From Pyxidicoccus parkwaysis (GTDB lineage Bacteria; Myxococcota; Myxococcia; Myxococcales; Myxococcaceae): 64,000 nucleotides of DNA. How positions within the stretch are numbered: position 1 is the first letter of the stretch; each line of letters starts with the position of its first letter. The stretch lies in the NCBI RefSeq assembly GCF_017301735.1, contig NZ_CP071090.1, forward strand, positions 5,446,001-5,510,000, written 5' to 3'. A model generated the notes under the pieces. It ran no database searches, was not told where the DNA came from, and saw nothing but the letters and a program-made list of their open reading frames with translations. Of this stretch, positions 1 through 64,000 are shown one piece after another. A program made the position numbers and the translations under genes.

Positions 1-701
1 GCGAACTGGCCCATGAAGAAGAGCGTGACCGCCAGGATGCCCCACAGCGCCCTGGGGCGTCGAAGGACGGCGAGCGTGCTCGGAGGCGGGGCGGCGCGCT
101 CCGTGGGCATCGGTGGTAACGAGAGGAACTGCCACACGAGGGTGATGGCCGCGAGGGGAACGACCGCGAAGAACGCACCCCGCCACCCGATGTACTGGCC
201 CAGGAAGCTGCCGAGCGGCGCCGCAATGGTGGTGGCCAGCGCGTTGCCACCGTTCAGCAGGGACAGCGCACGCGGCACGTCGCGCTCGGGGACCAGCCGC
301 ATGACGGTGGCCGCCGACAACGACCAGAACCCACCGATGACGACGCCGATGAGCGCACGGCCCAGCATGAGCACGGTGAAGCTCGGCGCCAGGGCGGTCA
401 CCAGGCCCGAAGCCAGCATCACGCCGGTAAGGCCGAGGAGCAGCTTCCGGCGGTCGACGGACCTGGCCGCGGACGCGATGAAGAGGCTCGTCAGCACGGC
501 GAAGACGCCGGACACGGCAATCGCCTGGCCGGCGCGGCCTTCGCTCAGATGGAGGTCCGACGCGATGGGCGTCAGGAGGCTCACCGGCATGAACTCGGAC
601 GCGATGAGCGTCGAGACACACAGGGTGAGCGCGAACACGGCGCTCCATGACGCGGAGCGCGGGGCCGGCGCCACGGGCGCGCCAGCAAGCGGGCTGGACA
701 T
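1..701 (-). CDS. MFS transporter, N-terminal part (cut by window edge)
   Basis: Reading the minus strand from an ATG at 701 gives about 233 residues open to the window edge. The protein starts MSSPLAGAPVAPAPRSASWS and continues with alternating hydrophobic helices, including the MFS loop pattern around GRALIGVVIGGFWS and an R-S-V-D-R-R-K loop after helix 2. This fits a 12-TM drug or sugar efflux protein of the major facilitator superfamily in the inner membrane (family knowledge). A purine-rich stretch (gagaga) lies just upstream of the start. It is divergent from the LysR-type regulator at 983, a common arrangement for an efflux gene and its regulator; that regulatory link is inference. The C-terminal half is outside the window. 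Confidence 0.85.
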   Translation of the reverse strand, partial: MSSPLAGAPVAPAPRSASWSAVFALTLCVSTLIASEFMPVSLLTPIASDLHLSEGRAGQAIAVSGVFAVLTSLFIASAARSVDRRKLLLGLTGVMLASGLVTALAPSFTVLMLGRALIGVVIGGFWSLSAATVMRLVPERDVPRALSLLNGGNALATTIAAPLGSFLGQYIGWRGAFFAVVPLAAITLVWQFLSLPPMPTERAAPPPSTLAVLRRPRALWGILAVTLFFMGQF

Positions 702-982
702 GATTCTCTCTCAGGTTGTCGGGCGCGCTCGAAGACCTCGACGGATGTGTCGGGCTGTCTTCAGCGAGGCCATGTCGATTCGTGCCCTGCGCGTCGTGCT
801 CTTTGGAGCAGCAGGGCCTGATGAAAGAACTATGCGGCGCGCCCTCTGAAAACCAGACGGCGAGGAGCGAACGGGCCGTTAAGCAGGGGTTGATGGTGGC
901 CCGGCTATCTTCCGGGAGTGGCCATATTCGTTCGCGGGGCCGTCACGGCACTCCACACCGGCACTTCAGGGGAACCACTGCA

Positions 983-1888
983 ATGAAGACGGGCCTCTTC
1001 CAGCAGCTCCACGTGTTCCTTGCCGTCGCTCGGCTCCAGAGCTTCCGTGGCGCGGCGCGCGAGCTCGGCGTCTCCACGGCCGCCGTGAGCCAGGCTGTAC
1101 GGCAGCTGGAGGAGCAGCTGCGCGTGGTCCTGCTCAACCGAACCTCGCGCAGCATGGCTCTGACGGACGCGGGGCGGCGGCTCGTGGAGGAGGCCGGTCC
1201 GGGCCTTGCCCAGGTCGCTGCCGCCCTCCAGGGAGCCTCGGCCAGGCCCGGGGAGACGGTCGGACGGCTGAAGCTGTCCGTGCCGCGAGCAGCGGTGCCC
1301 CTCCTCATCGCGCCCGTGCTGCCAGCCTTCCGGGAGCGATACCCCCGCGTGGAGGTGGACGTCGTCGCCGAGGACCGCTTCGTGGACATCGTCGCGGAGG
1401 GCTACGACGCCGGCGTGCGGTTGAGCGAGTCCATCGAGCGCGACATGGTGCAGGTGCGCCTCACCGACGCCTTCCGCTTCGTGGTGGTGGGCTCGCCCGG
1501 CTACCTCGCGCGGCACGGAACGCCCGAGCGCCCCGAGGACCTACTCCGGCACGAATGCATCGTCCTGCGCTCACAGACGACCGGCACCCCCTACGCCTGG
1601 GAGCTGGAGCGCGGAAGCAAGACCTGGCGCGTCCCGATGCGTGGCGGCGTCACCACCAACGACGAGATGACCGGCGTGGCGTTCGCCTCCGAGGGGGTGG
1701 GGCTGGCGTACGTGCTGGAGCCAGCCATCCAGGAGCAGCTGCGTTCCGGGCGCCTCGTGCGCGTGCTGGAGGACTACGCGCCCACCGTGCCTGGCTTCTT
1801 CCTCTACTACCCCAGCCGCGCACAGCGCTCGAAGCCCCTGCGCCTCTTCATCGAGGCAGCCAGGGAGCTGGCCGGCAGGACGGGCTGA
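983..1888 (+). CDS. LysR-family transcriptional regulator
   Basis: The protein has 301 residues, normal for LysR regulators. The N-terminal winged helix-turn-helix is clear at about residues 4-62 (FQQLHVFLAVARLQSF, then GAARELGVSTAAVSQAVRQL), followed by an effector-binding domain resembling periplasmic binding proteins. The ATG at 983 is preceded by AGGGGA; the frame stays open upstream but the longer N-terminus shows no family similarity. The gene is divergent from the MFS gene ending at 701, with 281 bp between them, where such a regulator would be expected to bind. I saw no convincing T-N11-A palindrome by eye. The ligand is unknown. Confidence 0.9.
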   Translation: MKTGLFQQLHVFLAVARLQSFRGAARELGVSTAAVSQAVRQLEEQLRVVLLNRTSRSMALTDAGRRLVEEAGPGLAQVAAALQGASARPGETVGRLKLSVPRAAVPLLIAPVLPAFRERYPRVEVDVVAEDRFVDIVAEGYDAGVRLSESIERDMVQVRLTDAFRFVVVGSPGYLARHGTPERPEDLLRHECIVLRSQTTGTPYAWELERGSKTWRVPMRGGVTTNDEMTGVAFASEGVGLAYVLEPAIQEQLRSGRLVRVLEDYAPTVPGFFLYYPSRAQRSKPLRLFIEAARELAGRTG

Positions 1889-1892
1889 CACG

Positions 1893-2858
1893 CTAGAGGG
1901 AGCGTGACGTCCCACCATCCGGGCACTGCGGCAACCCGCCGTCAGCGCATTCCGGGGGAATGCGGCAGTCGGGATACACCGTGCACCAATCCTCGCATCG
2001 CATCTGTGTCTTGATGACCACCTGAGTGGGCTCCCCACCCGGTGTGAGGCTGCACCGAAAGCCGCCGTCACCCGCGCTGCATTGCGCCCAGTCGTCGTGC
2101 CGCATGAGGCCGCACGTCCCACCAGCGGTGCCGCAGACCCGCCTGCTCAAGGCGCCGACGGTGCCGCCAACGACGGTCTGGGCGCAGGTTCTGTCGAGCG
2201 TTGGCGAGGGCCAGACATGGATGGTGATGTCGCGCTCCGGAGAGGCTCCGCTGATCTTGGCGGCCCAATAGGCCTCCTCAACGGAGTACGCCCCGGCGGC
2301 AACACGTTGGGAGACGTGCTCCCCGGCAAGCCAGATAGGCACCTCCTGCTGGCTTGGGTTGAGCCTCGTCGCGAGGCACGTGTGCAGATCCTCCTGCGCC
2401 GTCAATTTGAGCATGTCCGTGGGCCAATTCCGCGTCGTGGTCAGCAACCCATGGTTGTTCGTGAATTCTTTGGAGGAGGCGGCGAAGGAGCTCGCCTGGA
2501 TCGCACAGTCGAGCGTGTACTCGACGAGCTTCTCCGTTTCTCCCGTCCCTCCGTCGAGGATGGCATCGAAACCCATGGCCAGCTTGCCCGGCGCCGCTCC
2601 CACGAGACGGTTGTTCATGAGCGTGGTGAGAGCGAATTTATGGTCATGGTAGACGCTGGGATGGAGCCCGTTCTTCGTCATCGACCCACTCGGTCCGTCG
2701 TCAAAGGTAGCAATCGGGCCACCGGGCCCACCGTCTGGTAATGACGTGACAACAGTTCCCGTCGCACCAGAGGGTGGAGCCTCGCGAGCGCGGGTGCACA
2801 CGAAGGCAGCGAGACCGAGACACGGCAATGCAATGAAGAGAGCAAGCCTGGGATGCAT
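1893..2858 (-). CDS. Secreted hypothetical protein, Cys-rich C-terminus
   Basis: The protein has 321 residues. It begins [20 protein letters not shown], a hydrophobic export signal; a Cys at residue 21 might be a lipidation site but the box is imperfect. The mature part has a low-complexity Gly/Pro/Asp linker, then a mixed domain, and ends with a Cys-rich stretch ([21 protein letters not shown]) that may form disulfides. No catalytic motif is visible and I recognise no family. The start is chosen by the signal peptide and an upstream GAGGA; the frame continues 63 codons further upstream without signal character. It ends 4 bp from the convergent LysR gene. Confidence 0.65.
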
Positions 2859-3064
2859 GGGTCCTCGTAGAGGTGTGGGGTTGGGCCGCGGCGCGGCGCC
2901 ATGGTTGTGGAGATTGCAGGTCGCGTGCCGCGCTGCGGAGAGGGAGGACCAGCGTACGCGTGTTGCAGCGGCGCAACAGGTGTCGCGTCGCTGCAACGGA
3001 GTTGGCGAGCCTCCGTGACAGCGCCTTGACACGCTCGCCATTCGCACAAGTATCCTGCTGCGAA

Positions 3065-4423
3065 ATGCCGGATGATCTTTTCGCGGGCTGCACGCTGACC
3101 AGCACCGGCCAGGGAGAAACGCTCGATGTCCCCTCCCTCATGGTCACCGTCACGGACCCGCGCGGCGCCCAGAGCGAAGCCCGGCTCGAGATGAAGCCGC
3201 TCGTGGTGGGGACGAGCCCCGCGTGCGATCTCGTGGTGGATGACCCGAAGATCTCGCGCCGCCACTGTGAGCTCTCGCTCACCCACGAAGGCATCGTCAT
3301 CCGCGACCTGGGGAGCAAGAACGGGACGCTCACTGGGAAGATCGCGCTCCGCGAGGCACTGCTCTCGCCGGGACAGCCCATCACGCTCGGCGGCTCCACG
3401 CTGGTCGTGCGCTCTGCGGGGGCTGCCAGGCGAATCCCGCTGTCCACCGCGGCGCGTTTCGGCGAGGCCCTCGGGCAGAGCTTTGCCATGCGCGCACTCT
3501 TCGCCAACCTCGAGCGCGCGGCCGCGACCGAGCAGACCCTCGTGCTGCTCGGCGAGTCGGGCACCGGCAAGGAGGTCCTGGCGCGCGCCATCCACGAGCA
3601 CAGCCCGCGACGAGAAGGGCCTTTCGTGGTGCTCGACTGCGGCGCCATCTCGGCGAGCCTCATGGAGTCGGAGGTGTTTGGCTACGCACGAGGCGCCTTC
3701 ACGGGCGCGACCGGCGCGCGCGCGGGGCTGCTCGAGGAGGCCAACGGCGGCACGCTCTTCATCGACGAGCTGGGCGAGCTGCCGCTCGACCTTCAGCCCA
3801 AGCTGCTCCGCGCGCTCGAGGCGCGGCAGGTGCGGCGCCTGGGTTCGAACGAGTGGAGGCCCTTCGACGCGCGCGTCGTCGCGGCAACCCACCGAGACCT
3901 GCGCGCCCTCGTGGCCGAGGGTGCATTCCGGGAGGACCTCTACTACCGGCTCGCGGTGGTCGAGCTGCGCGTGCCCGCGCTACGGGAGCGAAAGGAAGAC
4001 ATCCCGCTGCTCGTGGAGCGCTTCCTCGCCGCGCATCATCCGCCACGCGGGCTCGCCGAGCTGCCTCCCCATGCGCTCTCGCTGCTGGCCGCGCACGGCT
4101 TCCCCGGCAACGTGCGCGAGCTGCGCAACCTGGTGGCCCGCCTGGTGCTGTTCCCAGAGCAGGGGCTCGAGCTGCCGGAGCCGCCACGGGAGGAGGCGCA
4201 GGCTCCGCGGGCTCCGAACGAGGAGAGTCCCCCGATCGCGCCCCTCTTGCAGATGCCCTTGCAAGCGGCGCGCGACCTGGTGATGGAGCGCTTCGAACGC
4301 AGCTACGTGGCGGCCCGGCTGGCCCAGCACGGAGGGAACATCTCGCGCGCCGCGGACGCGATGGGGGTGTCCCGGCAGCTCGTGCACCGGCTGCTGGAGC
4401 GGTACGGGATGAAGGCCCGGTAG
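3065..4423 (+). CDS. FHA-domain sigma-54 activator (enhancer-binding protein)
   Basis: The protein has 452 residues. An N-terminal FHA domain (about 25-115; [20 protein letters not shown], then LGSKNGTLT) should bind phosphothreonine. An AAA+ sigma-54 interaction domain follows, with Walker A GESGTGKE, the sigma-54 contact motif GAFTGA, Walker [13 protein letters not shown] and the arginine-finger region [10 protein letters not shown] Fis-type helix-turn-helix closes the protein ([21 protein letters not shown]). FHA-bEBPs are frequent in myxobacteria, where they read Ser/Thr kinase output (family knowledge). Here the kinase at 5797 and a candidate sigma-54 promoter at 5625 lie close by, so one pathway is plausible (inference). 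ATG 3065 is favoured because residues upstream look non-coding. A possible sigma-70 promoter (TTGACA at 3026, AGTATC at 3049) lies very close to the start and is weak evidence. Confidence 0.92.
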
Positions 4424-4447
4424 CTTCGCTGCGGGAAGCCCTGCGCC

Positions 4448-5548
4448 CTACCCCGGCGGGGGGAGCAGCGCGACGTGGACAACCTTGGAGGAGGCCTGGA
4501 TGTCGGGGGGCGGCAGCACCTTGCTGGGGAGGGCAATGAACGCGACCAGGTCATTGCCCTGCAGGGTGGGCCAATACTGCACCGAGCAAACGCTGGCATA
4601 CGCGCAGTAGGCGACCTGCCTGCCTTTGTCGTCGAAGATCTGGATGGCATACGGATATTCGCTGACATCCGCGGAGGCGGTGGCGGTGAGCGTCACGTAC
4701 GAGTAGGTGCCGCTGGTGTCCGTGCTGAGACTGACGGACCATGCGGAGCTCGTCCAGGTGACGTAGTGGGTGGCGGTGGACTCCTGGATTCCAGGCGGTG
4801 GATAGGCATCGCCATACTGCGACAGGAAGGCCCGGTAGGTGTGCGTGCCCGCCGTGGTCTGCGAAACATCGACCGTGCACAGGGTGCCTGAGCCGCAGCG
4901 CTTGAGGAAGGTACCGGTCGTGGTGTCGAAGAGCTCGATGTAGAACGGCGACGGCCCGACGTCATAGTAGGAGCTCACCGACAGCGTGGTGGTCGAGCCG
5001 ACAGGCAAGGTCGCGGCGCTGACAGACATCGACAGGTACGCGAGGTGCCAGTTCACGCTGATCCAGGACCGGGCCACCTCGTTCCCCAACGAGTCCGCGA
5101 TGATGCCCGCGAAATAAGCGTACCCGCTGGTGGGCCGGGTCACCGGGACCGCGCAGGTGGTGCCGGAGCCGCAGCTGCCGAGGAAGGCACCGGACTGGTA
5201 ATCCAGGATGCGAATGTAATATGGCGTGGGGCCGACGTCCGCGCTGGCGGTGGCCGTCAGCGTGGTGTACTGCGTGGGCCAGAGTTCGGTCGCGCTGGCG
5301 GTCACCGACACCGACCAGGCCGCGGCCGCGGACCGCAGCTCCGGGGAGGACTCGGGCTTGGGTTGGAGCTCCGAGCCCAACGTCACACCCGGCTGGACGG
5401 GAGGCGCCTCCGGCACCGGCTTGCCCCCCACGACGGACGGGGCCGGTTCGCTCGAGCCACTGGACGCAGCTGCACGCAGAGCGTCCATATCCTGAGAACC
5501 ACAGCCAACCACGCATGCAACGACAGACAATATGAGCCAGGGTTTCAT
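4448..5548 (-). CDS. Lipoprotein with three Ig-like repeats
   Basis: The protein has 366 residues. MKPWLILSVVACVVGCGSQ is a lipoprotein signal with lipobox VVGC (Cys16). After a Pro/Ser-rich linker come three repeats of about 90-100 residues, each starting WSVSV- or LSMSV-like, with a T-x-T-A-x-A-S-A-D-V strand and, in the first two, a paired-cysteine motif CGSGT-x-C (CAYASVC in the third). This suggests three beta-sandwich domains exposed from a membrane. No enzyme motif is seen. GGAGAAG lies upstream of ATG 5548. It is convergent with the FHA activator gene and divergent from the kinase gene. A sigma-54-like element and tandem palindromes upstream suggest activator control. Confidence 0.8.
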   Translation of the reverse strand: MKPWLILSVVACVVGCGSQDMDALRAAASSGSSEPAPSVVGGKPVPEAPPVQPGVTLGSELQPKPESSPELRSAAAAWSVSVTASATELWPTQYTTLTATASADVGPTPYYIRILDYQSGAFLGSCGSGTTCAVPVTRPTSGYAYFAGIIADSLGNEVARSWISVNWHLAYLSMSVSAATLPVGSTTTLSVSSYYDVGPSPFYIELFDTTTGTFLKRCGSGTLCTVDVSQTTAGTHTYRAFLSQYGDAYPPPGIQESTATHYVTWTSSAWSVSLSTDTSGTYSYVTLTATASADVSEYPYAIQIFDDKGRQVAYCAYASVCSVQYWPTLQGNDLVAFIALPSKVLPPPDIQASSKVVHVALLPPPG

Positions 5549-5624
5549 CCGCTTCTCCAGGGAAGCGACCGGCTGGGAGTGCTCCCCCTCATGGGCAGCA
5601 GCCGCTCGGTCTGGAGCGAGGGAT

Positions 5625-5640
5625 TGCAGCACCCATGCCG
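5625..5640 (-). promoter_or_regulatory. Candidate sigma-54 promoter for the Ig-like lipoprotein gene
   Basis: On the minus strand the sequence is CGGCATGGGTGCTGCA. Compared with the sigma-54 consensus TGGCACG-N4-TTGCW it keeps the GG of the -24 element and the GC of the -12 element at the right distance and matches 9 of 12 fixed positions. The start codon at 5548 would be about 65 nt from the predicted transcription start. Paired palindromes at 5692-5732 lie roughly 80-120 bp upstream of that start, the usual place for enhancer sites. Confidence 0.5.
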
Positions 5641-5691
5641 CCTGGCCTCGCCCTGGCGGGCCGAGCGCTGCTGTCACGCCGTCGGCACGGC

Positions 5692-5732
5692 TGTCACGCT
5701 GCCATGACAGCGGTTGTCATGCGCGAGTGACA
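5692..5732. promoter_or_regulatory. Tandem palindromes TGTCA-N8-TGACA
   Basis: Two inverted repeats of identical layout, TGTCA-N8-TGACA, occupy 5692-5709 and 5715-5732. A third TGTCA half-site lies at 5672, 20 bp before the first. They sit in the 248-bp gap between the divergent lipoprotein gene (start 5548) and the kinase gene (start 5797). Equal spacing and perfect half-sites argue for a dimeric DNA-binding protein. The binding protein is not known; the nearby FHA-type activator is a candidate by position only. Confidence 0.6.
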
Positions 5733-5796
5733 GTGGGCTTGACCGTCCATACGTGCCCTGGGGATCCTGTCCAGCGTCGAGCATCGAGGCACAGCA

Positions 5797-8700
5797 ATGG
5801 CCCCCAACAGAGAGGAGAGCGGAGCCGCCGGACTGGAGGCTGGGGCCCCGGCCCGTGGCGAGGCCGGCCCTGGCACGATGACCGCGAGCGTCGAGGCCGG
5901 GCCCAGGCTCGCACCCGCGCCCACGCCTCCCCTGCCCGGCCCGGAGGGGCTGCCCGCGCTGCCTGAAGCAGTCACCGGGCGCTACGAAATCCTCACGCTG
6001 CTCGGACGCGGGGGCATGGGCGCCGTCTACCGCGCCAGGGACCGCCGGCTCGGCCGCGAGGTTGCGCTCAAGCTCCTCTTCAGCGGCGACGGCGAGCGCC
6101 TGCTGCGCGAAGCCCGTGCGCAGGCACGTGTCGAGCACGAACATGCCTGCAAGATTCACGAGGTCGGCGCCGAAGGGGGAGCCTCGTACATCGCGATGCA
6201 GCTCGTGGATGGCGAGCCTCTCGACAAGCTGAGCGCGAAGCTCACCGTCGAGGAGAAGGCACGCATCCTCCGGCAGGTGGCGCTCGCGCTGCATGAGGCC
6301 CACCGGCTGGGGCTCGTGCACCGGGATGTCAAGCCCAGCAACATCCTGGTGGAGCGCCGAGAGGACGGGGCGCTCCACCCCTACCTCACCGACTTCGGTA
6401 TCGCCCGCGAGGCCGGCGAGGAGGGACTCACGGCGACGGGAGCCATCGCTGGGACTCCCGCGTTCATGGCGCCGGAACAGGCCCGCGGCGAGGTGCGCGC
6501 GCTCGACCGTCGCACCGACGTGTATGGCCTTGGGGCGACCGCGTTCGTACTGCTCGGGGGGCGGCCACCCTTCGAGGAACCGAAGCCCTGGGAGCTGCTC
6601 CCGCGAATCATCGCCGAGGACGCGCCGCCGCTCCGCCGTTTCGCTCCGGAGCTCCCCGCCGATCTCGAAGCCATCGTGGCGCGTTGCCTGGAGAAGGAGC
6701 CCGCGCGGCGCTATCCATCTGCCCGCTCGCTCGCGGACGATCTCCAGCGCTTCCTGGACGGCGAGCCCGTGGAGGCGAGACGGCTGTCCCGGGGGCTCCT
6801 CCTGCTGCGCTGGGCGCGGCGGCGCAGGGCCGCGGTGACGCTCGCGGCCGTGGCGCTCTTCGCGGCGCTGCTCGCCGCCGCGCTCTGGGCAGAGGATCGC
6901 CAGCGCGCGGCTCAGCGCGCGGAGCTCGCACGGGAGCTCTCCGAGGACGTGAAGGAGATGGAGCTCTTCCTTCGCACGGCCTACGCGCTGCCGCTGCATG
7001 ACGTCGAGCGCGAACGGGACACCGTGCGGGAGAGGCTCCGTGGCATCGAGACACGCATGGCGGCAGCGGGAGCAGCGGGCGCCGGCCCGGGGCATCATGC
7101 GCTCGGCCGGGGGTACCTGGCCCTGCACGAGCCCGAGCGCGCGCTCGCCGAGCTCCAGGCGGCGGCCACAGCCGGGTACGCGTCCCCCGAGCTCGACTAC
7201 GCGCTCGGGCTGGCACTTGGAGAGCTCTACGACCGGGCGGTCGTCCTGGCCAGGCGCATCGACGATGACGGGCAGCGCAGGGCGCGCCTCGAGGCGCTCG
7301 CGTCCGAGTTTGCGGAGCCAGCGAGCCGGCATCTCAAGGCGGCGCTCGCCGCGAGGCTCTCCTCGCCAGCGTACGTCGAGGGACTCATCGCGCTCCGCGA
7401 AGGCCGTCCCGAGGAGGCGCTCGCGAAAGCCGAGGCCGCGTTCGCGAAGGCGCCGTGGCTCTATGAAGCCAGGCTGCTCCAGGGCGACGCCCGCTTCGCC
7501 CTGGGGAGCCGCTTCGGGCACGACGCGGCGTTCGATTACGACCGGATGATGACGGACTACCGCGCGGCCGCCGAGGACTACCGTGCCGCCGCCGACATCG
7601 CTCGGAGCGACCCGCGCGTCCACGAGGCCGAGTGCCGGCTCTGGGCGCAGATGATGTACGCGTCAACCGCGCGGAGGGACACGCTCCGTTCGAGCCACGC
7701 AGAGGCCGTGGCCGCGTGCGGCCGCGCGATCATGGCCAGCTCACGGAGCGCGGAGGCGCGGCTCGATCGCGCCTTCCTCCAGGCAAGCCATGCCTGGCTG
7801 AGCGCGACGGGTAAGACGGACGACAAGGACCCGCAGCCTGCGATTGACGATGCCATCTCGCTCGCGACCGAGGCCGCGCGCCGCGCTCCGGACGAGCCGC
7901 TGGCGCCCTACGTGGTGGGGCTGGCCTCGGACACGCTCGCCCATCACCAGAACAGCCTCGGCCTCGACAGCCGCGAGGCCATTGGCCGTGCCATTGCCGG
8001 CTACGAGGGCGCGCTGCGCGTGGACCCTCAATTTCTGTGGGCGCTTCGAGATCTCGCCTCGGCCTACCTCCAGCAGGCCGAGGCCGAGCGCTTCCGCGGG
8101 CTCGACCCGATTTCGTCGTTGGAGCGCACCGTGGAGCTCAGCGAGCGCACGGCCGCGTTGGATCCGCGTGGCCTCCTCTCCTGGAGCAACCAGAGTGCCG
8201 CGCTTCTCATCGAGGCCGAGCACCTGGCCGGCACGGGGCGTAATCCGTCGCGAACCCTGGCCCGGGTCCGCGCCGCCATCGAGACAGGGCGCGCGCTCGC
8301 GCCGGACTGGCCGATGGCGGGTTACCTCGCGGCGTACGCCTGCTGGATTGAGGCCAGCTACGAGCTCCTGGCGGGTGGCAATCCGACCGGAGCCCTGGAG
8401 CGAGGCGGGGCGTTCGTGAGGGAGGCGGCGCAGCGCTCACCCGGCACACCGGAGCTCCTCGAGGTGCAGGGGAAGCTCGCGGCGGCGCGCGCGCAGGGCC
8501 AGCTCGAGAGAGGTGAGGACCCGAGCGCGGCGATTGACGAGGCCCGTGCCGCATTCCAGCAGTACCTGGCCGGGTGGCCGTGGGACACAGGCATCCGGGT
8601 CTGGCGCGCGCGCGTCGAGGTGCTTGGCCTGCGCTGGCTCGCGAGTCGGCGTGAGGTGACTGCGACGCGTGTGGCGGCCGCGGCCGCCCCCATCCTGGAG

Positions 8701-9051
8701 CTGCTCGTGAAGTCGCGCATCGATCCGCGGCCCGCGCAGGTCCTCGCCGAGCTCTGGAGCGTCCAGGCCCTCTCCCAGGCGGACCGGGGCAAGCCCGCGG
8801 ACGAGGCCCTCCGAACAGGGCTCCGGTACGCGGAGGAGGCGCTCGCGCTCAACCCTCACATGCCAGCGGCGCTCGCCGTTCAGGGGGAGCTGCTCCTCGC
8901 GCAGGCCCGTGTGGCCAGGAGCGCAAGCGAGAGGCATCAGCTCGCACACGCGGCGGCACAGGCGCTCGCCGCGGCGGTGAGAGAGAACCCGCTGATGGAG
9001 AGGCGACTCGCGGCCTTGCTACGCACGGCAACGGAGCTGGGCCGCGAGTAG
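5797..9051 (+). CDS. Membrane Ser/Thr protein kinase with TPR-like tail
   Basis: The protein has 1084 residues. A Pro/Ala-rich N-terminus leads to a Hanks-type kinase domain (about 61-330): Gly loop LGRGGMGAVY, catalytic Lys in ALKLL (about 92), HRDVKPSN (about 175-182), DFG (199-201) and APE. Key residues are intact, so it should be active. A single membrane helix follows (about 347-365, TLAAVALFAALLAAALW). Some 700 residues of Ala/Leu-rich helical repeats with TPR-like spacing complete it and probably bind partner proteins on the far side of the membrane. This design is common in myxobacteria. GAGG lies before ATG 5797. Paired palindromes at 5692-5732 lie in its promoter region. It probably signals to FHA proteins such as the activator at 3065 (inference). 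Confidence 0.93.
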   Translation: MAPNREESGAAGLEAGAPARGEAGPGTMTASVEAGPRLAPAPTPPLPGPEGLPALPEAVTGRYEILTLLGRGGMGAVYRARDRRLGREVALKLLFSGDGERLLREARAQARVEHEHACKIHEVGAEGGASYIAMQLVDGEPLDKLSAKLTVEEKARILRQVALALHEAHRLGLVHRDVKPSNILVERREDGALHPYLTDFGIAREAGEEGLTATGAIAGTPAFMAPEQARGEVRALDRRTDVYGLGATAFVLLGGRPPFEEPKPWELLPRIIAEDAPPLRRFAPELPADLEAIVARCLEKEPARRYPSARSLADDLQRFLDGEPVEARRLSRGLLLLRWARRRRAAVTLAAVALFAALLAAALWAEDRQRAAQRAELARELSEDVKEMELFLRTAYALPLHDVERERDTVRERLRGIETRMAAAGAAGAGPGHHALGRGYLALHEPERALAELQAAATAGYASPELDYALGLALGELYDRAVVLARRIDDDGQRRARLEALASEFAEPASRHLKAALAARLSSPAYVEGLIALREGRPEEALAKAEAAFAKAPWLYEARLLQGDARFALGSRFGHDAAFDYDRMMTDYRAAAEDYRAAADIARSDPRVHEAECRLWAQMMYASTARRDTLRSSHAEAVAACGRAIMASSRSAEARLDRAFLQASHAWLSATGKTDDKDPQPAIDDAISLATEAARRAPDEPLAPYVVGLASDTLAHHQNSLGLDSREAIGRAIAGYEGALRVDPQFLWALRDLASAYLQQAEAERFRGLDPISSLERTVELSERTAALDPRGLLSWSNQSAALLIEAEHLAGTGRNPSRTLARVRAAIETGRALAPDWPMAGYLAAYACWIEASYELLAGGNPTGALERGGAFVREAAQRSPGTPELLEVQGKLAAARAQGQLERGEDPSAAIDEARAAFQQYLAGWPWDTGIRVWRARVEVLGLRWLASRREVTATRVAAAAAPILELLVKSRIDPRPAQVLAELWSVQALSQADRGKPADEALRTGLRYAEEALALNPHMPAALAVQGELLLAQARVARSASERHQLAHAAAQALAAAVRENPLMERRLAALLRTATELGRE

Positions 9052-9261
9052 GAGGAGATTTCCCACGTCGAGCAACGGTTCGGGCCCGCCAGCCCCTGAG
9101 GCTCCGGGCCCTCATGGGCCGTGCGGTCCCCTGTTCGACATCAGCCCCTCCGAAGGGAGGGGGGACTGACGCGCCATACATGACAAGGTCGCGGCACGAG
9201 CTCGACCCGAGATTCTCTTCGCGACATGGGAGCTCCGCAGGCGGTCTTCCCGGGAGGTCCC

Positions 9262-10665
9262 ATGGGCGATGTCGCAAACGGGCAGGCAGTCAACGCGAGC
9301 AGGGTCCTCCTCCTGCTCTTCCTCGCCAACCTGCTGAACTTCTACGACCGCACCATCCCGGCAATCATCATCGAGCCGCTGCGCAAACAATACGCGCTCA
9401 GTGACCTGGAACTGGGGCTCGTCTCCGCCGCCTTCACGCTCGTGTATGCGATTGCGGGCATTCCGCTCGGAAAGCTGGCGGACACGGGGGCACGGCGGAA
9501 GGTGCTCGGCTGGGGTCTGCTCGTGTGGAGTGCCTTCACGGGGCTCAATGCGCTGGCATGGAACTACGGGTCCTTCTTCCTCCTGCGGCTGGGCGTGGGA
9601 GTGGGCGAGGCCAGCTATGCCCCGGCGGCGGGCTCGCTCATCGCCGACCTGTATCCGGCGAACCGGCGAGCGCGCGCGACGGGCATCTACATGCTGGGAC
9701 TGCCGGTGGGGCTGGTGCTCGCCTTCTTCACCGTGGGCAGCATGGTGGCGGCCTTCGACTCGTGGCGAGCGCCCTTCTTCATCGCCACCGTTCCGGGCGT
9801 GATGCTGGCGCTCTTCCTGTTCCGCATCCGGGAACCGGAGCGTGGAGCGCACGAGGTGGCGCGTGTTTCACAGCAACCGGTGGCGCAGCCCATCCGCACG
9901 CTGCTGCGCATCCGCACGCTCATCTGGCTGACGTTCTCGGGGGTGACGTGCAACTTCGCCACGTACGCGGGCAATGGCTTCCTGGTGCCGTTGCTGCAGC
10001 GCTACTTCGGCCTGCCGTTGGTGAAGGCGGCGGTGGTGACAGGGTTCATCACGGGCGTCACCGGGCTGGTGGGGCTGACACTCGGCGGTTCGATTGCCGA
10101 CCGGATGCACTCGCGCTCGGAGCGGGGGCGGCTCACCTTCGGGGTCATCAGCCTGCTGGCGGGCGCGCTCGGCACGGGGCTCGCTCTGCTCTTGGGAGAG
10201 ACGTCGGTGCCCCTGTTCGCGGTGTGCTTCGGGCTGGGCTGGCTGGGGGTCTACAACTTCTACACGAGTGTCTATCCCGCCATTCAAGACGTGGTGGAGC
10301 CGCGACTGAGGGCACGGGCCGTGGCGCTCTTCTTCGCGGGCGTATACGTGCTCGGCGGCGCCCTGGGCCCGGCCGTGGTGGGCGGGCTCTCCGACGCATT
10401 CACTCTCACGGCGATGCGGGAGGCGGGCGCGGGAGAGGTGACGGAAGCCTTCAAGGCGATGGGACTGCACAGCGCCATGTTCCTCATCCCGGTGATGCTC
10501 ATGCTCACCTCGGTGTTCATGTTCATGGCCTCACGGAGCTTCGTGGCAGACGCGAGGCGCATGCAGGAGGCACTGGCGCGCGAGGAGGCGGAGGTGGACG
10601 GGGAACGCCAGGGGGTCACCCTCCCCGTCCCCGGCAAGGCAGTCTCGGGCCAGCAGGCCCGATGA
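9262..10665 (+). CDS. Spinster-type MFS transporter
   Basis: The protein has 467 residues with about 12 membrane helices. The N-terminal motif LLNFYDRTIPA and the loop GKLADTGARRK, plus RLGVGVGEASYAPAAGSLIAD in helix 4-5, match the spinster-like branch of the major facilitator superfamily, which contains putative lipid or organic-acid carriers. GGGAGG four bases before ATG 9262 decides this start over the ATG 12 codons upstream. It stands alone: 210 bp after the kinase gene with no feature seen between, and followed by an IS3 remnant. Substrate unknown. Confidence 0.88.
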   Translation: MGDVANGQAVNASRVLLLLFLANLLNFYDRTIPAIIIEPLRKQYALSDLELGLVSAAFTLVYAIAGIPLGKLADTGARRKVLGWGLLVWSAFTGLNALAWNYGSFFLLRLGVGVGEASYAPAAGSLIADLYPANRRARATGIYMLGLPVGLVLAFFTVGSMVAAFDSWRAPFFIATVPGVMLALFLFRIREPERGAHEVARVSQQPVAQPIRTLLRIRTLIWLTFSGVTCNFATYAGNGFLVPLLQRYFGLPLVKAAVVTGFITGVTGLVGLTLGGSIADRMHSRSERGRLTFGVISLLAGALGTGLALLLGETSVPLFAVCFGLGWLGVYNFYTSVYPAIQDVVEPRLRARAVALFFAGVYVLGGALGPAVVGGLSDAFTLTAMREAGAGEVTEAFKAMGLHSAMFLIPVMLMLTSVFMFMASRSFVADARRMQEALAREEAEVDGERQGVTLPVPGKAVSGQQAR

Positions 10666-10727
10666 AACGCCTCGCGACGCGCTGGGCGTAGGGCCGAACC
10701 GAAACCTGGCTCCGGGCCCCGCATGAT

Positions 10728-11003
10728 GAGCCTGGCCCAGTTCCGTGGACACCCGAGATGTGATGGAAGGAGCACGGGATGTCCGCGAACGAGGAGAAGC
10801 CGAAGAAGCCCCGCAGGCCCCGCCGTGAGTTCTCGGCGGAGTTCGAGGCCGAGGCGGTGAAACTGGTGCTGAAGGAGGGCAAGTCCATCCCCCAGGTCGC
10901 CCGGGATTTGGACCTGACGGAGTCAGCGCTGCGGCTGTGGGTGGAGCAGACGAAGACGGACCGGGGCGCGGGCAAGCCCGGGGCACTGACGACGGCCGAG
11001 CGC
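10728..11003 (+). mobile_element. IS3-family insertion sequence remnant, left end
   Basis: The sequence beginning TGAGCCTGGCCCAGTTCCGT at 10728 looks like the outer left end of an IS3-family element, followed by the start of the OrfA transposase gene. Similarity stops about 275 bp in; no OrfB or right end is found. It lies between the spinster MFS gene and the end of a metalloprotease gene, so it is a decayed insertion. The end was recognised from memory of the family, not by alignment. Confidence 0.6.
10779..11003 (+). pseudogene. Truncated IS3 transposase OrfA
   Basis: ATG 10779 follows AAGGAGCACGGG. About 75 residues are IS3 OrfA-like: a basic N-terminus, then REFSAEFEAEAVKLVLKEGK and IPQVARDLDLTESALRLWV, the helix-turn-helix, ending near GALTTAER. 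The frame then runs through unrelated sequence to 11111. Normal OrfA has about 90-100 residues and needs OrfB, which is absent, so it should be inactive. Confidence 0.75.
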
Positions 11004-11061
11004 GGAGGCGCAGTCCCAGCCACCTCCGCGAACCACGGGCCTTCGGTGTCAACTCAACCGC

Positions 11062-12570
11062 TCACCACCCGTTGTTGTACCCGGAGTGCCGCATCGAGCC
11101 ATCCGGGCTGACGTAGAAGACATCCAGCTGGCCCGCCGCCTTGCTCACGGCCTCCGGCGCGGAGGCCAGCTCACCGCCGCGCCACTGCCACCCGCTCCAG
11201 CTCGCGCCATTCCAGCTGTTCATCCACAGGTTGTTGTCCGTGCCCCGGGCGAACACGTCCAGCTGGTTCGCGCCCCGAGAAGCCACCGCGGGAGACGAGG
11301 TGAAGTTACCGCCCAGCGACGACCAGTCACTCCACGAGAGTCCGTCCCAGGACTTTTGATAGATGGCGTTGTCCGAGCCCCGCACGAAAACGTCGATGCG
11401 GTTGGAGCCCCAGCTCACCGCCGCCGGGTCCGACGTCAGGGTGCCGCCGAGCGGAAGCCACGCGCTCCACGTGCTGCCGGCCCAGAATGTCTGCCACAGC
11501 TGGTTGTCCGTGCCCCGGACGAACACGTCCATCCGGCTCGCGCCCCACGAGGCCACCGCGGGCCCCGAGGCAAAGCTACCTCCCAACGACGACCAGCCAC
11601 TCCACAGGAGTCCATTCCAGGACTTCTGCATGATGGAGTTGTCCGAGCCTCGCGCGAACACATCGATGCGGCTGCCGTCCCGGCTCACCGCCGCCGGGTC
11701 CGACGTCAGGGTGCCGCCGAGCGGGAACCACAAGTTCCACATGGCTCCGGTCCAGTACGCCTGCCACAGCTGGTTGTCCGTGCCCCGGGCGAACACGTCC
11801 AGCCGGTTCGCACCTCGCGCGGCCACCGCGGGTCCGGAGGTGTGATTGCCGCCCAGCGAATCCCAGGGAACGCCATACGTCTGCTGCGCTCCCTGTTGGT
11901 CCGTGGCGCTGAGGTTGCCATCCCCATTCCATTGCGGATTGCAGTAGTTCATCACCGAGCTCAGGTCCCACGGGCCGATGGTCAGGTCACCCGAGCTGCC
12001 CTGCGGAGGCTCGGTACAGGAGGACGGCGTGTCCGGACGATTCTGCTCGTGGGCGTAGCCCATGACGTGGCCGAACTCGTGCACCGCGATGGTTTCGATG
12101 CAGTACTGAAGCGTGTTTCTGCACGACTGGCCCCAGTTGTTGAACGTGAAGTTCAGCACCATGCCCTGGGCCCTGCCATTGACCCCGTTGCCCAGCACCT
12201 TCACATGGGGGCCAGCGTCGCTGATGTTGATGCGGAGGCCCTGGGAGGCCGCCGTGCAGGTGCCCCAGCCGGTGAAGCGAATACCGGAGCGGGTCTCCCA
12301 CGTACGTGCCACCGCGTCGCGCACCCACTGCCGCTGCGTGCCATCCAACAGCCCCGGGTTCTCCCAGCACACGGCCACGGTCATCGGCCGCCACAGCCGC
12401 GCGGAGGCCACATAGAGGTCCGCCTCGCTGTGGCGCATGCTCCCGGCGGGCGACGTGCCGGGTCCCTCGGACTCAGCCAGCTCCGCGGCGACGCCACAGC
12501 CGAGCAGTGTTCCCAATCCCAACGTCGCGACCAGCGCCGTGCCACGGCGGGATACAATTCCAATCAACAT
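11062..12570 (-). CDS. Secreted zinc metalloprotease with PLL-like lectin propeller
   Basis: The protein has 502 residues. The N-terminus is a lipoprotein-type signal (VATLGLGTLLGCG). A metzincin domain carries HEFGHVMGYAHEQNR (about residue 164; HExxHxxGxxH zinc site) and a later SSVMNYCNPQ turn that fits the Met-turn. From about residue 230 come six repeats of about 45 residues with alternating R-x-D-V-F-A/V-R-G-T/S-D-N-x-L/I-W/Y-Q cores, as in the Photorhabdus PLL-type fucose-binding beta-propellers. It probably degrades glycoproteins or cell-surface material outside the cell. GGAGG eight bases before ATG 12570 decides the start. The repeats are visible in DNA as about 135-bp units between 11130 and 11850. 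Confidence 0.85.
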   Translation of the reverse strand: MLIGIVSRRGTALVATLGLGTLLGCGVAAELAESEGPGTSPAGSMRHSEADLYVASARLWRPMTVAVCWENPGLLDGTQRQWVRDAVARTWETRSGIRFTGWGTCTAASQGLRINISDAGPHVKVLGNGVNGRAQGMVLNFTFNNWGQSCRNTLQYCIETIAVHEFGHVMGYAHEQNRPDTPSSCTEPPQGSSGDLTIGPWDLSSVMNYCNPQWNGDGNLSATDQQGAQQTYGVPWDSLGGNHTSGPAVAARGANRLDVFARGTDNQLWQAYWTGAMWNLWFPLGGTLTSDPAAVSRDGSRIDVFARGSDNSIMQKSWNGLLWSGWSSLGGSFASGPAVASWGASRMDVFVRGTDNQLWQTFWAGSTWSAWLPLGGTLTSDPAAVSWGSNRIDVFVRGSDNAIYQKSWDGLSWSDWSSLGGNFTSSPAVASRGANQLDVFARGTDNNLWMNSWNGASWSGWQWRGGELASAPEAVSKAAGQLDVFYVSPDGSMRHSGYNNGW

Positions 12571-13011
12571 GGTGTCTGCCTCCATCCTTCTTCGCAGGAC
12601 GGGACCGGAGTGGCCCCCCTCGTCCTGGCAAAGAAGTGGATGGGGCTTCTGCCAGATATCTTGACACACCCATAGTGAATACTGGATGTCGGTGTCGTTC
12701 TGTTGGGTTGGTTCGGATTGAAAGAATAAACTTCCAACCTTGGATTTCAATGCACATTGGAGATTTCGGCCGAGGCGCGTCTCCGTTTTCCACGGCGTCA
12801 GGCTAAGTGGTTTCCATGGGGCGGAAATGACATACGCCAAGCAATCGCCTGGGTTTCACGAACAGAGATGATCCGGGTGTCGTTGCTCGGCCAGTCGAGC
12901 ACGACCTTCTTCCGGGTGCTGTTGAAGGAAAATGCCCTCCCCGCTTCGATGTTACGGGCGGAGAGTGGATGGCGTTTCAGAGGGAGTCTCTACAGCGTGG
13001 CGGCGCGCGCA
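12571..13011. other. Gap without a supported gene
   Basis: The stretch between the protease gene start and the kelch fragment has only short frames with no recognisable product. Part of it (12650-12800) is richer in A and T than its surroundings and may carry the protease promoter, but no clear -35/-10 pair was found. Confidence 0.4.
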
Positions 13012-13293
13012 GGGCGTGTACACCTCCGCTCCTGCAAGGCTGCTGCTGCCGATGTATCCCCCCGCGACGAGGACCTTGCCGTCGGGCAGCAGCGTCGCCG
13101 TGTGGTAGTAGCGAGGCGAGGCCATGGAACCCGTGGCGCTCCAGGTGCTCGAGGCCAGGTCGTACAGCTCCGCGGTCACGAGATAGACGCTACCGCTGGA
13201 GCCTCCCGCGACGAGCACCCTGCCCTTGTTCAGCAGCGTCACCGAGTGCTCGGAGCGAGGTGAGGCCATGGAGCCCGCCGAGGCCCACCCCGT
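13012..13293 (-). pseudogene. Kelch-repeat protein fragment
   Basis: About 94 codons encode two kelch-like blades: GSMASPRSEHSVTLLNKGRV followed by LVAGG, and GSMASPRYYHTATLLPDGKV followed by LVAGG. Full kelch proteins of this type have six or seven blades and a signal sequence, both absent. The frame continues on each side as low-quality sequence, including the tandem repeat at 13454-13566. It is best read as a leftover of a secreted kelch protein broken by insertions. Confidence 0.7.
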
Positions 13294-13453
13294 GACACAG
13301 GCAGACAGTCCTGCGCGGTGGATGTGTTCGTGTGCTCGAGGTGTGGAGGCAGGCTTGAGGGTGTTGGCGTACGTGAAGGGAGCAGGAGGGGTGAGAGCGA
13401 TTGTGGAGCACCTGGGGTTGCCCACGGCGAGTGCGCACCTGGCCCCTGTGCGT

Positions 13454-13566
13454 GTTCCGGGGCATGCCGAGCACCGGTTCCGGGCCAAGGCGAGCAGCGA
13501 TTCCGGAGCAAGGTGAGCAGCCGTTCCGAGCATGCCGAGCAGGCATTCCGGGCATGCCGAGCACCC
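13454..13566. repeat. Five tandem copies of a 22-23 bp unit
   Basis: Five head-to-tail copies start at 13454, 13477, 13500, 13523 and 13545. The unit is close to (G/A)TTCCGGGCATGCCGAGCAC with a C/G-rich end; copies 2 and 3 replace GCATGCC with CCAAGGC or GCAAGGT. The core GCATGC is palindromic. There are no spacers, so it is not CRISPR. It lies in the damaged zone between a kelch fragment and an IS21 remnant. Confidence 0.8.
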
Positions 13567-13675
13567 GCGGAAAGGCGGGGGTGCAAGGCGGACAGGAGCG
13601 TTGACGGCGCTGGGCAGCAGCGGGCCACTCCGCCCTCCCTTTTGGAGGTGGAGATTGGCGGCACAGAGGCTGTCC

Positions 13676-14085
13676 ATGCGGAAGCTCAGAGAGTTGTTCC
13701 GGTTGAGGTACGAGGCGAAGCTGACGACACGGTCGATTGCCACCAGCCTGGGCATCGGCAACGGCACGGTGTGCGACTACCTGGGCGGGCCCGGGCCGCG
13801 AAGCTGACGTGGCCGCAGCCGCCGGAGCTGGACGATGACGGGGCACTGACATACTTGGAGCCCGTCGTCAGCGAAGACGTGGCCACGTGGGTGGGCTGCC
13901 ACGTGAGGGCCTTCGAGTACTTCGGCGGCGTCACGCAGCTGGTGGTGCCCGACAACCTCAAGGCCGGCGTCACCCGGGCCCACCGGTACGAGCCGGACCT
14001 CAATCCCACGTACGCGGACCTGGCCCGGCACTACGGCTTCGCGATTCTGCCCGCGCACCCTCGCAAGCCGAGCTACTTGCGAGGC
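13676..14085 (+). pseudogene. Degenerate IS21-family IstA transposase
   Basis: The start MRKLRELFRLRYEAKLTTRS with the helix-turn-helix SIATSLGIGNGTVCDYL is typical of IstA. After a deletion and frame change near 13790, a second piece continues with integrase-core sequence (VVPDNLKAGV carries a catalytic-type Asp; then YEPDLNPTYADLARHYGFAI and LPAHPRKP). The first catalytic region, the C-terminus and the IstB partner are missing, so the element is dead. It marks an old insertion hot spot. Confidence 0.8.
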
Positions 14086-14140
14086 CGAGCCGAAAAATTG
14101 GAGAAAAGAGATGGCCCCGGTCTGACCACCGCTCACGCCC

Positions 14141-14425
14141 TGCCGCCGTGCCCTGCGACGTTGCAGGGCAAACACCGCTCGCAGGAAAAGGGTGAGGACG
14201 TCCGAGAGCAGCCCCTTCTCCTTCAGCAGTCCCCATCGGAAAGGACAACGTCCACTGACGGTAGGGCACGTGCGGCAGCACCCGCTCCACCTCGTGAGCC
14301 CTGCGAGACTGGGGAACTTGGGCCGCTCGCGTCCGTGAGCGGGTTGTCCCTGGTGGGCCGCTTGTGCCCCCCAGTGTGCCCCTCCAGCGGGGCTGAGAAC
14401 GGGACACGACGGGGCGAGACGAGAT
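14141..14425. repeat. Dispersed repeat blocks shared (inverted) with 20160-20230 and 22044-22112
   Basis: Two blocks recur elsewhere in the window in opposite orientation. Block A (14141-14211, centred on AAGGGTGAGGACGTCCGAGA) matches the reverse complement of about 22044-22112. Block B (14347-14425, centred on CAGTGTGCCCCTCCAGCGGG) matches the reverse complement of about 20160-20230. The pieces probably come from one decayed mobile element family. Outside the blocks I see no gene between 14086 and 14508. The inverted repeat GGCGATAG (14457) and CTATCGCC (14495) lies just after block B. Confidence 0.65.
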
Positions 14426-14508
14426 GGGGCGGCATGACGAACCGATGTGAGCTAACGGCGATAGCGGGTAACAGCGCGTCCTGCCTGGGGTTTCCTATCG
14501 CCCTGCCC

Positions 14509-14533
14509 ACGGGTTCGAATCCCGTCTGGGACA
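14509..14533 (+). other. tRNA 3'-end relic (T-arm plus acceptor strand)
   Basis: The sequence ACGGG-TTCGAAT-CCCGT forms a perfect five-base T-stem with a canonical T-loop, followed by CTGGGAC and A, which would be the 3' acceptor strand and discriminator base. No matching 5' strand (GTCCCAG), D-arm or anticodon arm lies at the right distance. It therefore looks like the 3' end of a tRNA left by integration or deletion, a classic attachment-site scar. It ends about 30 bp before the lipoprotein gene at 14565. Confidence 0.5.
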
Positions 14534-14564
14534 TGGCAGGCACGACAGTAGAGTAGCGGCCGCC

Positions 14565-15476
14565 ATGGCGAATCACAGTCATCGACCTTTCCCACTCATT
14601 CTTTCCCTCGCGCTGATGGCCCCGGTGGCGCTCTGGGGCGGCTGCGGCGATTCCAAGGACCCCGCCCCTTCTCCGGACGCGGGCCCCATTCCCACGGAGC
14701 CTGCGAAGGCGACCCTTCACGTCGCCACGTGGAACCTGAAGCAGTTTCCCGCGACGCCGGATGCTCCCGCGCGCGTAGCCAAGGCAATACAGGTGCTGGA
14801 TGCAGATGTGATTGCGGTGCAGGAGGTGGCGGACCCCACGGCATTCCAGACGTTGGTGGATGCGATGCCCGGGTACCAGGGCCTGCTCGGGACGCCGCAG
14901 ACGGGCACCCCGCCGATCCGGGTCGGCCTGCTGTGGCGGACTTCCACCGTCACACTCGAATCGAGCGAGAACCTCTTCACCGCGTCTCCGCTCTTCCCTC
15001 GTCCCGCACTGAGGACGGACTTCGGCGTGGCCGGCGTGGGCACACGCTTCTCGGTGGTGACCGTCCACCTCAAGGCGGGCACGACCGCGGCCGATGAACA
15101 GCAGCGAATCGATTCAGCCCACGCGCTCGTGGGACAACTGGTCGAAATCGAGAACGCCGGCGAGGACGACGTGCTGCTGCTCGGGGACTTCAACGAGGCA
15201 TTTGGAGACAGGCGCGCCGCGGAGTTCTTCGGCACCTTCGAGAGCGACGCCGGGAACACCGTCCTCTCCCGTGCGCTGGAGCAGTCCGGCCAGGTGACGT
15301 TCATTCCCGCGAAGCTCGTGCTCGACCACATGGTGGCGACGCCGGGCCTGAAGGAGGAGCTCGGCACCTCGACGCCGTCCGTCGTCACCGGGCTTGCGGT
15401 GCCGGCCGATGGAGGAACCGCCCTGAGCGACCACCACCCGGTGCGGCTCGAGCTCACCTTCTCCGAGCCGCAGTGA
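14565..15476 (+). CDS. Endonuclease/exonuclease/phosphatase-fold lipoprotein
   Basis: The protein has 303 residues. A lipoprotein signal ends in LWGGCG. The EEP fold motifs appear in order: TWNLKQF, VIAVQEV (metal-binding Glu), VVTVHLKAG, LLGDFNEAF (Asp/Asn pair), and SDHHPVRLEL (catalytic Asp-His) near the end. It should be a metal-dependent phosphodiesterase acting outside the cytoplasm, perhaps on extracellular DNA or phosphoesters; the exact substrate cannot be told. It lies directly after the tRNA relic. Confidence 0.85.
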   Translation: MANHSHRPFPLILSLALMAPVALWGGCGDSKDPAPSPDAGPIPTEPAKATLHVATWNLKQFPATPDAPARVAKAIQVLDADVIAVQEVADPTAFQTLVDAMPGYQGLLGTPQTGTPPIRVGLLWRTSTVTLESSENLFTASPLFPRPALRTDFGVAGVGTRFSVVTVHLKAGTTAADEQQRIDSAHALVGQLVEIENAGEDDVLLLGDFNEAFGDRRAAEFFGTFESDAGNTVLSRALEQSGQVTFIPAKLVLDHMVATPGLKEELGTSTPSVVTGLAVPADGGTALSDHHPVRLELTFSEPQ

Positions 15477-15870
15477 CCCCGGGCCCAGAGCGGGCGCTCA
15501 GGGTTGGACGTGCATTTCCGGGCGTAGGTGAAGGGAGCTGCGCGCTCAGCGAGCCATGAGGCAGGAGCGCTGGAACAAGGGGGCCGCTTGCGCCCTCCTG
15601 CCCCATGCCGCCAGGCCGTGCGATGTACTTGATGACCCTGCCGATGATGAGCAGCGTCCATATGGCGGTCCCGGCGATGGTGAGGATGCGGTAGCCAGCG
15701 CGGCGCGAGGGCGCACGTGGGAGCCGCAATCCGGGTCACGCGCTCCATCGTCGCAAGGGCGTCGGAGTGCGGCATCGCCCCAATGCGGAGGCTCGGCGCC
15801 CGCATGGCCGCTCGATGCGCCCGTTGGTGTGCACCTGCTGAACGGTCCGGGGGCTCACCAGGAGGGAATC
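15477..15870. other. Gap with a possible small membrane-protein remnant
   Basis: A minus-strand frame (15454-15729) encodes one convincing membrane helix, ILTIAGTAIWTLLIIGRVIK, within 91 residues, but the rest is low-complexity and the frame overlaps the end of the preceding gene. It may be a piece of a broken membrane protein. No other gene is supported here. The last bases carry the AGGAGGGA ribosome site of the M20 gene. Confidence 0.3.
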
Positions 15871-17124
15871 ATGTCGGCTGCATCACGGGTGATGGCGGGG
15901 CTGGGCGACATCCGAACGTGGCAGGAGAACTTCTACCGCGGTCTGCATCAGCACCCGGAGCTGTCTCACCACGAGTACGCGACGGCGCGGAAGGTGGCGG
16001 AGAGGCTCGGGCAGGCGGGCTTCCAGGTGCACTCTGGAGTCGGCGGCACCGGCGTCGTCGGAGTGCTGCGCAATGGCGACGGTCCCACGGTGCTGCTCCG
16101 GGCAGACATGGATGCGCTGCCCGTGCGTGAGACGACCGGACTGCCCTATGCCAGCACCGTCACGACCACCGGCGATGGCGGCGACGCGGTTCCGGTGTCG
16201 CATGCCTGTGGCCACGACATGCACGTCGCGTGTCTGCTCGGAGCGGCCCACCTGCTCGCGGCGGGCACCGAACACTGGAACGGCAGGGTCGTCGCGCTGT
16301 TCCAGCCGGCCGAGGAGACCGGAGACGGTGCGCACGGCATGCTCGAGGATGGGCTCGCCAAACTGTTCCCCACCCCGGATGTGGCCTTCGCGCAGCATGT
16401 CCTCCCGGCGCCCGCCGGCACCCTCGGCACCCATGCCGGACCTGTATTCTCCGCGGCCGACAGCATGAGGATCACCGTGTATGGCCGCGGCGGCCACGGT
16501 TCGATGCCGCAGGCGACGGTCGACCCTGTCGTGCTCGCCGCCATGATTGTGGTGCGGCTCCAGACCGTCATCTCACGAGAGACGCCGCCGAACGAGCCCG
16601 CGGTGCTCACGGTCGGCAGCATCCAGGCCGGCACGAAGAGCAACGTCATCCCCGAGCATGCGGTGCTTCAGCTCAACATCCGCACATACCACGAGCAGAC
16701 GCGCAAGGCGCTCCTGGCATCCGTGCGGCGCATCGTCCAGGCCGAGTGCGCGGCGTCAGGCTCGCCGAGGGAACCGGTGTTCGAGCTGTTCGACCGATTC
16801 CCGCTCACCGACAACAATGCCGAGGTCACGCGCAAGGTGGCCGAGGCGTTCGCCGGGTACTTCGGCGACCGTGCCGCGCCGATGGGCCCGCAGACAGCGA
16901 GCGAGGACTTCAGTGACCTCCCCGAATCGCTCGGGGCGCCCTACACCTACTGGGGAATCGGCGGCATCGATGCCGGGCAATATCGACGGGCGCAGGAGGC
17001 CGGACGGCTCGCGCAAGACATCCCGGTGAACCACGCGTCCAACTTCGCTCCGGTCATCCAGCCGACGCTCGACACCGGAACACAGGCGCTCGTGGTCGCC
17101 GCACTCGCCTGGCTCGCCCACTGA
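15871..17124 (+). CDS. M20-family amidohydrolase (hippurate hydrolase type)
   Basis: The protein has 417 residues, usual for IAA-amino-acid or hippurate hydrolases. Motifs: HQHPELSHHEY near the start, LLRADMDALPVRE, SHACGHDMHVACLLG (metal-binding Cys and His), FQPAEETGDGAHGML (catalytic Glu pair), and SEDFSDL near the C-terminus. It probably cleaves N-acyl amino acids in the cytoplasm with two metal ions (family knowledge). AGGAGGGA precedes ATG 15871. It ends 12 bp from the convergent TRIC gene. Confidence 0.92.
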   Translation: MSAASRVMAGLGDIRTWQENFYRGLHQHPELSHHEYATARKVAERLGQAGFQVHSGVGGTGVVGVLRNGDGPTVLLRADMDALPVRETTGLPYASTVTTTGDGGDAVPVSHACGHDMHVACLLGAAHLLAAGTEHWNGRVVALFQPAEETGDGAHGMLEDGLAKLFPTPDVAFAQHVLPAPAGTLGTHAGPVFSAADSMRITVYGRGGHGSMPQATVDPVVLAAMIVVRLQTVISRETPPNEPAVLTVGSIQAGTKSNVIPEHAVLQLNIRTYHEQTRKALLASVRRIVQAECAASGSPREPVFELFDRFPLTDNNAEVTRKVAEAFAGYFGDRAAPMGPQTASEDFSDLPESLGAPYTYWGIGGIDAGQYRRAQEAGRLAQDIPVNHASNFAPVIQPTLDTGTQALVVAALAWLAH

Positions 17125-17136
17125 GCACCGCGGCCT

Positions 17137-17790
17137 TCAGTCCTGCCCGGGAGGCGCCGCCCGGTCGCGCGTCCCTGGGGGGCGTGGCGCCCTGAGATTG
17201 AAGTGCACGCCGGCAACCCGGAGGAGGAAGCACGCCGTTGCAGCGCCTATCGCCGTCACCGGTCCGTAGAACCCGAGCAGGCTTGCGACAACAGCGATGG
17301 TCGCGCCCACGAGAGCGGGGACTGCATACAGGTCGTCGCGCATGACCGTGGGGACACGGCCGAGGAACGCGTCCCGAATCGTTCCGCCGCCCACCGCCGA
17401 GATCGTGCCGAGGATGATTGCCTGAGCGGGGCCGATGTTGAAGTCGAGGGCCTTGGTCGCGCCCGTGATGGCGAACACACTCAGCCCCACGGCGTCGAGA
17501 ATCATGATCGACAGGGAGAGCCGGCGAAGGAGGTGGGCGAACGCGAAGGCGATCAGCGCGCCGGCTGCCGCCACCGCGAGGTACCGCCAGTCTTGGAACG
17601 TCGCGGGCGGCAGCCGGTTCAACAGGACGTCGCGGATGATGCCGCCGCCAATCGCCGTGATCATGCCGAGCGTGATGACGCCGACGATGTCGAGGCGCGC
17701 GGCGCGCACAGCGGTCAGTGCGCCGTTGAGGGCGAACGCGAAGGTCCCCATCAAATCGAGGATGAGCAGTGCGTATGATTCCCTGCTCAT
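17137..17790 (-). CDS. TRIC-family (UPF0126) cation channel protein
   Basis: The protein has 217 residues, typical for bacterial trimeric intracellular cation channel proteins. Two homologous halves each carry the signature: GMITAIGGGIIRDVLLNRLP and LGTISAVGGGTIRDAFLGRV. About seven membrane helices are visible. Bacterial members conduct monovalent cations (family knowledge). ATG 17790 is chosen from the conserved start ESYALLILDLMGTFAFALNG; the ribosome site is weak. Confidence 0.9.
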   Translation of the reverse strand: MSRESYALLILDLMGTFAFALNGALTAVRAARLDIVGVITLGMITAIGGGIIRDVLLNRLPPATFQDWRYLAVAAAGALIAFAFAHLLRRLSLSIMILDAVGLSVFAITGATKALDFNIGPAQAIILGTISAVGGGTIRDAFLGRVPTVMRDDLYAVPALVGATIAVVASLLGFYGPVTAIGAATACFLLRVAGVHFNLRAPRPPGTRDRAAPPGQD

Positions 17791-18205
17791 GCCGCGCGCC
17801 TGCCACTGACCGCGTGAGCTCCTCCGGCGCCGGACGAGGTCGCATGGCGCTGGGGGAGACACAGATGTGGCGCCGATAACGACTCGGCGTTCCGCGGCCG
17901 CGTGCGCATGGCCGCATGGTTGTCGCCGCCCGCGAACGAAGGCAACCTGGCCGGGCATCCCTCGCACGGCGGTCGGGGGTCGCCGACGAGAACCGAGCAC
18001 CCGAGATGTGGGCTCCACGGCTGTACCACGCGGGGAGCCACGCAATCGAGGAGCCCGGCCAACATGCCTTGATGGTGGGCTCCAGGCAGTACCCTGGAGG
18101 CCCTCCGATGCCGCTGCCGTGGTGGAACGACTCCACCCAGGCGTCCACCAGCGGGTACGCCCGCCGCATGGAACGGACGGGCGCACCGCGACACGGCGCC
18201 TCAGC
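17791..18205. other. Gap without a supported gene
   Basis: Several frames are open on the minus strand, one starting with MRRAYPLVDAWVESFHHGSG, but none shows a recognisable domain or a ribosome site. It may hold another decayed gene. Confidence 0.35.
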
Positions 18206-19444
18206 TCAGCAAGCGTGATCGCAGATCGTCATGGTCGTGCACGTCTGCGTGCAGTCGCAGAAGATCTTGCCCGACGGACAGTCCTCCTCGTCCGGGGGAG
18301 GCGGGGGCGGAGGCGGAGGGGGCGGCGGGTACCACGCGGTGCGCAGCTGGCCGGACGCGGTACCGCAGGTGATGCCCAGACGGTCCATGTACGTCCCCGA
18401 CCGCACGCGAACCCCCAGCACCACGGGATACTGCGAGGGACAGTAATAGGTGGTGGAGGTGCCGCCGCTGCCGCCCACCTTGGCACCCGCGCTGTTGTCC
18501 GAGCACATGGCCTGCACGGCGTCCACGTGGTCGCTGGACGTCCACATCCGCACGCCCCTCATCGTCGTTCCGGACGGGCATGAGCTGGTTCCGGCCGGGC
18601 CGCCTCCCCAACCGCCGAACGTCGCGCCATCACCGTTCCAGCAACCCACCTGCAGCTGGTCCATCCAACTGCCGCTACGCACCGTAAGTGCGTTGACCGA
18701 GCTCCCGCCGCTGCACTGGAAGATGCCGGGGGTGCCGCCCGTGCCTCCGTACAGGTCCTCATAATCCCGGGTGGCACACTGCTCGCCGTGCTCGCGGCAG
18801 TACGCGTAACGGATGCCGCGGATGTCATCGGCCGTCAGGTAGTTCCCTTCGTTGCACATCACGGACTGCGGGTACTGGGTGTCCTTGCAGGTCCAGACTC
18901 CCTCCACGTAGATGTCCCCCAGACCGAAGGCGTGGCCGAACTCGTGGAGGATGGTTTGGGCGTCGCGGTCATCCGAGTAGATGGTGATGACCGGGTGCGT
19001 GCAGAACACGAAACAGTCGCCGGAGTAGAACGAGCGGCCCGTTTCGGCGGGGAACGTCACGTCGATATGGGACGAGTCCTGCACGATGTCCACCTGGCGG
19101 GTGATGGCAATGCCAGGCATGACGCGCAGCGGCTCGAGCCACTGCAGGACGGCGTCGCGCACCAGCCCGTTGAGGCGGTCGCGCTCCGTCTGGGGAATGG
19201 ACGGGTCGAAATTCGTCTTGACCCGGATGGGCTCCCAGACATGCGCCATCAGGTTGGGAATGGCATGGCTTATCGGCTCGAAGTTCTGCTCCTGCGAGGC
19301 CAGCTCTGGCTGCGGATTGACGGGCTCTTCCGTCTCGATTCCGCCGCAAGCAACGAGCCACAGCCCGACGACGGCGGCCCGGAGCCCCCGCCAGCTTCCA
19401 CCGCGCCGTCCCCCCGGCGCGTCCTGCTTACCAATGCGAAACAC
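18206..19444 (-). CDS. Zinc metalloprotease lipoprotein with two Cys-containing repeats
   Basis: The protein has 412 residues from a GTG at 19444, chosen because CGGAG lies five bases upstream and a lipoprotein signal follows (LRAAVVGLWLVACGG). The protease domain has ILHEFGHAFGLGDIY (HExxHxxGxxD, matrixin-like). After it come two repeats containing G-S/T-W/Y-M-D-R/Q-L with paired cysteines (SGSWMDQLQVGC; SGTYMDRLGITC), a pattern seen in jacalin-like or related carbohydrate-binding tails. A run of 12 prolines leads to a final short Cys-rich tail. Likely a secreted degradative enzyme. It is one of four such proteases in this window. Confidence 0.82.
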   Translation of the reverse strand: MFRIGKQDAPGGRRGGSWRGLRAAVVGLWLVACGGIETEEPVNPQPELASQEQNFEPISHAIPNLMAHVWEPIRVKTNFDPSIPQTERDRLNGLVRDAVLQWLEPLRVMPGIAITRQVDIVQDSSHIDVTFPAETGRSFYSGDCFVFCTHPVITIYSDDRDAQTILHEFGHAFGLGDIYVEGVWTCKDTQYPQSVMCNEGNYLTADDIRGIRYAYCREHGEQCATRDYEDLYGGTGGTPGIFQCSGGSSVNALTVRSGSWMDQLQVGCWNGDGATFGGWGGGPAGTSSCPSGTTMRGVRMWTSSDHVDAVQAMCSDNSAGAKVGGSGGTSTTYYCPSQYPVVLGVRVRSGTYMDRLGITCGTASGQLRTAWYPPPPPPPPPPPPDEEDCPSGKIFCDCTQTCTTMTICDHAC

Positions 19445-19563
19445 ATGTACTCCGTTACGAGTGCAGGGCCCCTGCGAAACCTGCGAATAGCGCCCCTCGG
19501 CCCGCGCGCTCCATGAGACGTTTGGTGACAGCACGAGGCGCATGAGATGGTGCGACCGTGACG

Positions 19564-20025
19564 TCACGACGCTCGCCCCCTACCCCGTTCGACGCCCGTT
19601 TCCTCGTGCTGGACGCTGTGGCTGTCGTCCAACGCGTTGACCACCACCAGGTCGCGCACGCCGGCAGGCACCATGTTCCGGTGCCATGGCCGGTGGTGGT
19701 CGAGGTGCGCACCAAGGCTGCCGCCGAAGGCGCCCGCCGGAGTGCTGTCGGATGGCTCCATCAGCTCCGTCATCGTCGCGGGGTGGGCCGCCACCTGCTC
19801 GAAGGCCTCCAGGACGGTGGCACGCACCCCGAGCTGCGTCAGGTGTGACAGGCGGACGTGCGGGGTGTCTCGCGCGTCGTACAGCCAGCCCAGGACGCCT
19901 TCTCCGGCGTCAAGTGCGGGTCGCACGGCGGCCACCACCGAGCGCACCCACGCCGCGTCGTCCTGCCCACGCGGGGCGTAGGCGGGCTCGGCTGAATCCA
20001 TCAGTGCTCGGGCGCCGCGCGCCAT
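19564..20025 (-). CDS. Hypothetical protein, possible truncated regulator
   Basis: The protein has 153 residues. GGAGG precedes ATG 20025. The N-terminal half (AYAPRGQDDAAWVRSVVAAV, then RPALDAGEGVLGWLYDARD) reminds me of the sensor part of LuxR-type regulators seen in myxobacteria, but no helix-turn-helix follows, so the DNA-binding end may have been lost. The final residues (HEETGVERGRGRAS) look like read-through into unrelated sequence. The first 57 or so codons and the upstream region are duplicated at 21782-22044. Function unknown. Confidence 0.45.
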   Translation of the reverse strand: MARGARALMDSAEPAYAPRGQDDAAWVRSVVAAVRPALDAGEGVLGWLYDARDTPHVRLSHLTQLGVRATVLEAFEQVAAHPATMTELMEPSDSTPAGAFGGSLGAHLDHHRPWHRNMVPAGVRDLVVVNALDDSHSVQHEETGVERGRGRAS

Positions 20026-20117
20026 GCATCCCTCCGTCCGCTCCCGGGCGCCGACACCCCGAGAGCCCCGCTTCCCTCCCCTATACGAGCCAGGAGGCAA
20101 TGGCCGGTCACGGCTCC
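19855..20117. repeat. 263-bp direct repeat, copy 1
   Basis: This block spans the first part of the gene at 19564-20025 and 92 bp before its start. It recurs at 21782-22044 with the same length and few differences. The two copies flank about 1.66 kb of unrelated small genes. Homology ends sharply at CGGCTCC on one side and GACGTG on the other. Confidence 0.85.
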
Positions 20118-20205
20118 GGACGTGAAGTTCGAGCGCAGCCAGGAGGGCGACAGAAGCCCCGTCTCGTCCCGTTCCCATCCCCGCTGGAGGGGCACACTGG
20201 GGCAC

Positions 20206-20478
20206 ATGCAGCCCAACAGGGGCAATCTGCTTGGACGCAAGCGGATGATGACGGGCGACGGGCCCCCGGGTGGCGCCACCACCCAGCGCTTGGACCCGTA
20301 CCTCGCGGACAGCCCCGCCGGATGCAACGTGGGGGACTGGGAGTGCATCCGAGGCGCCATCTACGACGACGTGGGCGGACTGAGCGCCGCCCAGGCCAAC
20401 GCCTGCGTGGCCCGGTGTCCACAGTGGCCTTCACCAGGTTTCATTTCGCCTCAGATGAAACCTGGAGGCGCTGCATGA
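20206..20478 (+). CDS. Possible small Cys-containing protein
   Basis: Ninety residues are open from ATG 20206, with a section (RLDPYLADSPAGCNVGDWEC, then AQANACVARCP) whose four cysteines look selected. The start lies inside a dispersed repeat block and no good ribosome site is seen. It may be a fragment of a larger lost gene. Confidence 0.25.
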   Translation: MQPNRGNLLGRKRMMTGDGPPGGATTQRLDPYLADSPAGCNVGDWECIRGAIYDDVGGLSAAQANACVARCPQWPSPGFISPQMKPGGAA

Positions 20479-20500
20479 GCCCAGCCGAGATGGATGAGGT

Positions 20501-20860
20501 TCAGGGCACGGGATGCGGATATCGAGCGTCGCCCGGAAAGGTGCCAACCGGCGCCAGGGCACCAACCACCGCGACCACCGCAGGCGGGGTTTGCATTTCC
20601 CAGCCGTCCCACCCCGGAATGTAGCAATTGCCGGGCTGGGTCCACTGCCCAAGCGTATTCTTGTGCACATGCGCGACGACGCACAGCCTGTACCCGTTGA
20701 ATTCGTAATAAGTGAAGGCCTGCTTGGTTTGCCGCGCCTGTGCCGAAACATTCACATAGACGGACGCGGAGAAATTCGCATTGTTGACCGCATTCGCGGC
20801 ATCTGCATTTGTGAAATTGGCTGGAACTCCCCACTGACACTTCGTCATATTCCAAGGCAT
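20501..20860 (-). CDS. Small hypothetical protein, no family recognised
   Basis: The protein has 119 residues. GGAG lies 11 bases upstream of ATG 20860. Codons are less GC-rich than neighbours (AATATG, TTCGCG-poor stretches, several AT-ending codons), suggesting recent acquisition. The sequence ANFTNADAANAVNNANFSAS and YYEFNGYRLCVVAHVHKN looks like a small beta-rich domain rich in Asn and aromatic residues. There is no signal peptide. It sits between the 263-bp repeats. Function unknown. Confidence 0.55.
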   Translation of the reverse strand: MPWNMTKCQWGVPANFTNADAANAVNNANFSASVYVNVSAQARQTKQAFTYYEFNGYRLCVVAHVHKNTLGQWTQPGNCYIPGWDGWEMQTPPAVVAVVGALAPVGTFPGDARYPHPVP

Positions 20861-21358
20861 TTTCTCGTCTCCTCATCCTCTGCCTGAATGGGCAGGTGAA
20901 CGCCAGGGCGACGAATTCCGCGCGACGGGGAAACAAAACCGACGCCATTCCCATCAACGGAATCCGCCAACGTCTAGACGAGAGCCGGAGCGCATTTGTG
21001 AAAAGGATGGGGTGAACAGGGTCCAGGAGAGGCGCCTCACTCCGGGGGCTGCGCGGCCTGTCCACAGGCTGTGAGCAGCGCCCGGGCGGCCCCGGCAGCG
21101 CCCGGGCGGCTCCCGTCCGCGGCCCTCCTCCGCCCCTCCGCTCCAGCCCTCACCTTCAACCGGCCTCCCATTTGCAGTGCCGCAGGGCAGACGGTGAGCT
21201 GCAAGGAAGAGTTGAAGGCCGCCGAGGCGCCGCCCCAGACAGCGCCAGTGGACGCCCAGGCTTCGGATGCGGCGAAATAGCCTGGACGTGGGCGAGCCTC
21301 CGCGATGAGCAGAGGCCGCCATCGGTTGCACCTGAATCACACAACAAGGAGTCCCGAC

Positions 21359-21682
21359 ATGATGCGAGGTTGGATTGCCGCAGGCGTCTTGGTGAGTGCC
21401 ATCGCAACGGGATGTGGCCCCACGGACACCACGGCCGAGGCAGATGCGCTCGGCAGCAGCAAGAGTGCGGCGTGGGGCTGCACCATGGAGCCGTCCTCCA
21501 CCGGCTGTTGGTGGTTCACCTGTAACTCGGACTTCTCCTACGAGGAGGCCTGCGCCGGAGCGCTGGAGGCCGGCACCGACTACTGCGCGTCCCGTGGCGG
21601 CGTCGACAGCAGGAGCCGACTCTGCGCGCATAACGCCACCACCCCGCCGTACCAGGGGAATTACCTCTTCTGCTGCCAGTAA
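21359..21682 (+). CDS. Small Cys-rich lipoprotein
   Basis: The protein has 107 residues. GGAG lies eight bases before ATG 21359. MRGWIAAGVLVSAIATGCGP is a lipoprotein signal with lipobox IATGC. The mature part has about eight further cysteines (for example STGCWWFTCNSDF, then LFCCQ at the very end), so a disulfide-bonded small surface protein is likely. No family recognised. It lies between the 263-bp repeats. Confidence 0.6.
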   Translation: MMRGWIAAGVLVSAIATGCGPTDTTAEADALGSSKSAAWGCTMEPSSTGCWWFTCNSDFSYEEACAGALEAGTDYCASRGGVDSRSRLCAHNATTPPYQGNYLFCCQ

Positions 21683-21763
21683 GGCTCCTGGCCAGACGCG
21701 TCCTGGAGTGGCTCCCTGCCCTCCAGGGCGCCGTCCACGGACGTGAGTGTGACATTCCACACT

Positions 21764-21952
21764 TCAGACAGGGCTGCCCATGACGTGCGGGGTGTCTCGC
21801 GCGTCGTACAGCCAGCCCAGGACGCCTTCTCCGGCGTCCAGTGCGGGTCGCACGGCGGCCACCACCGAGCGCACCCACGCCGCGTCGTCCTGCCCACGCG
21901 GGGCGTAGGCGGGCTCGGCCGAATCCATCAGTACTCGGGCGCCGCTCGCCAT
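21764..21952 (-). pseudogene. Truncated duplicate of the 19564-20025 gene
   Basis: Sixty-two codons from ATG 21952 match the N-terminus of the other copy nearly exactly (MASGARVLMDSAEPAYAPRG against MARGARALMDSAEPAYAPRG). The match stops after RDTPHV, then five unrelated codons and a stop. Confidence 0.8.
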
Positions 21953-22044
21953 GCATCCCTCCATCCGCTCCCGGGCGCCGACGCCCCGAGAGCTCCGCTT
22001 CCCTCCCCTATACGAGCCAGGAGGCAATGGCCGGTCACGGCTCC
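21782..22044. repeat. 263-bp direct repeat, copy 2
   Basis: Second copy of the block at 19855-20117, same orientation. Immediately after it (22044-22112) comes the sequence found inverted at 14141-14211, which suggests that the repeat belongs to a longer dispersed element. Confidence 0.85.
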
Positions 22045-22191
22045 TCTCGGACGTCCTCACCCTCTTCCTGCGCTTGGTGTTCGCCCTGCAGCAGCGGGGG
22101 CACGGCGGCACGATGAGCGGGGGCCAGACCCGTCCGACCCATGTCGAACGGCTGTTCCGGCTCGGCCGCATCGGCCCATGTCGAGCGACAA

Positions 22192-22212
22192 CCGAGTGCG
22201 TCACGCACTCGG
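22192..22212. terminator. Hairpin with 9-bp perfect stem
   Basis: CCGAGTGCG and CGCACTCGG flank a three-base loop (TCA). It lies about 130 bp past the stop of the minus-strand gene at 22339 and may end its transcript. No T-run follows. The surrounding 22113-22338 holds no other supported feature. Confidence 0.4.
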
Positions 22213-22338
22213 CTCGACGCACGGTTTGGTGCAGGCACGCCTCAGCGACCGAACTTCGGGTAGGCCCAGGGGAGCAAAGGATTAGAGGACCGACACACTG
22301 CCAGCACGTGGGGCGCGGCTCAAACCGCAACTGTAAAG

Positions 22339-24033
22339 CTAATTGGCGCCCAACAGGCTGAGTCGGTCGATGATGTCGTCGTAACCCTGTTCGAACTGCC
22401 GCTCCGTCTCGGTGTTCCAGCTCTTGCCACCCGAGATGTCCCTTCCATTGGCATCCTTGCCATTGTCGAAGTTCTGGAGCCCCGCCTTGGCCTTGTCCTT
22501 CACGGCGGCGGAAACCTCGCGGAGTTGCTCCGTCCAGGACTTGTCCTTGCTCGAGAGCACGTCCGTGATGAGGTTCTTCAGCGCGACCTTCCCTGCCTCA
22601 CCCGCGGTGCCGAGGGGCCCCAACGCCAGTCCCGCGATGGTCTCCGCCAGGTCTTCCTTGAACTGACCCGCGTTCTCGGTGCGTTTGATCTCCAAACCAT
22701 ACGCGCCCACCATTGCGCCCGTGAGATTGCCGAGCGTGCGCGCGTAATGGTTATTGACGGGGTGCTTTCCACTCGCGGTCGCGGGGTTGAGCGCCCCTGA
22801 ACGGAGTTGCTTGGGTAGGTCCTCCTTGACGAACTTCGCGAACCCCGGGTCCTTGCTCGCGCCGTTGATGACCGAATCGCGCAGGAACTTCGGCAGCGCC
22901 TGGCCCGTGCGGTCGTAGGCGCTGTTTGGCCCACCCGAATTATTCGTCAATTCATTGATGATGCCGGAGGGGTCCGAGCGGAAAATCTTCTTGAGCCCAT
23001 CCAGTTGGGTCGCACGGGCAGGGTCTGTCTTGTCCCCCAACGTGTTGGCTCCCACGCGGAAGATGTTCGCGCGGAAGTCCGAATACATCGGCCCCTTGAA
23101 CAGGTCTGGCACCTGCCCGAGTATCCTGGCCGCGCCGTCCGACCTGGTGGGCGCTCGGCCCGAGAGGCCGTTGTTGTGCGGCGGCTGTTGCAATCCCTTC
23201 TCGAGGATGGAGAGGAACTTTTCTCTGTTCAGACTTGCGGCGTAGTTCTGGATGAGCTTGGGGTCTGAATTGAGCACGTCCGCGAAGTTCTGCGCCTGGA
23301 GGGTGTTCTTGTTCGCGGTCTTGGCGGATTCATCCAGGAACGTGCGACGAACGGACTCTGGAGTCTCCGGCTGCTTGAGCACTGAGACCATGGCGTCTGG
23401 AATCTGGCTCCTGGCCGCCTCTCGTGCCAGTTCGTTCACCACGTTGGGCGACGCGGAGCCCATGCTCTTGCCGAGCGCCTTCAATGCCGCCGTTTGCTTT
23501 GCGTCTGTTTTGTAGAGCCCCTTCTGGTCATGGGCGATCTGCGCCGATGCGCTGGAGATCAGCTCCTTGCTGTCCTTGTCTCCCAGGCCTGCGTAGAGCT
23601 GTTTGAGATACGCCGGGTCACTCTGGTGCTGCTGGATGGTCTCGGTGAACTCCCGGGTCCGCTCATTCCGCCCCGCGGCTCCGATGTATCTGTCCTTGTC
23701 CTGAAGACGCTGCGCCGCTTCCTTCCCCGTGGGAGCGTTCTTCGGCGCCGTGGGGTCGGTCTCCGCCTTCTTGGGCGGTGTCGTCGGCTTCTTTTCCGGG
23801 GGCTTGACGGGCGGAGGCGAAGGCGGGTCCTGCGGTCGAGGGCTGGGTGTGGGCGAGGACGCACTCAGCTTCGAGAAGTCCTTGGGGGCCTTGCCAAAGC
23901 TGGAGGTGCCTGGGTGCCCGGTGGGAGTCGCCCGCTGCGTCTGGGGCTTGTCCTTGGGCGGCTGTGCCTTCGCGGGCGGAGGCTTGACGGGAGGCGGCTT
24001 CGGCGGGTCTCGGCGGATAGGGGGCGGCGGCAT
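22339..24033 (-). CDS. Pro-rich N-terminus hypothetical protein, 564 aa
   Basis: The first 100 or so residues are a Pro/Lys linker (MPPPPIRRDPPKPPPVKPPP and similar). The rest is a helical, charged domain with no signal peptide and no catalytic motif (for example RLQDKDRYIGAAGRNERTRE; SVRRTFLDESAKTANKNTLQ). A Gly/Ala-rich hydrophobic patch appears late (TIAGLALGPLGTAGEAG). Long soluble proteins with a Pro-rich front end can be secreted effectors or scaffold proteins, but nothing here proves either. GGAG-type sequence lies before ATG 24033. No family recognised. Confidence 0.7.
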   Translation of the reverse strand: MPPPPIRRDPPKPPPVKPPPAKAQPPKDKPQTQRATPTGHPGTSSFGKAPKDFSKLSASSPTPSPRPQDPPSPPPVKPPEKKPTTPPKKAETDPTAPKNAPTGKEAAQRLQDKDRYIGAAGRNERTREFTETIQQHQSDPAYLKQLYAGLGDKDSKELISSASAQIAHDQKGLYKTDAKQTAALKALGKSMGSASPNVVNELAREAARSQIPDAMVSVLKQPETPESVRRTFLDESAKTANKNTLQAQNFADVLNSDPKLIQNYAASLNREKFLSILEKGLQQPPHNNGLSGRAPTRSDGAARILGQVPDLFKGPMYSDFRANIFRVGANTLGDKTDPARATQLDGLKKIFRSDPSGIINELTNNSGGPNSAYDRTGQALPKFLRDSVINGASKDPGFAKFVKEDLPKQLRSGALNPATASGKHPVNNHYARTLGNLTGAMVGAYGLEIKRTENAGQFKEDLAETIAGLALGPLGTAGEAGKVALKNLITDVLSSKDKSWTEQLREVSAAVKDKAKAGLQNFDNGKDANGRDISGGKSWNTETERQFEQGYDDIIDRLSLLGAN

Positions 24034-24169
24034 GTGGAGGCTCCTCTCCTCGCTTCGCGATGGGCATGGAAGGTGTCGCGCCATCCGCCAGCCGGCGAAT
24101 GGTTGCCCATGCAGTCGGGGGAGAAAGAGGGAAGGAGCCTCCCGGCGTCCCAAAAATCTCAGTACTTCG

Positions 24170-24454
24170 TCACGAGCGCGGCGCAGAGGGGTCCCAGCCG
24201 GTCTTCGTGACGTATTCGCTGATGGGCTTCGGGTTCCAGTAGTAGGGCCGGAGCTCGACGATCTGGTGCTGGCGCAGGGTCCAGCACTCAACGATGTCGA
24301 CGGGGATGGGCGCGCCGCCGGCCTGGGGAACGAACTGGCCCTTGACGAATGCGATGACGTGGTCCCCTGAGTCCACGAAGCTGTCGGCGGAGATGTCCAG
24401 GTGGAAGAGACTGGTGCCTCTTGCCCGGGTGAAGCACCTGGGCTTGCCACCCAT
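24170..24454 (-). CDS. SnoaL/NTF2-like protein, possibly N-truncated
   Basis: The 94-residue product has the C-terminal half of an NTF2-like fold: HVIAFVKGQFVPQAGG, then VECWTLRQHQIVELRPYYWN, a pattern typical of SnoaL-like or ketosteroid-isomerase-like proteins. Full members have about 120-140 residues, and the first helices and strand appear to be missing, so it may be a remnant. No clear ribosome site precedes the ATG. Confidence 0.5.
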   Translation of the reverse strand: MGGKPRCFTRARGTSLFHLDISADSFVDSGDHVIAFVKGQFVPQAGGAPIPVDIVECWTLRQHQIVELRPYYWNPKPISEYVTKTGWDPSAPRS

Positions 24455-24539
24455 GAACCATTGCGCCGGTTTTCCCTGCTATTCCCTGCTATGAGGGTGG
24501 TAGTCAATCCCACTGAAATGCAACCAGGGACGGAGCTTC

Positions 24540-26513
24540 ATGACGATGAATGGTCTCTTTCGAGGTCTGGGAGTCGCGGGATTCATGGCGGGCGTCGTGG
24601 CCTGTCAGGGATTGGGAGACGAAGCCACGAGTGTGGGAGACGCCCGACAGGTCGCGGCGCCCGGCGTCGAGGCGATGAAGAATCTCAAGGTGGTCTCTCT
24701 CGACGCCTCCCACGTTCCGACGTTCGTGAAGGGAGATTTCGGCCGCATCGCCGTGAGCAAGGAGCTCCGCTCTGAAAAGACGGAGCAGGTCGCGCTGCGG
24801 CCCCTCCTCGCCGCCCTGGAGCCGTTGTTCCACGCGAGTCCCGAGGAGCTGGTCTTCCAACAGGCCGTGACGGACAACATCGGAGACAGGCACTACGTCT
24901 ACGCACAGCACAAGCATGGACTCGAGGTGGTAGGCGGAGGGCTCGTCCTCCACTCCCGAAACGATGCCGTCTATGCGGTCCATGGAAGCGCTCGCGCCGA
25001 CCTGGACGCACCGCGCATCCCGGGACTCGGTGCGACGGAGGCCGTGGCCCTGGCGAGGAAGGACACTGCGCTCGTGGGTCCACTCGACGCTGGAGCGCGT
25101 CCGCAGCTGGCCTATTGGAAGACGGGGGACGCGCTTTCGCTGGTGTACCGGGTGAACGTGGCCGGCGTCCGCGAGGACGGTGCTCCCGTGGACGAGGAGG
25201 TGGTGGTCGACGCCATGCATGGCGGAATCGTGGCGCGGGCTTCCAATATCCAGACGCTCAAGAACCGGGAGATTCATGACCTCAACCACGACAAGGTCCT
25301 CCCGGGCCCCACCGCCCGGGTGGAGGGTGGCCCGGCGGTCGCCGATGCGGTGGTCAACACCAACTACAACCTGCTGGGGCTGACCTACGACTGCTACAAG
25401 AACCTGTTCAACCGCGACTCCTATGACAACGCGGGGGCGAAGATTGTCAGTTCGGTCCACTATGGGACCAACTACACGAACGCGGGCTGGAGCAGCACGG
25501 CCCAGCAGATGTTGTACGGCGATGGCGATGGGGTGACGTGGGGCAACTTCGCCAACGCGTTGGACGTGACGGCGCACGAGCTCACTCACGCGGTCATCAA
25601 CGCCACCTCGAACCTCCACTACTACGCGGAGCCGGGAGCCCTGAACGAGTCGATGGCCGACAGCATGGGCGCCGTCTGCGAGTGGTACCGCGATGGACAG
25701 GTCGTGAGCGCCAACACCTGGAAGGCCGGCGAGGAAATCTGGACGCCGGGTGTCGCGGGAGATGCCCTGCGCTACATGAACGACCCGAAGAAGGACGGGA
25801 GCTCATTCGACTACTACGACACGACCTATGACACGTTCGTCGAGGTCCACCGGGGCTCGGGCATCCCCAACCTGGCCTTCTACCTGCTGGCCCAGGGTGG
25901 AACGCACCCGCGCGCCCGTTCCTATACCCAGGTGACAGGGATTGGCATCGCCAAGGCGGCGCAGGTCTTCTACCGGGCCATCACGGTGAACCTCCTGGGC
26001 AACAGGCTCGCCGGGTTCGCCGAGGCCAAGGTCGCGACGGAGCAGGCGGCAGCGCAGCTGGGGTACAGCGCCGCGGAGATTGCCTCGGTGACCGCCGCAT
26101 GGAACGCGGTGGGGGTTGGCGCCAATGCCATCGACCACTCGGAGTTCTTCATCCGCCAGACGTATCAGGACGTCCTCGCGCGCCCGGCGGATGCGGGCGG
26201 ACTGGCCTACTACCTGAACATCCTGGGGAGCTGTAACGGGGACGCCACGTGTCTGGCCAACTCCCGCGCACTCATCGCCCAGGGGATGCTCGAGTCACCG
26301 GAGAACCAGCAGCAGGACCCGGACCTGAACCCGGCCTCGCCGAACTACAAGGCCGCCTTCATCACCCATTGCTACACGAACTTCCTGCGGCGTCAGCCGT
26401 CGGCGTCGGAGCATTCCTGGTGGCTGGATGTCCTGAACCGCAGCGACTACCGCCAGGTCGTCAACGGGTTCATCACGTCCCCGGAGTACCGTCAGCGCTT
26501 CGGCAGGCAATAG
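24540..26513 (+). CDS. Thermolysin-type (M4) metalloprotease with DUF4214-like tail
   Basis: The protein has 657 residues. A lipoprotein-type signal ends in GVVACQG. An FTP/PepSY-like propeptide (about 50-235) is followed by the M4 catalytic domain: HELTHAV (about 346) and NESMADSMGAV give the zinc ligands, and HRGSGIPN carries the active-site His. From about 536 to the end there is a DUF4214-like helical region (FIRQTYQDVLARPADAGGLA; YTNFLRRQPSASEHSWWLD). It should be made as a zymogen and act outside the cell as a general protease. GGAG precedes ATG 24540. A strong hairpin at 26533 separates it from the convergent protease gene. Confidence 0.92.
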   Translation: MTMNGLFRGLGVAGFMAGVVACQGLGDEATSVGDARQVAAPGVEAMKNLKVVSLDASHVPTFVKGDFGRIAVSKELRSEKTEQVALRPLLAALEPLFHASPEELVFQQAVTDNIGDRHYVYAQHKHGLEVVGGGLVLHSRNDAVYAVHGSARADLDAPRIPGLGATEAVALARKDTALVGPLDAGARPQLAYWKTGDALSLVYRVNVAGVREDGAPVDEEVVVDAMHGGIVARASNIQTLKNREIHDLNHDKVLPGPTARVEGGPAVADAVVNTNYNLLGLTYDCYKNLFNRDSYDNAGAKIVSSVHYGTNYTNAGWSSTAQQMLYGDGDGVTWGNFANALDVTAHELTHAVINATSNLHYYAEPGALNESMADSMGAVCEWYRDGQVVSANTWKAGEEIWTPGVAGDALRYMNDPKKDGSSFDYYDTTYDTFVEVHRGSGIPNLAFYLLAQGGTHPRARSYTQVTGIGIAKAAQVFYRAITVNLLGNRLAGFAEAKVATEQAAAQLGYSAAEIASVTAAWNAVGVGANAIDHSEFFIRQTYQDVLARPADAGGLAYYLNILGSCNGDATCLANSRALIAQGMLESPENQQQDPDLNPASPNYKAAFITHCYTNFLRRQPSASEHSWWLDVLNRSDYRQVVNGFITSPEYRQRFGRQ

Positions 26514-26532
26514 CCTCGCTGCCGGCACCGCC

Positions 26533-26562
26533 GCTCCTCCCTGGGCTCATCCAGGGAGGGGC
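26533..26562. terminator. Bidirectional hairpin between convergent protease genes
   Basis: GCTCCTCCCTGG and CCAGGGAGGGGC pair over 12 bases (one wobble) around a six-base loop GCTCAT. It lies 20 bp after the M4 protease stop and about 90 bp after the stop of the minus-strand protease, so it can serve both transcripts. Confidence 0.65.
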
Positions 26563-26648
26563 GGGTGAGAGCCTCACGAGCCCAGACCCTTTCATCCATC
26601 AATCACAGGCGTTCAGCAGACCGGAGTGGAAACAGGTCTCGCCAGGCG

Positions 26649-27869
26649 TCATTGGCCTCCCGTGCCGGTGTTCCACAGCGGCTGCCCCGACGGCGAATAG
26701 ATGACCAGGTTGCCGTCGTTCTGGACCGCCAGGTAGGAGCCCGGGTTGCCCCACGTATTGGTGTTCCAGATGGCCCGGCCGAGGCCGGTATAGATGACGA
26801 GGTTGCCATCGGTCTGCATGTACATGCCGTAGCCCGCCTGGTTCGCGGTTCCAGACGACCAGTACTCAGTATGAATGGAGCCGGTAGGCGTGTAGTCCAC
26901 CTTGACGAGGTGAAGGTTCCCGTTCGGCAGGTGCTGGAGATAGAAGCGCTGGTTGCACGACGAGAGCGTTTGACCCCGGTCGAGGCCCTTGCCGCCGGGA
27001 AACGCGCCGCAGCCCCCCGGAGAAACCGCGTTCGTCCAGACGCGGCTGCCGTACTGCTGGGTGGCTCCCTCCATGTCGCTTTGGGACAGGGTCGAGGTGT
27101 TGGACCCGCCGCACCAGGGGTACATCATGATGGAGCCGCTATCGTAGGGGGTGATGGGCCGTCCCCCTCCGCCCTCCGTGCACGAGGCGCCGGGCTGGCG
27201 GAACTCGTGGCTGAAGCCGAGCACATGACCCAGCTCGTGCATCAGGAGGCCTGACAGCGGCCAGCCGGTGCCGGGGTTGAACGCCACGCTGTAGATGTAG
27301 AGCGTGCGCTGCGGGCGCGGCGTGAGGGGTTGGAAAGAGCTGGCGAGGGTGTCCGTGCTGGTGGCGAAGTTGACGTCGAATTCGACGTTGGTGTTCGCGC
27401 TGGTGCAGTTGGCGTCCTGGCTCGGGACGTAGACGAAATTGACGAGCGCCTTCGCAGCCCAGGCGGAGCCAGCGGCGCTCATGGCGCTGATGACTGCCTG
27501 CTTGTTGGTGCCGAAGCCGTTGCTGATGCAATAGGTGATATTGAGCTTCGTGCTGGCTGGCCAGACGTCGTCGGTGTACGCGTTGTACGGGAAGGCAGTG
27601 AGGGCGCCGTTCGGCGGGTACATGCGCTCCCAGGCCTGCCGCAGCTCACCCATGCTATACGCAGGCATGTCACCGTCGTAGATGTATCGGCCATCCGCTT
27701 CCTGGTGGACAGTGCCGAGGAACTCCTCGAACGTGACGGTCCGTCCTGCGGTGGTGGTGGCCGGCTCGCCAGCCGCCTCCTCGGGTGCCGCGCCGCAGCC
27801 GCCGCAGACAATGCTCATCGCGAGTGCGGCGCGTGCGAGGGACCTGGACTTCTTCGTGGGTAGGGTCAT
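26649..27869 (-). CDS. Matrixin-like zinc protease with bulb-type lectin domain
   Basis: The protein has 406 residues. A lipoprotein-type signal (ALAMSIVCGGCG) begins it. The protease domain contains LLMHELGHVLGFSHEFRQPG (HExxHxxGxxH) and a Met-turn-like SIMMYPWC. The C-terminal 110 residues are a B-lectin domain with repeated Q-x-D-x-N-L-V-I-Y elements (MQTDGNLVIYTGLGRAIWNT; VQNDGNLVIYSPSGQPLWNT), the mannose-binding signature. Likely a secreted enzyme that is held on glycans of prey or matrix (inference). It parallels the protease-lectin fusion at 11062. Confidence 0.88.
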   Translation of the reverse strand: MTLPTKKSRSLARAALAMSIVCGGCGAAPEEAAGEPATTTAGRTVTFEEFLGTVHQEADGRYIYDGDMPAYSMGELRQAWERMYPPNGALTAFPYNAYTDDVWPASTKLNITYCISNGFGTNKQAVISAMSAAGSAWAAKALVNFVYVPSQDANCTSANTNVEFDVNFATSTDTLASSFQPLTPRPQRTLYIYSVAFNPGTGWPLSGLLMHELGHVLGFSHEFRQPGASCTEGGGGRPITPYDSGSIMMYPWCGGSNTSTLSQSDMEGATQQYGSRVWTNAVSPGGCGAFPGGKGLDRGQTLSSCNQRFYLQHLPNGNLHLVKVDYTPTGSIHTEYWSSGTANQAGYGMYMQTDGNLVIYTGLGRAIWNTNTWGNPGSYLAVQNDGNLVIYSPSGQPLWNTGTGGQ

Positions 27870-28077
27870 TTCAAATCATTAGCATATCAATGGCGACCCG
27901 TCGCCTGCGAACAAGATCCAGACCTAAACCTGCGACGACTCCATCGCTCAGATTTGGCGTCGAACGCCAAGGAAGCCTGGCACTTCATCAAGCCCTCGAA
28001 GTGCTACAGGCACTTTCGGGGAGGCGGACAGCAGCGTGTGCCCTGGCAAGGTGTGGCAGGTAGGGATTGGGGTTGCC

Positions 28078-28662
28078 TCACGGCGCGGGCGGAGCTTCTT
28101 TTTTCTGAAAGGTCTCCCGCGCGCGCTGCCGCTCCTCACGCTGCTCCGAGACCAACGCTCGCGCCTTCTCCTTCTGCGTGTCATCCAGGAGCGCCTCGAC
28201 GTCGCGGTAGGCCGCCGCCTCGTTGTCCTCCATGGCCTGGAGCAGGGCCTGTTGCCGCTTCAGCTGCTCTTCGGTCAGCGGTGCGAGTGCCCGGGGAGGA
28301 GGCCTGAACGCGGGTCGCCCTCCCATGCCCACGGGATCATTCCTGTTCCTCATCCCGGGGCTGGGCGGAGCTGGGGGCGGGGGCCTCTCCCCCGTCGCCG
28401 GTTCCGGGTGCCGGACCTGCCGGAGCTGTTCGACCAGGGGCCGGTTGGCCGCGTCAAGGACCTCCTCCCGCCGCCCCACCTGAATCAGCTGGTCGGTGGT
28501 GAGCATCAGCTCGGTATGGTGCTCGAGCAGCAGCTCAAGCGACGACTGGAAGAGAATCATGGGAGGGGGCGGCCGCTCTGGACGTTCCGCCGGGGACGAC
28601 GAAGCGCAGGCGGTCACAAGGCCCACCAGCAACAACCACGGCATCAGATGGCGAGACGACAT
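28078..28662 (-). CDS. Spy/CpxP-like lipoprotein
   Basis: The protein has 194 residues. Signal MSSRHLMPWLLLVGLVTACA gives a lipobox VTAC. The mature part is Pro-rich with two helical segments carrying LTxxQ-like motifs (HTELMLTTDQLIQVGRREEV; LAPLTEEQLKRQQALLQAME), as in periplasmic Spy/CpxP-type chaperones or heavy-metal sensors. GGAGG sits just before ATG 28662. About 135 bp separate it from the next gene upstream, same strand. Confidence 0.7.
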   Translation of the reverse strand: MSSRHLMPWLLLVGLVTACASSSPAERPERPPPPMILFQSSLELLLEHHTELMLTTDQLIQVGRREEVLDAANRPLVEQLRQVRHPEPATGERPPPPAPPSPGMRNRNDPVGMGGRPAFRPPPRALAPLTEEQLKRQQALLQAMEDNEAAAYRDVEALLDDTQKEKARALVSEQREERQRARETFQKKEAPPAP

Positions 28663-28797
28663 CGGTCCTCCCTGGGGCGTGTGCCTTCGAGCTCTATTCC
28701 GAAGTCTCGTCCCACGGAAGAGCCTGGCGGTCCTGGCGCCCCGCTCGTGAGGAGCCGGCCAACGTCTGTCCGCCCTCCCCCGCCCCGCTTCACGTCC

Positions 28798-29229
28798 TCA
28801 CTTCGGAAGGCCACACCGTATCCACTGGAGGATGGCGAGCCGCTCCTCCAGGGTGATGCGGACTCCGGCATCCGAGGGAGGCATGGAGCAGTCGAGCTGG
28901 CTGGCCCGGATGGTCTCCTGCCAGTCCGAGACGTGCCCATAGTCGTTCAGGGGCCAGGGCCCTCCCGGTGCAGTGTCGTGGCAGATGACACACCGTTGCT
29001 CGAAGATGGGCGCCACGTCCGCGTAGCGCGGTGCGGGGGATGGACACGCGGTGGGCGCCTGTACGTCACAGGTCGGGGGCTGCTCGTGCCCTGTCCCTCC
29101 GTCGGGAATCGAGACGCCTGAATCCACCCCATCCCCCGGAGTGGACGTCGAGTCGTCGCACGCCATCGTCGTGAAACAAACGCCGAGGAGCACTCCCAGG
29201 GCAATGACTCTCCACATTCCGTCGCGCAT
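28798..29229 (-). CDS. Lipoprotein with a cytochrome-c-like CxxCH motif
   Basis: The protein has 143 residues. The signal ends GVCFTTMACDD. A Pro/Gly linker is followed by FEQRCVICHDTAPGGPWPLN, a CxxCH haem-binding motif with an IFEQRC context typical of c-type cytochrome-like myxobacterial lipoproteins, and a later CSMPPSDAG with the Met-Pro-Pro that often supplies the haem axial ligand. It may carry electrons at the cell surface; function is inference. Divergent from the copper-protein gene at 29344. Confidence 0.7.
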   Translation of the reverse strand: MRDGMWRVIALGVLLGVCFTTMACDDSTSTPGDGVDSGVSIPDGGTGHEQPPTCDVQAPTACPSPAPRYADVAPIFEQRCVICHDTAPGGPWPLNDYGHVSDWQETIRASQLDCSMPPSDAGVRITLEERLAILQWIRCGLPK

Positions 29230-29343
29230 ATCGGTCAGCCCTGGATAGCGCAGGTCGGGCCCGCACGGCGTGCGACAATTTGCCTCGTTGTGCTGGGCGA
29301 GGCGAAGCGAAAGATTCGCGAACCTTTCGACGAGGAAGCCCGA

Positions 29344-30045
29344 ATGCACAAGACGATGACGGCGCTGTGGGTGGGAATGGGAGCGCTTCTGGCGCCGGCC
29401 CTGGCGAGTGCACACATCGCCGTGGCTTCAGGCCCCGGCTTCGCCAACACGACGCAGGTGGTCTCCTTCGGCGTGGGGCACGGCTGTGAAGGGTCCGACA
29501 CCTACAAGGTCCGAATCGAAATCCCCGCCGGCGTGACGTCCGTGCGCCCCGAGTGGAGCGAGTTCGGCAAGGTCTCCGTCGAGAAGGACGCCGCGGGCAC
29601 GGTGACGGCCGTGGTCTGGCAGAAGTCGGACCAGGCGCTGCTCGACGCGGACATCAGCTACTACACCCTCAAGGTCCGGCTGAAGGTTCCCAACCAGCCG
29701 TTCAGCACCCTCTACTTCCCCACCCATCAGACCTGCAAGGCCAGTGACGGAACGCTCTCGCAGGCGGAGTGGGTAGGCATTCCGAACGGCTCGGGAGGGA
29801 GCACGGCCCCGGAGCCCGCGCCCGCGCTTCAAATCGTGCCCGCGCGGAGCCCCGGCTGGAACAAGTTCACCATCCCGAGCGCGATTGCCGACCTGAGCGT
29901 CTTCTTCGGCGACGCGCAGATTGTCTGGAAGGGCAAGGCGGCCTACAGCCCCAGCGCCACCACGATGGAGCTCGCCAAGGCGACCTCGGGTGTCACGGAG
30001 CTCACCTCGCTTCAGGCCAATGATGAAGTCTGGGTGAGGTACTGA
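29344..30045 (+). CDS. YcnI-like (DUF1775) copper-binding protein
   Basis: The protein has 233 residues. A signal peptide ends at LASA, so the mature protein would start with HIAV; a mature N-terminal His is the copper ligand in YcnI-type proteins (family knowledge). GAGGA precedes ATG 29344. The domain continues with a beta-sandwich (VRIEIPAGVTSVRPEW; TLYFPTHQTC). The stop codon overlaps the start of the next gene (TGATG), so the two are translationally coupled. Probably handles copper in the periplasm. Confidence 0.82.
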   Translation: MHKTMTALWVGMGALLAPALASAHIAVASGPGFANTTQVVSFGVGHGCEGSDTYKVRIEIPAGVTSVRPEWSEFGKVSVEKDAAGTVTAVVWQKSDQALLDADISYYTLKVRLKVPNQPFSTLYFPTHQTCKASDGTLSQAEWVGIPNGSGGSTAPEPAPALQIVPARSPGWNKFTIPSAIADLSVFFGDAQIVWKGKAAYSPSATTMELAKATSGVTELTSLQANDEVWVRY

Positions 30046-30245
30046 TGCGAAGCGCGGCGACGAAGACGAGGTGGCTCGTGCTCCTCCTTCCGCTGATGGC
30101 TTCTGCCTGCAAGGACGACCCGCCCCCGCCTGCTCCGGATGGAGGGACGACGCTGGCCTCATGCGTCGACCAGCCCACTCAGCTCATGGCCGCGCCCGCA
30201 GGTCAGCTTCCCTGCGAGCTGCTGCCGCCCGGATTCGCGAAGTGA
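30045..30245 (+). CDS. Small lipoprotein coupled to the copper protein
   Basis: The protein has 66 residues. The ATG overlaps the preceding stop by one base. A lipoprotein signal (WLVLLLPLMASAC) is followed by a short Pro-rich stretch with two more cysteines. Small lipoproteins next to copper chaperones often bind metal; here this is inference. Codons after 30245 merge into a tandem duplication. Confidence 0.6.
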   Translation: MRSAATKTRWLVLLLPLMASACKDDPPPPAPDGGTTLASCVDQPTQLMAAPAGQLPCELLPPGFAK

Positions 30246-30301
30246 GTGCGTAAGGTCCCCGCCCGCGCACGTCGTGATGCCCCACCCCGTGTACAGCACG
30301 A

Positions 30302-30410
30302 CCCGGTTGAGCCACTCGGATTTTGGGGCGGACAGGCCGCGGGCGTCGGCGTAGCAGCGCGGCCCGGTTGAGCCACTCGGATTCCGAGGCGGACAGGCGA
30401 CGGACGTCGA
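30302..30410. repeat. 48-bp tandem duplication, period 61
   Basis: CCCGGTTGAGCCACTCGGAT starts at 30302 and again at 30363, and similarity extends about 48 bp. On the minus strand the copies encode related strings (LSAPKSEWLNR and LSASESEWLNR), so they may be pieces of a lost coding sequence. They abut the 3' end of the PucR-type gene at 30416. Confidence 0.75.
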
Positions 30411-30415
30411 AGGAC

Positions 30416-31666
30416 TCACCCTCCCCCTGTCCGCCAGCGAAGCACTTCGAGCGCGACGGCGACCTGCACGCGGTTCTGTTCGAGCGGACGCGGAAGCAGC
30501 TCCTGGGCACGGGCAAGCCGCCGCAGCAGCGTATTGCGATGCGTGTGGAGCCGCTCCGCCGTGAGCGAGGCATTGCACCCCTCATTGAGGAACGTCAGCA
30601 GAGAGCGCCGAAGATCCGGGTCCGCGGCTTCGAGCTCGCCCAGCGTGTGCTTGACGAACTGGTCCGCGCCCTCGGCGTCCTGAGTCACCAGCGAGACGAG
30701 CCGCACGTCATCGAAGCTGACGACGCGCCGCTCGGAGCCGAGGCGGGCGACCATCCGCTGCGTCGTCAGTGCGTCGAGGTGGCTCCGGCGAAAGCCCTCG
30801 ATGCCTCGGCCCATGGAGCCCATCGCCATCCGCACGAATGGCGTCCGCTGTAGCGCCGCGCGCACCTGCTCCAGGTCGGGCTCGGCGCCTCCCGGTACCC
30901 AGACCCAGAGGGTCGCCGCACTGGCGACGATGCTGAGGAAGCGTTGAGCCCCGGCCGCGCGAGCCAGCGCGTCGGCCGCCCCTTCGAGGGCGCCGAGGTC
31001 GGACTCGGCCGCGTCGCTCCAGATGATGGCCGCGCGGTGCGTCTGTTCGAGCTCATACCCGAGCCGCCGTGATGCATTCCGGGGCTGGATGGGCGCGCCG
31101 TCGAGGAGGAGCGCCACGACTTCGCGGCGCTCCGCGTGGGTGCCTCGGGTCAGCTCGTCACGTTCCGCGGCCATCTGCGCGGAGATGCCAGCCACCGTCG
31201 CGTCGATGAACGTGGAGATGGAGCGCGCTGTCACGTCGAGCAACTCGCGCAGCTCGTCCGGGTCCGACGTCAGCTCGAAGGCAATCGACATCCACCTCAG
31301 CCAGGCCGCGTTCTGCCCGGTGCGGTAGGTGTGCAGCGCGGACTCGTTCAGCCCCCGCCGCACGAGGTCTCTCGCGATGGCGAGCGGCTCGGGTCCGAGG
31401 TTCGCGGGAACGGGCGCCCCCGGGTCCCGGATGTTCGCCGCCGCCCAGTGCATGAGGTTCGCGCGATTCGTCCGCCGCGTGGCCGCCGCGAGCACGGGGT
31501 CATCCACGATGACCTTCATGTACTCGGTCGACAGCGTCGCCGCGTCCAGCTCCTCCAGCCACTCCGCTGGCGCGTTCAGGGCCTTCTCCGCCCCTCGGCG
31601 GATGAGCTCGCGCACTCGCGACGAGGGGCGCTCCCAGTGCCACATTCCCTTGCTCTGCCGGTGCAT
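30416..31666 (-). CDS. PucR-family transcriptional regulator
   Basis: The protein has 416 residues. The C-terminal helix-turn-helix of the PucR/CdaR type is clear (LLTFLNEGCNASLTAERLHT, then HRNTLLRRLARAQELL). The middle is a GGDEF-like degenerate domain usual in this family. ATG 31666 lies inside a 15-bp palindrome, so a later ATG at 31645 could be the real start with the palindrome in the leader. It is divergent from the monooxygenase operon at 31801 and probably controls it, and itself, from the paired palindromes (inference). Confidence 0.88.
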   Translation of the reverse strand: MHRQSKGMWHWERPSSRVRELIRRGAEKALNAPAEWLEELDAATLSTEYMKVIVDDPVLAAATRRTNRANLMHWAAANIRDPGAPVPANLGPEPLAIARDLVRRGLNESALHTYRTGQNAAWLRWMSIAFELTSDPDELRELLDVTARSISTFIDATVAGISAQMAAERDELTRGTHAERREVVALLLDGAPIQPRNASRRLGYELEQTHRAAIIWSDAAESDLGALEGAADALARAAGAQRFLSIVASAATLWVWVPGGAEPDLEQVRAALQRTPFVRMAMGSMGRGIEGFRRSHLDALTTQRMVARLGSERRVVSFDDVRLVSLVTQDAEGADQFVKHTLGELEAADPDLRRSLLTFLNEGCNASLTAERLHTHRNTLLRRLARAQELLPRPLEQNRVQVAVALEVLRWRTGGG

Positions 31667-31705
31667 ACTGCACCATCGGTAACGAACTATTGTGCAATCT
31701 GCACC
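31660..31705. promoter_or_regulatory. Two 15-bp palindromes, probable PucR operators
   Basis: GGTGCATACTGCACC (31660-31674) is a perfect palindrome around a 3-base centre. TGTGCAATCTGCACC (31691-31705) is almost the same. Their starts are 31 bp apart, about three helical turns, so a regulator could bind both on one face. The first overlaps the annotated PucR start codon. The second lies just before a weak promoter-like TTGAAT at 31706 facing the monooxygenase gene. Confidence 0.7.
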
Positions 31706-31800
31706 TTGAATCAGGCTTCCGGTGTCGCAATGTTTGCGGCGACGGCACACCGGAGGGCGGCCCCTGTAACGCGCCTCCAGGCACACTCACGGAGCTCACC

Positions 31801-33324
31801 ATGTCTCCCAAGCGCGGCTCGGCGCCCTCCGAATACCTCGACGTGCTGATTATCGGCGCGGGCATCTCCGGCATCGGCGCGGCCTGGTATCTCCAGAAGG
31901 AGCACCCGTCGAAGTCGTACGCCATCCTCGAGGCGCGCGGCGCCACGGGCGGCACGTGGGATTTGTTCCGCTACCCCGGCATCCGCTCGGACTCCGACCT
32001 GCACACGTTCGGCTATGCGTTCAAGCCCTGGGACAAGGACCAGGCCATCGCGAGCGCGGACTCCATCCTCGCCTACCTGCGCGAGACGGCCTCCGAGAGT
32101 GGAATCGACCGCAAGGTCCGGCTGCACCACAAGGTGCTGGGCGCCGCCTGGTCGAGCGAGGACGCCCGCTGGCTCGTCGACGTCGAGCGCGCCGACACCG
32201 GCGAGCGCCTCGAGTTGAAGTGCCGGTGGCTGTTCTGCGCGAGCGGCTACTACCGCTACGACGAGGGCTTCACGCCGCGGTTCGAAGGCACCGGGCAGTT
32301 CAAGGGGCGCATCGTCCATCCGCAGCACTGGCCCGAGGACCTCGACTATCAGGGCAAGCGCGTCGTCGTCATCGGGAGCGGAGCCACGGCCGTCACGCTC
32401 GTGCCCGCCCTGGCCCGGGCGGCGGGCCACGTGACGATGCTGCAGCGAACCCCCACGTACATCCTGCCGGTCCCCACCGAGGACAGGATTGCGAACCTGC
32501 TGCGCAAGCTGCTTCCTCGCAAGTGGGCGTACGCGCTCACGCGGCGCAAGAACATCGCCGTGCAGCGGGCCTTCTGGCGATTCTGCCGGCGCTTCCCTCG
32601 CCTGGCGCGCAGGCTGATTCGCTACGCCAATGTGAAGCAGCTCCCGAAGGGCTATCCGGTCGACGAGCACTTCAGTCCGCCATACGAGCCCTGGGACCAG
32701 CGCCTGTGCATGGTCCCCGACGCGGACCTCTTCAAGGCCATTTCCAGAGGCAGCGCGTCCGTCGTCACGGACCACATCCAGACCTTCACCGAGCGCGGCC
32801 TCGCGCTCGCCTCGGGACGAGAGCTCGAAGCAGATATCGTGGTGACCGCCACGGGATTGAACCTGCTGCCGCTCGGCGGAATGAGCCTGACGGTCGACGG
32901 AGCCCCCGTGCACCTGGCCGACAAGGTGGCCTTCAAGGGCATGATGCTCGACGGGGTTCCCAACCTCGCGCTCGCGGTCGGCTATACCAACTCGTCCTGG
33001 ACGCTGAAGATTGGACTGCTGTGTGAGCACTTCTGCCGCCTGCTCTCGTACATGGATGCGAATGGCCATTCCATCTGCCGGCCCGAGCGGCGCGAGTCGG
33101 ACATGCCCACGCGCCCGCTGCTCGACTTCGGAGCCGGGTACGTGAAGCGCTCCATCAGTGAGCTCCCGCGTCAGGGCATGCAGGCCCCGTGGCTGATGTC
33201 GATGGACTACTACTCAGACGTGAAGTTGCTGAAGGAGGACTCGGTGGAGGACCCGAACCTGCGCTTCTCCTCGCACGTGCGCGACGTCGTCGCGTCCGAG
33301 CCGAAGGTCGCGGTGGCGGTATGA
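31801..33324 (+). CDS. Flavin-containing (Baeyer-Villiger type) monooxygenase
   Basis: The protein has 507 residues. Two Rossmann motifs are present: GAGISGIGAAW (FAD) and GSGATAVTLVPAL (NADPH). Between them lie GGTWDLFRYPGIRSDSDLH and the fingerprint FKGRIVHPQHW (FxGxxxHxxxW), which mark class B monooxygenases. It probably inserts oxygen into a ketone or oxidises a heteroatom with NADPH. GGAG precedes ATG 31801. The stop overlaps the next gene's start (ATGA). An esterase-like hydrolase follows, a normal partner because Baeyer-Villiger products are esters. Confidence 0.92.
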   Translation: MSPKRGSAPSEYLDVLIIGAGISGIGAAWYLQKEHPSKSYAILEARGATGGTWDLFRYPGIRSDSDLHTFGYAFKPWDKDQAIASADSILAYLRETASESGIDRKVRLHHKVLGAAWSSEDARWLVDVERADTGERLELKCRWLFCASGYYRYDEGFTPRFEGTGQFKGRIVHPQHWPEDLDYQGKRVVVIGSGATAVTLVPALARAAGHVTMLQRTPTYILPVPTEDRIANLLRKLLPRKWAYALTRRKNIAVQRAFWRFCRRFPRLARRLIRYANVKQLPKGYPVDEHFSPPYEPWDQRLCMVPDADLFKAISRGSASVVTDHIQTFTERGLALASGRELEADIVVTATGLNLLPLGGMSLTVDGAPVHLADKVAFKGMMLDGVPNLALAVGYTNSSWTLKIGLLCEHFCRLLSYMDANGHSICRPERRESDMPTRPLLDFGAGYVKRSISELPRQGMQAPWLMSMDYYSDVKLLKEDSVEDPNLRFSSHVRDVVASEPKVAVAV

Positions 33325-34259
33325 ACGCGGTACCACTCGCCATCGCTGGAGATGCCGGAGAGGACCGCTTCTGTGACGTGTCCCAGGGCATGCGCATCTG
33401 CTTCCGCACCTGGGGAAGCGTGACGGGTGAGCCCCTGCTCCTGCTGGCCGGGCTCGGGCTCCATCTGACCTCGTGGCCGAAGGCCTTGATTGACGCGCTG
33501 GTGGAGCGGGGCTTTTACGTCATCGCGTTCGACAATCGCGACGTGGGCCGTTCATCGCGTGCGTCGGTGCCGCCTCCGGGCAAGTTCCGGCAGCTCTTCC
33601 GGCTGCCCCGGGCGGATGCCTATGACCTCGGCGACATGGCGACGGACACCGTGGGATTGCTGGACCATCTTGGCGTCGCGAGCGCGCACCTGGTGGGCAT
33701 GTCGATGGGCGGCATGATTGCGCAGACGCTCGCGGCTCGGCATCCGTCGCGGGCCCGGACCCTCACGTCCATCTTCTCCACGACGGGTGCTCGGAGCGTC
33801 GGGCAGCCCGCGTTCTCGACCATCATGCGGCTCGCGAAACGCCCGGCGAGCACGAGCGAGGAGGCGATGACGAACTATCTCGGCATCGTCCGGCACATCG
33901 CGGCGACAGGCTTTCCAATCGATGACGCGTCCATCCGCGCCTACGCGGCGGAAGCGTGGGAGCGCGGGGATGGACGAACGGCGCATGTCGGAGCTGCGCG
34001 GCAGATTGGCGCCATCATGAAGTCAGGCGACCGGACGCACGAGCTTCGCCGCATCACCGCGCCGACGCTCGTCATCCACGGAGACACCGACCTCATGGTG
34101 CATCCGAGCGGCGGACATGCGACGGCCGCCGCCATCCCCGGCGCCCGGCACGTCACCATCGCCGGCATGGGCCACTACCTCGCGGATGGAGTCCTCGAAC
34201 AGCTCATCGACCTGACAGTCGACCATGCGAGGCGAGGCACGCAGCACGCGCGACCATGA
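33321..34259 (+). CDS. Alpha/beta hydrolase, coupled to the monooxygenase
   Basis: The protein has 312 residues. The nucleophile elbow is GMSMGG (Ser in the middle), with an oxyanion region LLLAGLGLHLTSW near the start, an acid candidate in VIHGDTDLMV and the catalytic His in GMGHYLADG. ATG 33321 overlaps the preceding stop by four bases, so the pair is one operon. It likely hydrolyses an ester made by the monooxygenase (inference from pairing). The last 80 bp are duplicated downstream. Confidence 0.88.
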   Translation: MNAVPLAIAGDAGEDRFCDVSQGMRICFRTWGSVTGEPLLLLAGLGLHLTSWPKALIDALVERGFYVIAFDNRDVGRSSRASVPPPGKFRQLFRLPRADAYDLGDMATDTVGLLDHLGVASAHLVGMSMGGMIAQTLAARHPSRARTLTSIFSTTGARSVGQPAFSTIMRLAKRPASTSEEAMTNYLGIVRHIAATGFPIDDASIRAYAAEAWERGDGRTAHVGAARQIGAIMKSGDRTHELRRITAPTLVIHGDTDLMVHPSGGHATAAAIPGARHVTIAGMGHYLADGVLEQLIDLTVDHARRGTQHARP

Positions 34260-34358
34260 CTCCACCGCCAGCATGCGCCACGACCTCGCGGATGGAGTCC
34301 TCGAACAGCGCATCGACCTGACGGCAGAGCATGCGAGGCGAAGTTCGCTGCACGCGGT
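34168..34358. repeat. Tandem duplicate of the hydrolase gene 3' end
   Basis: The last part of the hydrolase gene (from 34168) recurs at about 34273-34358 with scattered changes; both copies contain CTCGCGGATGGAGTCCTCGA. The period is about 105 bp. The second copy is out of use as coding sequence. Confidence 0.8.
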
Positions 34359-34398
34359 CTACATGTCGCTCCTGCCGTATGTCTCGAAGGCGAACCCT

Positions 34399-34605
34399 TC
34401 ACCTCACGGCCGTGGGCGCCGGAGCAGCGCGCTTCTTCTTGATGATGGAGCGGCGCGGCCCCTTGAGGGCCACGCTCAACAACATGGCGCCCGGGAGCAG
34501 CATCCCGATGCCCTGCGAGATGTTGTCGGGCGGGTGCACGACGGCCCCCAGCACCAGCGCGGAGAACAGCAGGCCACAGACCAGCCGGATGACGAGGGAG
34601 CTCAC
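34399..34605 (-). CDS. Small two-helix membrane protein
   Basis: The protein has 68 residues from a GTG at 34605, with AGAGG about nine bases upstream. Two hydrophobic helices (IRLVCGLLFSALVLGAVV; GIGMLLPGAMLLSVAL) and a basic tail (RRSIIKKKR) suggest an inner-membrane protein with a cytoplasmic C-terminus. No family recognised. Confidence 0.6.
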   Translation of the reverse strand: MSSLVIRLVCGLLFSALVLGAVVHPPDNISQGIGMLLPGAMLLSVALKGPRRSIIKKKRAAPAPTAVR

Positions 34606-34843
34606 GCGAAACCTCTATCAGGAGTGTCGCCCAGCCTAAGCACCCGCGCGGCACTGTCCACCCGCCCACTCGCTTTCCCGGCGGGCAGCCACCGTCCTGA
34701 CTCCCTCGACATGAACCATGTCGCGAGGCACCACAGCCTGAATCGAGGAGGTGCCGCCCACGTCGGCGTGACCGTGGGCTGCATGCGCACAACGTGGTGA
34801 GGCGACCCGGCATCACTCCGCGCCAGGTCGCCCACCCGCCATG

Positions 34844-37800
34844 TCACCGCACGAGCATGCCCAGCTTCGGCGCCGGAGGGCCCGGCGGCGTCACGGGCGG
34901 CTGGGCCGGCGCGGGCACGGGGGCCGGCGTCACCGTCACGTCCTGCGACAGCGACTCCAGGTCATGGAAGCCCTTCGCGCTCACCTCGCCGCCCTGGAAG
35001 CGCGCCCACCCCTGCAGGTTGCGCTGCCACGCGTGCGTCATCTGCCAGAGCTGGAGGCCGCTGTTGGCCACGTACAGGTACATGGCTCGCTTCGGGTTCC
35101 ACGGGTTGGGCAGCGCCATGGCGATGCCGTCATCCGGGCCCCCGTACGTCTTCCCCTGCCAGCGGAAGTAACGCCGGCCCAGCTCCACCGGGAGCTTCTT
35201 CTCCTCGGCCAGCCGCGCCAGCACCGCGTTGTCCTCCGCGCCGCCGAAGAGGACCAGGTCCCGGTCCGCCAGCTCCGCGTCCGTCACCTCGCCGTCCGGC
35301 TTCACCGGCGGCAGCACCTCCGTGAAGATGTCCGCCAGCACGTCGCGGTAACCCAGCGCCAGCGTGCGCATGGACTCCGTCTGCCGCGCGGTGCCGTGCA
35401 CCAGCAGCAGCTTGTCGAAGGCGTCCGTCTGGTTGCCGATGACCTGGAAGCGCTCGCGCGGCACGGGGATGTCGTTGGACGCGTTGAACACCACGCGCAC
35501 CGGCGCCTCCGCCGTGCGGAAGGTGAACGTCTCGTTCGCGCTCTTCACCTCCACGCGCTCCAGCGTGGAGCCCTTCGCCGTCTTCACCTCCACCAGCGTG
35601 ATGAAGTGCCACGACCGCGAGCCCGGCTGCTCCACCTTCAGCGTCGTCTCGTAGCCGTCCTTCACCTGCACGGCATTCGCGCGGATGCGCGGCTGCGGCA
35701 GGCCCGTGCGCTCAATCCACTGCGAAACGAAGGCGCCCACGTCCTTGTTGGTGGCCTCCAGCACCGTGCGCTTGAAGTCCGCCGTGGTGATGTCCTTGTT
35801 CGCGTAGCGCGTGTGCACCAGGCCCATCGCCTTGCTGAAGTCCTTGTTGCCCAGCAGCAACCGGAGCTGGTGCAGCGCGAAGGTGCCCTTGATGCGCGGC
35901 ACCATGTACGGGCCGTACTTGCCGTAGTCCGTCTTCGCATTCACCGGCACCACGTCCTGCTCGCGCGAGGTGAAGAAGAGGTAGCGCGCGTTCAGCTCCG
36001 CCAGCGCGTCGCGCTGCTGCTCGAAGGCCTTGTCCGCGCCGTCCGGCAGGTCCTTCAGCAGCTTCCAGTACGCCGCCGTGCCGCTGGACAGCCAGTTGTC
36101 ACCGTCCGACGCCGGGAACACCGTGTTGGTCCACAGCAGCGACTCGTCGAAGGTGACGGAGTCCTTCACCTTCGCCACGTCCCGCTTCGGCGCGGCGGGG
36201 TCCTCGGGCGCCTTCCACGTCTTGTGCGCCTCCTTCAGCCGGTCCGCGACGAAGAGAGGGCTGAAGGCCGTGTAGCCCAGCGAGAGGTGCGGCGTGGCGC
36301 CCGGCAGGTCCGGCATGAAGCGGCTGCCAATCATCTTCTCGCGCAGCGTCGTCTTCCCGTAGTGGGCCAGGAACATCAGCTTCTCGGCCATCTCGGACGT
36401 CGTCACCTTGCCGTCGCACGCGTGCGGACGGTTGATGGGCGTGGAGGCCATCATCCGCGTCGCCGTGTCCAGGTCGAAGCCCTTGTTGCCGAACTTCGCG
36501 TAGTACTCCTGGAAGGCGATGTCGCGGTTCCACGTGTTGAAGGCCAGGTCCACCGGGGCGTTGTCCGGGTTGGGCACGTACTCCTTCCGCACCTCCGGGT
36601 CTCTCGTGTTGTTGTTGGCCCAGATGAAGTCCTTCAGGTTGCCCGGCGTGTCCGCGGCGTTGCCCTTGCTGCCCGTGCGCCACAGCCGCGTCTTCTTCGT
36701 GCCGAGCAGGAAGCAGGCGCCCTCGTCCGTCTTCGTGTCCGCCAGCGTCCAGTCGTTGCTGTAGAGGCCGTTGTTCCCGTCCTTCAGGATGCGCGCCACG
36801 TCGTCGATGCTGGACGCGTACTGCGCGGCCTTGCGGATGCGGTTGCTCTGCGGCGAGCCGTTCATGTCGAACGGCGTCTGCCCCACCGTCGTCTCACCGA
36901 TGACGATGCCCGCCGCGTTGACGTACCAGTCCGCGCCGCTGTGGATGCCGCCCGGGAAGGTCTGCATCACGAAGCGGTGCCCCTTCGTGGGCTGCACGTC
37001 CAGAATCACGTCCCAGTGGACGCCCGTGTAGCCGTTCCACATGAAAATCTGACCGATGATGGCGCGGCCGTCCTTCGTCGCGGACTTGGTGGCCACGAAG
37101 GACGAGCAGTGGTCACCCTTGCCGGCGCGCTCCGCCTCGTCCTCGGCCTTGAGGAAGGTGCGGCCGGACAGCGGCGTGGCCGTGGCGCGGTTGGCCTCCT
37201 CGAGCTGGCCCGCGTCCACCGCGGAGTTGATGGTGACGATGTCCAGCAGGTCCAGCTCGCGGTTGTTGAACTTCGCGCCGGCCTTGTTGGCACCGTCGGC
37301 GATGCCCTTCATCTCCTCCAGGTACTCCGGGTCGTACTTGCGCAGGAAGAGCGCGTCCGCGAGCAGCCGCGCGTGGGCCCAGCCCTTCGGCGCGTCCGTC
37401 TTGTCCTTCTGGATGCCGAGCTTCTCGATGTAGCGGACGATTTCCGCGCCCGTGAGCTCACCGAGCTGCGTGCCGCGCTCGTACGGCTCGCCCTCGACGT
37501 GGACGTAAATCCAGCCGCCGTCGTCGTAGCGGAAGCCCTTGCCCGCCCAGCGCACGGACTCCATGGGCACGTAGGCGGTGATGTCGTCCACCTTCTCCAG
37601 GCGCACGTCGTCGAACGACGCGGTGCCGGTGGCCTTGCCGTTGCGGCCCAGGTGGAGCTGCACGCGGTCCGAGGACTGCGTGGCGAAGAAGAGCACCGAC
37701 ACGCGGCTGCCAGCGTCCGTGGCGGGCGCGGGGGTGCAGTTGGTGAAGGGGAAGCTCTTCATCGACACACAGGCACCGAGCGCCGTGGGGTAACGGGCCT

Positions 37801-38161
37801 GCGGGTCCGCCTGCACGCCGCGCGTGCGCACCCAGGCGCTGAGCCGGTAGAGCTGGCCCACCTGGAGCTTCATCGCCTCGGACTCGACGGTGGTCTCCGC
37901 GCCGCCCTGCGGGCTCTCGATGGTGAGGCCGCGCGAGCCCTCCACCTTCGCCTCGGAGGTGGCGGACACCTTGCCCTGCCCCTTCGCCGTCCAGAAGGCG
38001 GGCACGGCGGAGGCACCTCCGGCCATTTCGAAGCCGCCGTTGGGGACGGGGATGGGAGTCGGCGGGGACGTGGGCGCCGCCCGGGCGGGCGTGGCCTGGA
38101 GCGCGCCCACGGACAGCAGGAGCGCGCCGAGGAGCTTCGACGTCTTGCGATGGTCGGTCAT
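34844..38161 (-). CDS. C45/phospholipase-B-like hydrolase fused to an M1-like tail
   Basis: The protein has 1105 residues. A Sec signal ends at PARAA (about 28). A carbohydrate-binding-module-like jelly roll follows (about 35-190; PNGGFEMAGGASAVPAFW). The centre is a C45-type Ntn hydrolase: GDHCSSFVA puts the candidate nucleophile at Cys352, and GRAIIGQIFMWNGY matches the family core. Members cleave themselves before the Cys and then act on amides or lipids (family knowledge). The last 300 or so residues include stretches like the C-terminal half of M1-type aminopeptidases (GTFALHQLRLLLGNKDFSKA; VGAFVSQWIERTGLPQPRIR) but no HExxH site. The C-terminus is Pro-rich. Probably a large periplasmic or secreted acylase. 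Confidence 0.82.
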   Translation of the reverse strand: MTDHRKTSKLLGALLLSVGALQATPARAAPTSPPTPIPVPNGGFEMAGGASAVPAFWTAKGQGKVSATSEAKVEGSRGLTIESPQGGAETTVESEAMKLQVGQLYRLSAWVRTRGVQADPQARYPTALGACVSMKSFPFTNCTPAPATDAGSRVSVLFFATQSSDRVQLHLGRNGKATGTASFDDVRLEKVDDITAYVPMESVRWAGKGFRYDDGGWIYVHVEGEPYERGTQLGELTGAEIVRYIEKLGIQKDKTDAPKGWAHARLLADALFLRKYDPEYLEEMKGIADGANKAGAKFNNRELDLLDIVTINSAVDAGQLEEANRATATPLSGRTFLKAEDEAERAGKGDHCSSFVATKSATKDGRAIIGQIFMWNGYTGVHWDVILDVQPTKGHRFVMQTFPGGIHSGADWYVNAAGIVIGETTVGQTPFDMNGSPQSNRIRKAAQYASSIDDVARILKDGNNGLYSNDWTLADTKTDEGACFLLGTKKTRLWRTGSKGNAADTPGNLKDFIWANNNTRDPEVRKEYVPNPDNAPVDLAFNTWNRDIAFQEYYAKFGNKGFDLDTATRMMASTPINRPHACDGKVTTSEMAEKLMFLAHYGKTTLREKMIGSRFMPDLPGATPHLSLGYTAFSPLFVADRLKEAHKTWKAPEDPAAPKRDVAKVKDSVTFDESLLWTNTVFPASDGDNWLSSGTAAYWKLLKDLPDGADKAFEQQRDALAELNARYLFFTSREQDVVPVNAKTDYGKYGPYMVPRIKGTFALHQLRLLLGNKDFSKAMGLVHTRYANKDITTADFKRTVLEATNKDVGAFVSQWIERTGLPQPRIRANAVQVKDGYETTLKVEQPGSRSWHFITLVEVKTAKGSTLERVEVKSANETFTFRTAEAPVRVVFNASNDIPVPRERFQVIGNQTDAFDKLLLVHGTARQTESMRTLALGYRDVLADIFTEVLPPVKPDGEVTDAELADRDLVLFGGAEDNAVLARLAEEKKLPVELGRRYFRWQGKTYGGPDDGIAMALPNPWNPKRAMYLYVANSGLQLWQMTHAWQRNLQGWARFQGGEVSAKGFHDLESLSQDVTVTPAPVPAPAQPPVTPPGPPAPKLGMLVR

Positions 38162-38312
38162 GAGAAGTCCCGTCCCGGGCGGTGCCGGGCATCGGCGTGG
38201 GGGAGCTTGGGGGCGCCATGACACTTCCCCCTCCTTCGAGCGTCAACCGAGACCGTCCAGGTAGACACATGACGCGAAGCGCCTTGGGGCTACCTGCCTG
38301 CCCGCTGGAGTG

Positions 38313-39260
38313 TCAGCGGAGCACACGCGCACTCACGCGGAGTACGCCACGCGCCGCACGACGCAGCACGTCCACCCGCCTCGCGGGGATGGCCGGCGGG
38401 TCCACGTGCGCGTCCCAGTCGAAGGTGCGCAGCCGGCTGAGGAAGCCCTGCTGTACGCAGCCCTCCAGGCTGAACACGTGGAGGTCGTGCGTCCAGCGCA
38501 CCGCGAGGCGCAGGTCTCGCGAGAGCTCGGCCCAGTCGAGCGGCCGCGGAACGTGCATGCCCGGCAGCTCGACTCCGCCGCCGGTGATGCCCACCGCGAT
38601 GGAGGGCGCGCCCGGGCCGTAGCTCCACAGCAGCGCCGAGCCGTGCGGGCGCGCGAAGCTGGTGTAGAGCATCAGCACCTCGCGGTCCGAGGGCACGTCC
38701 AGCACGCCCGACACGCGCTGCAACAGCGTGGAGCGCGACTGCCGCTCGTCCACGATGAACGGGAACTGGTACGTGTCCACCCGATGGCCGTCCGCGCGGA
38801 TGCGCTGCACCAGCGCGGTGTACGCGGCCCTCGCCTTCCTCACGCGCCCGCCGAGTACCAGCCGGGGCAGCAGCCTCGCGAGCTTCCACCACTCTCCCCC
38901 GAGCGCCTGCCTCAGCTCGCGGATGTCCGGCTCGATGTCCAGGCCAACCCCGTCCCACTTCAGCCCGTGCTCGGCCGTCCATGCGCGGAAGGCGTCGTAG
39001 CGCGCCGTTGCCTGCGCGACATTGCCCGCGTGGAACCAGTAGCCCTGGTCCTCGGGTAGCAACAGCCATGCGGTGACGGGAATGCCCTCTTGATTGAGAC
39101 GGCGCACCACCTCGGCGCGCTCGGGGCTCAAGTCCAACAGGCCCAGGCTCACGCCGGCGCTCAGCGCCACCAGGTCCTCGACGACGCCCGGAGTGACGAA
39201 AAGCTCACGCAGCGGGCCGGCTCCCAGCTCACAGAAGAAGGTCAGCAGGCGGGGTTTCAT
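38313..39260 (-). CDS. TIM-barrel-like protein, possible glycosidase
   Basis: The protein has 315 residues. [13 protein letters not shown] resembles the D-x-x-D/E-x-E signature of GH18-like barrels, and the alternation of strands and helices fits a TIM barrel. No signal peptide is visible. Its start overlaps the stop of the sigma-54 activator gene by four bases (ATGA), so they are co-transcribed. Specific activity unknown. Confidence 0.6.
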
Positions 39261-40900
39261 GGCGATGCGCTCCAGGTGCGGTCTCTGGCGAGCGCACCAT
39301 ACTGCTTCAGCTTCCGGTACAGCGTCGCCGCGCTGATGCCGAGCTGCCGCGCGGTCACCGTCTGGTTGCCTCCGTTCCGCTCCACCGCCGCGAGGATGTA
39401 GTCCCGTTCAATCGCCTCCAGCGGGCGGACACCTCCCACCGCCGTGGGCGCGGGCAACGACTCGCGCACGTCCTCCGGCAGGTCCTCCCAATCGATGCGC
39501 CGGCCTCGGGCGAGGGCCACCGCCCGCTCCAGCGCGTTCTCCAGCTCCCGCACGTTGCCGGGCCAGTCGTGCCGCACGAGCTGGTCCGCCGCCCGGGGCG
39601 TCAGCGCGAGCTCCGGCCGCCCCATGCGACGCGCCGCCGCCGCGAGCAGCGCCCGGGCCAGCGGCAGCACATCCTCGCGCCGCTCGCGCAGCGGCGGCAC
39701 GCGCAGCTCCACGACGCGCAACCGGTAGTAGAGGTCCTTCCGGAAGCGTCCGGCCTCCACCTCGCGCGCCAGCTCCCGGTGCGTGGCCGCCACCACCCGC
39801 ACGTCGATGGGGCGGCTGCGGTTCTCCCCCACGCGCCGCACCTGCCGCTCCTGCATCGCCCGCAGCAGCTTCGCCTGGACGGACGGGGCCAGCTCTCCCA
39901 CTTCATCCAGGAACAGCGTGCCGCCGGCCGCAGCCTCCAGGAGTCCCGGCCGCTCCCGCGCCGCGCCGGTGAAGGCCCCCTTCGCATGGCCGAACAGCTC
40001 GCTGTCCAGCAGCGAGTCCGACAACGCCGCGCAGTTGAGCGCGACGAACGGCCCGGCCTCGCGGGGAGACGCATCGTGGAGCAGCCGCGCCACCCGCTCC
40101 TTGCCAACGCCCGTCTCCCCGAGGATGAGCACCGTGGAGTCCACCTCCGCCGCCCGCCGCGCCAGCTCCACCACCCGCCGCATGCCGGCGCTGCACGCGA
40201 CGATTCCAGAGGCCTCCACCGCCGGAGCCTCCGCGCGCGCCAGGGCCCGCCGCCGCGCGTCCAGGCGCTGCTCCGCGCGCTTCAGCTCCGCGGCCACCCG
40301 GCGCAGCGAGGCATCCAGCCCGTCCGGCTCGAAGAAGGGCAGGTGCGCCTCCAGCTCCGCGCCCCACGCCTCCCGCGTCCTCGCGCGGAAGCGGCACTCC
40401 ACGTCGCCCCTTCCCAGGCACCGGTCCTCCAGCACGTAGATGGGGTGCCCCTCCGTCCGGCTGAGGTAGCCGCTCGCGAAGCCGGTAAGCGTCCAGCACA
40501 CAGGCGCCTCGGCGCGTCCCACGTGGAGCCGGTGCTGCTCCGCCTCGTACGACGCCTCCAGCCGGGCCCCCTCGGAGGAGAACGGGTCCTCCGCCCCGGG
40601 CACGAGTTGGATGAGCCCCTGGAGCCGGTGGATGACGCCTCCGGCGTGGCGCCAGTCCTCAGTGCGCTCCCACGTGAAGCCCGAGCACAGGGCCTCCGCC
40701 ATGCGCCAGCCGTGCGCGAAGGCGAAGCGCGTGAGCACCGCCCGCGCCGCCGCTGCGCCGAAGGCGTCCAGCAGCGCCTTGCGCAACAGCCCCATGGCGA
40801 CCGCGTCGAGGATGACGGCCCGCTGCCCCGCGAAGCGCACGGCGCCCGCCTCCGGGTCGATGTCCAGCAGCTCGCGGATGTCCAGATCCTCCAACCGCAT
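39257..40900 (-). CDS. XylR/NtrC-type sigma-54 activator with V4R sensor
   Basis: The protein has 547 residues. An XylR_N domain and V4R small-molecule domain (about 1-200; [20 protein letters not shown] and [15 protein letters not shown]) precede the AAA+ domain with GETGVGKE, the sigma-54 contact motif GAFTGA, and [13 protein letters not shown] Fis-type helix-turn-helix ends it ([20 protein letters not shown]). Such proteins sense aromatic or other small effectors directly. GGAGG seven bases before ATG 40900 decides the start over an in-frame TTG. A palindrome overlaps this ribosome site, so it may repress itself. The divergent P450 gene has a sigma-54 promoter, making it the likely target. 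Confidence 0.93.
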
Positions 40901-40906
40901 GGGCAC

Positions 40907-40925
40907 CTCCTTCAAATTGAAGGAG
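40907..40925. promoter_or_regulatory. Perfect palindrome, probable activator binding site
   Basis: CTCCTTCAA-A-TTGAAGGAG is a 9-bp perfect inverted repeat around one base. With one-base bulge it extends as GGCA and TGCC. A second half-site, TTGAAGGAA, lies at 40940. The site is about 110 bp upstream of the predicted P450 transcription start, right for a sigma-54 enhancer, and covers the ribosome site of the regulator gene. Confidence 0.7.
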
Positions 40926-41010
40926 TGCCCTACCGCGTTTTGAAGGAACCCTCGCGCGACGTGTCACCGGAGCGACGGGTAACCAACGGAACTTCCTCGG
41001 AGGCGCCGCG

Positions 41011-41026
41011 TGGCGCGGGCGTTGCT
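41011..41026 (+). promoter_or_regulatory. Sigma-54 promoter of the P450 gene
   Basis: TGGCGCG-GGCG-TTGCT matches the consensus TGGCACG-N4-TTGCW at 11 of 12 positions, including GG at -24 and GC at -12. Transcription would start near 41037, about 25 nt before the P450 start codon. Confidence 0.8.
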
Positions 41027-41062
41027 CTCCCGCGGCCGTCCCTTCACCGCAGGAGCCCGCCC

Positions 41063-42253
41063 ATGCAGCCCACGCTGGACCTGATGAGCCCCGAGACTCG
41101 CGCCAACCCCTACCCGCTCTACGCCGAGCTGCGGCGCACCGGCATCCGCCAGGTGGAGCCCGGAGGCATGTGGGCCGTCAGCCGCTACGAGGACGTGGCG
41201 GCCGTGCTCAAGGACCCGCGCCGCTTCTCCTCGGAGGGGCTGGCGCGCGGCTTCCTCCCGCCGTGGATTCAGCGCAACCCCACCGCGCAGTCGCTCGTGG
41301 TGAAGGACCCGCCGGAACATGCGCGCCTGCGCGGCCGCGTGGCCCGGGCCTTCGGCCCCGCGGCCCTCGCCGTGCTGGAGCCGGAGATTCGGGCCATCGC
41401 CCATGAGCTCACGCAGCGGCTCCTCCACGCCGACGGCGAGGTGGACTTCGTGGAGGCCTTCGCGCTGCGCCTCCCGGTGCGCGTGCTGGGCCTGCTGTTC
41501 GGACTGGAGGCGGACGAGTATCCGAAGCTCAAGGGCTGGGCGGATGACCTCGTCAGCATCCCCGCGGGACAGCACCCTCCCGAGGAACAGGCACGCATCC
41601 GACAGAGCCTCGTGGACATGGAGCGATGCTTCGAGGACCTCATCGAAGCGCGCCGCTCGGCACCCGAACACGACCTGGTGAGCGAGCTCATCCGCCCCGG
41701 AGAGGACGGCTCGGTGCTCACGCACGAGGAGCTCATCAGTTTTCTCTTCAGCCTGCTCCCGGCGGGCGTGGAGACCACCGTGTACCTCCTCGCCAATACG
41801 ATGTACGTCCTGTCGGACCGGCCGGACGACTTCGCGCGCGTGCGCGCCGACATGCGGCTCGTGCCCCGGCTCATCGAGGAGGTGCTGCGCTTCGAGCCGC
41901 CCGGCCACTCCAGCCTCCGCATCACCACGGAGGAGACGGAGCTCGCGGGCGTCCACCTTCCGCGCGGGGCCGTCGTCGTGGTGCTGCTCGCCTCCGCGCT
42001 GCGCGACGAGCGGCAGTTCCCCGGCGCCGACCGCATCGACCTGGCGCGGGGCGGCTCCTCACACATGGCCTTCGGCCACGGCATCCACTTCTGCCTGGGG
42101 GCCATGCTCGCGCGGCTCGAGGCTCGGCTCGGGCTGGAGGCACTGCTTCCCCGCCTCCAGGGCTTCACCCGGAGCCCGGTGCCCATCGACTGGTCCCGCT
42201 CGCTCATTGCCCGGGGGCCACTCGCGCTGCCGCTGAAATTTTCCCCTGCCTGA
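41063..42253 (+). CDS. Cytochrome P450
   Basis: The protein has 396 residues, usual for soluble bacterial P450s. Motifs: AGVETT in the I helix (oxygen activation), EEVLR as the ExxR of the K helix, and FGHGIHFCLGAMLAR with the haem-ligand Cys. No redox partner gene is next to it. AGGAG lies seven bases before ATG 41063. It is controlled from a sigma-54 promoter and the divergent XylR-type regulator, which is unusual for a P450 and suggests induction by a small molecule. The substrate is not evident. Confidence 0.95.
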   Translation: MQPTLDLMSPETRANPYPLYAELRRTGIRQVEPGGMWAVSRYEDVAAVLKDPRRFSSEGLARGFLPPWIQRNPTAQSLVVKDPPEHARLRGRVARAFGPAALAVLEPEIRAIAHELTQRLLHADGEVDFVEAFALRLPVRVLGLLFGLEADEYPKLKGWADDLVSIPAGQHPPEEQARIRQSLVDMERCFEDLIEARRSAPEHDLVSELIRPGEDGSVLTHEELISFLFSLLPAGVETTVYLLANTMYVLSDRPDDFARVRADMRLVPRLIEEVLRFEPPGHSSLRITTEETELAGVHLPRGAVVVVLLASALRDERQFPGADRIDLARGGSSHMAFGHGIHFCLGAMLARLEARLGLEALLPRLQGFTRSPVPIDWSRSLIARGPLALPLKFSPA

Positions 42254-42329
42254 CGGCCGCCGTTCCGGCCTTGGAATCACCGTGCGGGGTGTGCAACCTG
42301 CCGCATCGCACACCCTTGGGAGGAGCCGC

Positions 42330-42752
42330 ATGCAGCCATTCCACACGGGCCGTCTGATCGACCACGTCGCCATCCGCGTGAAGGACTTCGACGCGAGCAA
42401 GCGCTTCTACCGCGCGGTGCTCGGCGTGCTCGGTGTCCCCATCTCGGATGACAACGAGCACACGTTCTCCGCCGACGAGCTCTACATCGGCCCCCTCGAC
42501 GCGGGCGCCCCGCCCTCCCCGCACGGCATCCACCTCGCCTTCCAGGCGAGGGACCAGGAGACGGTGCACCGCTTCCACGCGGCTGCAATCGCCGCGGGCG
42601 GCCGCGACAACGGCGCCCCCGGCCTGCGCCGCTACCATGCGAACTACTACGCCGCCTTCGTCCTGGACCCGGATGGCAACAACATCGAGGCCGTGTTCCA
42701 AGGCCCGACGCGCCGCTCGGCGCCCTCCGTCCTGATATCGCCGGCGGACTGA
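42330..42752 (+). CDS. VOC-family (glyoxalase-like) protein
   Basis: The protein has 140 residues with two beta-alpha-beta-beta-beta modules: LIDHVAIRVKDFDASKRFYR at the start and YYAAFVLDPDGNNIEAVFQG at the end. A His near the N-terminus and a Glu near the C-terminus could bind metal as in glyoxalase-type enzymes. AGGAG precedes ATG 42330. It stands 76 bp after the P450 gene on the same strand and may be its co-transcribed partner. Reaction unknown. Confidence 0.85.
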   Translation: MQPFHTGRLIDHVAIRVKDFDASKRFYRAVLGVLGVPISDDNEHTFSADELYIGPLDAGAPPSPHGIHLAFQARDQETVHRFHAAAIAAGGRDNGAPGLRRYHANYYAAFVLDPDGNNIEAVFQGPTRRSAPSVLISPAD

Positions 42753-42881
42753 CACCCGGCTGTTACCCGCTGACACTTCGCCCCGTGCAGCGGCCGACGC
42801 TTCGGTGCCGTGTGCGTCAAGAGCTGGACGCGAGTGGTGCGCGCTGACGCAGCGATGACAGGCCGTGACTACCCAGAGGTC

Positions 42882-43559
42882 ATGGCAGCGTCTCCACGAG
42901 GCATCGAGTCACTGTTATTGGATGAACGTGTGAAGCCCCGGCTGCGGGGCCTCTCGCACCTGCTGGCGGCGGTGGCGGCACTGTGCGGCTGCGTCCAGCT
43001 CGCGCTGTCACCAGCGCGGGGCGCGCACTACGCGGCGGCCCTCGTATTCGGCATCAGCCTGGTCCTGATGTTCGGCGTGAGTGGCACGTACCACTGGCCC
43101 ACGTGGAGCCGCGCCGCGTACCTTCGGCTGCGCCGGTGCGACCATGCGGCCATCTACCTGCTCATCGCGGGCAGCTTCACGCCCATGGCCACGCTGGAGA
43201 CGCGAAGCGGCTGGAGCACGCCGCTGCTCTGGCTGATGTGGGGCTGTGCGCTGACCGGCGCGACGCTCGCGCTGCTGGGCATCTCCGCGTCGCGGGGCGT
43301 GCGCTCCGCGCTGTACGTCGCGCTGGGCCTGCTGGCGGCGCCGGTGGTGATGCAGCTTCCGGAGGTCATCGGCCCGGCGCGCGTGGCGGGGCTGGCGCTC
43401 GGAGGTGTCCTCTACGCGCTGGGCGCGGTGGTATACGCGCGCCGCTGGCCGGACCCGGTGCCCACCGTGTTCGGCTACCACGAGGTGTTCCACCTCATGG
43501 TCATCGCCGCGGCCGCCGTGCACTACGTCGTGCTCACCGACTTCCTGTGGAGCCGGTGA
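42882..43559 (+). CDS. Hemolysin III / PAQR-family membrane protein
   Basis: The protein has 225 residues with seven membrane helices. Family motifs: FGVSGTYHWPTWS, RRCDHAAIYLLIAGSFTPMA and YHEVFHLMVIAAAAVHY (paired His and Asp that bind zinc in PAQR folds). Function in bacteria is not settled. ATG 42882 is preceded by AGAGG; ATGs at 42855 or 42810 are possible. It converges on the end of the RiPP-like operon with a 13-bp gap. Confidence 0.85.
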   Translation: MAASPRGIESLLLDERVKPRLRGLSHLLAAVAALCGCVQLALSPARGAHYAAALVFGISLVLMFGVSGTYHWPTWSRAAYLRLRRCDHAAIYLLIAGSFTPMATLETRSGWSTPLLWLMWGCALTGATLALLGISASRGVRSALYVALGLLAAPVVMQLPEVIGPARVAGLALGGVLYALGAVVYARRWPDPVPTVFGYHEVFHLMVIAAAAVHYVVLTDFLWSR

Positions 43560-43572
43560 CGCCGGAGCCGGC

Positions 43573-44154
43573 CTACAGCGCGCGCACCATCACCGCCGGC
43601 AGGCCCGGCACCTTGAGGTACTCCACGCGCGTGGGGCGCATGGGGGCATCCGGCCAGCCCGGCCGGGCCAGCGCGGAGAGCAGGTCCGTCACCGGGTACT
43701 GGAAGGCCTCGACGTGCGTGGGCCCCGCCATCGGCTGCAGGCCCCATGCGAGGGCAATGCGCAGCCGCTCGCAACGGGCCACATCCGCCATGTACGCGGG
43801 CAGATTCCCGCGCGGGGCCGCCTCCAGGTAGTGGCAGAAGGCGATGGCCTCCTCGCGGTTGAGCAGCTCCGGGAGCGCGTCCTGGAGGAAGTCCTTCAGC
43901 ACCGCCAACAGGCCGGGCCGCACCGCGGGGTCCGCCCACGGCAGGTGCTCGTGCACACGCGACAGGCGGTGGCCGTCCAGCATCCGCCCCGCCCGCTCCA
44001 CCACGACGGCGTCCGCGCCCGCCAGCGCCTCGCGCTCACGCGGCGTCAGCGCGTACGGCGCCATGGCCGCGTTCGCGTCCTGCAACCAGGCCTCGCGGAA
44101 GCGTGCATCCACGTGCAGCCGCGCCAGTACCTCCAGCGTCTCGGAGTAACCCAT
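43573..44154 (-). CDS. Short protein after the MNIO gene, possible partner
   Basis: The protein has 193 residues and no signal. The N-terminus (EVLARLHVDARFREAWLQDA, then PYALTPREREALAG) is a small helical module with an F-R-x-x-W-L-x-D and L-T-P-R-E pattern; the rest is mixed helix and ends in an E-Y-L-K-V strand. MNIO enzymes usually work with a partner of about this size encoded next door (MbnC, TglI, ChrI, BufC), so the position fits, but the sequence does not let me assign one of those families. AGGA precedes ATG 44154. It is the last gene of the operon. Confidence 0.6.
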   Translation of the reverse strand: MGYSETLEVLARLHVDARFREAWLQDANAAMAPYALTPREREALAGADAVVVERAGRMLDGHRLSRVHEHLPWADPAVRPGLLAVLKDFLQDALPELLNREEAIAFCHYLEAAPRGNLPAYMADVARCERLRIALAWGLQPMAGPTHVEAFQYPVTDLLSALARPGWPDAPMRPTRVEYLKVPGLPAVMVRAL

Positions 44155-44166
44155 GATGTCGTCCTG

Positions 44167-45000
44167 TCAGGCCGCGCTCGCGCCGCAGCGCTCGAGGATG
44201 GCCCGTGCACGCGCGAGCTCCTCCACCAGCCGCGCGAAAGGCGGAAAGCCGCTGTCCATCTCGAAGTTCACCCCACGCACCGGACAGCGCGGCGCCACGT
44301 ACTCCAACAGCCGCCACACCTCCTCCGGCGACACGTTGGAGTGGCTGTCCACGTACACGCCCTCCATCGTCACCCCACCCGCCAGGTGAATCTGCACCAC
44401 CCTGTCCAGCGGGAGCCGGTCCACGAAGGCGTACGGGTCGAACTTGTGGTTCACCGCGTTGGCGTAGACGTTGTGCAAGTCCAGCAGCAGCCCGCAGTCC
44501 GCCTGCGTCACCACGCGGGTGAGGAAGTCCGCCTCGTCCAGCGTGCTGAGCGGCGTGTCGAACAGCCAGGCGATGTTCTCCACGATGAAGGGCAGGCCCA
44601 GCTCCGCCTTCACGCGGCGGATGTTGCGCACGCACGTCTCCAGCGCGTCCTCCGTGAAGGGCACCGGCGTGAGCGAGCGCACCGGCAGCTCGCCCGCGCG
44701 CGTGAAGCACAGGTGGTCCGAGTGCCACGCCGCGCGCGTGGTGGCGAGCATCCGCTTCAGGCTCGCCACGTAGTCCGGGCCGTCCACGCCGTCCGAGCCC
44801 ACCGACAGCTCCAGCCCGTGGCCCGCCAGCGGGAAGCGCTTCGCCAGCACCTCCAGCCGGCGCACCGTGTCCTCCGTCAGCGGGAAGAAGTGCTCGGGCA
44901 TCACCTCCAGCCAGTCCACGCCCGGGTTGCCCCGCGCGAGGTGCGGCTGGAAGTCCCAGCGGTAGCTGAGCCCGACGCCCAGGAACGGAATCGACGACAC
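44167..45000 (-). CDS. MNIO (DUF692) iron-dependent peptide oxygenase
   Basis: The protein has 277 residues. It starts IPFLGVGLSYRWDFQP as DUF692 proteins do. Metal-ligand motifs of the TIM-barrel MNIO family appear in order: PEHFF, HGLELSVGS, WHSDHLCF, VENIAW, LLLDLHNVYANAVNH, QIHLAGG, DSHSNVSPEEVW and NFEMDS. Known MNIOs (MbnB, TglH, ChrH, BufB) oxidise cysteine or other residues in short peptides made by neighbouring genes. Start is GTG 45000 with AGGAGG overlapping the upstream stop. It lies 10 bp from the methyltransferase and 12 bp from the partner-like gene. The nine CSCGGT peptides upstream are the likely substrates (inference). Confidence 0.88.
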   Translation of the reverse strand: MSSIPFLGVGLSYRWDFQPHLARGNPGVDWLEVMPEHFFPLTEDTVRRLEVLAKRFPLAGHGLELSVGSDGVDGPDYVASLKRMLATTRAAWHSDHLCFTRAGELPVRSLTPVPFTEDALETCVRNIRRVKAELGLPFIVENIAWLFDTPLSTLDEADFLTRVVTQADCGLLLDLHNVYANAVNHKFDPYAFVDRLPLDRVVQIHLAGGVTMEGVYVDSHSNVSPEEVWRLLEYVAPRCPVRGVNFEMDSGFPPFARLVEELARARAILERCGASAA

Positions 45001-45010
45001 GGCGTGCCTC

Positions 45011-45850
45011 CTACTTCTTCCTGCGCGCCATCACCTGGAAGTGCTGGCCCTGCAGTGCGTAGCCCTCGTGCGCGAGCTTCTCCTGCATCGCGATGATTTC
45101 ATCGCGCGCCGCCCACACGTCGAAGTCCGGGCCGCGCTCGGCCTGCATCGCCTCCAGCATCTCGAAGTACATGACGGGCTTGCCGAAAATCTCCTCCAGG
45201 TCCGCGCCCGCCGCCTTCACGCCGTCCTGCAGCTCCTGGATGGTGAACAGGTGCACCGGCAGGCCGTAGGGGCACTTGCCGCGGCCCGTGAGCAGCAGCT
45301 TCAGCGCCTCGGCCTTCTTGCCGTGCTTGAGCTCGAACATGAAGTGCTCGTGGCGGTTGTCCACGCCCATGATGACCGGGCCGCCCGGCTTCACCACGCG
45401 CACCAATTCGCTCATCGCCTTGGGGTACTGGTCCAGGCAGTAGGACACCGGGTCGCCCTCGCTGAAGACGAGGTCGAACTCCGAGTCCTTGAAGGGCAGG
45501 TCCGCCACCGTGCCCTCGATGAAGGAACAGCGCTCCAAGAGCCCCTTCGAGCCGAGATATGCCCTGGCCGAGTCCAGCATGCCCGCGGAGATGTCCAGCA
45601 CGGTGACGTTGTGGCCAGCCTCCGCGAAGCGCGCGCTGAACTTGCCGCCGCCGCCGCCCGCGTCCAGCACGCGCCACGACGTGCCGGCCGGAGGCAGCAC
45701 CTTCTCCACGGCCTTCCAGGTCAGCTCCTCGTAGACCACCCAGAACAGCTTGTGCGCCGCCTTGGTGTACTTGTTGTCGTTGTACGTCGACGACACCTGG
45801 TTGTAGCAGCTGGAGATGTCCTGCGGCTGCGGCGTATTGGCGGTGCTCAT
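45011..45850 (-). CDS. Class I SAM-dependent methyltransferase
   Basis: The protein has 279 residues. Motif I is VLDAGGGGGKFSARF, the acidic loop VTVLDISAGMLDSAR, motif II FDLVFSEGDPVSYC and motif III LVRVVKPGGPVIMGV. The substrate-binding C-terminal part shows no specific family. In this operon it could methylate the modified peptide (thiol, carboxylate or amide); inference. GGAG lies before ATG 45850. Confidence 0.85.
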   Translation of the reverse strand: MSTANTPQPQDISSCYNQVSSTYNDNKYTKAAHKLFWVVYEELTWKAVEKVLPPAGTSWRVLDAGGGGGKFSARFAEAGHNVTVLDISAGMLDSARAYLGSKGLLERCSFIEGTVADLPFKDSEFDLVFSEGDPVSYCLDQYPKAMSELVRVVKPGGPVIMGVDNRHEHFMFELKHGKKAEALKLLLTGRGKCPYGLPVHLFTIQELQDGVKAAGADLEEIFGKPVMYFEMLEAMQAERGPDFDVWAARDEIIAMQEKLAHEGYALQGQHFQVMARRKK

Positions 45851-45871
45851 GACGGGTTCACTCCGGGCACT

Positions 45872-47992
45872 TCAGTACGTGAAGGAGATCTTCGAGAGGA
45901 TGCGGCGTTCCTGCGAGCCGTTGAAGGGCTGGTCCGAGTACACGAAGAACAGGTCGCTCCAGTCGCGGTAGTGCCAGCCGAAGACGGCGTCCAGCAGCGT
46001 GCCCTTCACGTTGCTGTAGTCGGCGAGCTCGGACACCGCGCCCTGCTGGAACGTCACGCGGGTGTAGAGGTTGGGGTTGAACTGGTAGCGCAGCTGCGCG
46101 TAGCCGCTCCACGAGTGGCCCGTGCCGGAGGTGCCGTACAGCTCGCTGTTCTTCGGCACGTCCTTGCTCTCCGTGTAGAAGCCGCTGAACTTCGCCTGGA
46201 GCCGGTTGCCCATCTTGATGTTGAGCGCGCCGTTGACGCCGCGCGTGGGGCCGCCGAGGAAGTTACCGGTGAAGGCCGTCAGCGTCAGGCTCTGCCAGTC
46301 GTTGGGGAAGAGGATGAAGCCGCCGGTGGCGATGCGGTCCTTGAAGCCCTCGTTGTCGTCGTAGACGTAGTCCGCGTAGAGGGCGAAGTTGTGGTGCAGG
46401 TACGGCTGCACGTTGACGCGGTTGCGCAAGCGGGTGCGCACGTGCTCGTGGTCGCGGCGCCAGAGGCTGTCCCACGTGAGGTTGACCTGCGGCAGGAAGC
46501 GCAGCTTGGGGAACGGCGTCAGGTACAGGTGCGTGTTGTAGCCCTGCTTGTCGAGCACCGGCGTGTAGCCCAGCGGGTTGGCGTAGCGCTTGCCGATGTC
46601 CTCCAGGTGGATCCAGAACTCGGAGTTGGTGTCGAAGCGGTGGATGGCGATCTTGTACGCCTCCGAGTCCTTGTGGCCGGCCACGTCGCTCCAGCTCTTC
46701 AGAATCTGCGCCTGGACGAAGAGCTCCTCCCAGATGTGGATGTTGGCGTCGAGGCCGGTGGTGCGGAACCAGCCGTACTTGTCACCCTTGCGGCTCACCG
46801 CGATGAGGTTGATGGCGGAGCGCTTGCCGATGTCCTGCTGGAGGCGCAGCACGCCGGAGTTGAGGTTCTCCCGCTCGTTGCTGCCGTCGCCCGGGTCGTC
46901 CCGGTGCTGCACGTCGAGGAGCGCGAAGCCCAGGCCGCCCACCTTGCCGGTGAGCTGCGCGCCGCCGAGCACCTGGTCGTGCGGCTTCATGGCGATGCGG
47001 CGGGAGGTGAAGATCTTGATGGGCGCGAGGAAGAGGTGCTCGCTCTCCACGAAGAAGGGACGGCGCTCGGGCAGCAGCGGCTCCTCGGTGTCCAGCAGGA
47101 GCCGGTCCTGGTCCGCTTCCACGTCGGAGAAGTCCGGGTTGGCGGTCAGCTTCAGGGCCACGTTGGGCGTCGGGTCGATGCGCGCATCGAAGCCGGCGTT
47201 GGGCTTGAACACCTTGCGGGACGCCGTCGTCTGGAGCGCGACGTCCGTGGCCACGTACGGGGTGATGCTCCAGCTGCGGCGGCCTTCGATGTTCTTGAGT
47301 CCCTCCAGGTGCGGGAAGCGGCTCACCTTGGCGCTGTTGACGCCGTCCGGCGTCCAGTTGCTCCACTCCTGCGTGCGCGCCTGCTCGCGGTCCAGCATGA
47401 GGCCGAACGTCACCTCCTCCGTCGAGGGGAACTGGAAGTTGGCGAAGGGGATGCGGACCTCGGAATACCAGCCGTCCTCGGTGATGGAGCCCATGGACTC
47501 CCACTCACCGGCCCACGACGTGGTGAAGGCCTCGCCGTCCGCGACGATGCGGCCGTCGGTGCGCACGCCCAGCGGGTTGGTCCAGAAGTAGTACGCGTTC
47601 CGGTGGTCCTTGAACGTGTCCAGCATCACCGTGACGTTGTCCTCCTGGTGGAGGAAGGACTCGTTCTGGACGCTGTACGCGGTGATTTTCGACGGGTCCT
47701 TGTCCAGGCAGTGGAACAGGACGTACAGGTTCTTCTTGTCGTAGAGGATGCGGACCTTGGTGTCGTCACGCGCGGGGTTGCCGTAGTCGATGCGCGTGAG
47801 GTGCCAGCCCGAAACCTCCGGGGCCGTCTGCCACACGGCCTCGTCGGGCTTGCCATCGATGGTGATGGGCTCGCTCGTGAAGGTGGCCTTGTAGTTGTAG
47901 TACTGCTTGTCTTCGGGCGAATCAGCGAGGGCCAGGGTCGGCAGACACGCGAGGAAGAGCGCGGCGCCCCAGGTACAGGTCGACGTTTTCAT
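45872..47992 (-). CDS. DUF5916-type outer-membrane barrel with CBM9-like front
   Basis: The protein has 706 residues. A Sec signal (ALFLACLPTLALADS) is followed by a CBM9-like sandwich (about 35-200; TIDGKPDEAVWQTAPEVSGW) and then a long series of amphipathic strands with alternating aromatic residues, ending ILSKISFTY. A final aromatic residue is typical of proteins inserted in the outer membrane by BamA. ATG 47992 overlaps the MFS stop (ATGA), tying it to the operon. It could move the peptide product through the outer membrane or catch a ligand. Related proteins are of unknown function. Confidence 0.75.
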   Translation of the reverse strand: MKTSTCTWGAALFLACLPTLALADSPEDKQYYNYKATFTSEPITIDGKPDEAVWQTAPEVSGWHLTRIDYGNPARDDTKVRILYDKKNLYVLFHCLDKDPSKITAYSVQNESFLHQEDNVTVMLDTFKDHRNAYYFWTNPLGVRTDGRIVADGEAFTTSWAGEWESMGSITEDGWYSEVRIPFANFQFPSTEEVTFGLMLDREQARTQEWSNWTPDGVNSAKVSRFPHLEGLKNIEGRRSWSITPYVATDVALQTTASRKVFKPNAGFDARIDPTPNVALKLTANPDFSDVEADQDRLLLDTEEPLLPERRPFFVESEHLFLAPIKIFTSRRIAMKPHDQVLGGAQLTGKVGGLGFALLDVQHRDDPGDGSNERENLNSGVLRLQQDIGKRSAINLIAVSRKGDKYGWFRTTGLDANIHIWEELFVQAQILKSWSDVAGHKDSEAYKIAIHRFDTNSEFWIHLEDIGKRYANPLGYTPVLDKQGYNTHLYLTPFPKLRFLPQVNLTWDSLWRRDHEHVRTRLRNRVNVQPYLHHNFALYADYVYDDNEGFKDRIATGGFILFPNDWQSLTLTAFTGNFLGGPTRGVNGALNIKMGNRLQAKFSGFYTESKDVPKNSELYGTSGTGHSWSGYAQLRYQFNPNLYTRVTFQQGAVSELADYSNVKGTLLDAVFGWHYRDWSDLFFVYSDQPFNGSQERRILSKISFTY

Positions 47993-49287
47993 CCGGGCTC
48001 CTGAGATGGGGTGAGGACGGGGGTGTGGGTTACAGCGGCCGGCGCGGAGCGCTCGGGAGCCCAGGCCATGCCGGCCAGGGACAAGAGCAACGCACCGGAA
48101 GACAACAGGAAGGCACTGGACAGCCCGGCGTGCCGGGCCACGAAGCCATAGGTGAGCGGGGCGAGCACCTGCGCGAGCGCCGCGCACCCGCCGAGCGCGC
48201 CCAGGAAGCGGCCGCGCTCCGAGGTGGGGGCCACCTCCACCACCACCGCCTGCGCGGAGGGGCGGTGCAGGCCGTCCGGCACCGCGAGCAGCGCCCACGA
48301 CACCACCATGACGGCGAGGCCGTACGGCGCGGGCAGCCAGCCGGAGAGGCCGAGGATGCCGCTCATGAGCACCATGCCCGCCAGGCCCGCGAGGATGATG
48401 CCGTTGCGCTTCTGCAGCCCGTCCGACAGCCGCCCGCCGAAGGGCTGGGCGAAGGCGTAGACGAGCCAGGAGACGGCGACGAGCGGCCCCACCGCCTCCG
48501 ACGGCGCGCCCAGCTTCATCGCGTAGAGCGGGATGTAGATGGGGAACAGGTTGAGCGCGAAGGCGAAGAAGAACTGCCAGGCGAACAGGCCCGCCAGCCG
48601 GGGCGCGCCGCGCACGTAGTCCACCGGGGCGCGCACCGCGTCCAGCGCCAGCTTCCACCCGCCGCCCTGGGCGCGCGCTTTGGGCGCCTCACGCGCGGGC
48701 TCCTCCAGCCTCAGGAGCAGCAGGCTGCTGACGAGGAAGAGCGCGCCGGCGAGGAAGAAGGTGTACTGCGTGGACAGCAGGCGGATGACGAAGGCGGAGG
48801 CGCCCAGCGCGAGCACGAACATCAGGCTGGTGCTCGCGTCCAGCAGGGCGAAGATGGTGGCGCGCTTCTGCTTCGGCGCGAAGTCCGCCACCAGCGCGCC
48901 ATTCACCGGCTGCGCGCTGCGCTGCAGGAGCAGCTTCAGCGACAGCGCCGCGGCCAGCGGCAGCGGGTGCGCGAAGAGCGCCATCACCGGCACCAGCAGC
49001 GACGTCACGAGCGACAGGCCCACCACGAAGCCCTTGCGGCTGTAGCGGTCCGACAGCGCGCCCATCACCGGCTGCAGGAAGATGGGCACCAGCGAGCCCA
49101 CCGAGTACACGAGGCCGATGCCCTGCAAGTCGAGCCCGCGCGACTGGAGGTACAGCGGCATCACCGGGTTGAGCAGACCGCCGGCCACCGTGCCCACCAG
49201 GCCCGACACCATCAGCACGCGCAGGTTGCCCAGCCCGCGCGTCAATTCGTACATCTCGCGCACCGCGCGAAGGCCCCGGGAAATCAT
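47989..49287 (-). CDS. MFS transporter, probable peptide exporter
   Basis: The protein has 432 residues with 12 membrane helices. GALSDRYSRKG is the MFS loop 2-3 motif and GGRLSDGLQKRNG its counterpart in the second half. It resembles drug-efflux members. Its ATG overlaps the stop of the Lon-like gene and its stop overlaps the barrel gene start (both ATGA), so stoichiometric expression is likely. In a peptide operon it would export product across the inner membrane (inference). Confidence 0.88.
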   Translation of the reverse strand: MISRGLRAVREMYELTRGLGNLRVLMVSGLVGTVAGGLLNPVMPLYLQSRGLDLQGIGLVYSVGSLVPIFLQPVMGALSDRYSRKGFVVGLSLVTSLLVPVMALFAHPLPLAAALSLKLLLQRSAQPVNGALVADFAPKQKRATIFALLDASTSLMFVLALGASAFVIRLLSTQYTFFLAGALFLVSSLLLLRLEEPAREAPKARAQGGGWKLALDAVRAPVDYVRGAPRLAGLFAWQFFFAFALNLFPIYIPLYAMKLGAPSEAVGPLVAVSWLVYAFAQPFGGRLSDGLQKRNGIILAGLAGMVLMSGILGLSGWLPAPYGLAVMVVSWALLAVPDGLHRPSAQAVVVEVAPTSERGRFLGALGGCAALAQVLAPLTYGFVARHAGLSSAFLLSSGALLLSLAGMAWAPERSAPAAVTHTPVLTPSQEPG

Positions 49288-49916
49288 GCCGCCACCCCAC
49301 TGGAAACCGTCGTGGCCGCGCCCGCGGACGGACGCAGCGGAAGCGTGCCGAGCACGGACTCGGCGGCCACCGTGAGGCTGGGGACGGGACGCACGTCCAG
49401 CGCGCTCAGCGGCGCGGCGTCCCACTGGCTGCCCGCGGGCACCCAGACCGGCACGCGCCCGGCGGACGCATGGACCTGGCGCACGTAGGCGTCCGCGGCG
49501 GCCAGCTTGCCCTGGAGCTTTTCGAGCGGCGCGGGCACCAGGGCCTCGCTGCCGTCGAGCGCCACTCCGGTGGCGAGGAAGGGAGAAGGCACTTCGCGGC
49601 CGGCGAGCAGCGCCACCCACGCGACGAACAGCGGCAGGGACGCGCTGCGCCCGTCCAGCGTCACCTTGCGGCCGCGCACGGAGAAGAAGAAGTCCGTCTC
49701 GTCCCACGGCAGCGCGTAGCGCCCGAGGCCCACGGCCTTCAAGTGGCGCAGGTGCTGCTGCCAGGCCGGCGCGTAGCCGGTGTCACGCGACAGGTCCACC
49801 CAGAGCCGGCCTTCGCCCGGACGCACCGCCACGTCGACGGACACGAGCCGGAACAGCGGCGCGCCATGGAGGTCCGCCTGGGTGAGCAGCAGCAATGGCG
49901 TGGACGAGGAGGGCAC
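49284..49916 (-). CDS. Lon-like (S16-fold) protein without ATPase
   Basis: The protein has 210 residues from GTG 49916; GTG 49967 would add 17 residues but falls inside a hairpin. The middle reads VTLDGRSASLPLFVAWVALL, then REVPSPFLATGVALDGSEAL and LEKLQGKLAAADAYV. This matches the Lon protease domain layout: a D-G-x-S-A-x nucleophile region, the T-G-x-x-x-D-G strand and the catalytic Lys in x-K-L-x-A-A, but no AAA+ domain is attached. It may trim peptide leaders or only bind peptides. It follows the last peptide gene and overlaps the MFS gene. The family call is from pattern memory, not alignment. Confidence 0.6.
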   Translation of the reverse strand: MPSSSTPLLLLTQADLHGAPLFRLVSVDVAVRPGEGRLWVDLSRDTGYAPAWQQHLRHLKAVGLGRYALPWDETDFFFSVRGRKVTLDGRSASLPLFVAWVALLAGREVPSPFLATGVALDGSEALVPAPLEKLQGKLAAADAYVRQVHASAGRVPVWVPAGSQWDAAPLSALDVRPVPSLTVAAESVLGTLPLRPSAGAATTVSSGVAA

Positions 49917-49955
49917 GATGGGAAGCGGAACGGGAAAAGGGTTGGTGAGGACACA

Positions 49956-49990
49956 GGCGGGACGCACTTCCGAAGAGAGTGCTTCCCGCC
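49956..49990 (-). promoter_or_regulatory. Hairpin after peptide 9
   Basis: GGCGGGA-x-GCACT pairs with AGTGC-x-TCCCGCC around a nine-base loop (12 pairs, one mismatch). It begins 12 nt after the peptide 9 stop and covers a possible GTG start of the Lon-like gene, so it could lower translation or stabilise the peptide mRNA. No T-run follows. Confidence 0.6.
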
Positions 49991-50002
49991 CGTGAGCCGC
50001 GA

Positions 50003-50101
50003 CTACTCGGCGACGGTGCGCACCGTGGTGGTCATGGTGCCGCCGCAGGAGCACTTGTCGGAGGAAGCGGCAACGCGAACGATCTGAGCCTTGACGTACA
50101 T
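50003..50101 (-). CDS. Precursor peptide 9 (32 aa, CSCGGT family)
   Basis: The common N-terminus MYVKAQIVRV, AASSDK and CSCGGT is followed by the tail MTTTVRTVAE. AGAGG stands before the ATG. It is the last of nine copies; 35 bp and a hairpin separate it from the 49967 GTG of the Lon-like frame. Confidence 0.85.
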   Translation of the reverse strand: MYVKAQIVRVAASSDKCSCGGTMTTTVRTVAE

Positions 50102-50134
50102 GGGAGACCTCTTGTGTGGGGTGTGATTGAGAGG

Positions 50135-50166
50135 CAGCCACGGCCCGGCGAGCCGAACCGTGGCTG
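50135..50166 (-). promoter_or_regulatory. Hairpin after peptide 8
   Basis: CAGCCACGG and CCGTGGCTG form a perfect nine-base stem around a 14-base loop, beginning 16 nt after the peptide 8 stop. Confidence 0.55.
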
Positions 50167-50182
50167 GTGCTGCCGGTGACGA

Positions 50183-50278
50183 CTACTCCGCGACCTGCAC
50201 CGTGGCGGTCATGGTGCCGCCGCAGGAGCACTTGTCGGAGGAGGCGGCAACGCGGACGATCTGGGCCTTGACGTACAT
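50183..50278 (-). CDS. Precursor peptide 8 (31 aa, CSCGGT family)
   Basis: Same conserved front as copy 1 (MYVKAQIVRV, AASSDK, CSCGGT) and the tail MTATVQVAE. GAGAG lies upstream. Eighty-one bases with a hairpin separate it from copy 9. Confidence 0.85.
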   Translation of the reverse strand: MYVKAQIVRVAASSDKCSCGGTMTATVQVAE

Positions 50279-50366
50279 GGTTGTTCTCTCTCGTGGTGTT
50301 GCGGGTTGGGCCCATCCCACGGCCCGGCGAACCGGACCGCGAGTGGGGTGCTTCAATCCGGCGGGA

Positions 50367-50388
50367 GCGGGAAGGTCACCCTCCCCGC
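50367..50388 (-). promoter_or_regulatory. Hairpin after peptide 7
   Basis: On the minus strand GCGGGGAGG pairs with CCTTCCCGC (one wobble) around GTGA, beginning 14 nt after the peptide 7 stop. Confidence 0.55.
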
Positions 50389-50402
50389 CCCACCGGAGAG
50401 GA

Positions 50403-50504
50403 CTACTCCGCCGTGCTGTTGGACAGCGCCGCGGACATGGTGCCGCCGCAGGAGCACTTGTCGGACGACGCGGCAACGCGAACAATCTGAGCCTTGACGT
50501 ACAT
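50403..50504 (-). CDS. Precursor peptide 7 (33 aa, CSCGGT family)
   Basis: Conserved front and tail MSAALSNSTAE, the most polar tail of the set. GGAG lies eight bases before ATG 50504; an in-frame ATG two codons upstream overlaps that site and is less likely. At DNA level its conserved part is the same as copy 6, pointing to recent duplication. Confidence 0.85.
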   Translation of the reverse strand: MYVKAQIVRVAASSDKCSCGGTMSAALSNSTAE

Positions 50505-50547
50505 GGTCATTTCTCCAGGTGTTGCGGGTTGAGGGTTGCTGCTTGGA

Positions 50548-50649
50548 CTACTGGACGACCGCGGCGCTATCGGCCAGGGTCATGGTGCCGCCGCAGGAGC
50601 ACTTGTCGGACGACGCGGCAACGCGAACAATCTGAGCCTTGACGTACAT
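50548..50649 (-). CDS. Precursor peptide 6 (33 aa, CSCGGT family)
   Basis: Conserved front and tail MTLADSAAVVQ. One of two copies ending in Gln instead of Glu. GGAG lies eight bases before the ATG. Forty-three bases separate it from copy 7, without a hairpin. Confidence 0.85.
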   Translation of the reverse strand: MYVKAQIVRVAASSDKCSCGGTMTLADSAAVVQ

Positions 50650-50691
50650 GGTCATGTCTCCAGGTGTTGCGAGTTGACGGCGGGGAGCCGA

Positions 50692-50787
50692 CTACTGCAC
50701 CACCGCGGTGTCGAGGCTCATGGTGCCGCCGCAGGAGCACTTGTCGGAGGAAGCGGAAACGCGAACGATCTCGGCCTTCACGTACAT
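50692..50787 (-). CDS. Precursor peptide 5 (31 aa, CSCGGT family)
   Basis: Front MYVKAEIVRV (Glu6 for Gln) then SASSDK (Ser11 for Ala) and CSCGGT; tail MSLDTAVVQ, ending in Gln. AAGGAG precedes the ATG, the best ribosome site of the array. Confidence 0.85.
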   Translation of the reverse strand: MYVKAEIVRVSASSDKCSCGGTMSLDTAVVQ

Positions 50788-50839
50788 GGTGAATCTCCTT
50801 CGTGGTTGAGTTGGGTTGAGTCGTTGAACCGCGCCGGGA

Positions 50840-50938
50840 CTACTCAGCGACGGTGGCGGTGCTGATGGTCATCGTGCCGCCGCAGGAGCACTTGTCGGAC
50901 GACGCGGCAACGCGGACGATCTGAGCCTTCACGTACAT
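50840..50938 (-). CDS. Precursor peptide 4 (32 aa, CSCGGT family)
   Basis: Conserved front and tail MTISTATVAE. CGAGG precedes ATG 50938. Fifty-two bases without a hairpin lead to copy 5. Confidence 0.85.
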   Translation of the reverse strand: MYVKAQIVRVAASSDKCSCGGTMTISTATVAE

Positions 50939-51020
50939 GGTGAACCTCGTTGGGTTGGGGGTTGAACCCGCCCGCGCTCCAGGGTGAGCCGGCACGCGGC
51001 GCGGGGTACTGCGTACGGCA

Positions 51021-51045
51021 CGGGCGGAAGGCAGACCTCCGCCCG
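51021..51045 (-). promoter_or_regulatory. Hairpin after peptide 3
   Basis: CGGGCGGAGG pairs with CCTTCCGCCCG (ten pairs with one wobble) around a short loop, 11 nt after the peptide 3 stop. The stem sequence is nearly that of the hairpin after peptide 2, so the two are related by duplication. Confidence 0.6.
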
Positions 51046-51056
51046 CTCCGTGACTA

Positions 51057-51149
51057 CTACTCGAGCACCCTGACAGTGGTCATGGTGCCGCCGCAGGAGC
51101 ACTTGTCGGACGACGCGGCAACGCGGACGATCTCGGCCTTCACGTACAT
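51057..51149 (-). CDS. Precursor peptide 3 (30 aa, CSCGGT family)
   Basis: Front MYVKAEIVRV (Glu6), AASSDK, CSCGGT; tail MTTVRVLE. CGAGG precedes the ATG. A hairpin follows the stop within 11 nt, and 118 bp separate it from copy 4. Confidence 0.85.
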   Translation of the reverse strand: MYVKAEIVRVAASSDKCSCGGTMTTVRVLE

Positions 51150-51238
51150 GGTGAACCTCGTGGGACTTCGGGTTGAGCTTTCCCATCCACGTCCCGGAGA
51201 ACCGGGCGCACGAGCCAACAACCAGGCTGAAACGAAAT

Positions 51239-51267
51239 CGGGCGGAGAGGAGGTCCCTCTCCGCCCG
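51239..51267 (-). promoter_or_regulatory. Hairpin after peptide 2, attenuator-like
   Basis: CGGGCGGAGAGG and CCTCTCCGCCCG form a perfect 12-base stem with a five-base loop, 10 nt after the peptide 2 stop. The minus-strand sequence after it (ATTTCGTTTC) is mildly T-rich, so it might end part of the transcripts. Confidence 0.65.
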
Positions 51268-51277
51268 AACCATCGAA

Positions 51278-51370
51278 TTATTCGATGGACGTGCGCACGG
51301 TCATCGTGCCGCCACACGAACACTTGTCGCTGGAAGCAACAACACGAACAATTTCGGGCTTGATGTACAT
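51278..51370 (-). CDS. Precursor peptide 2 (30 aa, most diverged copy)
   Basis: Front MYIKPEIVRV (Ile3, Pro5, Glu6), VASSDK, CSCGGT; tail MTVRTSIE, stop TAA where the others use TAG. Its codons are much less GC-rich (GTT, TGT, ATT) and many synonymous sites differ, yet the CSCGGT block is unchanged. That is strong sign of selection on the motif. AGAGG precedes the ATG and a 12-bp-stem hairpin follows the stop. Confidence 0.85.
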   Translation of the reverse strand: MYIKPEIVRVVASSDKCSCGGTMTVRTSIE

Positions 51371-51416
51371 GGGCGTCCTCTTTCGGGGTGTGGAGGGAAG
51401 AAGCAACAGGGACGGA

Positions 51417-51509
51417 CTACTCGGCGACGACGAGGACCGACATGGTGCCGCCGCAGGAGCACTTGTCGGAGGAAGCGGCGACGCGAACGATCTGGGCCTT
51501 GACGTACAT
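51417..51509 (-). CDS. Precursor peptide 1 (30 aa, CSCGGT family)
   Basis: First peptide gene after the PqqD-like gene. Front MYVKAQIVRV, AASSDK, CSCGGT; tail MSVLVVAE. GAAGAGG precedes ATG 51509. No signal sequence is present, so any leader must be the short conserved front itself. The only two cysteines are the CSC pair, the expected target of an MNIO enzyme (inference). Confidence 0.87.
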   Translation of the reverse strand: MYVKAQIVRVAASSDKCSCGGTMSVLVVAE

Positions 51510-51580
51510 GGTGAACCTCTTCGGGTTGGGGTTGGCCTGTGCAGTGAAACACCGCGTTCCGCGTCACAGGCTGCGTATGC

Positions 51581-51662
51581 GTTTTATTAAAAAATAAAAC
51601 ACACACATTCGGGGCTCTTCGCGCAAAGCGCTGCCATGGCCATACGAGCCAGGGGAAGAGCC
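51581..51662 (-). terminator. Hairpin and T-rich tract between PqqD-like gene and peptide 1
   Basis: On the minus strand GGCTCTTC (51662-51655) and GAAGAGCC (51620-51613) form an eight-base stem over a 34-base loop that contains a smaller GCGC hairpin. A TTTTATTTTTT tract follows at 51600-51583, itself part of the palindrome GTTTTATT-TTTT-AATAAAAC. It resembles an intrinsic terminator or attenuator, and its AT-richness is striking in this genome. The peptide array may have its own promoter here, but I could not define one. Confidence 0.55.
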
Positions 51663-51694
51663 GGATTCGTATCTACAGAGGGGGATGAGACGTG

Positions 51695-51973
51695 TCAGGA
51701 GACGCTGGAGGGCTCGCAGAGCCCCAGCTCCTGGAACTGGGTTACAGTACTCCGAACGTCTTCAGCGATTTCCTGTATCGGTGCGGATTCACCCATTCCG
51801 CGGGAGAGGGCCTGCACCGCGTCCTCGAGCGTGCCACCACTGCGGCACAGCTCGAAGATGCGAGCGGCGGTCTCATTCACCCGGAAGACCTCGCCACCCT
51901 CGGTGTCCATGAGGAAGAACGCATCCTGCTGCTGCTGGACGATGACACCGGCCGCTGCTCGTGGAAGGACCAA
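51695..51973 (-). CDS. PqqD-like peptide-recognition (RRE) protein
   Basis: The protein has 92 residues, the usual PqqD size. It reads AGVIVQQQQDAFFLMDTEGG, then VFRVNETAARIFELCRSGG and ends with IAEDVRSTVTQFQELGL. The layout (beta strands, V/L-N-x-T-A/G-x-x-I-x-x-L, then D-V-x-x-x-V-x-x-L-x-x-x-G-L) is that of PqqD, which binds RiPP leaders and hands them to modifying enzymes. Start is TTG 51973 with AGGAG eight bases upstream. No radical SAM partner is adjacent, so it may serve the MNIO or methyltransferase. First gene after the promoter at 52061. Confidence 0.85.
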   Translation of the reverse strand: MVLPRAAAGVIVQQQQDAFFLMDTEGGEVFRVNETAARIFELCRSGGTLEDAVQALSRGMGESAPIQEIAEDVRSTVTQFQELGLCEPSSVS

Positions 51974-52060
51974 GGTGCGCTCTCCTGGTGACCACGGCTT
52001 TCCCCGCCCCTGCTCCGAACCCCCTGAGACCCGGTCAAGCCGTGCTTCTTTATTTCCGTG

Positions 52061-52089
52061 TTTCTAAATCCTTCCATTCATATAGTCAA
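52061..52089 (-). promoter_or_regulatory. Sigma-70-type promoter of the peptide operon
   Basis: On the minus strand TTGACT (52089-52084) is followed after exactly 17 bp by TAGAAA (52066-52061). The stretch is AT-rich against the GC-rich surroundings. Transcription would start near 52054, about 80 nt before the PqqD-like gene. Confidence 0.65.
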
Positions 52090-52149
52090 TACCTGACGGA
52101 CCCAGAGGTAGAAATGACCTCAACCTCGTGATTTCTCAGGCTGAAACAG

Positions 52150-52207
52150 GAAGGCCCTCGCAGGTGACGCATCGCATGCAGGCGGTGCGTCAATCTGGAG
52201 GGCCTTC
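52150..52207 (-). terminator. Compound hairpin after menB
   Basis: An outer stem GAAGGCCCTC / GAGGGCCTTC (10 bp) encloses an inner stem TGACGCA / TGCGTCA (7 bp). It begins 33 nt after the menB stop and lies upstream of the peptide operon promoter, so it should insulate the two. Confidence 0.7.
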
Positions 52208-52239
52208 TCGGGGGTGACTTCTACAGGTTCGCAGGTGTG

Positions 52240-53133
<894 letters not shown>

Positions 53134-53286
53134 GGATGCGTCTCTCTTCGGAAGGGGGGGTTGAACGGCCGCGGACGCTAGGCCCCGAGGCAGCGTCCGT
53201 CCAGGGAAGCGCGCGCTGCCCGCGAGGCCGGGGATGCGCACGCTTCACCGGGGGTGGGAAGTCCCGCCTCGCAGGGGGTGGCAGCG

Positions 53287-53679
53287 ATGAAGCGGACGAC
53301 CCTGGGGTTGCTCGCCGGGCTCACCTTGTGGAGCGTCCCGGCGCTGGCGCAGGCTCCGGAGCCGCCCTCCGGAGCGGACACGGAGAGCGTCCAGGGTGAG
53401 GAGCATTCGCTCTCCGGCCGGGTGCTCCGCGCGGGCACGGGCATCCTCTATGTCGAGAGCACCGAAGGGCCGGCCGTCCCCCTGCGCATCACCCACGCCA
53501 CGCGCGTCCAGGGCCAGCGCATCCCCCGGGCCCAGGGCGTCGAGACGTACCTGAGCGACGCGTTCCCACCCGGCACGTCGGTGCGAGTCACCTTCGACGT
53601 GCGCACCCTCGAGGACGGGACGCCGCAGAACGTGGTGCGGACGGTGGAAGTGGTGCCGCGGCCCGCGCCCGGTCCCTGA
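53287..53679 (+). CDS. Small secreted hypothetical protein
   Basis: The protein has 130 residues. MKRTTLGLLAGLTLWSVPAL ending in AQA is a Sec signal. The mature part has a small beta domain (SLSGRVLRAGTGILYVESTE; VRVTFDVRTLEDGTPQNVVR) that looks like an OB-like or DUF-type barrel. AGGGGG precedes the start. No function assigned. Confidence 0.7.
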   Translation: MKRTTLGLLAGLTLWSVPALAQAPEPPSGADTESVQGEEHSLSGRVLRAGTGILYVESTEGPAVPLRITHATRVQGQRIPRAQGVETYLSDAFPPGTSVRVTFDVRTLEDGTPQNVVRTVEVVPRPAPGP

Positions 53680-53892
53680 AGCGCGCGCACGGAATCCGAC
53701 AACGTGAAGTGAAGCATCTGTCCTGCGCTCGCACCCGGGCTCCGCCCCGGGTGCAGGTGGGCGTTGGTTGCCGTCCAAAGGCACGAGAAGCCGACTTGGC
53801 TCGACTCGCTGGAGCCGCCGAGATTCGTGAGCGTGCGCGCGGGGGAAGGGAGGCCGGAGCCTCCCGGAGCGCGCCTCGAGCGAGGACGGAAC

Positions 53893-56241
53893 ATGGCAGT
53901 GGAATCCCGGTTCCTGTTGCACCGGCGTACCGTGCTGGCCGCGATGCTGGGCGGCGCGGCGGCGTCGTTCCTGGGCTGCGGAAAGGACTCCGTCACCCGC
54001 CCGCCTCCGGGCCCCGTGCCCGAGGGCGTCTACATCCCGGAGGTCCGCTCCGGCGAGGACGTGTTCAGCTACGTCCAGCGCATCAAGGGCGCCCATGACG
54101 AGACGCTCTACAAGCAGGTGCTGGGCGCGGCCAACGCCTTCAAGGAGGGCGACGCGCTGGTGGGCGTGGCCGCCGCGGACGACACGTCCCGCAAGCACGC
54201 GCGCCAGTTGCTGGAGAACACACGCCTCACGGACCTGGAGGACCACCCGCTGCTCCAGGATGACCTGCACGCGCTCCTCGTGGAGTCCGAGGACCGGGTG
54301 GCCGCGTCGGGCGCGCGGGACTGGACGCTGGGCCGGCTGAAGCAGTTCCTGCTGGAGAGCGACGAGCCGGACATCCACGAGCTGGTGCGGGGCCTGGGCA
54401 GCGACGTCATCGCCTGCGTCGTCAAGCTGATGAGCGACGAGGAGCTCATCGCCGTGGGCAAGAAGGTGTTCAACCCGCTGCCGGGCAGCCACATCGGCGC
54501 GCGGGGCTACCTGGGCGCGAGAGTCCAGCCCAACTCGCCCACCGACAACGTGGACGACATCCGCTGGCAGGTGTTCGACGGGTGGTCATACGCGGTGGGC
54601 GACGTGGTGCTCGGCTGCAACCCCGTGTCCTCCGCGCCGGAGTCGGTGGCGGCCATCGAAGCCGCGCTGCACGAGCTGCGGGTGACGTTCGGCCTGCAGG
54701 ACGTGCTGCCGCACTGCGTGCTGGCCCACATCGACGTGCAGGCGGAAGTGGAGCGCCTGCACCCGGGCACCACCGGCATCTGGTTCCAGAGCATCGCCGG
54801 CAGCGACACGGCCAACGCCACCTTCGACATCTCCGTGAAGAAGATGGTGGACTACGCGGCCACGCGCACCGGCCAGTTCGGCCTCTATTTCGAAACGGGC
54901 CAGGGCGCGGACTTCACCAACGGCTCCGGCCATGGCTACGACATGGTCATCCACGAGTCGCGCAAGTACGGTTTCGCGCGAGCGCTGACGCAGAAGGTGG
55001 CGCGGGCGCAGGAGGGCGCGGGCCGCGCCGCCGCCCCGTGGGTGCACCTCAACGACGTGGCGGGCTTCATCGGCCCCGAGGTGTTCCGCACGAAGGAGCA
55101 GCTGGTGCGCTGCTGCCTGGAAGACATCGTCATGGGCAAGCTGCACGGGCTGCCCATCGGCCTGGACGTCTGCTCCACGCTGCACATGGACGTGTCGCTG
55201 GATGATTTGGACTGGTGCCTGGAGCGCATCATGCCGGCGAACCCGGCGTACCTCATGGGCCTGCCCACCAAGAACGACCCGATGCTGGGCTACCTCACCA
55301 CCGGCTTCCAGGACCATGTCCGGCTGCGCGAGCGCTTCGGCTACAAGGTGGAGGACCGGATGTGGGCCTTCTTCCAGCGGCTCGGTGTCATCGACGCGGC
55401 GGGCAAGCCCACCGAGCACTTCGGAGACCCGGTCTGGGTGTACCTCCAGTACCTGCGCGCGAAGGGCGACACGCGGCCCGAGGAGGAGATTCGCGCGGAG
55501 GGCGGGCAGCGGCTGGACGAGATTCGCGCGCGCGGAGTGCCCATCGCCGTGGGCCACGGAGCGAATGCGTGGGATTTGGAGCCCTCGCTGGATGCGGAGA
55601 TGCGACGCGTCTATGCGGACTCGAAGACGAGCCTGTGGACGGAGCTGTCCGAGGCCTTCATCGTCACCGTGCCGGACGCGGTGCGGCTCTTGACGAAGTC
55701 GAAGGACCGCACGGAATACATCCTCCATCCGGAGACGGGCGAGCAGCTCGACTCCGCGTCGCTGGATGCGATTCGCTCGCTGCGCGTGCGCCATGCGGGG
55801 AAGTACGACGTGCAGCTCATGGTGTCCGACGGGCTCAACGCGCTGTCCATCATGGATGCCGGCCAGCTCCGGCCGTACCTGGACGCGCTGAGGGACTTGC
55901 TCACCCAGGCCGGCTACGCACCCTCGCCGGAGCACCTGCTGCTCACCTCGGGCCGCGTGCGCGCCGGCTACCGCGTGGGCGAGGCGCTCTTCGGAGGGCT
56001 GGCGGACTCGAGGCAGCACCGCGCCATCATCCACATCATCGGCGAGCGCCCCGGCACCGGGCACCACACCTTCTCCGCGTACATCACCGCGCCCACCGTG
56101 GAGGTCTGGTCGCAGGCGGGCCGGGTGGACCACAACATCACCCGCGTGGTGTCCGGCATCGCCCTCACCGCCCTCACGCCGTCGCTCGCCGCGCCAGAGA
56201 CGGTGCGCCTGCTTCAGCAACTCGCGCCGTTGGGGGGATGA
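53893..56241 (+). CDS. eutBC: Ethanolamine ammonia-lyase EutB-EutC fusion with export signal
   Basis: The protein has 782 residues. From about 45 to 480 it is EutB (large subunit): VFSYVQRIKGAHDETLYKQV, GIWFQSIAGSDTANATFDIS and GLPIGLDVCSTLHMDVSLDD. After a linker comes EutC (about 590-782): DVQLMVSDGLNALSIMDAGQ and HIIGERPGTGHHTFSAYITA. Together they make a B12-dependent enzyme that splits ethanolamine to acetaldehyde and ammonia; normally these are two genes. The first 32 residues contain HRRTVLAAMLGGAAASFLGCG, a twin-arginine-like lipoprotein signal, very odd for a cobalamin enzyme. No microcompartment or other eut gene is nearby. ATG 53893 follows GGACGGA. Confidence 0.9.
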   Translation: MAVESRFLLHRRTVLAAMLGGAAASFLGCGKDSVTRPPPGPVPEGVYIPEVRSGEDVFSYVQRIKGAHDETLYKQVLGAANAFKEGDALVGVAAADDTSRKHARQLLENTRLTDLEDHPLLQDDLHALLVESEDRVAASGARDWTLGRLKQFLLESDEPDIHELVRGLGSDVIACVVKLMSDEELIAVGKKVFNPLPGSHIGARGYLGARVQPNSPTDNVDDIRWQVFDGWSYAVGDVVLGCNPVSSAPESVAAIEAALHELRVTFGLQDVLPHCVLAHIDVQAEVERLHPGTTGIWFQSIAGSDTANATFDISVKKMVDYAATRTGQFGLYFETGQGADFTNGSGHGYDMVIHESRKYGFARALTQKVARAQEGAGRAAAPWVHLNDVAGFIGPEVFRTKEQLVRCCLEDIVMGKLHGLPIGLDVCSTLHMDVSLDDLDWCLERIMPANPAYLMGLPTKNDPMLGYLTTGFQDHVRLRERFGYKVEDRMWAFFQRLGVIDAAGKPTEHFGDPVWVYLQYLRAKGDTRPEEEIRAEGGQRLDEIRARGVPIAVGHGANAWDLEPSLDAEMRRVYADSKTSLWTELSEAFIVTVPDAVRLLTKSKDRTEYILHPETGEQLDSASLDAIRSLRVRHAGKYDVQLMVSDGLNALSIMDAGQLRPYLDALRDLLTQAGYAPSPEHLLLTSGRVRAGYRVGEALFGGLADSRQHRAIIHIIGERPGTGHHTFSAYITAPTVEVWSQAGRVDHNITRVVSGIALTALTPSLAAPETVRLLQQLAPLGG

Positions 56242-56302
56242 GCCTTTCGCGCGCGTGACGGATGTCAGACTCCCCGGGTAGGTTTCATGGCAAGCACACG
56301 CC

Positions 56303-56935
56303 ATGACACCTGCCCAGAAAGTCCCCGTCCTCCTCGAGCGCCTCCGGGAAGCCCACCCGGATGCGCGCTACGAGCTCAACTGGTCCACGCCCTTCGAGCT
56401 GCTCGTGGCCACCATCCTCGCGGCGCAGTGCACGGATGAGCGCGTCAACCGCGTCACCGCCACGCTCTTCCCCAAGTACCCGGGACCGCGCGCCTTCGCG
56501 GACGCGGACACCGCCGAGTTGGAGGAGGACCTGAAGCCCACCGGGTTCTACAAACAGAAGACGAAGTCCGTGCAGGCCATGAGCCGCGCGCTGCTGGAGG
56601 ACTTCAGCGGCGAGGTGCCGCGCACCGTGGACGAATTGGTGACGCTGCCCGGCGTGGCGCGCAAGACGGCGAACGTGGTGCTCAACACCGCCTTCAACCT
56701 GCCCTCGGGCATCATCGTCGACACGCACGTCGCGCGCGTCAGCCAGCGCATGGGGCTGTCGAAGCACGACAAGCCGGACGTCATCGAAGAGGACCTGATG
56801 AAGCTGGTACCCCGGGAGGAGTGGACCTTCTTCGGGCCCGCCACCGTGCTGCACGGCCGGTACACGTGCACGGCGAAGAAGCCGAAGTGCGAGGAGTGTA
56901 TCTTCAAGGACATCTGTCCGCGCATCGGCGTGTGA
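56303..56935 (+). CDS. nth: Endonuclease III
   Basis: The protein has 210 residues, normal length. Helix-hairpin-helix LPGVARKTANVVL holds the catalytic Lys, and VDTHVARVSQRMG the catalytic Asp. The iron-sulfur loop has the pattern C-x6-C-x2-C-x5-C (CTAKKPKCEECIFKDIC). It is a bifunctional glycosylase/AP lyase for oxidised pyrimidines. A single ATG at 56303 gives the family-typical N-terminus. Confidence 0.95.
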   Translation: MTPAQKVPVLLERLREAHPDARYELNWSTPFELLVATILAAQCTDERVNRVTATLFPKYPGPRAFADADTAELEEDLKPTGFYKQKTKSVQAMSRALLEDFSGEVPRTVDELVTLPGVARKTANVVLNTAFNLPSGIIVDTHVARVSQRMGLSKHDKPDVIEEDLMKLVPREEWTFFGPATVLHGRYTCTAKKPKCEECIFKDICPRIGV

Positions 56936-57078
56936 CTGCGCGCGTCGCGCTGTCCGGACGTGGGAATTGAAGTGTCCGCGGCGTCCGGCCGTGGGACGCG
57001 TGTGCTGCGTTTGCGCGCACGCACGGACGCGCGGAATACGTGCGGGCGGGCTCGGGTTCGGCCGCCTCTTGAAGGGAC

Positions 57079-58407
57079 ATGACCCCTGCCCCTTCCCCTG
57101 TCGCGGCTCCCCGCGCCGAGGCCCGCCCGATTGATTCGAGCGAGCGGCTGGCGCTCCTCGACACGCTGCGTGGCTTCGCGCTGTGCGGCGTGTTCATCTC
57201 CAACGTCTTCATGTGGTTCAGCGGCAGGGCCTTCCTGCCGCGCGAGCAGATGCTCGCGACAATGGCGAGCGCCTCGCTGTTGGACACCCTCACCACGCAG
57301 GCCTGCATGCTGCTGGTGTTCGGCAAGTTCATCACCATCTTCTCGTTCCTCTTCGGCCTGGGGTTCTCGGTGCAGATGGGCCGGGCGGAGGAGCGCGGCG
57401 CCTCCATCACCCCGCTCTACTCGCGGCGGCTGGGGGTGATGCTGGTGATGGGGCTCACCCACCTGTTCCTCATCTGGTACGGGGACATCCTCAGCACGTA
57501 CGCGGTGCTGGGCTTCGGGCTGCTCCTGTTCCGACGGCGCACGGAGCGGACGCTGCTCATCAGCGCCGCGGTGCTGGTGTTCGTGTGGCCCATCATCGGC
57601 ACGCTCATCCTGAAGCTGCCGCAGTTGCTCGCGGACACGCCGGAGGCCGGGGCCGCGCTGGCGAAGGCGGCGACGGAGCGGGACGCAGGCTTCAAGGCGC
57701 AGGCGCTGGCGGCCTTCAGCAGCGGGAGCTGGCTGGACGTGGTGCGGGAGGGCGGCCGCTTCTACGTGTTCGACTTCCTGCCGATGATTCTGGCCACCAT
57801 GCTCGCGACGTTCGGCCGGTTCCTCCTGGGCCTCTGGGCGGGACGGCGCCGGCTCTTCCATGACGCGCCCCAGCACCTCGGCTTCTTCCGCCGGCTGCTC
57901 GGGTGGGGCGTGGTGGCGGGGCTCGTGGGCAGCAGCGTCGGGCTGGTGATGCAGCAGCTCATGCTGCGCAAGATTCTCACCCCGGAGACGGTGCCCACGT
58001 GGGTGCCCTTCGCGACGGCGCCCCTGCGGAGCCTGGGCGAGCTGGGCTTCGCGGCCGTCTACGTGTCCTCCATCACCCTGCTCTTCCAGCGCACCACGTG
58101 GCAGAAGCTGCTCGGCCTGCTCGCGCCGGTAGGCCGCATGGCGCTGACGAACTACCTGTCGCAGTCGGTGATGAGCGTGCTGTTCTTCTACGGGTACGGC
58201 CTGGGCCAGGTGACGAAGCTGGGGCCCGCGGCATGCGTCGGGCTGTGCGTCGCCGTCTTCTGCGTGCAGGTGGCGTGGAGCCACCTGTGGCTGTCTCGCT
58301 TCCGCTTCGGCCCCGCCGAGTGGGTGTGGCGCTCGCTCACGTACGGGAAAGCCCAGCCGATGCGGCGGGACGACGTCAACGGGCACCGGGCCACGGTGCC
58401 CGCGTAG
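57079..58407 (+). CDS. DUF418 (YeiB-type) membrane protein
   Basis: The protein has 442 residues. RLALLDTLRGFALCGVFISN is the typical first helix, and about ten helices follow, with the DUF418 core GLLAPVGRMALTNYLSQSVM and FYGYGLGQ near the end. AAGGGA precedes ATG 57079. Family members are of unsettled function; some may be transporters or acyltransferase-like. Confidence 0.88.
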   Translation: MTPAPSPVAAPRAEARPIDSSERLALLDTLRGFALCGVFISNVFMWFSGRAFLPREQMLATMASASLLDTLTTQACMLLVFGKFITIFSFLFGLGFSVQMGRAEERGASITPLYSRRLGVMLVMGLTHLFLIWYGDILSTYAVLGFGLLLFRRRTERTLLISAAVLVFVWPIIGTLILKLPQLLADTPEAGAALAKAATERDAGFKAQALAAFSSGSWLDVVREGGRFYVFDFLPMILATMLATFGRFLLGLWAGRRRLFHDAPQHLGFFRRLLGWGVVAGLVGSSVGLVMQQLMLRKILTPETVPTWVPFATAPLRSLGELGFAAVYVSSITLLFQRTTWQKLLGLLAPVGRMALTNYLSQSVMSVLFFYGYGLGQVTKLGPAACVGLCVAVFCVQVAWSHLWLSRFRFGPAEWVWRSLTYGKAQPMRRDDVNGHRATVPA

Positions 58408-58479
58408 CGCTCAGGTGCTCCGGCTCCACCCGGGCACCCGGCGACTCGATGCGGGCCTTCGTCCTCGACGAGCCTCGGC

Positions 58480-59532
58480 CTACTGCCCGTCGCTCACGCC
58501 GTCGGCGGCCCGCTCCGGTTCGTCCACGGGGTCCTCCGGCTCGTAGCCCTCACCCCCCTCAATGCCTTCCGGAACCGCGGCGTCGTCGACGGGCGTGTGG
58601 ATTTCGGCGGGCTTGCGGAGCTCCACCACGTTGCTCACCGCCGTCCGCGCGCTGCTGGCGCAGCCATAGGTGGACGCATATGCCCGCAGCAGGACGGTGG
58701 AGTTCCAGCTCTTGTCGTCGTCCAGCGTCAGCTCGCTGGAGACCGTCTTCGTGGCCCCCTGCGCCAGACTGAAGTTGTCGGAGGCCGCCTCGTCGATGCC
58801 ACCCGTGGCTTCCGCGCTGTCGTAGAGGCGCAGGCACACGCTCGCGTTCATCCGGGAGGCGCTCTTGTTCTTCACGTTGAAGGTCACGACGACGGGGGAC
58901 GACGGCGACTCCTGGCTCAGGCCCAGCTCCGTCAGCTCGAAGACGGCGACGCCATCCTCGGCGGCCGGCGGCTGCCTGGGCGCGGCAGTCCCCGCGGGCA
59001 CCGGCTTGCCGGTCAGGTCCAGGTGGCGCATTTCGCTGACGAGGGTGTCTCCCGAGTCACTGGCGTAACAGCTCCACTTCGTGCCCGCGTAGAGCAGGAC
59101 GGTGCGGGCTTCGTCCCAGACGGTCGTGTCGACGCTCTGGATGTCCTCGAAGCCGTCCGACTCGCCGCCCTTCAGGCTGATGGGGCCCAGGGTGACATTG
59201 GCGAGCTCATAGCCGTCCTTGTCGTGCAGCGTGAGGCAGCTGTACCCACGCGCCCGCTTCGCGCCGTGGTTCTCCAGCGTGTACGTGAGCTTCACCTTGT
59301 TGTCGGTGGTGCGCGAAATCGTCACGTCCTTGAAGGCGAACGGCGTGCGCGTGTCCGCCACCGCCACCGTGCCCGCGTCCTTCGCGGCCGGTGCCGGCGT
59401 GGCCGAGGCCTGTCCGGCGTCCTGTGCACCGGCAGCCTCCGTGGACTCGTTCTTCTTGCAGCCACCGAACGCCACTGCGCACATCAGCGCGACGGCCCAG
59501 GCCGGTCGCGCGCGAGCTTGCATTCCACGCAT
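58480..59532 (-). CDS. Lipoprotein, two FN3/Ig-like domains, acidic tail
   Basis: The protein has 350 residues. The signal ends VAFGGCKK. An Ala/Pro/Asp linker leads to two similar beta domains (about 65-165 and 195-310; VKLTYTLENHGAKRARGYSC and VVVTFNVKNKSASRMNASVC), each with a Cys in CLTLHDKDG or CLRLYDSAE and a second Cys later. The last 40 residues are acidic. GGGGAG precedes ATG 59532. No function assigned. Confidence 0.75.
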   Translation of the reverse strand: MRGMQARARPAWAVALMCAVAFGGCKKNESTEAAGAQDAGQASATPAPAAKDAGTVAVADTRTPFAFKDVTISRTTDNKVKLTYTLENHGAKRARGYSCLTLHDKDGYELANVTLGPISLKGGESDGFEDIQSVDTTVWDEARTVLLYAGTKWSCYASDSGDTLVSEMRHLDLTGKPVPAGTAAPRQPPAAEDGVAVFELTELGLSQESPSSPVVVTFNVKNKSASRMNASVCLRLYDSAEATGGIDEAASDNFSLAQGATKTVSSELTLDDDKSWNSTVLLRAYASTYGCASSARTAVSNVVELRKPAEIHTPVDDAAVPEGIEGGEGYEPEDPVDEPERAADGVSDGQ

Positions 59533-59673
59533 GGGAGCTCCCCCTCCAGAGGTCTCCCGCTCTTAGCCCGGGTGTCCCGTACCGGACAATGCCCCCGCCC
59601 TCCCTCCGGGCCTCCAGACGAGGGCCCGGCCGGCGCCGCTGCACGGCGGCCGGCTTCGGGTTACCTACTCCGG

Positions 59674-60786
59674 GTGACGAACCTCGACCTGTTCGCCCCG
59701 CCCCCTCCCCCCACGGGCCCCGGGGTGCTGGACCGGCTGCTGAAGGTCTCCCGCATCTACCTGGAACCGGGCGTGGAGGAGCACCTTCGCGGCAGGGAAA
59801 TCCTCGCGCGTTTCCCGGACGCGGAGCGGGTGCCGGTGGCCTCGCACCAGAACATCCCCGGGCTGTTCGGCAACGAGGGCAACGCCGAGGCGTGGAACCG
59901 CATCAAGGGCAGCACCCTGGTGCTGGGCGTGAAGAAGACGATGTCCTTCATCCCCAACGGGCGGAGCTGCGACTTCATCCCCCCGTCCACCGCCAATGGC
60001 TGCGTCATGAGCTGCGCGTACTGCTACGTGCCGCGCCACAAGGGCTACGCCAACCCCGTCACCGTCTTCGTCAATATCGACCGAATCCTCGCCTCCATCC
60101 GCCGGCACGCGCGGAAGCTGGGGCCGAAGACGGAGGCCAACAGCGTGGACCCGCGCTACTGGGCCTATGACATCGGCTGCAACAGCGACTGCGCGGCGGA
60201 CGCGGCGCTCAGCGACAACGTGCGCGACCTGGTCCGGCTCTTCACCACGCTGCCCAACGCCATGGGCACCTTCGCCACCAAGCTCGTCAACCGCGAGCTG
60301 CTGGACTACGCGCCGAAGGGCAAGACGCGCATCCGCTTCAGCCTCATGCCGCAGTCGAAGGCGAAGCTGCTCGACGTGCGCACCAGCCCCATCTCGGAGC
60401 GCATCGCCGCCATCAACGACTTCGTCGCCGCCGGCTACGAGGTGCACCTCAACTTCTCGCCCGTCGTCGTCTACGACGGCTGGCAGGCAGAGTACGACGC
60501 CCTCTTCCAGCAGGTGGACGACGTCCTCTCGCCCGAGGCCAAGGCCCAGCTCGCCGCCGAGGTCATCTTCCTCACCCACCACGCGGGCCTCCACGAGGTG
60601 AACCTCCGCTGGCACCCGAAGGCCGAGGCCCTGCTCTGGACCCCGGAGACGCAGGAGGCCAAGGTGTCCCAAGGGGGCGGGGACAACGTGCGCTACCGCA
60701 CCGGCCTCAAGGGCCGCCTGGTGGCCGAGCTCAAGGAGCTGCTGGCCCGCCGCATGCCCTACTGCCGGGTGAGATACGCGTTCTGA
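59674..60786 (+). CDS. Spore photoproduct lyase-like radical SAM protein
   Basis: The protein has 370 residues from GTG 59674. The radical SAM cluster motif is NGCVMSCAYCYVP (C-x3-C-x2-C). Surrounding motifs (TMSFIPNGRSCDFIPPSTAN; RIRFSLMPQSKAKLLDVRTS) match the family of spore photoproduct lyase-like proteins. True SplB repairs UV-damaged spores; myxobacterial members may repair DNA of myxospores, but this is inference. Ribosome site is weak; no ATG is available near the start. Confidence 0.85.
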   Translation: MTNLDLFAPPPPPTGPGVLDRLLKVSRIYLEPGVEEHLRGREILARFPDAERVPVASHQNIPGLFGNEGNAEAWNRIKGSTLVLGVKKTMSFIPNGRSCDFIPPSTANGCVMSCAYCYVPRHKGYANPVTVFVNIDRILASIRRHARKLGPKTEANSVDPRYWAYDIGCNSDCAADAALSDNVRDLVRLFTTLPNAMGTFATKLVNRELLDYAPKGKTRIRFSLMPQSKAKLLDVRTSPISERIAAINDFVAAGYEVHLNFSPVVVYDGWQAEYDALFQQVDDVLSPEAKAQLAAEVIFLTHHAGLHEVNLRWHPKAEALLWTPETQEAKVSQGGGDNVRYRTGLKGRLVAELKELLARRMPYCRVRYAF

Positions 60787-60848
60787 CCCATACGCCGTGT
60801 CAGAGCTGTGACGGTTGGGGCTCGGGCTGTGGCAGACTCGGCCGGACC

Positions 60849-61679
60849 ATGTGGGATTGGGTCCGCCAACTCGCGGAGTGGTCTCGAGAAGATGCGCCCT
60901 TCGCCGTCGCGACGGTGACGGCGTGCCAGGGCAGCGCCCCCGCCGAGCCCGGCGCGAAGCTGCTCGTGCGCGGTGATGGGACGTTCCACGGCACCGTGGG
61001 CGGCGGCCACCTGGAGCAGCTCGTGCTCGCGGATGCACGAGCGTGCCTGGAGAAGGGCGAGGCCCGCACGTACCGCTATCCGCTCGGCGCGAAGCTGGGC
61101 CAGTGCTGCGGCGGCGTGGTGGACGTCTTCGTGGAGCTCGTGAATCACGGCCCGCGCCTCTACCTCTTCGGCGCCGGACATGTGGGTCAGGCACTGTGCC
61201 GCACGCTGGAGGGCACGCCCTTCCGAATCCACCTCGTGGACGAGCGCCCCGAGTGGCTCAACGGCGAGCGCATCCCCGCGTCGGTGGTGCGCCACGACGA
61301 GCCATGGGACGCCTTCGCCTCCCGTGCCTCGTGGGACGCGCGCCGCACGTACGTGGCGGTGATGACGCACCGGCACGATTTGGACCAGGACATCATCGCG
61401 TACGCGGTGGAGAAGCCGGCCCGCTACCTGGGGCTCATCGGCAGCCGCACGAAGTGGGCCCGCTTCCGGCAGCGGCTGGAGGCCCGGGGCGTGGCCACGC
61501 GAAACATCGACCGGGTGCACTGCCCCATGGGCGTGCCCATCGGCGGCAAGTCGCCTCAGGAGGTCGCGGTGAGCATCGCCGCCGGCCTCCTCCAGGTGCA
61601 CCACGGCCTCAACGTTGACACCCACTCCGGGGAGTCGCTCCCGGAGCAGCCCCGCGTGCGCGGGGTTTCTGGAGAATGA
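60849..61679 (+). CDS. xdhC: XdhC-type molybdenum cofactor chaperone
   Basis: The protein has 276 residues. An N-terminal XdhC domain has GSAPAEPGAKLLV, GTVGGGHLE and KLGQCCGGVVDVF (paired Cys that holds the sulfurated cofactor). A Rossmann domain follows (RLYLFGAGHVGQALCRTL) and ends with GVPIGGKSPQEVAVSIAAGL. It loads sulfurated molybdenum cofactor into xanthine dehydrogenase, encoded directly downstream with overlapping stop and alternative start. Confidence 0.92.
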   Translation: MWDWVRQLAEWSREDAPFAVATVTACQGSAPAEPGAKLLVRGDGTFHGTVGGGHLEQLVLADARACLEKGEARTYRYPLGAKLGQCCGGVVDVFVELVNHGPRLYLFGAGHVGQALCRTLEGTPFRIHLVDERPEWLNGERIPASVVRHDEPWDAFASRASWDARRTYVAVMTHRHDLDQDIIAYAVEKPARYLGLIGSRTKWARFRQRLEARGVATRNIDRVHCPMGVPIGGKSPQEVAVSIAAGLLQVHHGLNVDTHSGESLPEQPRVRGVSGE

Positions 61680-61684
61680 GCACC

Positions 61685-64000
61685 ATGTTCGAGTTCCTGC
61701 TCAACGGCACGCCTGTCCGTGTCGACGACGTGTCCCCCAACACCACCCTGCTCGACTTCCTGCGCTCGCGCGGCGCGACGGGGACGAAGCAGGGCTGCGC
61801 GGAGGGTGACTGCGGCGCGTGCACCGTGGCCATGGTGGACCGCGACGCGAAGGGCCACCGGAGCCTGCGCGCCTTCAACGCGTGCATCGCCCTGCTCCCC
61901 ATGGTCGCCGGCCGCGAAATCGTCACGGTGGAGGGCGTGGGCCGGCGCGAGTCGCCCCACCCCGTGCAGCAGGCCATGGTGAAGCACTACGGCTCCCAGT
62001 GCGGCTTCTGCACGCCGGGCTTCATCGTCTCCATGGCGGAGGCGTACTCGCGCAAGGACGTCTGTACCCCCGAGGCCGTGGCGGACCAGCTCTGTGGAAA
62101 CATCTGCCGCTGCACCGGCTACCGCCCCATCCGCGACGCGATGATGGAGGCGCTCGCCACCCGTGACGCGGGCACCACGCACGAGCCGCTCCCGGGCGTC
62201 TCCCTCGGCGGCCCCGCCGCGCCGCTGCCCGAGCTGCGCTACGAGGCTCGCGGGCAGACCTTCCTGCGCCCCACGTCGTGGGAGGAGATGCTCGCGCTCA
62301 AGGCCGCGCACCCGGAGGCGGTCCTCGTGGCCGGCGCCACCGAGCTGGGCGTGGACATCACCAAGAAGGCAAAGCGCTACCCGTTCCTCGTCTCCACCGA
62401 GGGCATCCCGTCACTGCGAGCCATCCGCCGCGAGGCGGACGCGTGGTACGTGGGCGGCGCGGCGTCGCTCGTGGATTTGGAGGACGCGCTCGGCACGGAG
62501 CTGCCCGAGGTGACGAAGATGCTGAACGTCTTCGCCTCGCGGCAGATTCGCCAGCGGGCCACGCTGGCCGGCAACCTCGTGACGGCGTCGCCCATCGGCG
62601 ATATGGCGCCCGTGCTGCTCTCGCTGGACGCGAAGCTCGTCCTCGCCTCCGTGAAGGGCGAGCGCGAGGTGCCGCTCTCCGACTTCTTCCTCGCGTACCG
62701 GAAGACGGCGCTGCGTCCGGACGAAGTCGTGCGGCATATCGTCATTCCGCACGCATCCGTGCCCGCGGGCGGACGGCGGCTGTCGGACTCGTTCAAGGTG
62801 TCCAAGCGCCGCGAGCTGGACATCAGCATCGTCGCCGCCGGCTTCCGCGTAGAGCTGGATGGGAGTGGCGTGGTGCGGCTCGCGCGGCTGGCCTATGGCG
62901 GCGTGGCGGCCACGCCCGTGCGCGCGCGCCGCGCGGAGGACGCACTCACCGGGCAGCCGTGGACTCGCGAGACGGTGGCACGGGTGGTGTCCGTGCTGGC
63001 GGAGGAAATCAACCCCATCAGCGACCTGCGCGGCAGCGCGGAGTACCGGCGCGGACTGGTGGCGGGCCTGTTCGAGAAGTTCTTCTCCGGCGAGCGCAGC
63101 CCCTCGCTGGACGCCGCGCCGCGCTTCGCGCCGGGCGAGTCGGGAGCCCTCGCGGACTCGAGCCGGGAGCTGAGGCACGAGAGCGCGCTGGGCCACGTGA
63201 CGGGCAGCGCGCAGTACGTGGATGACCTCGCGCAGAAGCGGCCCATGCTGGAGGTGTGGCCGGTGTGCTCGCCGCACGCGCATGCGCGCATCCTCCGGCG
63301 AGACCCCATTGCCGCGCGGAAGATGCCCGGCGTGGTGGCGGTGCTGATGGCCGAGGACATCCCCGGCACGAACGACACCGGCCCCATCCGCCATGACGAG
63401 CCGCTGCTCGCCGACAGGGAGGTGCTCTTCCACGGACAGATGGTGGCTCTCGTCGTGGGCGAGTCCATCGACGCGTGCCGCGCCGCCGCGCGCGCCGTGG
63501 TGGTGGAGTACGAGCCCCTGCCCGCCATCCTCACCGTCGAGGACGCGATGGCGAAGGGCAGCTACCACACGGAGCCGCACGTCATCCGCCGGGGCGACGT
63601 GGACACGGCGCTGGCCGCGAGCCCCCACCGCCTCTCCGGCACGGTGTCCATCGGCGGCCAGGAGCACTTCTACCTGGAGACCCACGCCGCCTTCGCCGAG
63701 CGCGGTGACGACGGCGACGTCACCGTCACGTCCTCCACCCAGCACCCGTCCGAGGTGCAGGCCATCATCTCCCACGTGCTGGATTTGCCGCGCAGCCGCG
63801 TGGTGGTGCAGGCCCCGCGCATGGGCGGCGGCTTCGGCGGCAAGGAGACGCAGGGCAACGCCCCCGCGGCCCTCGTCGCGCTGGCCGCGTGGCACACAGG
63901 CCGCCCCGTGCGGTGGATGATGGACCGCGACGTGGACATGGCGCTCACCGGAAAGCGCCATCCGTTCCATGCCACCTTCGAGGTCGGCTTCGACAACCAG
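61685..64000 (+). CDS. Xanthine dehydrogenase, fused subunits (cut by window end)
   Basis: From ATG 61685 there are 772 codons open to the window edge. Domains in order: 2Fe-2S ferredoxin (CAEGDCGACTV, about 38-48), second 2Fe-2S (CGFCTPG and CRCTGYRP), FAD-binding domain (VLVAGATELGVDITKK; SRQIRQRATLAGNLVTASPI), and the molybdopterin domain (HESALGHVTGSAQYVDDL; GGGFGGKE). Bacteria usually split this enzyme into XdhA and XdhB; here all are on one chain as in eukaryotes. It oxidises hypoxanthine and xanthine to urate. GGAG ten bases upstream favours 61685; ATG 61676, overlapping the xdhC stop, adds three residues. Confidence 0.93.
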   Translation, partial: MFEFLLNGTPVRVDDVSPNTTLLDFLRSRGATGTKQGCAEGDCGACTVAMVDRDAKGHRSLRAFNACIALLPMVAGREIVTVEGVGRRESPHPVQQAMVKHYGSQCGFCTPGFIVSMAEAYSRKDVCTPEAVADQLCGNICRCTGYRPIRDAMMEALATRDAGTTHEPLPGVSLGGPAAPLPELRYEARGQTFLRPTSWEEMLALKAAHPEAVLVAGATELGVDITKKAKRYPFLVSTEGIPSLRAIRREADAWYVGGAASLVDLEDALGTELPEVTKMLNVFASRQIRQRATLAGNLVTASPIGDMAPVLLSLDAKLVLASVKGEREVPLSDFFLAYRKTALRPDEVVRHIVIPHASVPAGGRRLSDSFKVSKRRELDISIVAAGFRVELDGSGVVRLARLAYGGVAATPVRARRAEDALTGQPWTRETVARVVSVLAEEINPISDLRGSAEYRRGLVAGLFEKFFSGERSPSLDAAPRFAPGESGALADSSRELRHESALGHVTGSAQYVDDLAQKRPMLEVWPVCSPHAHARILRRDPIAARKMPGVVAVLMAEDIPGTNDTGPIRHDEPLLADREVLFHGQMVALVVGESIDACRAAARAVVVEYEPLPAILTVEDAMAKGSYHTEPHVIRRGDVDTALAASPHRLSGTVSIGGQEHFYLETHAAFAERGDDGDVTVTSSTQHPSEVQAIISHVLDLPRSRVVVQAPRMGGGFGGKETQGNAPAALVALAAWHTGRPVRWMMDRDVDMALTGKRHPFHATFEVGFDNQ

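Follow-up and report, generated by a model that had tools for sequence, protein, structure and literature searches.

Results

The window (the 64,000-nucleotide stretch of DNA analysed here) carries on its minus strand a cassette of ~8.5 kb, in which nine short peptide genes are accompanied by genes for PqqD-like, S16/Lon-like, MFS, DUF5916/CBM9 barrel, methyltransferase, MNIO and MNIO partner proteins (Table 1). The original prediction had described this single-strand gene set, and every gene was found on the minus strand at the position it gave; the two ATGA overlaps that it reported are also present, one between the S16 and MFS genes (49284-49287) and one between the MFS and barrel genes (47989-47992). 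The claimed spacing of 10-35 bp from the last peptide gene onward holds for the barrel-methyltransferase, methyltransferase-MNIO and MNIO-partner gaps (21, 10 and 12 bp) but not for the interval between the last peptide gene and the S16 gene, which measures 86 bp with the orthologue-supported start GTG 49916; a gap of 35 bp arises only with the upstream start GTG 49967. Rfam gave no match within 43000-53000 of the window.

Table 1 Features of the cassette and its upstream edge, in order of transcription.
Feature	Position	Strand	Basis
Region upstream of the PqqD-like gene, to the enoyl-CoA hydratase stop (cassette edge)	51975..52239	.	Flanking genes 34-858 bp apart in several cassette-less relatives
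PqqD-like stand-alone RRE, 92 aa	51695..51973	-	PF05402 E 1.4e-12
Precursor peptide 1, MYVKAQIVRVAASSDKCSCGGTMSVLVVAE	51417..51509	-	ORF and profile match
Precursor peptide 2, MYIKPEIVRVVASSDKCSCGGTMTVRTSIE	51278..51370	-	ORF and profile match
Precursor peptide 3	51057..51149	-	ORF and profile match
Precursor peptide 4	50840..50938	-	ORF and profile match
Precursor peptide 5	50692..50787	-	ORF and profile match
Precursor peptide 6	50548..50649	-	ORF and profile match
Precursor peptide 7	50403..50504	-	ORF and profile match
Precursor peptide 8	50183..50278	-	ORF and profile match
Precursor peptide 9	50003..50101	-	ORF and profile match
Stand-alone Lon-type (S16) domain protein, 210 aa, Ser91/Lys137 dyad; candidate precursor peptidase	49284..49916	-	hhalign and dyad
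MFS exporter (predicted), 432 aa	47989..49287	-	PF07690 (MFS_1) E 1.5e-48
Predicted outer-membrane barrel, CBM9-like N-terminal domain, 706 aa	45872..47992	-	DUF5916 E 6.4e-9, CBM9_1 E 1.1e-8
Class I SAM-dependent methyltransferase, 279 aa	45011..45850	-	PF13649 (Methyltransf_25) E 1.5e-21
MNIO (MbnB_TglH_ChrH family), 277 aa	44167..45000	-	PF05114 E 2e-80; below NCBIfam BufB and HvfB cut-offs
MNIO partner, PME-type-2-like: Os1348-like N-terminal helices, DUF2063-like helices, truncated RRE	43573..44154	-	Predicted fold and fused relative

The nine peptide genes of 30-33 codons were confirmed as nine ORFs (30-33 aa) on the minus strand, most of them with a GA-rich, Shine-Dalgarno-like stretch upstream. 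The peptides have in common the sequence MY..[AQE]IVRV.AS.DKCSCGGTM, followed by a variable tail of 7-10 residues. The CSCGGT signature proposed for them is kept within this genus but not across genera, where the motif is K/T/S-C-[ST]-C-[GS]-x-x-M. None of the precursors has a Sec signal, and no family in Pfam or NCBIfam matches them.

Each peptide matches the profiles of its own genome's set with E values of about 1e-16 to 1e-21. As judged by sequence comparison, the leader and the CxC are under purifying selection, with an N/S ratio of 0.07-0.14 over the first 23 codons among paralogues and close relatives. Between-genera N/S values (0.4-0.9) were kept out of the evidence because an all-against-all comparison of diverged, concertedly evolving arrays is hard to interpret. 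A chance array of ORFs is ruled out by the profile E values, by the occurrence of the family in 22 genomes and by the low N/S ratio.

We surveyed 96 genomes of the host's family and other sampled members of the phylum. The peptides occur in 22 of the 96 family genomes, and the S16 gene in the same 22; the MNIO has an orthologue (74-93% identity) in 23, the extra genome being a truncated contig. The co-occurrence that the original prediction had put forward as a check was therefore observed, with peptides in 22 of the 23 genomes that have the orthologous MNIO and in none of the 73 that do not. All intact copies share one gene order and begin with the PqqD-like orthologue. In the rest of the phylum, as sampled here, peptides, S16 gene and MNIO orthologue are all missing, and the plasmid records held no S16 relative; so far, the cassette is restricted to one family of predatory soil bacteria, whose carriers include cultured, named myxobacteria (Pyxidicoccus, Corallococcus, Citreicoccus). 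In five genomes its neighbours are hlyIII on one side and an enoyl-CoA hydratase gene on the other; several cassette-less relatives have these two genes almost side by side (Table 1): the cassette is a discrete unit with an empty site in relatives.

Copy number ranges from 2 to 9 peptides per genome. In one genome, the Zod_Metabat.575 MAG, seven units are fused as a single polyprotein with junctions of the form ...AE|IKRVSATTDKCTCSNGM, which suggests a repeat unit IxRV..DKC[ST]C..GM..AE that would be cut at [E/Q]|I. Two genomes contain orphan peptide triplets with extra Cys, on 8.9 kb contigs that lack an MNIO gene. The original prediction had counted the nine-fold array, together with the PqqD-like and Lon-like proteins, among features not known from a described MNIO class. 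All nine copies are present, but the number varies from 2 to 9 and the units can also be fused into a polyprotein; since multi-precursor MNIO clusters already exist (pbs, with four; PMC12257519), the novelty does not lie in the array by itself.

The PqqD-like gene has a TTG start with AGGAG upstream, and its product matches the PqqD/RRE domain PF05402 with 48.2 bits against a cut-off of 23.4. A role in PQQ biosynthesis is ruled out by the PQQ_PqqD equivalog score (18.5 bits, cut-off 46). The MFS_1, Methyltransf_25 and CBM9_1/DUF5916 matches are all above the Pfam cut-offs, and the barrel protein begins with a signal-peptide-like stretch. Among the RiPP-specific families of NCBIfam, none scores above cut-off for the methyltransferase.

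The S16-like protein lacks an ATPase domain and has no Pfam match. Compared by hhalign with 31 Lon P-domains, it gave P 1e-5 and a score of 41.5 (maximum 29.5 over 100 column shuffles), with DGRSAS placed on DGPSAG and LQGK on LKEK of the Lon P-domains. All 18 aligned orthologues have S91 and K137, the residues that align with the catalytic Ser and Lys of Lon, and a profile search with the family reaches Lon proteases of other genomes at E 1e-6. Both the profile comparison and the conserved Ser-Lys dyad thus speak for the Lon-like call, and the protein belongs with the Lon family S16 proteolytic domains. An AlphaFold2 model from the single sequence (pLDDT 39) was left unused, and the profile comparison took its place. 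Our search of the literature found no S16 peptidase devoted to RiPP maturation.

The MNIO belongs to its superfamily by a wide margin (PF05114, 270 bits, cut-off 25), and alignment to 3bww and 8hci shows that the metal-ligand blocks and the proposed catalytic-base Asp are kept. Its best-scoring NCBIfam models are BufB and HvfB, both below their captophorin/bufferin equivalog cut-offs (211 bits against 310 and 199 against 360), whereas the host genome's other MNIO passes BufB with 319 bits. Scores against the methanobactin equivalog MbnB (21.9 bits, cut-off 325) and the chryseobasin equivalog ChrH (67 bits, cut-off 600) are far lower. Sites equivalent to those of the captophorin Lys-Cys group (FonB Arg15/Arg16 and Phe250) were located by aligning the MNIO with the HvfB-type structure 3bww. 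In the YRW of the cassette MNIO, Arg15 is kept and Arg16 is replaced by Trp; in its MDS, the base Asp is kept and Phe250 is replaced by Ser. The substrate pocket therefore differs from that of the Lys-Cys captophorin group.

The short final gene was identified, on the strength of its predicted fold and a fused relative, as encoding an MNIO partner protein. The best solved-structure matches of its AlphaFold2 model (pLDDT 89.1) are TglI (Z 9.6), NGO1945 (Z 8.4) and MbnC (Z 5.0-5.3), all of them MNIO partners, and a natural fusion of MNIO and partner has a C-terminal half homologous to this protein (blastp E 9e-7; hhalign 1.3e-7). Like PME-type-2 proteins, it is encoded after the MNIO, is without the DUF2063 signature and is structurally related to NGO1945 (3dee)/TglI. 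A PF09836 search of 43573-44154 gave no match to the PME-type-1/DUF2063 signature, and the DUF2063 profile reached only P 0.027.

Discussion

Gene content, conservation, linkage and the fold or family of each protein are established for the cassette. Precursors are linked to a modifying enzyme, an RRE, a candidate peptidase and a predicted exporter, and the set is kept across species. The whole is best explained, with high confidence on our part, as a self-contained cassette for the biosynthesis of a family of peptides that are synthesised on the ribosome and then modified post-translationally. The RiPP reading first proposed for the locus gains support from the peptide-MNIO co-occurrence, the Lon-type evidence and the recognition of the final gene as an MNIO partner. 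Text searches of the literature, mainly of titles and abstracts (CSCGGT; MNIO with Corallococcus; DUF692 with Myxococcus), returned no description of the cluster, and it is apparently a genuine, undescribed MNIO RiPP class.

From these components we infer the product chemistry, cutting site, export and function. The short leader-core peptides, nine here and 2-9 elsewhere, would be translated, and two proteins, the stand-alone PqqD-type RRE and the partner with its truncated RRE, would bind them through their conserved I-V-R-V strand. MNIO and partner would then oxidise the Lys-Cys-[Ser/Thr]-Cys segment, most likely converting one or both Cys to a 5-thiooxazole-type ring, and the methyltransferase would methylate the product, possibly at the new sulfur. 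By analogy, we infer a 5-thiooxazole at Lys-Cys followed by methylation, a proposal supported because the closest characterised MNIOs by profile are BufB and HvfB, which install 5-thiooxazole on Lys-Cys motifs (PMC12668002), and because the peptides carry DKC[ST].

It is nevertheless quite possible, if the less probable outcome, that the MNIO performs another Cys chemistry, such as methanobactin-type oxazolone/thioamide formation, pearlin-type carbon excision or a chryseobasin-type rearrangement with S-methylation. In favour of such a chemistry, TglI is the nearest match to the partner fold and MbnC matches it as well; a pair of close Cys together with a methyltransferase is reminiscent of chryseobasin; and the substrate-pocket residues of the MNIO differ from those of FonB. 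However, the MNIO falls far short of the MbnB and ChrH cut-offs. The modified Cys of TglA is C-terminal, whereas the precursor Cys here are internal. ChrH is described as being the SAM-dependent enzyme itself, whereas the cassette has a separate methyltransferase.

After 5-thiooxazole formation and methylation, the stand-alone Lon-type Ser-Lys candidate peptidase would trim the peptides at their N terminus, with [Glu/Gln]|Ile as the probable cutting site. Alternatively, the S16 protein could be a binding or scaffold protein of Lon-type fold, with the N-terminal segment kept or cut by a host protease; it has no ATPase domain and has diverged enough to escape Pfam. We consider this unlikely, given the invariant S91/K137 on the Lon catalytic residues and a fused polyprotein that needs cutting to yield its units. 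Following cleavage by the candidate peptidase, the MFS protein and the outer-membrane barrel would carry the products out, as a peptide mixture with a common modified Cys-x-Cys head and a variable tail, whose role may plausibly be soft-metal (copper) binding or antagonism.

That the peptides instead bind copper or zinc unmodified, as metallothionein-like micro-proteins, while the neighbouring enzymes act on something else, is very improbable: CxC and the invariant Met make a plausible soft-metal site and the orphan triplets have no neighbouring MNIO, but the strict one-to-one link of peptides, MNIO, partner, PqqD and S16 in fixed order across 22 genomes argues against it, and it leaves two RRE-type proteins without a reason. 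For the modified-peptide reading, our fullest statement is tentative and falls somewhat short of an even chance: a new MNIO RiPP class yielding a combinatorial set of peptides, each with a heterocyclic C-x-C head that derives from Cys and is methylated, and each freed by a dedicated, stand-alone Lon-type Ser-Lys peptidase that cuts [Glu/Gln]|Ile on single peptides and polyprotein alike.

MNIOs perform some of the most unusual peptide chemistry known, and most of the family is uncharacterised. The cassette supplies natural substrate variants, in which a fixed recognition and CxC block is combined with a varied tail, and a natural polyprotein. Its compactness and its presence in cultured, named myxobacteria, together with these variants, bring several questions within direct reach of co-expression: the substrate rules, how methylation proceeds, what two RRE-type proteins do in the same pathway, and whether a Lon-type protein can serve as a RiPP peptidase.

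Comparison with known MNIO systems

The adjamnio families share with the cassette undescribed Cys-motif precursors without a Sec signal and PME-type-2 partners (PMC12452194). That landscape survey took ORFs directly before the MNIO gene, where the cassette has its methyltransferase; its main text mentions neither PqqD nor myxobacteria. Chryseobasin (ChrHI) likewise combines a Cys peptide, an MNIO-family enzyme and methylation, the last proposed for the cassette; according to the abstract of PMC12636315, ChrH both makes the macrocycle and S-methylates. The cassette has a separate class I methyltransferase. Pearlin/3-thiaglutamate (TglHI) has the closest partner fold (TglI, Z 9.6) but differs in that the cassette Cys are internal and no peptide aminoacyl-tRNA ligase is seen in the cassette. 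Methanobactin (MbnABC) likewise involves an MNIO acting on Cys of a short leader-core peptide, as would be the case here, a related partner fold and export genes, but has a single precursor and a different gene set.

The biphenomycin-like pbs cluster also has several precursors, an MNIO with an RRE partner, an MFS transporter and a dedicated protease; its four precursors with an FRF motif, Phe hydroxylation, B12-radical-SAM cross-link and TldD-type protease (PMC12257519) have no counterpart in the cassette. Captophorins, bufferins and oxazolin (BufABC, HvfABC, FonABC) share the MNIO with partner and the Lys-Cys substrate motif. They differ in having a Sec signal, the DUF2063 signature and DoxX, none of which is found in the cassette, which adds PqqD, S16, methyltransferase, MFS and barrel proteins and many short precursors.

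Gene content and boundaries of the cassette

The original prediction placed on one strand a gene set with nine short peptides, and this arrangement is upheld: the order of transcription is a PqqD-like gene, nine peptides, an S16-like gene, an MFS transporter, a DUF5916/CBM9 barrel, a class I methyltransferase, the MNIO and a gene for a 193-residue protein. Gene order is identical in all intact copies among the family genomes. A hlyIII-type gene on one side and an enoyl-CoA hydratase-type gene on the other flank the cluster in the window and in four relatives, and both are present in 27 of 27 genomes of the genus. In cluster-free relatives the flanks can be nearly adjacent, separated by 34 bp (G057), 858 bp (G079) or about 0.5 kb (G060, G063 and others), which limits the unit to about 8.7 kb and speaks for joint gain or loss of its genes. 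Elsewhere in the genus, in more distantly related genomes, the two flanking genes lie apart.

Coordinates of the cassette, its flanks and related loci (window positions unless a locus is named)
Feature	Position	Strand	Remark
hlyIII-type gene	42810-43559		named from its sequence, not a family scan
Cassette	43573-51973	minus	
Last gene	43573-44154	minus	193 residues
MNIO	44167-45000	minus	PF05114
S16-like gene	49284-49916	minus	210 aa
REP-like palindromes	50139-50160, 50318-50339, 51188-51209		between peptide genes
Two palindromes	51536-51570, 51581-51600		between PqqD gene and first peptide
Enoyl-CoA hydratase-type gene	from 52240		flank of cluster
Polyprotein array	L074:6385-7131		G041; L105 is the copy in a named MAG
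Tandem array	L075: about 12227-12994		G015
Orphan triplets	L089:6711-7289, L090:6689-7301	minus	two Corallococcus genomes
Second MNIO system	L178:4548-11498	minus	example locus

Of the palindromes ahead of the first peptide, a GC element (CCTGTG...CACAGG) is well conserved throughout the genus, and an AT element (GTTTTATTaaaaAATAAAAC) is variable among relatives; both are possible regulatory or leader elements. The REP-like palindrome CACGGCCCGGCGARCCGRRCCG has five matches, on both strands, in the 64,000-nt window, against 0.3 expected.

Distribution in the Myxococcaceae

A profile of the nine window peptides detects them in 22 of 96 family genomes, while close MNIO orthologues (74-93% identity) occur in 23, the remaining MNIOs of the family being at most 46% identical to that of the window. 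The predicted co-occurrence of peptides and MNIO in related genomes is thus borne out in 22 of 23 cases, and the sole mismatch, G019, has a 6.2 kb contig broken within the MFS gene. The S16 profile recovers the same 22 genomes; its other matches are weak and lie in long frames, two coinciding with listed Lon C-terminal domains. Among named genomes, the cassette is carried by Pyxidicoccus caerfyrddinensis, Citreicoccus inhibens, several Corallococcus and a Myxococcus sp., and also by Myxococcaceae MAGs; the peptides were not found in the remainder of the 195 phylum genomes.

Precursor peptides

The window peptides, of 30-33 residues, are almost invariant over residues 1-23 (MYVKAQIVRVAASSDKCSCGGTM) and variable from residue 24 to the end, most commonly ending in AE, VQ, LE or IE. 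Over the first 23 codons, synonymous change far exceeds amino-acid change, with a ratio of 0.11 among the nine copies and 0.07-0.14 when the window is compared with four relatives from its genus, which indicates that the peptides are translated and under selection. The motif shared across genera, MYxx[AS][EQ]I[VA]R[VI][SA]A..D[KTS]C[ST]C[GS]xxM, has R9, A12, D15, C17, C19 and M23 as invariant residues, and clusters hold 2-9 copies.

In one genome, seven peptide units are fused in a single open frame, with joins of the form ...AE|IKRVSATTDKCTCSNGM.... The join corresponds exactly to the [AS][EQ] before I7 in stand-alone peptides and to AE or AQ at their C-terminus. From this match we infer that the functional unit begins at Ile7 and that the N-terminal MYxxA[EQ] can be removed; a single peptidase could then generate both ends.

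The tandem array at L075, where a 128-bp peptide gene unit occurs in six near-identical copies, is a recent expansion. The orphan triplets encode related precursors that carry a further two cysteines close to the C-terminus (e.g. CTCSNGMTVILTCNGLQEC) and have an SDR gene alongside; their 8.9 kb contigs carry no MNIO.

Candidate processing and partner proteins

Over its whole length the S16-like protein can be aligned with the proteolytic domains of Lon, DGRSAS lying over Lon DGPSAG and the Lys of LQGK over the catalytic Lys of Lon LKEK. The alignment scores 41.5, where 100 column-shuffled controls reach no more than 29.5, and the two residues of the Ser-Lys dyad are invariant.

The protein of the last gene matches no family above cut-off. 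Its AlphaFold2 model (11 sequences, pLDDT 89) has MNIO partners as its top solved structures, namely TglI (Foldseek E 9.6e-4, Z 9.6), NGO1945 (Z 8.4, 3.1 A over 123 residues) and MbnC (Z 5.0-5.3), and Os1348 matches its N-terminal helices. In the closest outside relatives (L175-L178), an MNIO is fused to a homologous C-terminal domain (blastp 9e-7, hhalign 1.3e-7), which also matches the partner ApyI. The partner-like fold and the homology to a natural fusion place the protein among the MNIO partners, in the PME-type-2 group defined in PMC12452194.

The fusions, of 590-630 aa, belong to a second, apparently undescribed MNIO system of the family (L175-L178, in G038, G059, G036 and G022), with a GT4-type glycosyltransferase that ends in a PqqD domain, an asparagine-synthase-like amidotransferase gene and, in L175 and L178, an additional UGT-like glycosyltransferase. 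Its precursor of 65-75 aa reads VETEEFKLEMLDCGP...C[FI]SC.CGS.CLCG, and the product may be a glycosylated Cys-rich RiPP.

Proposed chemistry and function

The MNIO scores best with the BufB (211 bits, cut-off 310) and HvfB (199 bits, cut-off 360) models, below both cut-offs; a true BufB-type enzyme (319 bits) is encoded elsewhere in the same genome. An alignment with the HvfB-type structure 3bww shows that the window MNIO retains the metal-ligand blocks, together with the Asp that has been proposed as catalytic base. At the positions of Arg16 and Phe250 of captophorin-type FonB (numbering and roles from PMC12668002), matched by our reading of the 3bww alignment, it has instead Trp and Ser.

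In the pathway that we propose, the IVRV strand would be bound by RRE-type proteins, KC[ST]C would be oxidised by the MNIO with its partner, the methyltransferase would cap the oxidised peptide, the S16 peptidase would trim it, and export would proceed through the MFS transporter and the barrel. Since the nearest characterised MNIOs make 5-thiooxazole on Lys-Cys, this product is our leading guess for KC[ST]C, with slightly less than an even chance; the altered pocket would allow other Cys chemistry, to which we assign an only slightly lower probability. Binding of copper or another soft metal by the product would suit both the CxC...M head and the precedent set by captophorins (PMC12668002); a varied set of secreted peptides could equally be antagonistic.

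Comparison with known systems

In the open-access literature searched, no described cluster was found to unite the precursor motif with PqqD and Lon-type proteins and a methyltransferase. MNIO partner proteins without the DUF2063 signature are already known, and so is the combination of several precursors with MFS and protease genes in one MNIO cluster, as in pbs (PMC12257519).

Follow-up and report, generated by a model that had tools for sequence, protein, structure and literature searches.

Nine tandem mini-genes with constant fronts and variable tails in Pyxidicoccus parkwaysis: probable precursors of an apparently undescribed MNIO-type RiPP family

Nine tandem mini-genes of the soil myxobacterium Pyxidicoccus parkwaysis probably encode precursors of MNIO-type RiPPs, whose synthesis, cleavage and export would be carried out by the products of seven flanking genes. 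They lie in the 64,000-nucleotide stretch of DNA analyzed here (the window; positions 5,446,001 to 5,510,000 of NZ_CP071090.1). The family appears to be an undescribed one, literature searches having yielded no description of these peptides. The peptides join a strongly constrained front, including an invariant cysteine motif, to a short and fast-diverging tail that is drawn from a restricted set of amino acids.

Results

Nine mini-genes form a genuine array

The array is made of nine complete ORFs of 30-33 codons each on the minus strand (50003-51509; Table 1), and a repeat search of the window independently recovered nine in-register copies of a 108-nt repeat. Both confirm the constant front and variable tail described in a previous sequence-only reading of this DNA, which had also attributed MYVK-x-x-IVRV, SSDK and CSCGGTM to all nine peptides. 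IVRV, SSDK and CSCGGTM are indeed present in 9/9, while the start is MYVK in eight and MYIK in one (51278-51370, which begins MYIKPE). The constant front reads MYVKAQIVRVAASSDKCSCGGTM. The tails are as they had been described: 7-10 residues long, different in every copy, and ending with Glu in seven cases and Gln in two.

No tenth copy of the motif was found elsewhere in the 13.2-Mb single-contig genome by a whole-genome motif search, homologues occur in 21 other genomes, in the same operon place wherever the contig extends far enough, and a Shine-Dalgarno-like sequence is located 4-18 nt upstream of 83 of the 87 mini-genes known from the array and its relatives. The array is therefore not a product of chance. 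Residues M1, Y2, R9, V10, A12, D15, C17, C19 and M23 are invariant in the 87 single-gene peptides, all of which carry E/Q at position 6 and I or V at position 7. NCBIfam and Pfam scans of the precursors returned no match (a zinc-finger hit at E 0.055 is attributable to chance), and no hydrophobic segment indicative of a signal peptide could be seen by eye in the 30-33-aa precursor (MYVKAQIVRV...). GC-rich hairpins, one with a perfect 13-nt stem, occur in the wider spaces between mini-genes (51238-51268, 50135-50166 and 51015-51051) and are possible processing or attenuation elements.

Table 1. Window coordinates of the nine precursor genes and of the operon that contains them.
Feature	Position	Strand	Remarks
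Precursor 1	51417..51509	-	MYVKAQIVRVAASSDKCSCGGTM-SVLVVAE
Precursor 2	51278..51370	-	MYIKPEIVRVVASSDKCSCGGTM-TVRTSIE; same tail in L040 and L042
Precursor 3	51057..51149	-	MYVKAEIVRVAASSDKCSCGGTM-TTVRVLE; same tail in L041 and L042; decayed copy in L040
Precursor 4	50840..50938	-	tail TISTATVAE
Precursor 5	50692..50787	-	tail SLDTAVVQ
Precursor 6	50548..50649	-	tail TLADSAAVVQ
Precursor 7	50403..50504	-	tail SAALSNSTAE
Precursor 8	50183..50278	-	tail TATVQVAE; same tail in L041
Precursor 9	50003..50101	-	tail TTTVRTVAE
PqqD-family protein (standalone RiPP recognition element), first operon gene	51695..51973	-	Pfam PqqD 1.4e-12; NCBIfam lasso_PqqD 4e-9, under cut-off; precedes the array in all complete loci
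Standalone Lon-type (S16) proteolytic domain	49284..49916	-	start taken as GTG at 49916; catalytic Ser encoded at 49644-49646 and Lys at 49506-49508
MFS exporter	47989..49287	-	Pfam MFS_1 7.8e-48; position conserved
CBM9 + DUF5916 protein	45872..47992	-	Pfam; signal-peptide-like N-terminus, outer-membrane-type C-terminus (...SKISFTY); position conserved
SAM-dependent methyltransferase	45011..45850	-	Pfam Methyltransf_25 1.5e-21; position conserved
MNIO (DUF692, PF05114) oxidative enzyme	44167..45000	-	Pfam 2e-80; PDB profile matches 3bww, TglH, MbnB
MNIO partner, 193 aa, TglI/MbnC-like fold, NHLP-clan N-terminal domain	43573..44154	-	fold matches; NCBIfam Os17 NHLP 7.9e-8, under cut-off
Whole present-or-absent block	43566..52239	.	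flanking genes directly adjacent in six Myxococcus genomes that lack the array

The array is embedded in a conserved operon

The neighbors of the array are all on the minus strand, and the operon runs from the PqqD gene (RRE) through the precursor array to the genes for the standalone Lon-type Ser/Lys protease domain, the MFS exporter, the DUF5916/CBM9 protein, the methyltransferase, the MNIO (PF05114) and its TglI/MbnC-fold partner. Gene order and array position are identical in 16/16 complete relative loci (Myxococcus/Pyxidicoccus, Corallococcus, Citreicoccus and a Myxococcaceae MAG), and incomplete contigs keep the same order as far as their sequence reaches. The "one enzyme set" postulated earlier is thus found in place, and its PqqD-like protein supplies the RRE expected of a RiPP pathway. 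The DUF5916/CBM9 protein is likely to reside at the outer membrane, to judge from its terminal sequences. Pfam and NCBIfam scans detected no copper or immunity gene in the operon and no copper genes flanking it, and the peptide aminoacyl-tRNA ligase that adds the C-terminal Cys in pearlins is absent from the conserved operon.

Among the genus mates of the window's genome are Pyxidicoccus caerfyrddinensis and a Myxococcus strain. A precursor profile matched 22 of 195 Myxococcota genomes, all of them Myxococcaceae. The profile of the S16 protein matched exactly the same 22 genomes, besides weak matches resembling true Lon proteases, and closely related MNIO sequences (>74% identity) are present in these genomes plus a fragmented one. 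One pattern, covering the first ten residues, was scanned against 84,980 species genomes and returned Myxococcaceae only. The genes on either side of the block, for enoyl-CoA hydratase and hemolysin III, are 34-855 bp apart in Myxococcus genomes that lack the array (six loci read), against 8.67 kb here; the operon is one 8.67-kb present-or-absent indel in Myxococcus/Pyxidicoccus. Loci from other genera have different neighbors on either side, which identifies the operon as the unit.

The MNIO and its partner point to a probable RiPP cluster

The MNIO matches PF05114 with 2e-80 and 270 bits (cut-off 25). Its closest NCBIfam models are BufB (211 bits) and HvfB (199 bits), both under their cut-offs, and it scores 21.9 bits against a cut-off of 325 for the MbnB equivalog (methanobactin) and 67 bits against 600 for the ChrH equivalog (chryseobasin). 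Since no subfamily cut-off is reached, the chemistry cannot be deduced from the sequence. The partner gene adjoins the MNIO gene in all complete loci, and the structural model of its product (pLDDT 88) has its best fold matches in TglI (8hi7/8hci; E 5e-4; Z 9.3-9.5), followed by MbnC (7dz9_C; Z 4.6). None of 18 partner proteins has a DUF2063 match in Pfam, and the fold fits the "PME-type 2" partners of PMC12452194. The locus consequently combines the components of an MNIO-type RiPP cluster, namely an MNIO, an MbnC/TglI-type partner and a short precursor with a conserved Cys motif, C17 and C19 being invariant in 87 mini-genes.

The next-closest MNIO loci (L127-L130, about 42-46% identity) were considered and set aside as different clusters with other precursors. 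Two of them (L128:5983-6177 and L130:9099-9323) represent a distinct myxobacterial MNIO cluster, with a ~590-610-aa MNIO-containing protein, glycosyltransferase-like and asparagine-synthase-like genes and a precursor of the type ...EEFKLEMLDCGP...CFSCxCGSxCLCG. The window's own genome has a second MNIO near 1.76 Mb (L131:7961-9175), located beside a bufferin-like precursor with repeated EGSCG/EGGCS.

Fronts are constrained and tails diverge rapidly

Codons were compared between five congeneric genomes, with loci paired by their non-coding flanks only; this replaced a pairing that used the tails, since the latter favors conserved tails. In this small, pairwise test, which is not phylogeny-corrected, replacement/silent ratios are 0.17 for the front (bootstrap 0.10-0.25) and 1.03 for the tail (0.73-1.34). 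The latter is not significantly above 1, and reaches 1.57 when only replacements to amino acids ever seen in tails are counted. With a looser pairing, the CSCGGTM codons display 0 replacements versus 24 silent changes. The outcome anticipated in the sequence-only reading, with strong constraint on the CSCGGT codons and high replacement rates in the tails, is thereby largely borne out. In whole-array alignments, tail DNA shows lower similarity than intergenic DNA in 33 of the 37 pairs of genomes (9/10 in this genus and 24/27 in other groups), pairs that share history and are non-independent.

The closest pair, G095/G109, has 93% identity in non-coding DNA, 97% in the fronts and 78% in the tails. 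When the count was repeated with codons as anchors, 30 of 171 tail bases differed, versus 78 of 1047 non-coding ones (Fisher p 7e-5, or p 0.0014 if the converted locus is left out). Replacements in the tails amount to 0.19 per site versus 0.05-0.09 silent changes per site in the operon enzyme genes. The converted locus is locus 6 of G109, which has its own front and flanks but the tail of locus 4 (28/30 bases). Tails hence also move between copies, and a single such conversion inflates the tail counts.

The sequence-only reading had named two patterns that would speak against diversified tails, one-to-one conservation between strains and neutral codon evolution with frameshifts. Simple one-to-one conservation, suggested by three shared tails, was rejected, as flank-anchored alignment shows that tails have been replaced between near-unchanged flanks; most tails change, although 6 of 32 flank-defined orthologue pairs are identical. 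The ratio near 1 would fit neutrality, but the tails outpace intergenic DNA and use a restricted alphabet. One decayed copy was seen, a remnant of the TTVRVLE mini-gene (L040:7104-7170), which is intact in the window and in L042.

Tails vary within a narrow chemical class

Gly, Pro, Cys, Met, Phe, Tyr, Trp and His account for 0 of the 304 tail residues in this genus, as compared with 34% expected from shuffled tail DNA and 29% in the operon enzymes. The tails of this genus therefore draw on 12 amino acids, and Val, Thr and Ile make up 44% of their residues versus 16% in the operon enzymes. The final residue is E/Q in 81/81 tails from all groups, apart from six Cys-rich tails that end in Cys, and the last residue is retained in 30 of 32 orthologue pairs while the rest of the tail changes. 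TVRTSIE and TTVRVLE each occur in three species, and the same tail can recur within an array (in seven copies of L045 and two of L042). Together, the restricted alphabet, the E/Q ends and the shared tails indicate diversification within a narrow chemical class rather than free variation. That the tail gives target specificity, as was proposed before, is plausible.

Two side observations concern the arrays of relatives. The seven same-tail copies (L045:8727-9596), mostly on an exact 128-bp period, reflect a recent tandem amplification. Two Corallococcus genomes possess three-gene orphan arrays (L054:6711-7139 and L056:6689-7118), with Cys-bearing tails that end in Cys (e.g., TTTTTTCTGLVQSSDC) and K16 replaced by S/T; the maturation genes are absent from these 8.9-kb contigs.

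The tail data also bear on a somewhat unlikely alternative, in which the peptides handle copper as CxC..M chalkophores or buffers, the copies mainly raise the dose and the tails serve as spacers under loose constraint. It agrees in part with our preferred explanation on the chemistry and differs on the purpose of the tails. Cys-modifying MNIO products (methanobactin, bufferin and oxazolin) bind copper (PMC12452194), the L045 amplification looks like dosage, and relaxed constraint would produce a tail ratio near 1. However, simple relaxation does not predict tails that diverge beyond intergenic DNA, the eight missing amino acids show that tails are not free, and copper genes are absent around the operon.

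A minimal Lon-type protease domain and its predicted cut site

The 49284-49916 product had no match in a single-protein Pfam search, and a PDB profile search retrieved Lon proteases only, weakly (best E 0.08). Its AlphaFold2 model (pLDDT 82) gave Foldseek best matches that are all Lon (E 1.3e-9), and superimposes on the E. coli Lon proteolytic domain with Z 18.9 over 172 residues. The motifs LDGRSASLPLFVAWVALL and QGKL are unchanged across this protein and 17 relatives, with Ser and Lys invariant in all 18 and aligned with the catalytic Ser/Lys of the genome's own two Lon proteases (DGPSAG/KEK). The product is a standalone Lon-type Ser/Lys protease domain: its ~210 aa contain the fold and the dyad of S16 enzymes, and the AAA+ ATPase module is missing. 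RadA and ComM, which are not known as proteases, share the S16 fold with the model, and we infer proteolytic activity from the intact Ser/Lys dyad. It speaks against the proposed cleavage that Lon proteases normally require their ATPase and do not typically prefer Glu/Gln at the cut. A review of proteases (PMC10885120) mentions no Lon or S16 enzyme.

In one Myxococcaceae MAG (L052:8586-9131), the array is a single 181-aa ORF with the same operon downstream. This polyprotein consists of MYNKPQ followed by seven units IxRxxx..DKCTCS.GM-tail (joined as ..E|IxRVS..), with inner junctions E|I in five of six cases and A|I in one. These junctions, together with E/Q at residue 6 and I/V at residue 7 of the 87 single-gene peptides, suggest cleavage after E/Q6. 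In the simplest reading of these sequences, the protease would cut after E/Q and before I, to leave products of the form IVRV...M-tail-E/Q.

The polyprotein is also informative on a distinctly unlikely possibility, namely that the target of the MNIO is the C-terminal residue, which is Cys for TglH, Asp for ApyH and Asn for MovX (PMC12452194); the terminal Glu/Gln, or the Cys of the orphan arrays, would then be modified and CxC..M would serve as a metal or recognition motif. The uniform E/Q or Cys ends, the retention of the last residue between orthologues and the partner's best fold match, TglI, are in line with it. Conversely, C17, C19 and M23 never vary, the nearest MNIO models, BufB and HvfB, modify Cys, five of the six inner unit-final residues of the polyprotein are Glu and become terminal only once cut, and E/Q is found at position 6 too, as befits a cleavage signal. 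It is highly improbable that the mini-genes lie in the operon by chance and that their products are small structural or regulatory peptides without modification: their very short leaders and lack of family matches would suit this, but they strictly co-occur with the MNIO, partner, PqqD and dedicated protease in four genera, and their Cys motif evolves by silent changes only.

Discussion

Proposed pathway

Based on these data, we propose a pathway in which the cysteine motif is the modification site. The PqqD protein and the TglI-like partner would hold the constant IxRV.. stretch, while the MNIO oxidizes one or both cysteines of the invariant D-K-C-x-C-x-x-x-M, which by analogy could yield a copper-binding thiooxazole or oxazolone-thioamide. 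The methyltransferase would decorate the product, and the standalone Ser/Lys Lon-type protease would act between E/Q6 and I7 to release IVRV...C-x-C...M-tail-E/Q. The MFS and DUF5916 proteins may then carry the product through two membranes. The constant block would thus act both as recognition element and as modification site, whereas the 7-10-residue tail would remain part of the product. Selection and the transfer of tails from copy to copy would diversify it, resulting in a family of related products.

A more speculative and unlikely extension sees the arrays as a fast-evolving modified-peptide repertoire. The tail would be an identity or specificity tag (for kin recognition, rival targeting or receptor choice) on a single constant group, reactive or metal-binding, that the MNIO makes; tails would be exchanged by short conversion tracts, and release would depend on the dedicated ATPase-less Lon-type protease.

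Many related natural products are thus probably made here by one small set of enzymes. A single MNIO set facing up to nine precursors with a constant putative modification site would constitute a natural library on the tolerance of MNIO enzymes for the substrate C-terminus, and the array family also bears on what drives the diversification of a modified peptide. A minimal S16 protease whose cut site is predicted is a further asset of the operon, and the seven-unit precursor of L052 is a direct test case for that site. Relative to the sequence-only reading, the identity of the enzyme set, the dedicated S16 protease, the probable cut site, the restricted alphabet, the tail transfer and the 8.67-kb present-or-absent unit are new.

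Comparison with known systems

The closest parallels are the MNIO RiPPs without signal peptide (methanobactins, pearlins, aminopyruvatides; adjamnio groups, PMC12452194), which have in common with the present operon a PF05114 MNIO beside a PME-type-2-like partner and a short signal-less precursor. The system described here differs from methanobactins, pearlins and aminopyruvatides by CxC...M, up to nine precursors per array, a variable tail, a standalone PqqD, a Lon-type protease and a DUF5916 protein, and it reaches no subfamily cut-off. The main text of PMC12452194 has no word beginning "myxo". BufB and HvfB, of the bufferins and oxazolins, are the closest characterized MNIO sequences by score, but those families have precursors with a Sec signal peptide and, in bufferins, partners of the DUF2063 type (PMC12452194); neither feature was found here, and the BufB/HvfB cut-offs are not reached. 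Myxobacterial ChrH precursors with CPACGMMM (PMC12636315) were examined as well and form another group.

With Lon proteases (S16), the operon protein shares the proteolytic-domain fold and the Ser-Lys dyad; it differs by the absence of the AAA+ ATPase and N-domain, and its close relatives occur in this operon only. Prochlorosins and similar RiPPs rely on one enzyme set for many precursors, with a constant leader and a fast-changing C-terminal part. The present arrays have this arrangement in common with them, but here the putative modified Cys motif is constant too, only the residues behind it vary, and the enzyme class differs. Lastly, pyoverdines, which are nonribosomal, link a constant functional group to a peptide part that is diversified, and have one receptor per variant; in this analogy, the nine tails instead share one conserved DUF5916 protein (mean dN/dS 0.33).
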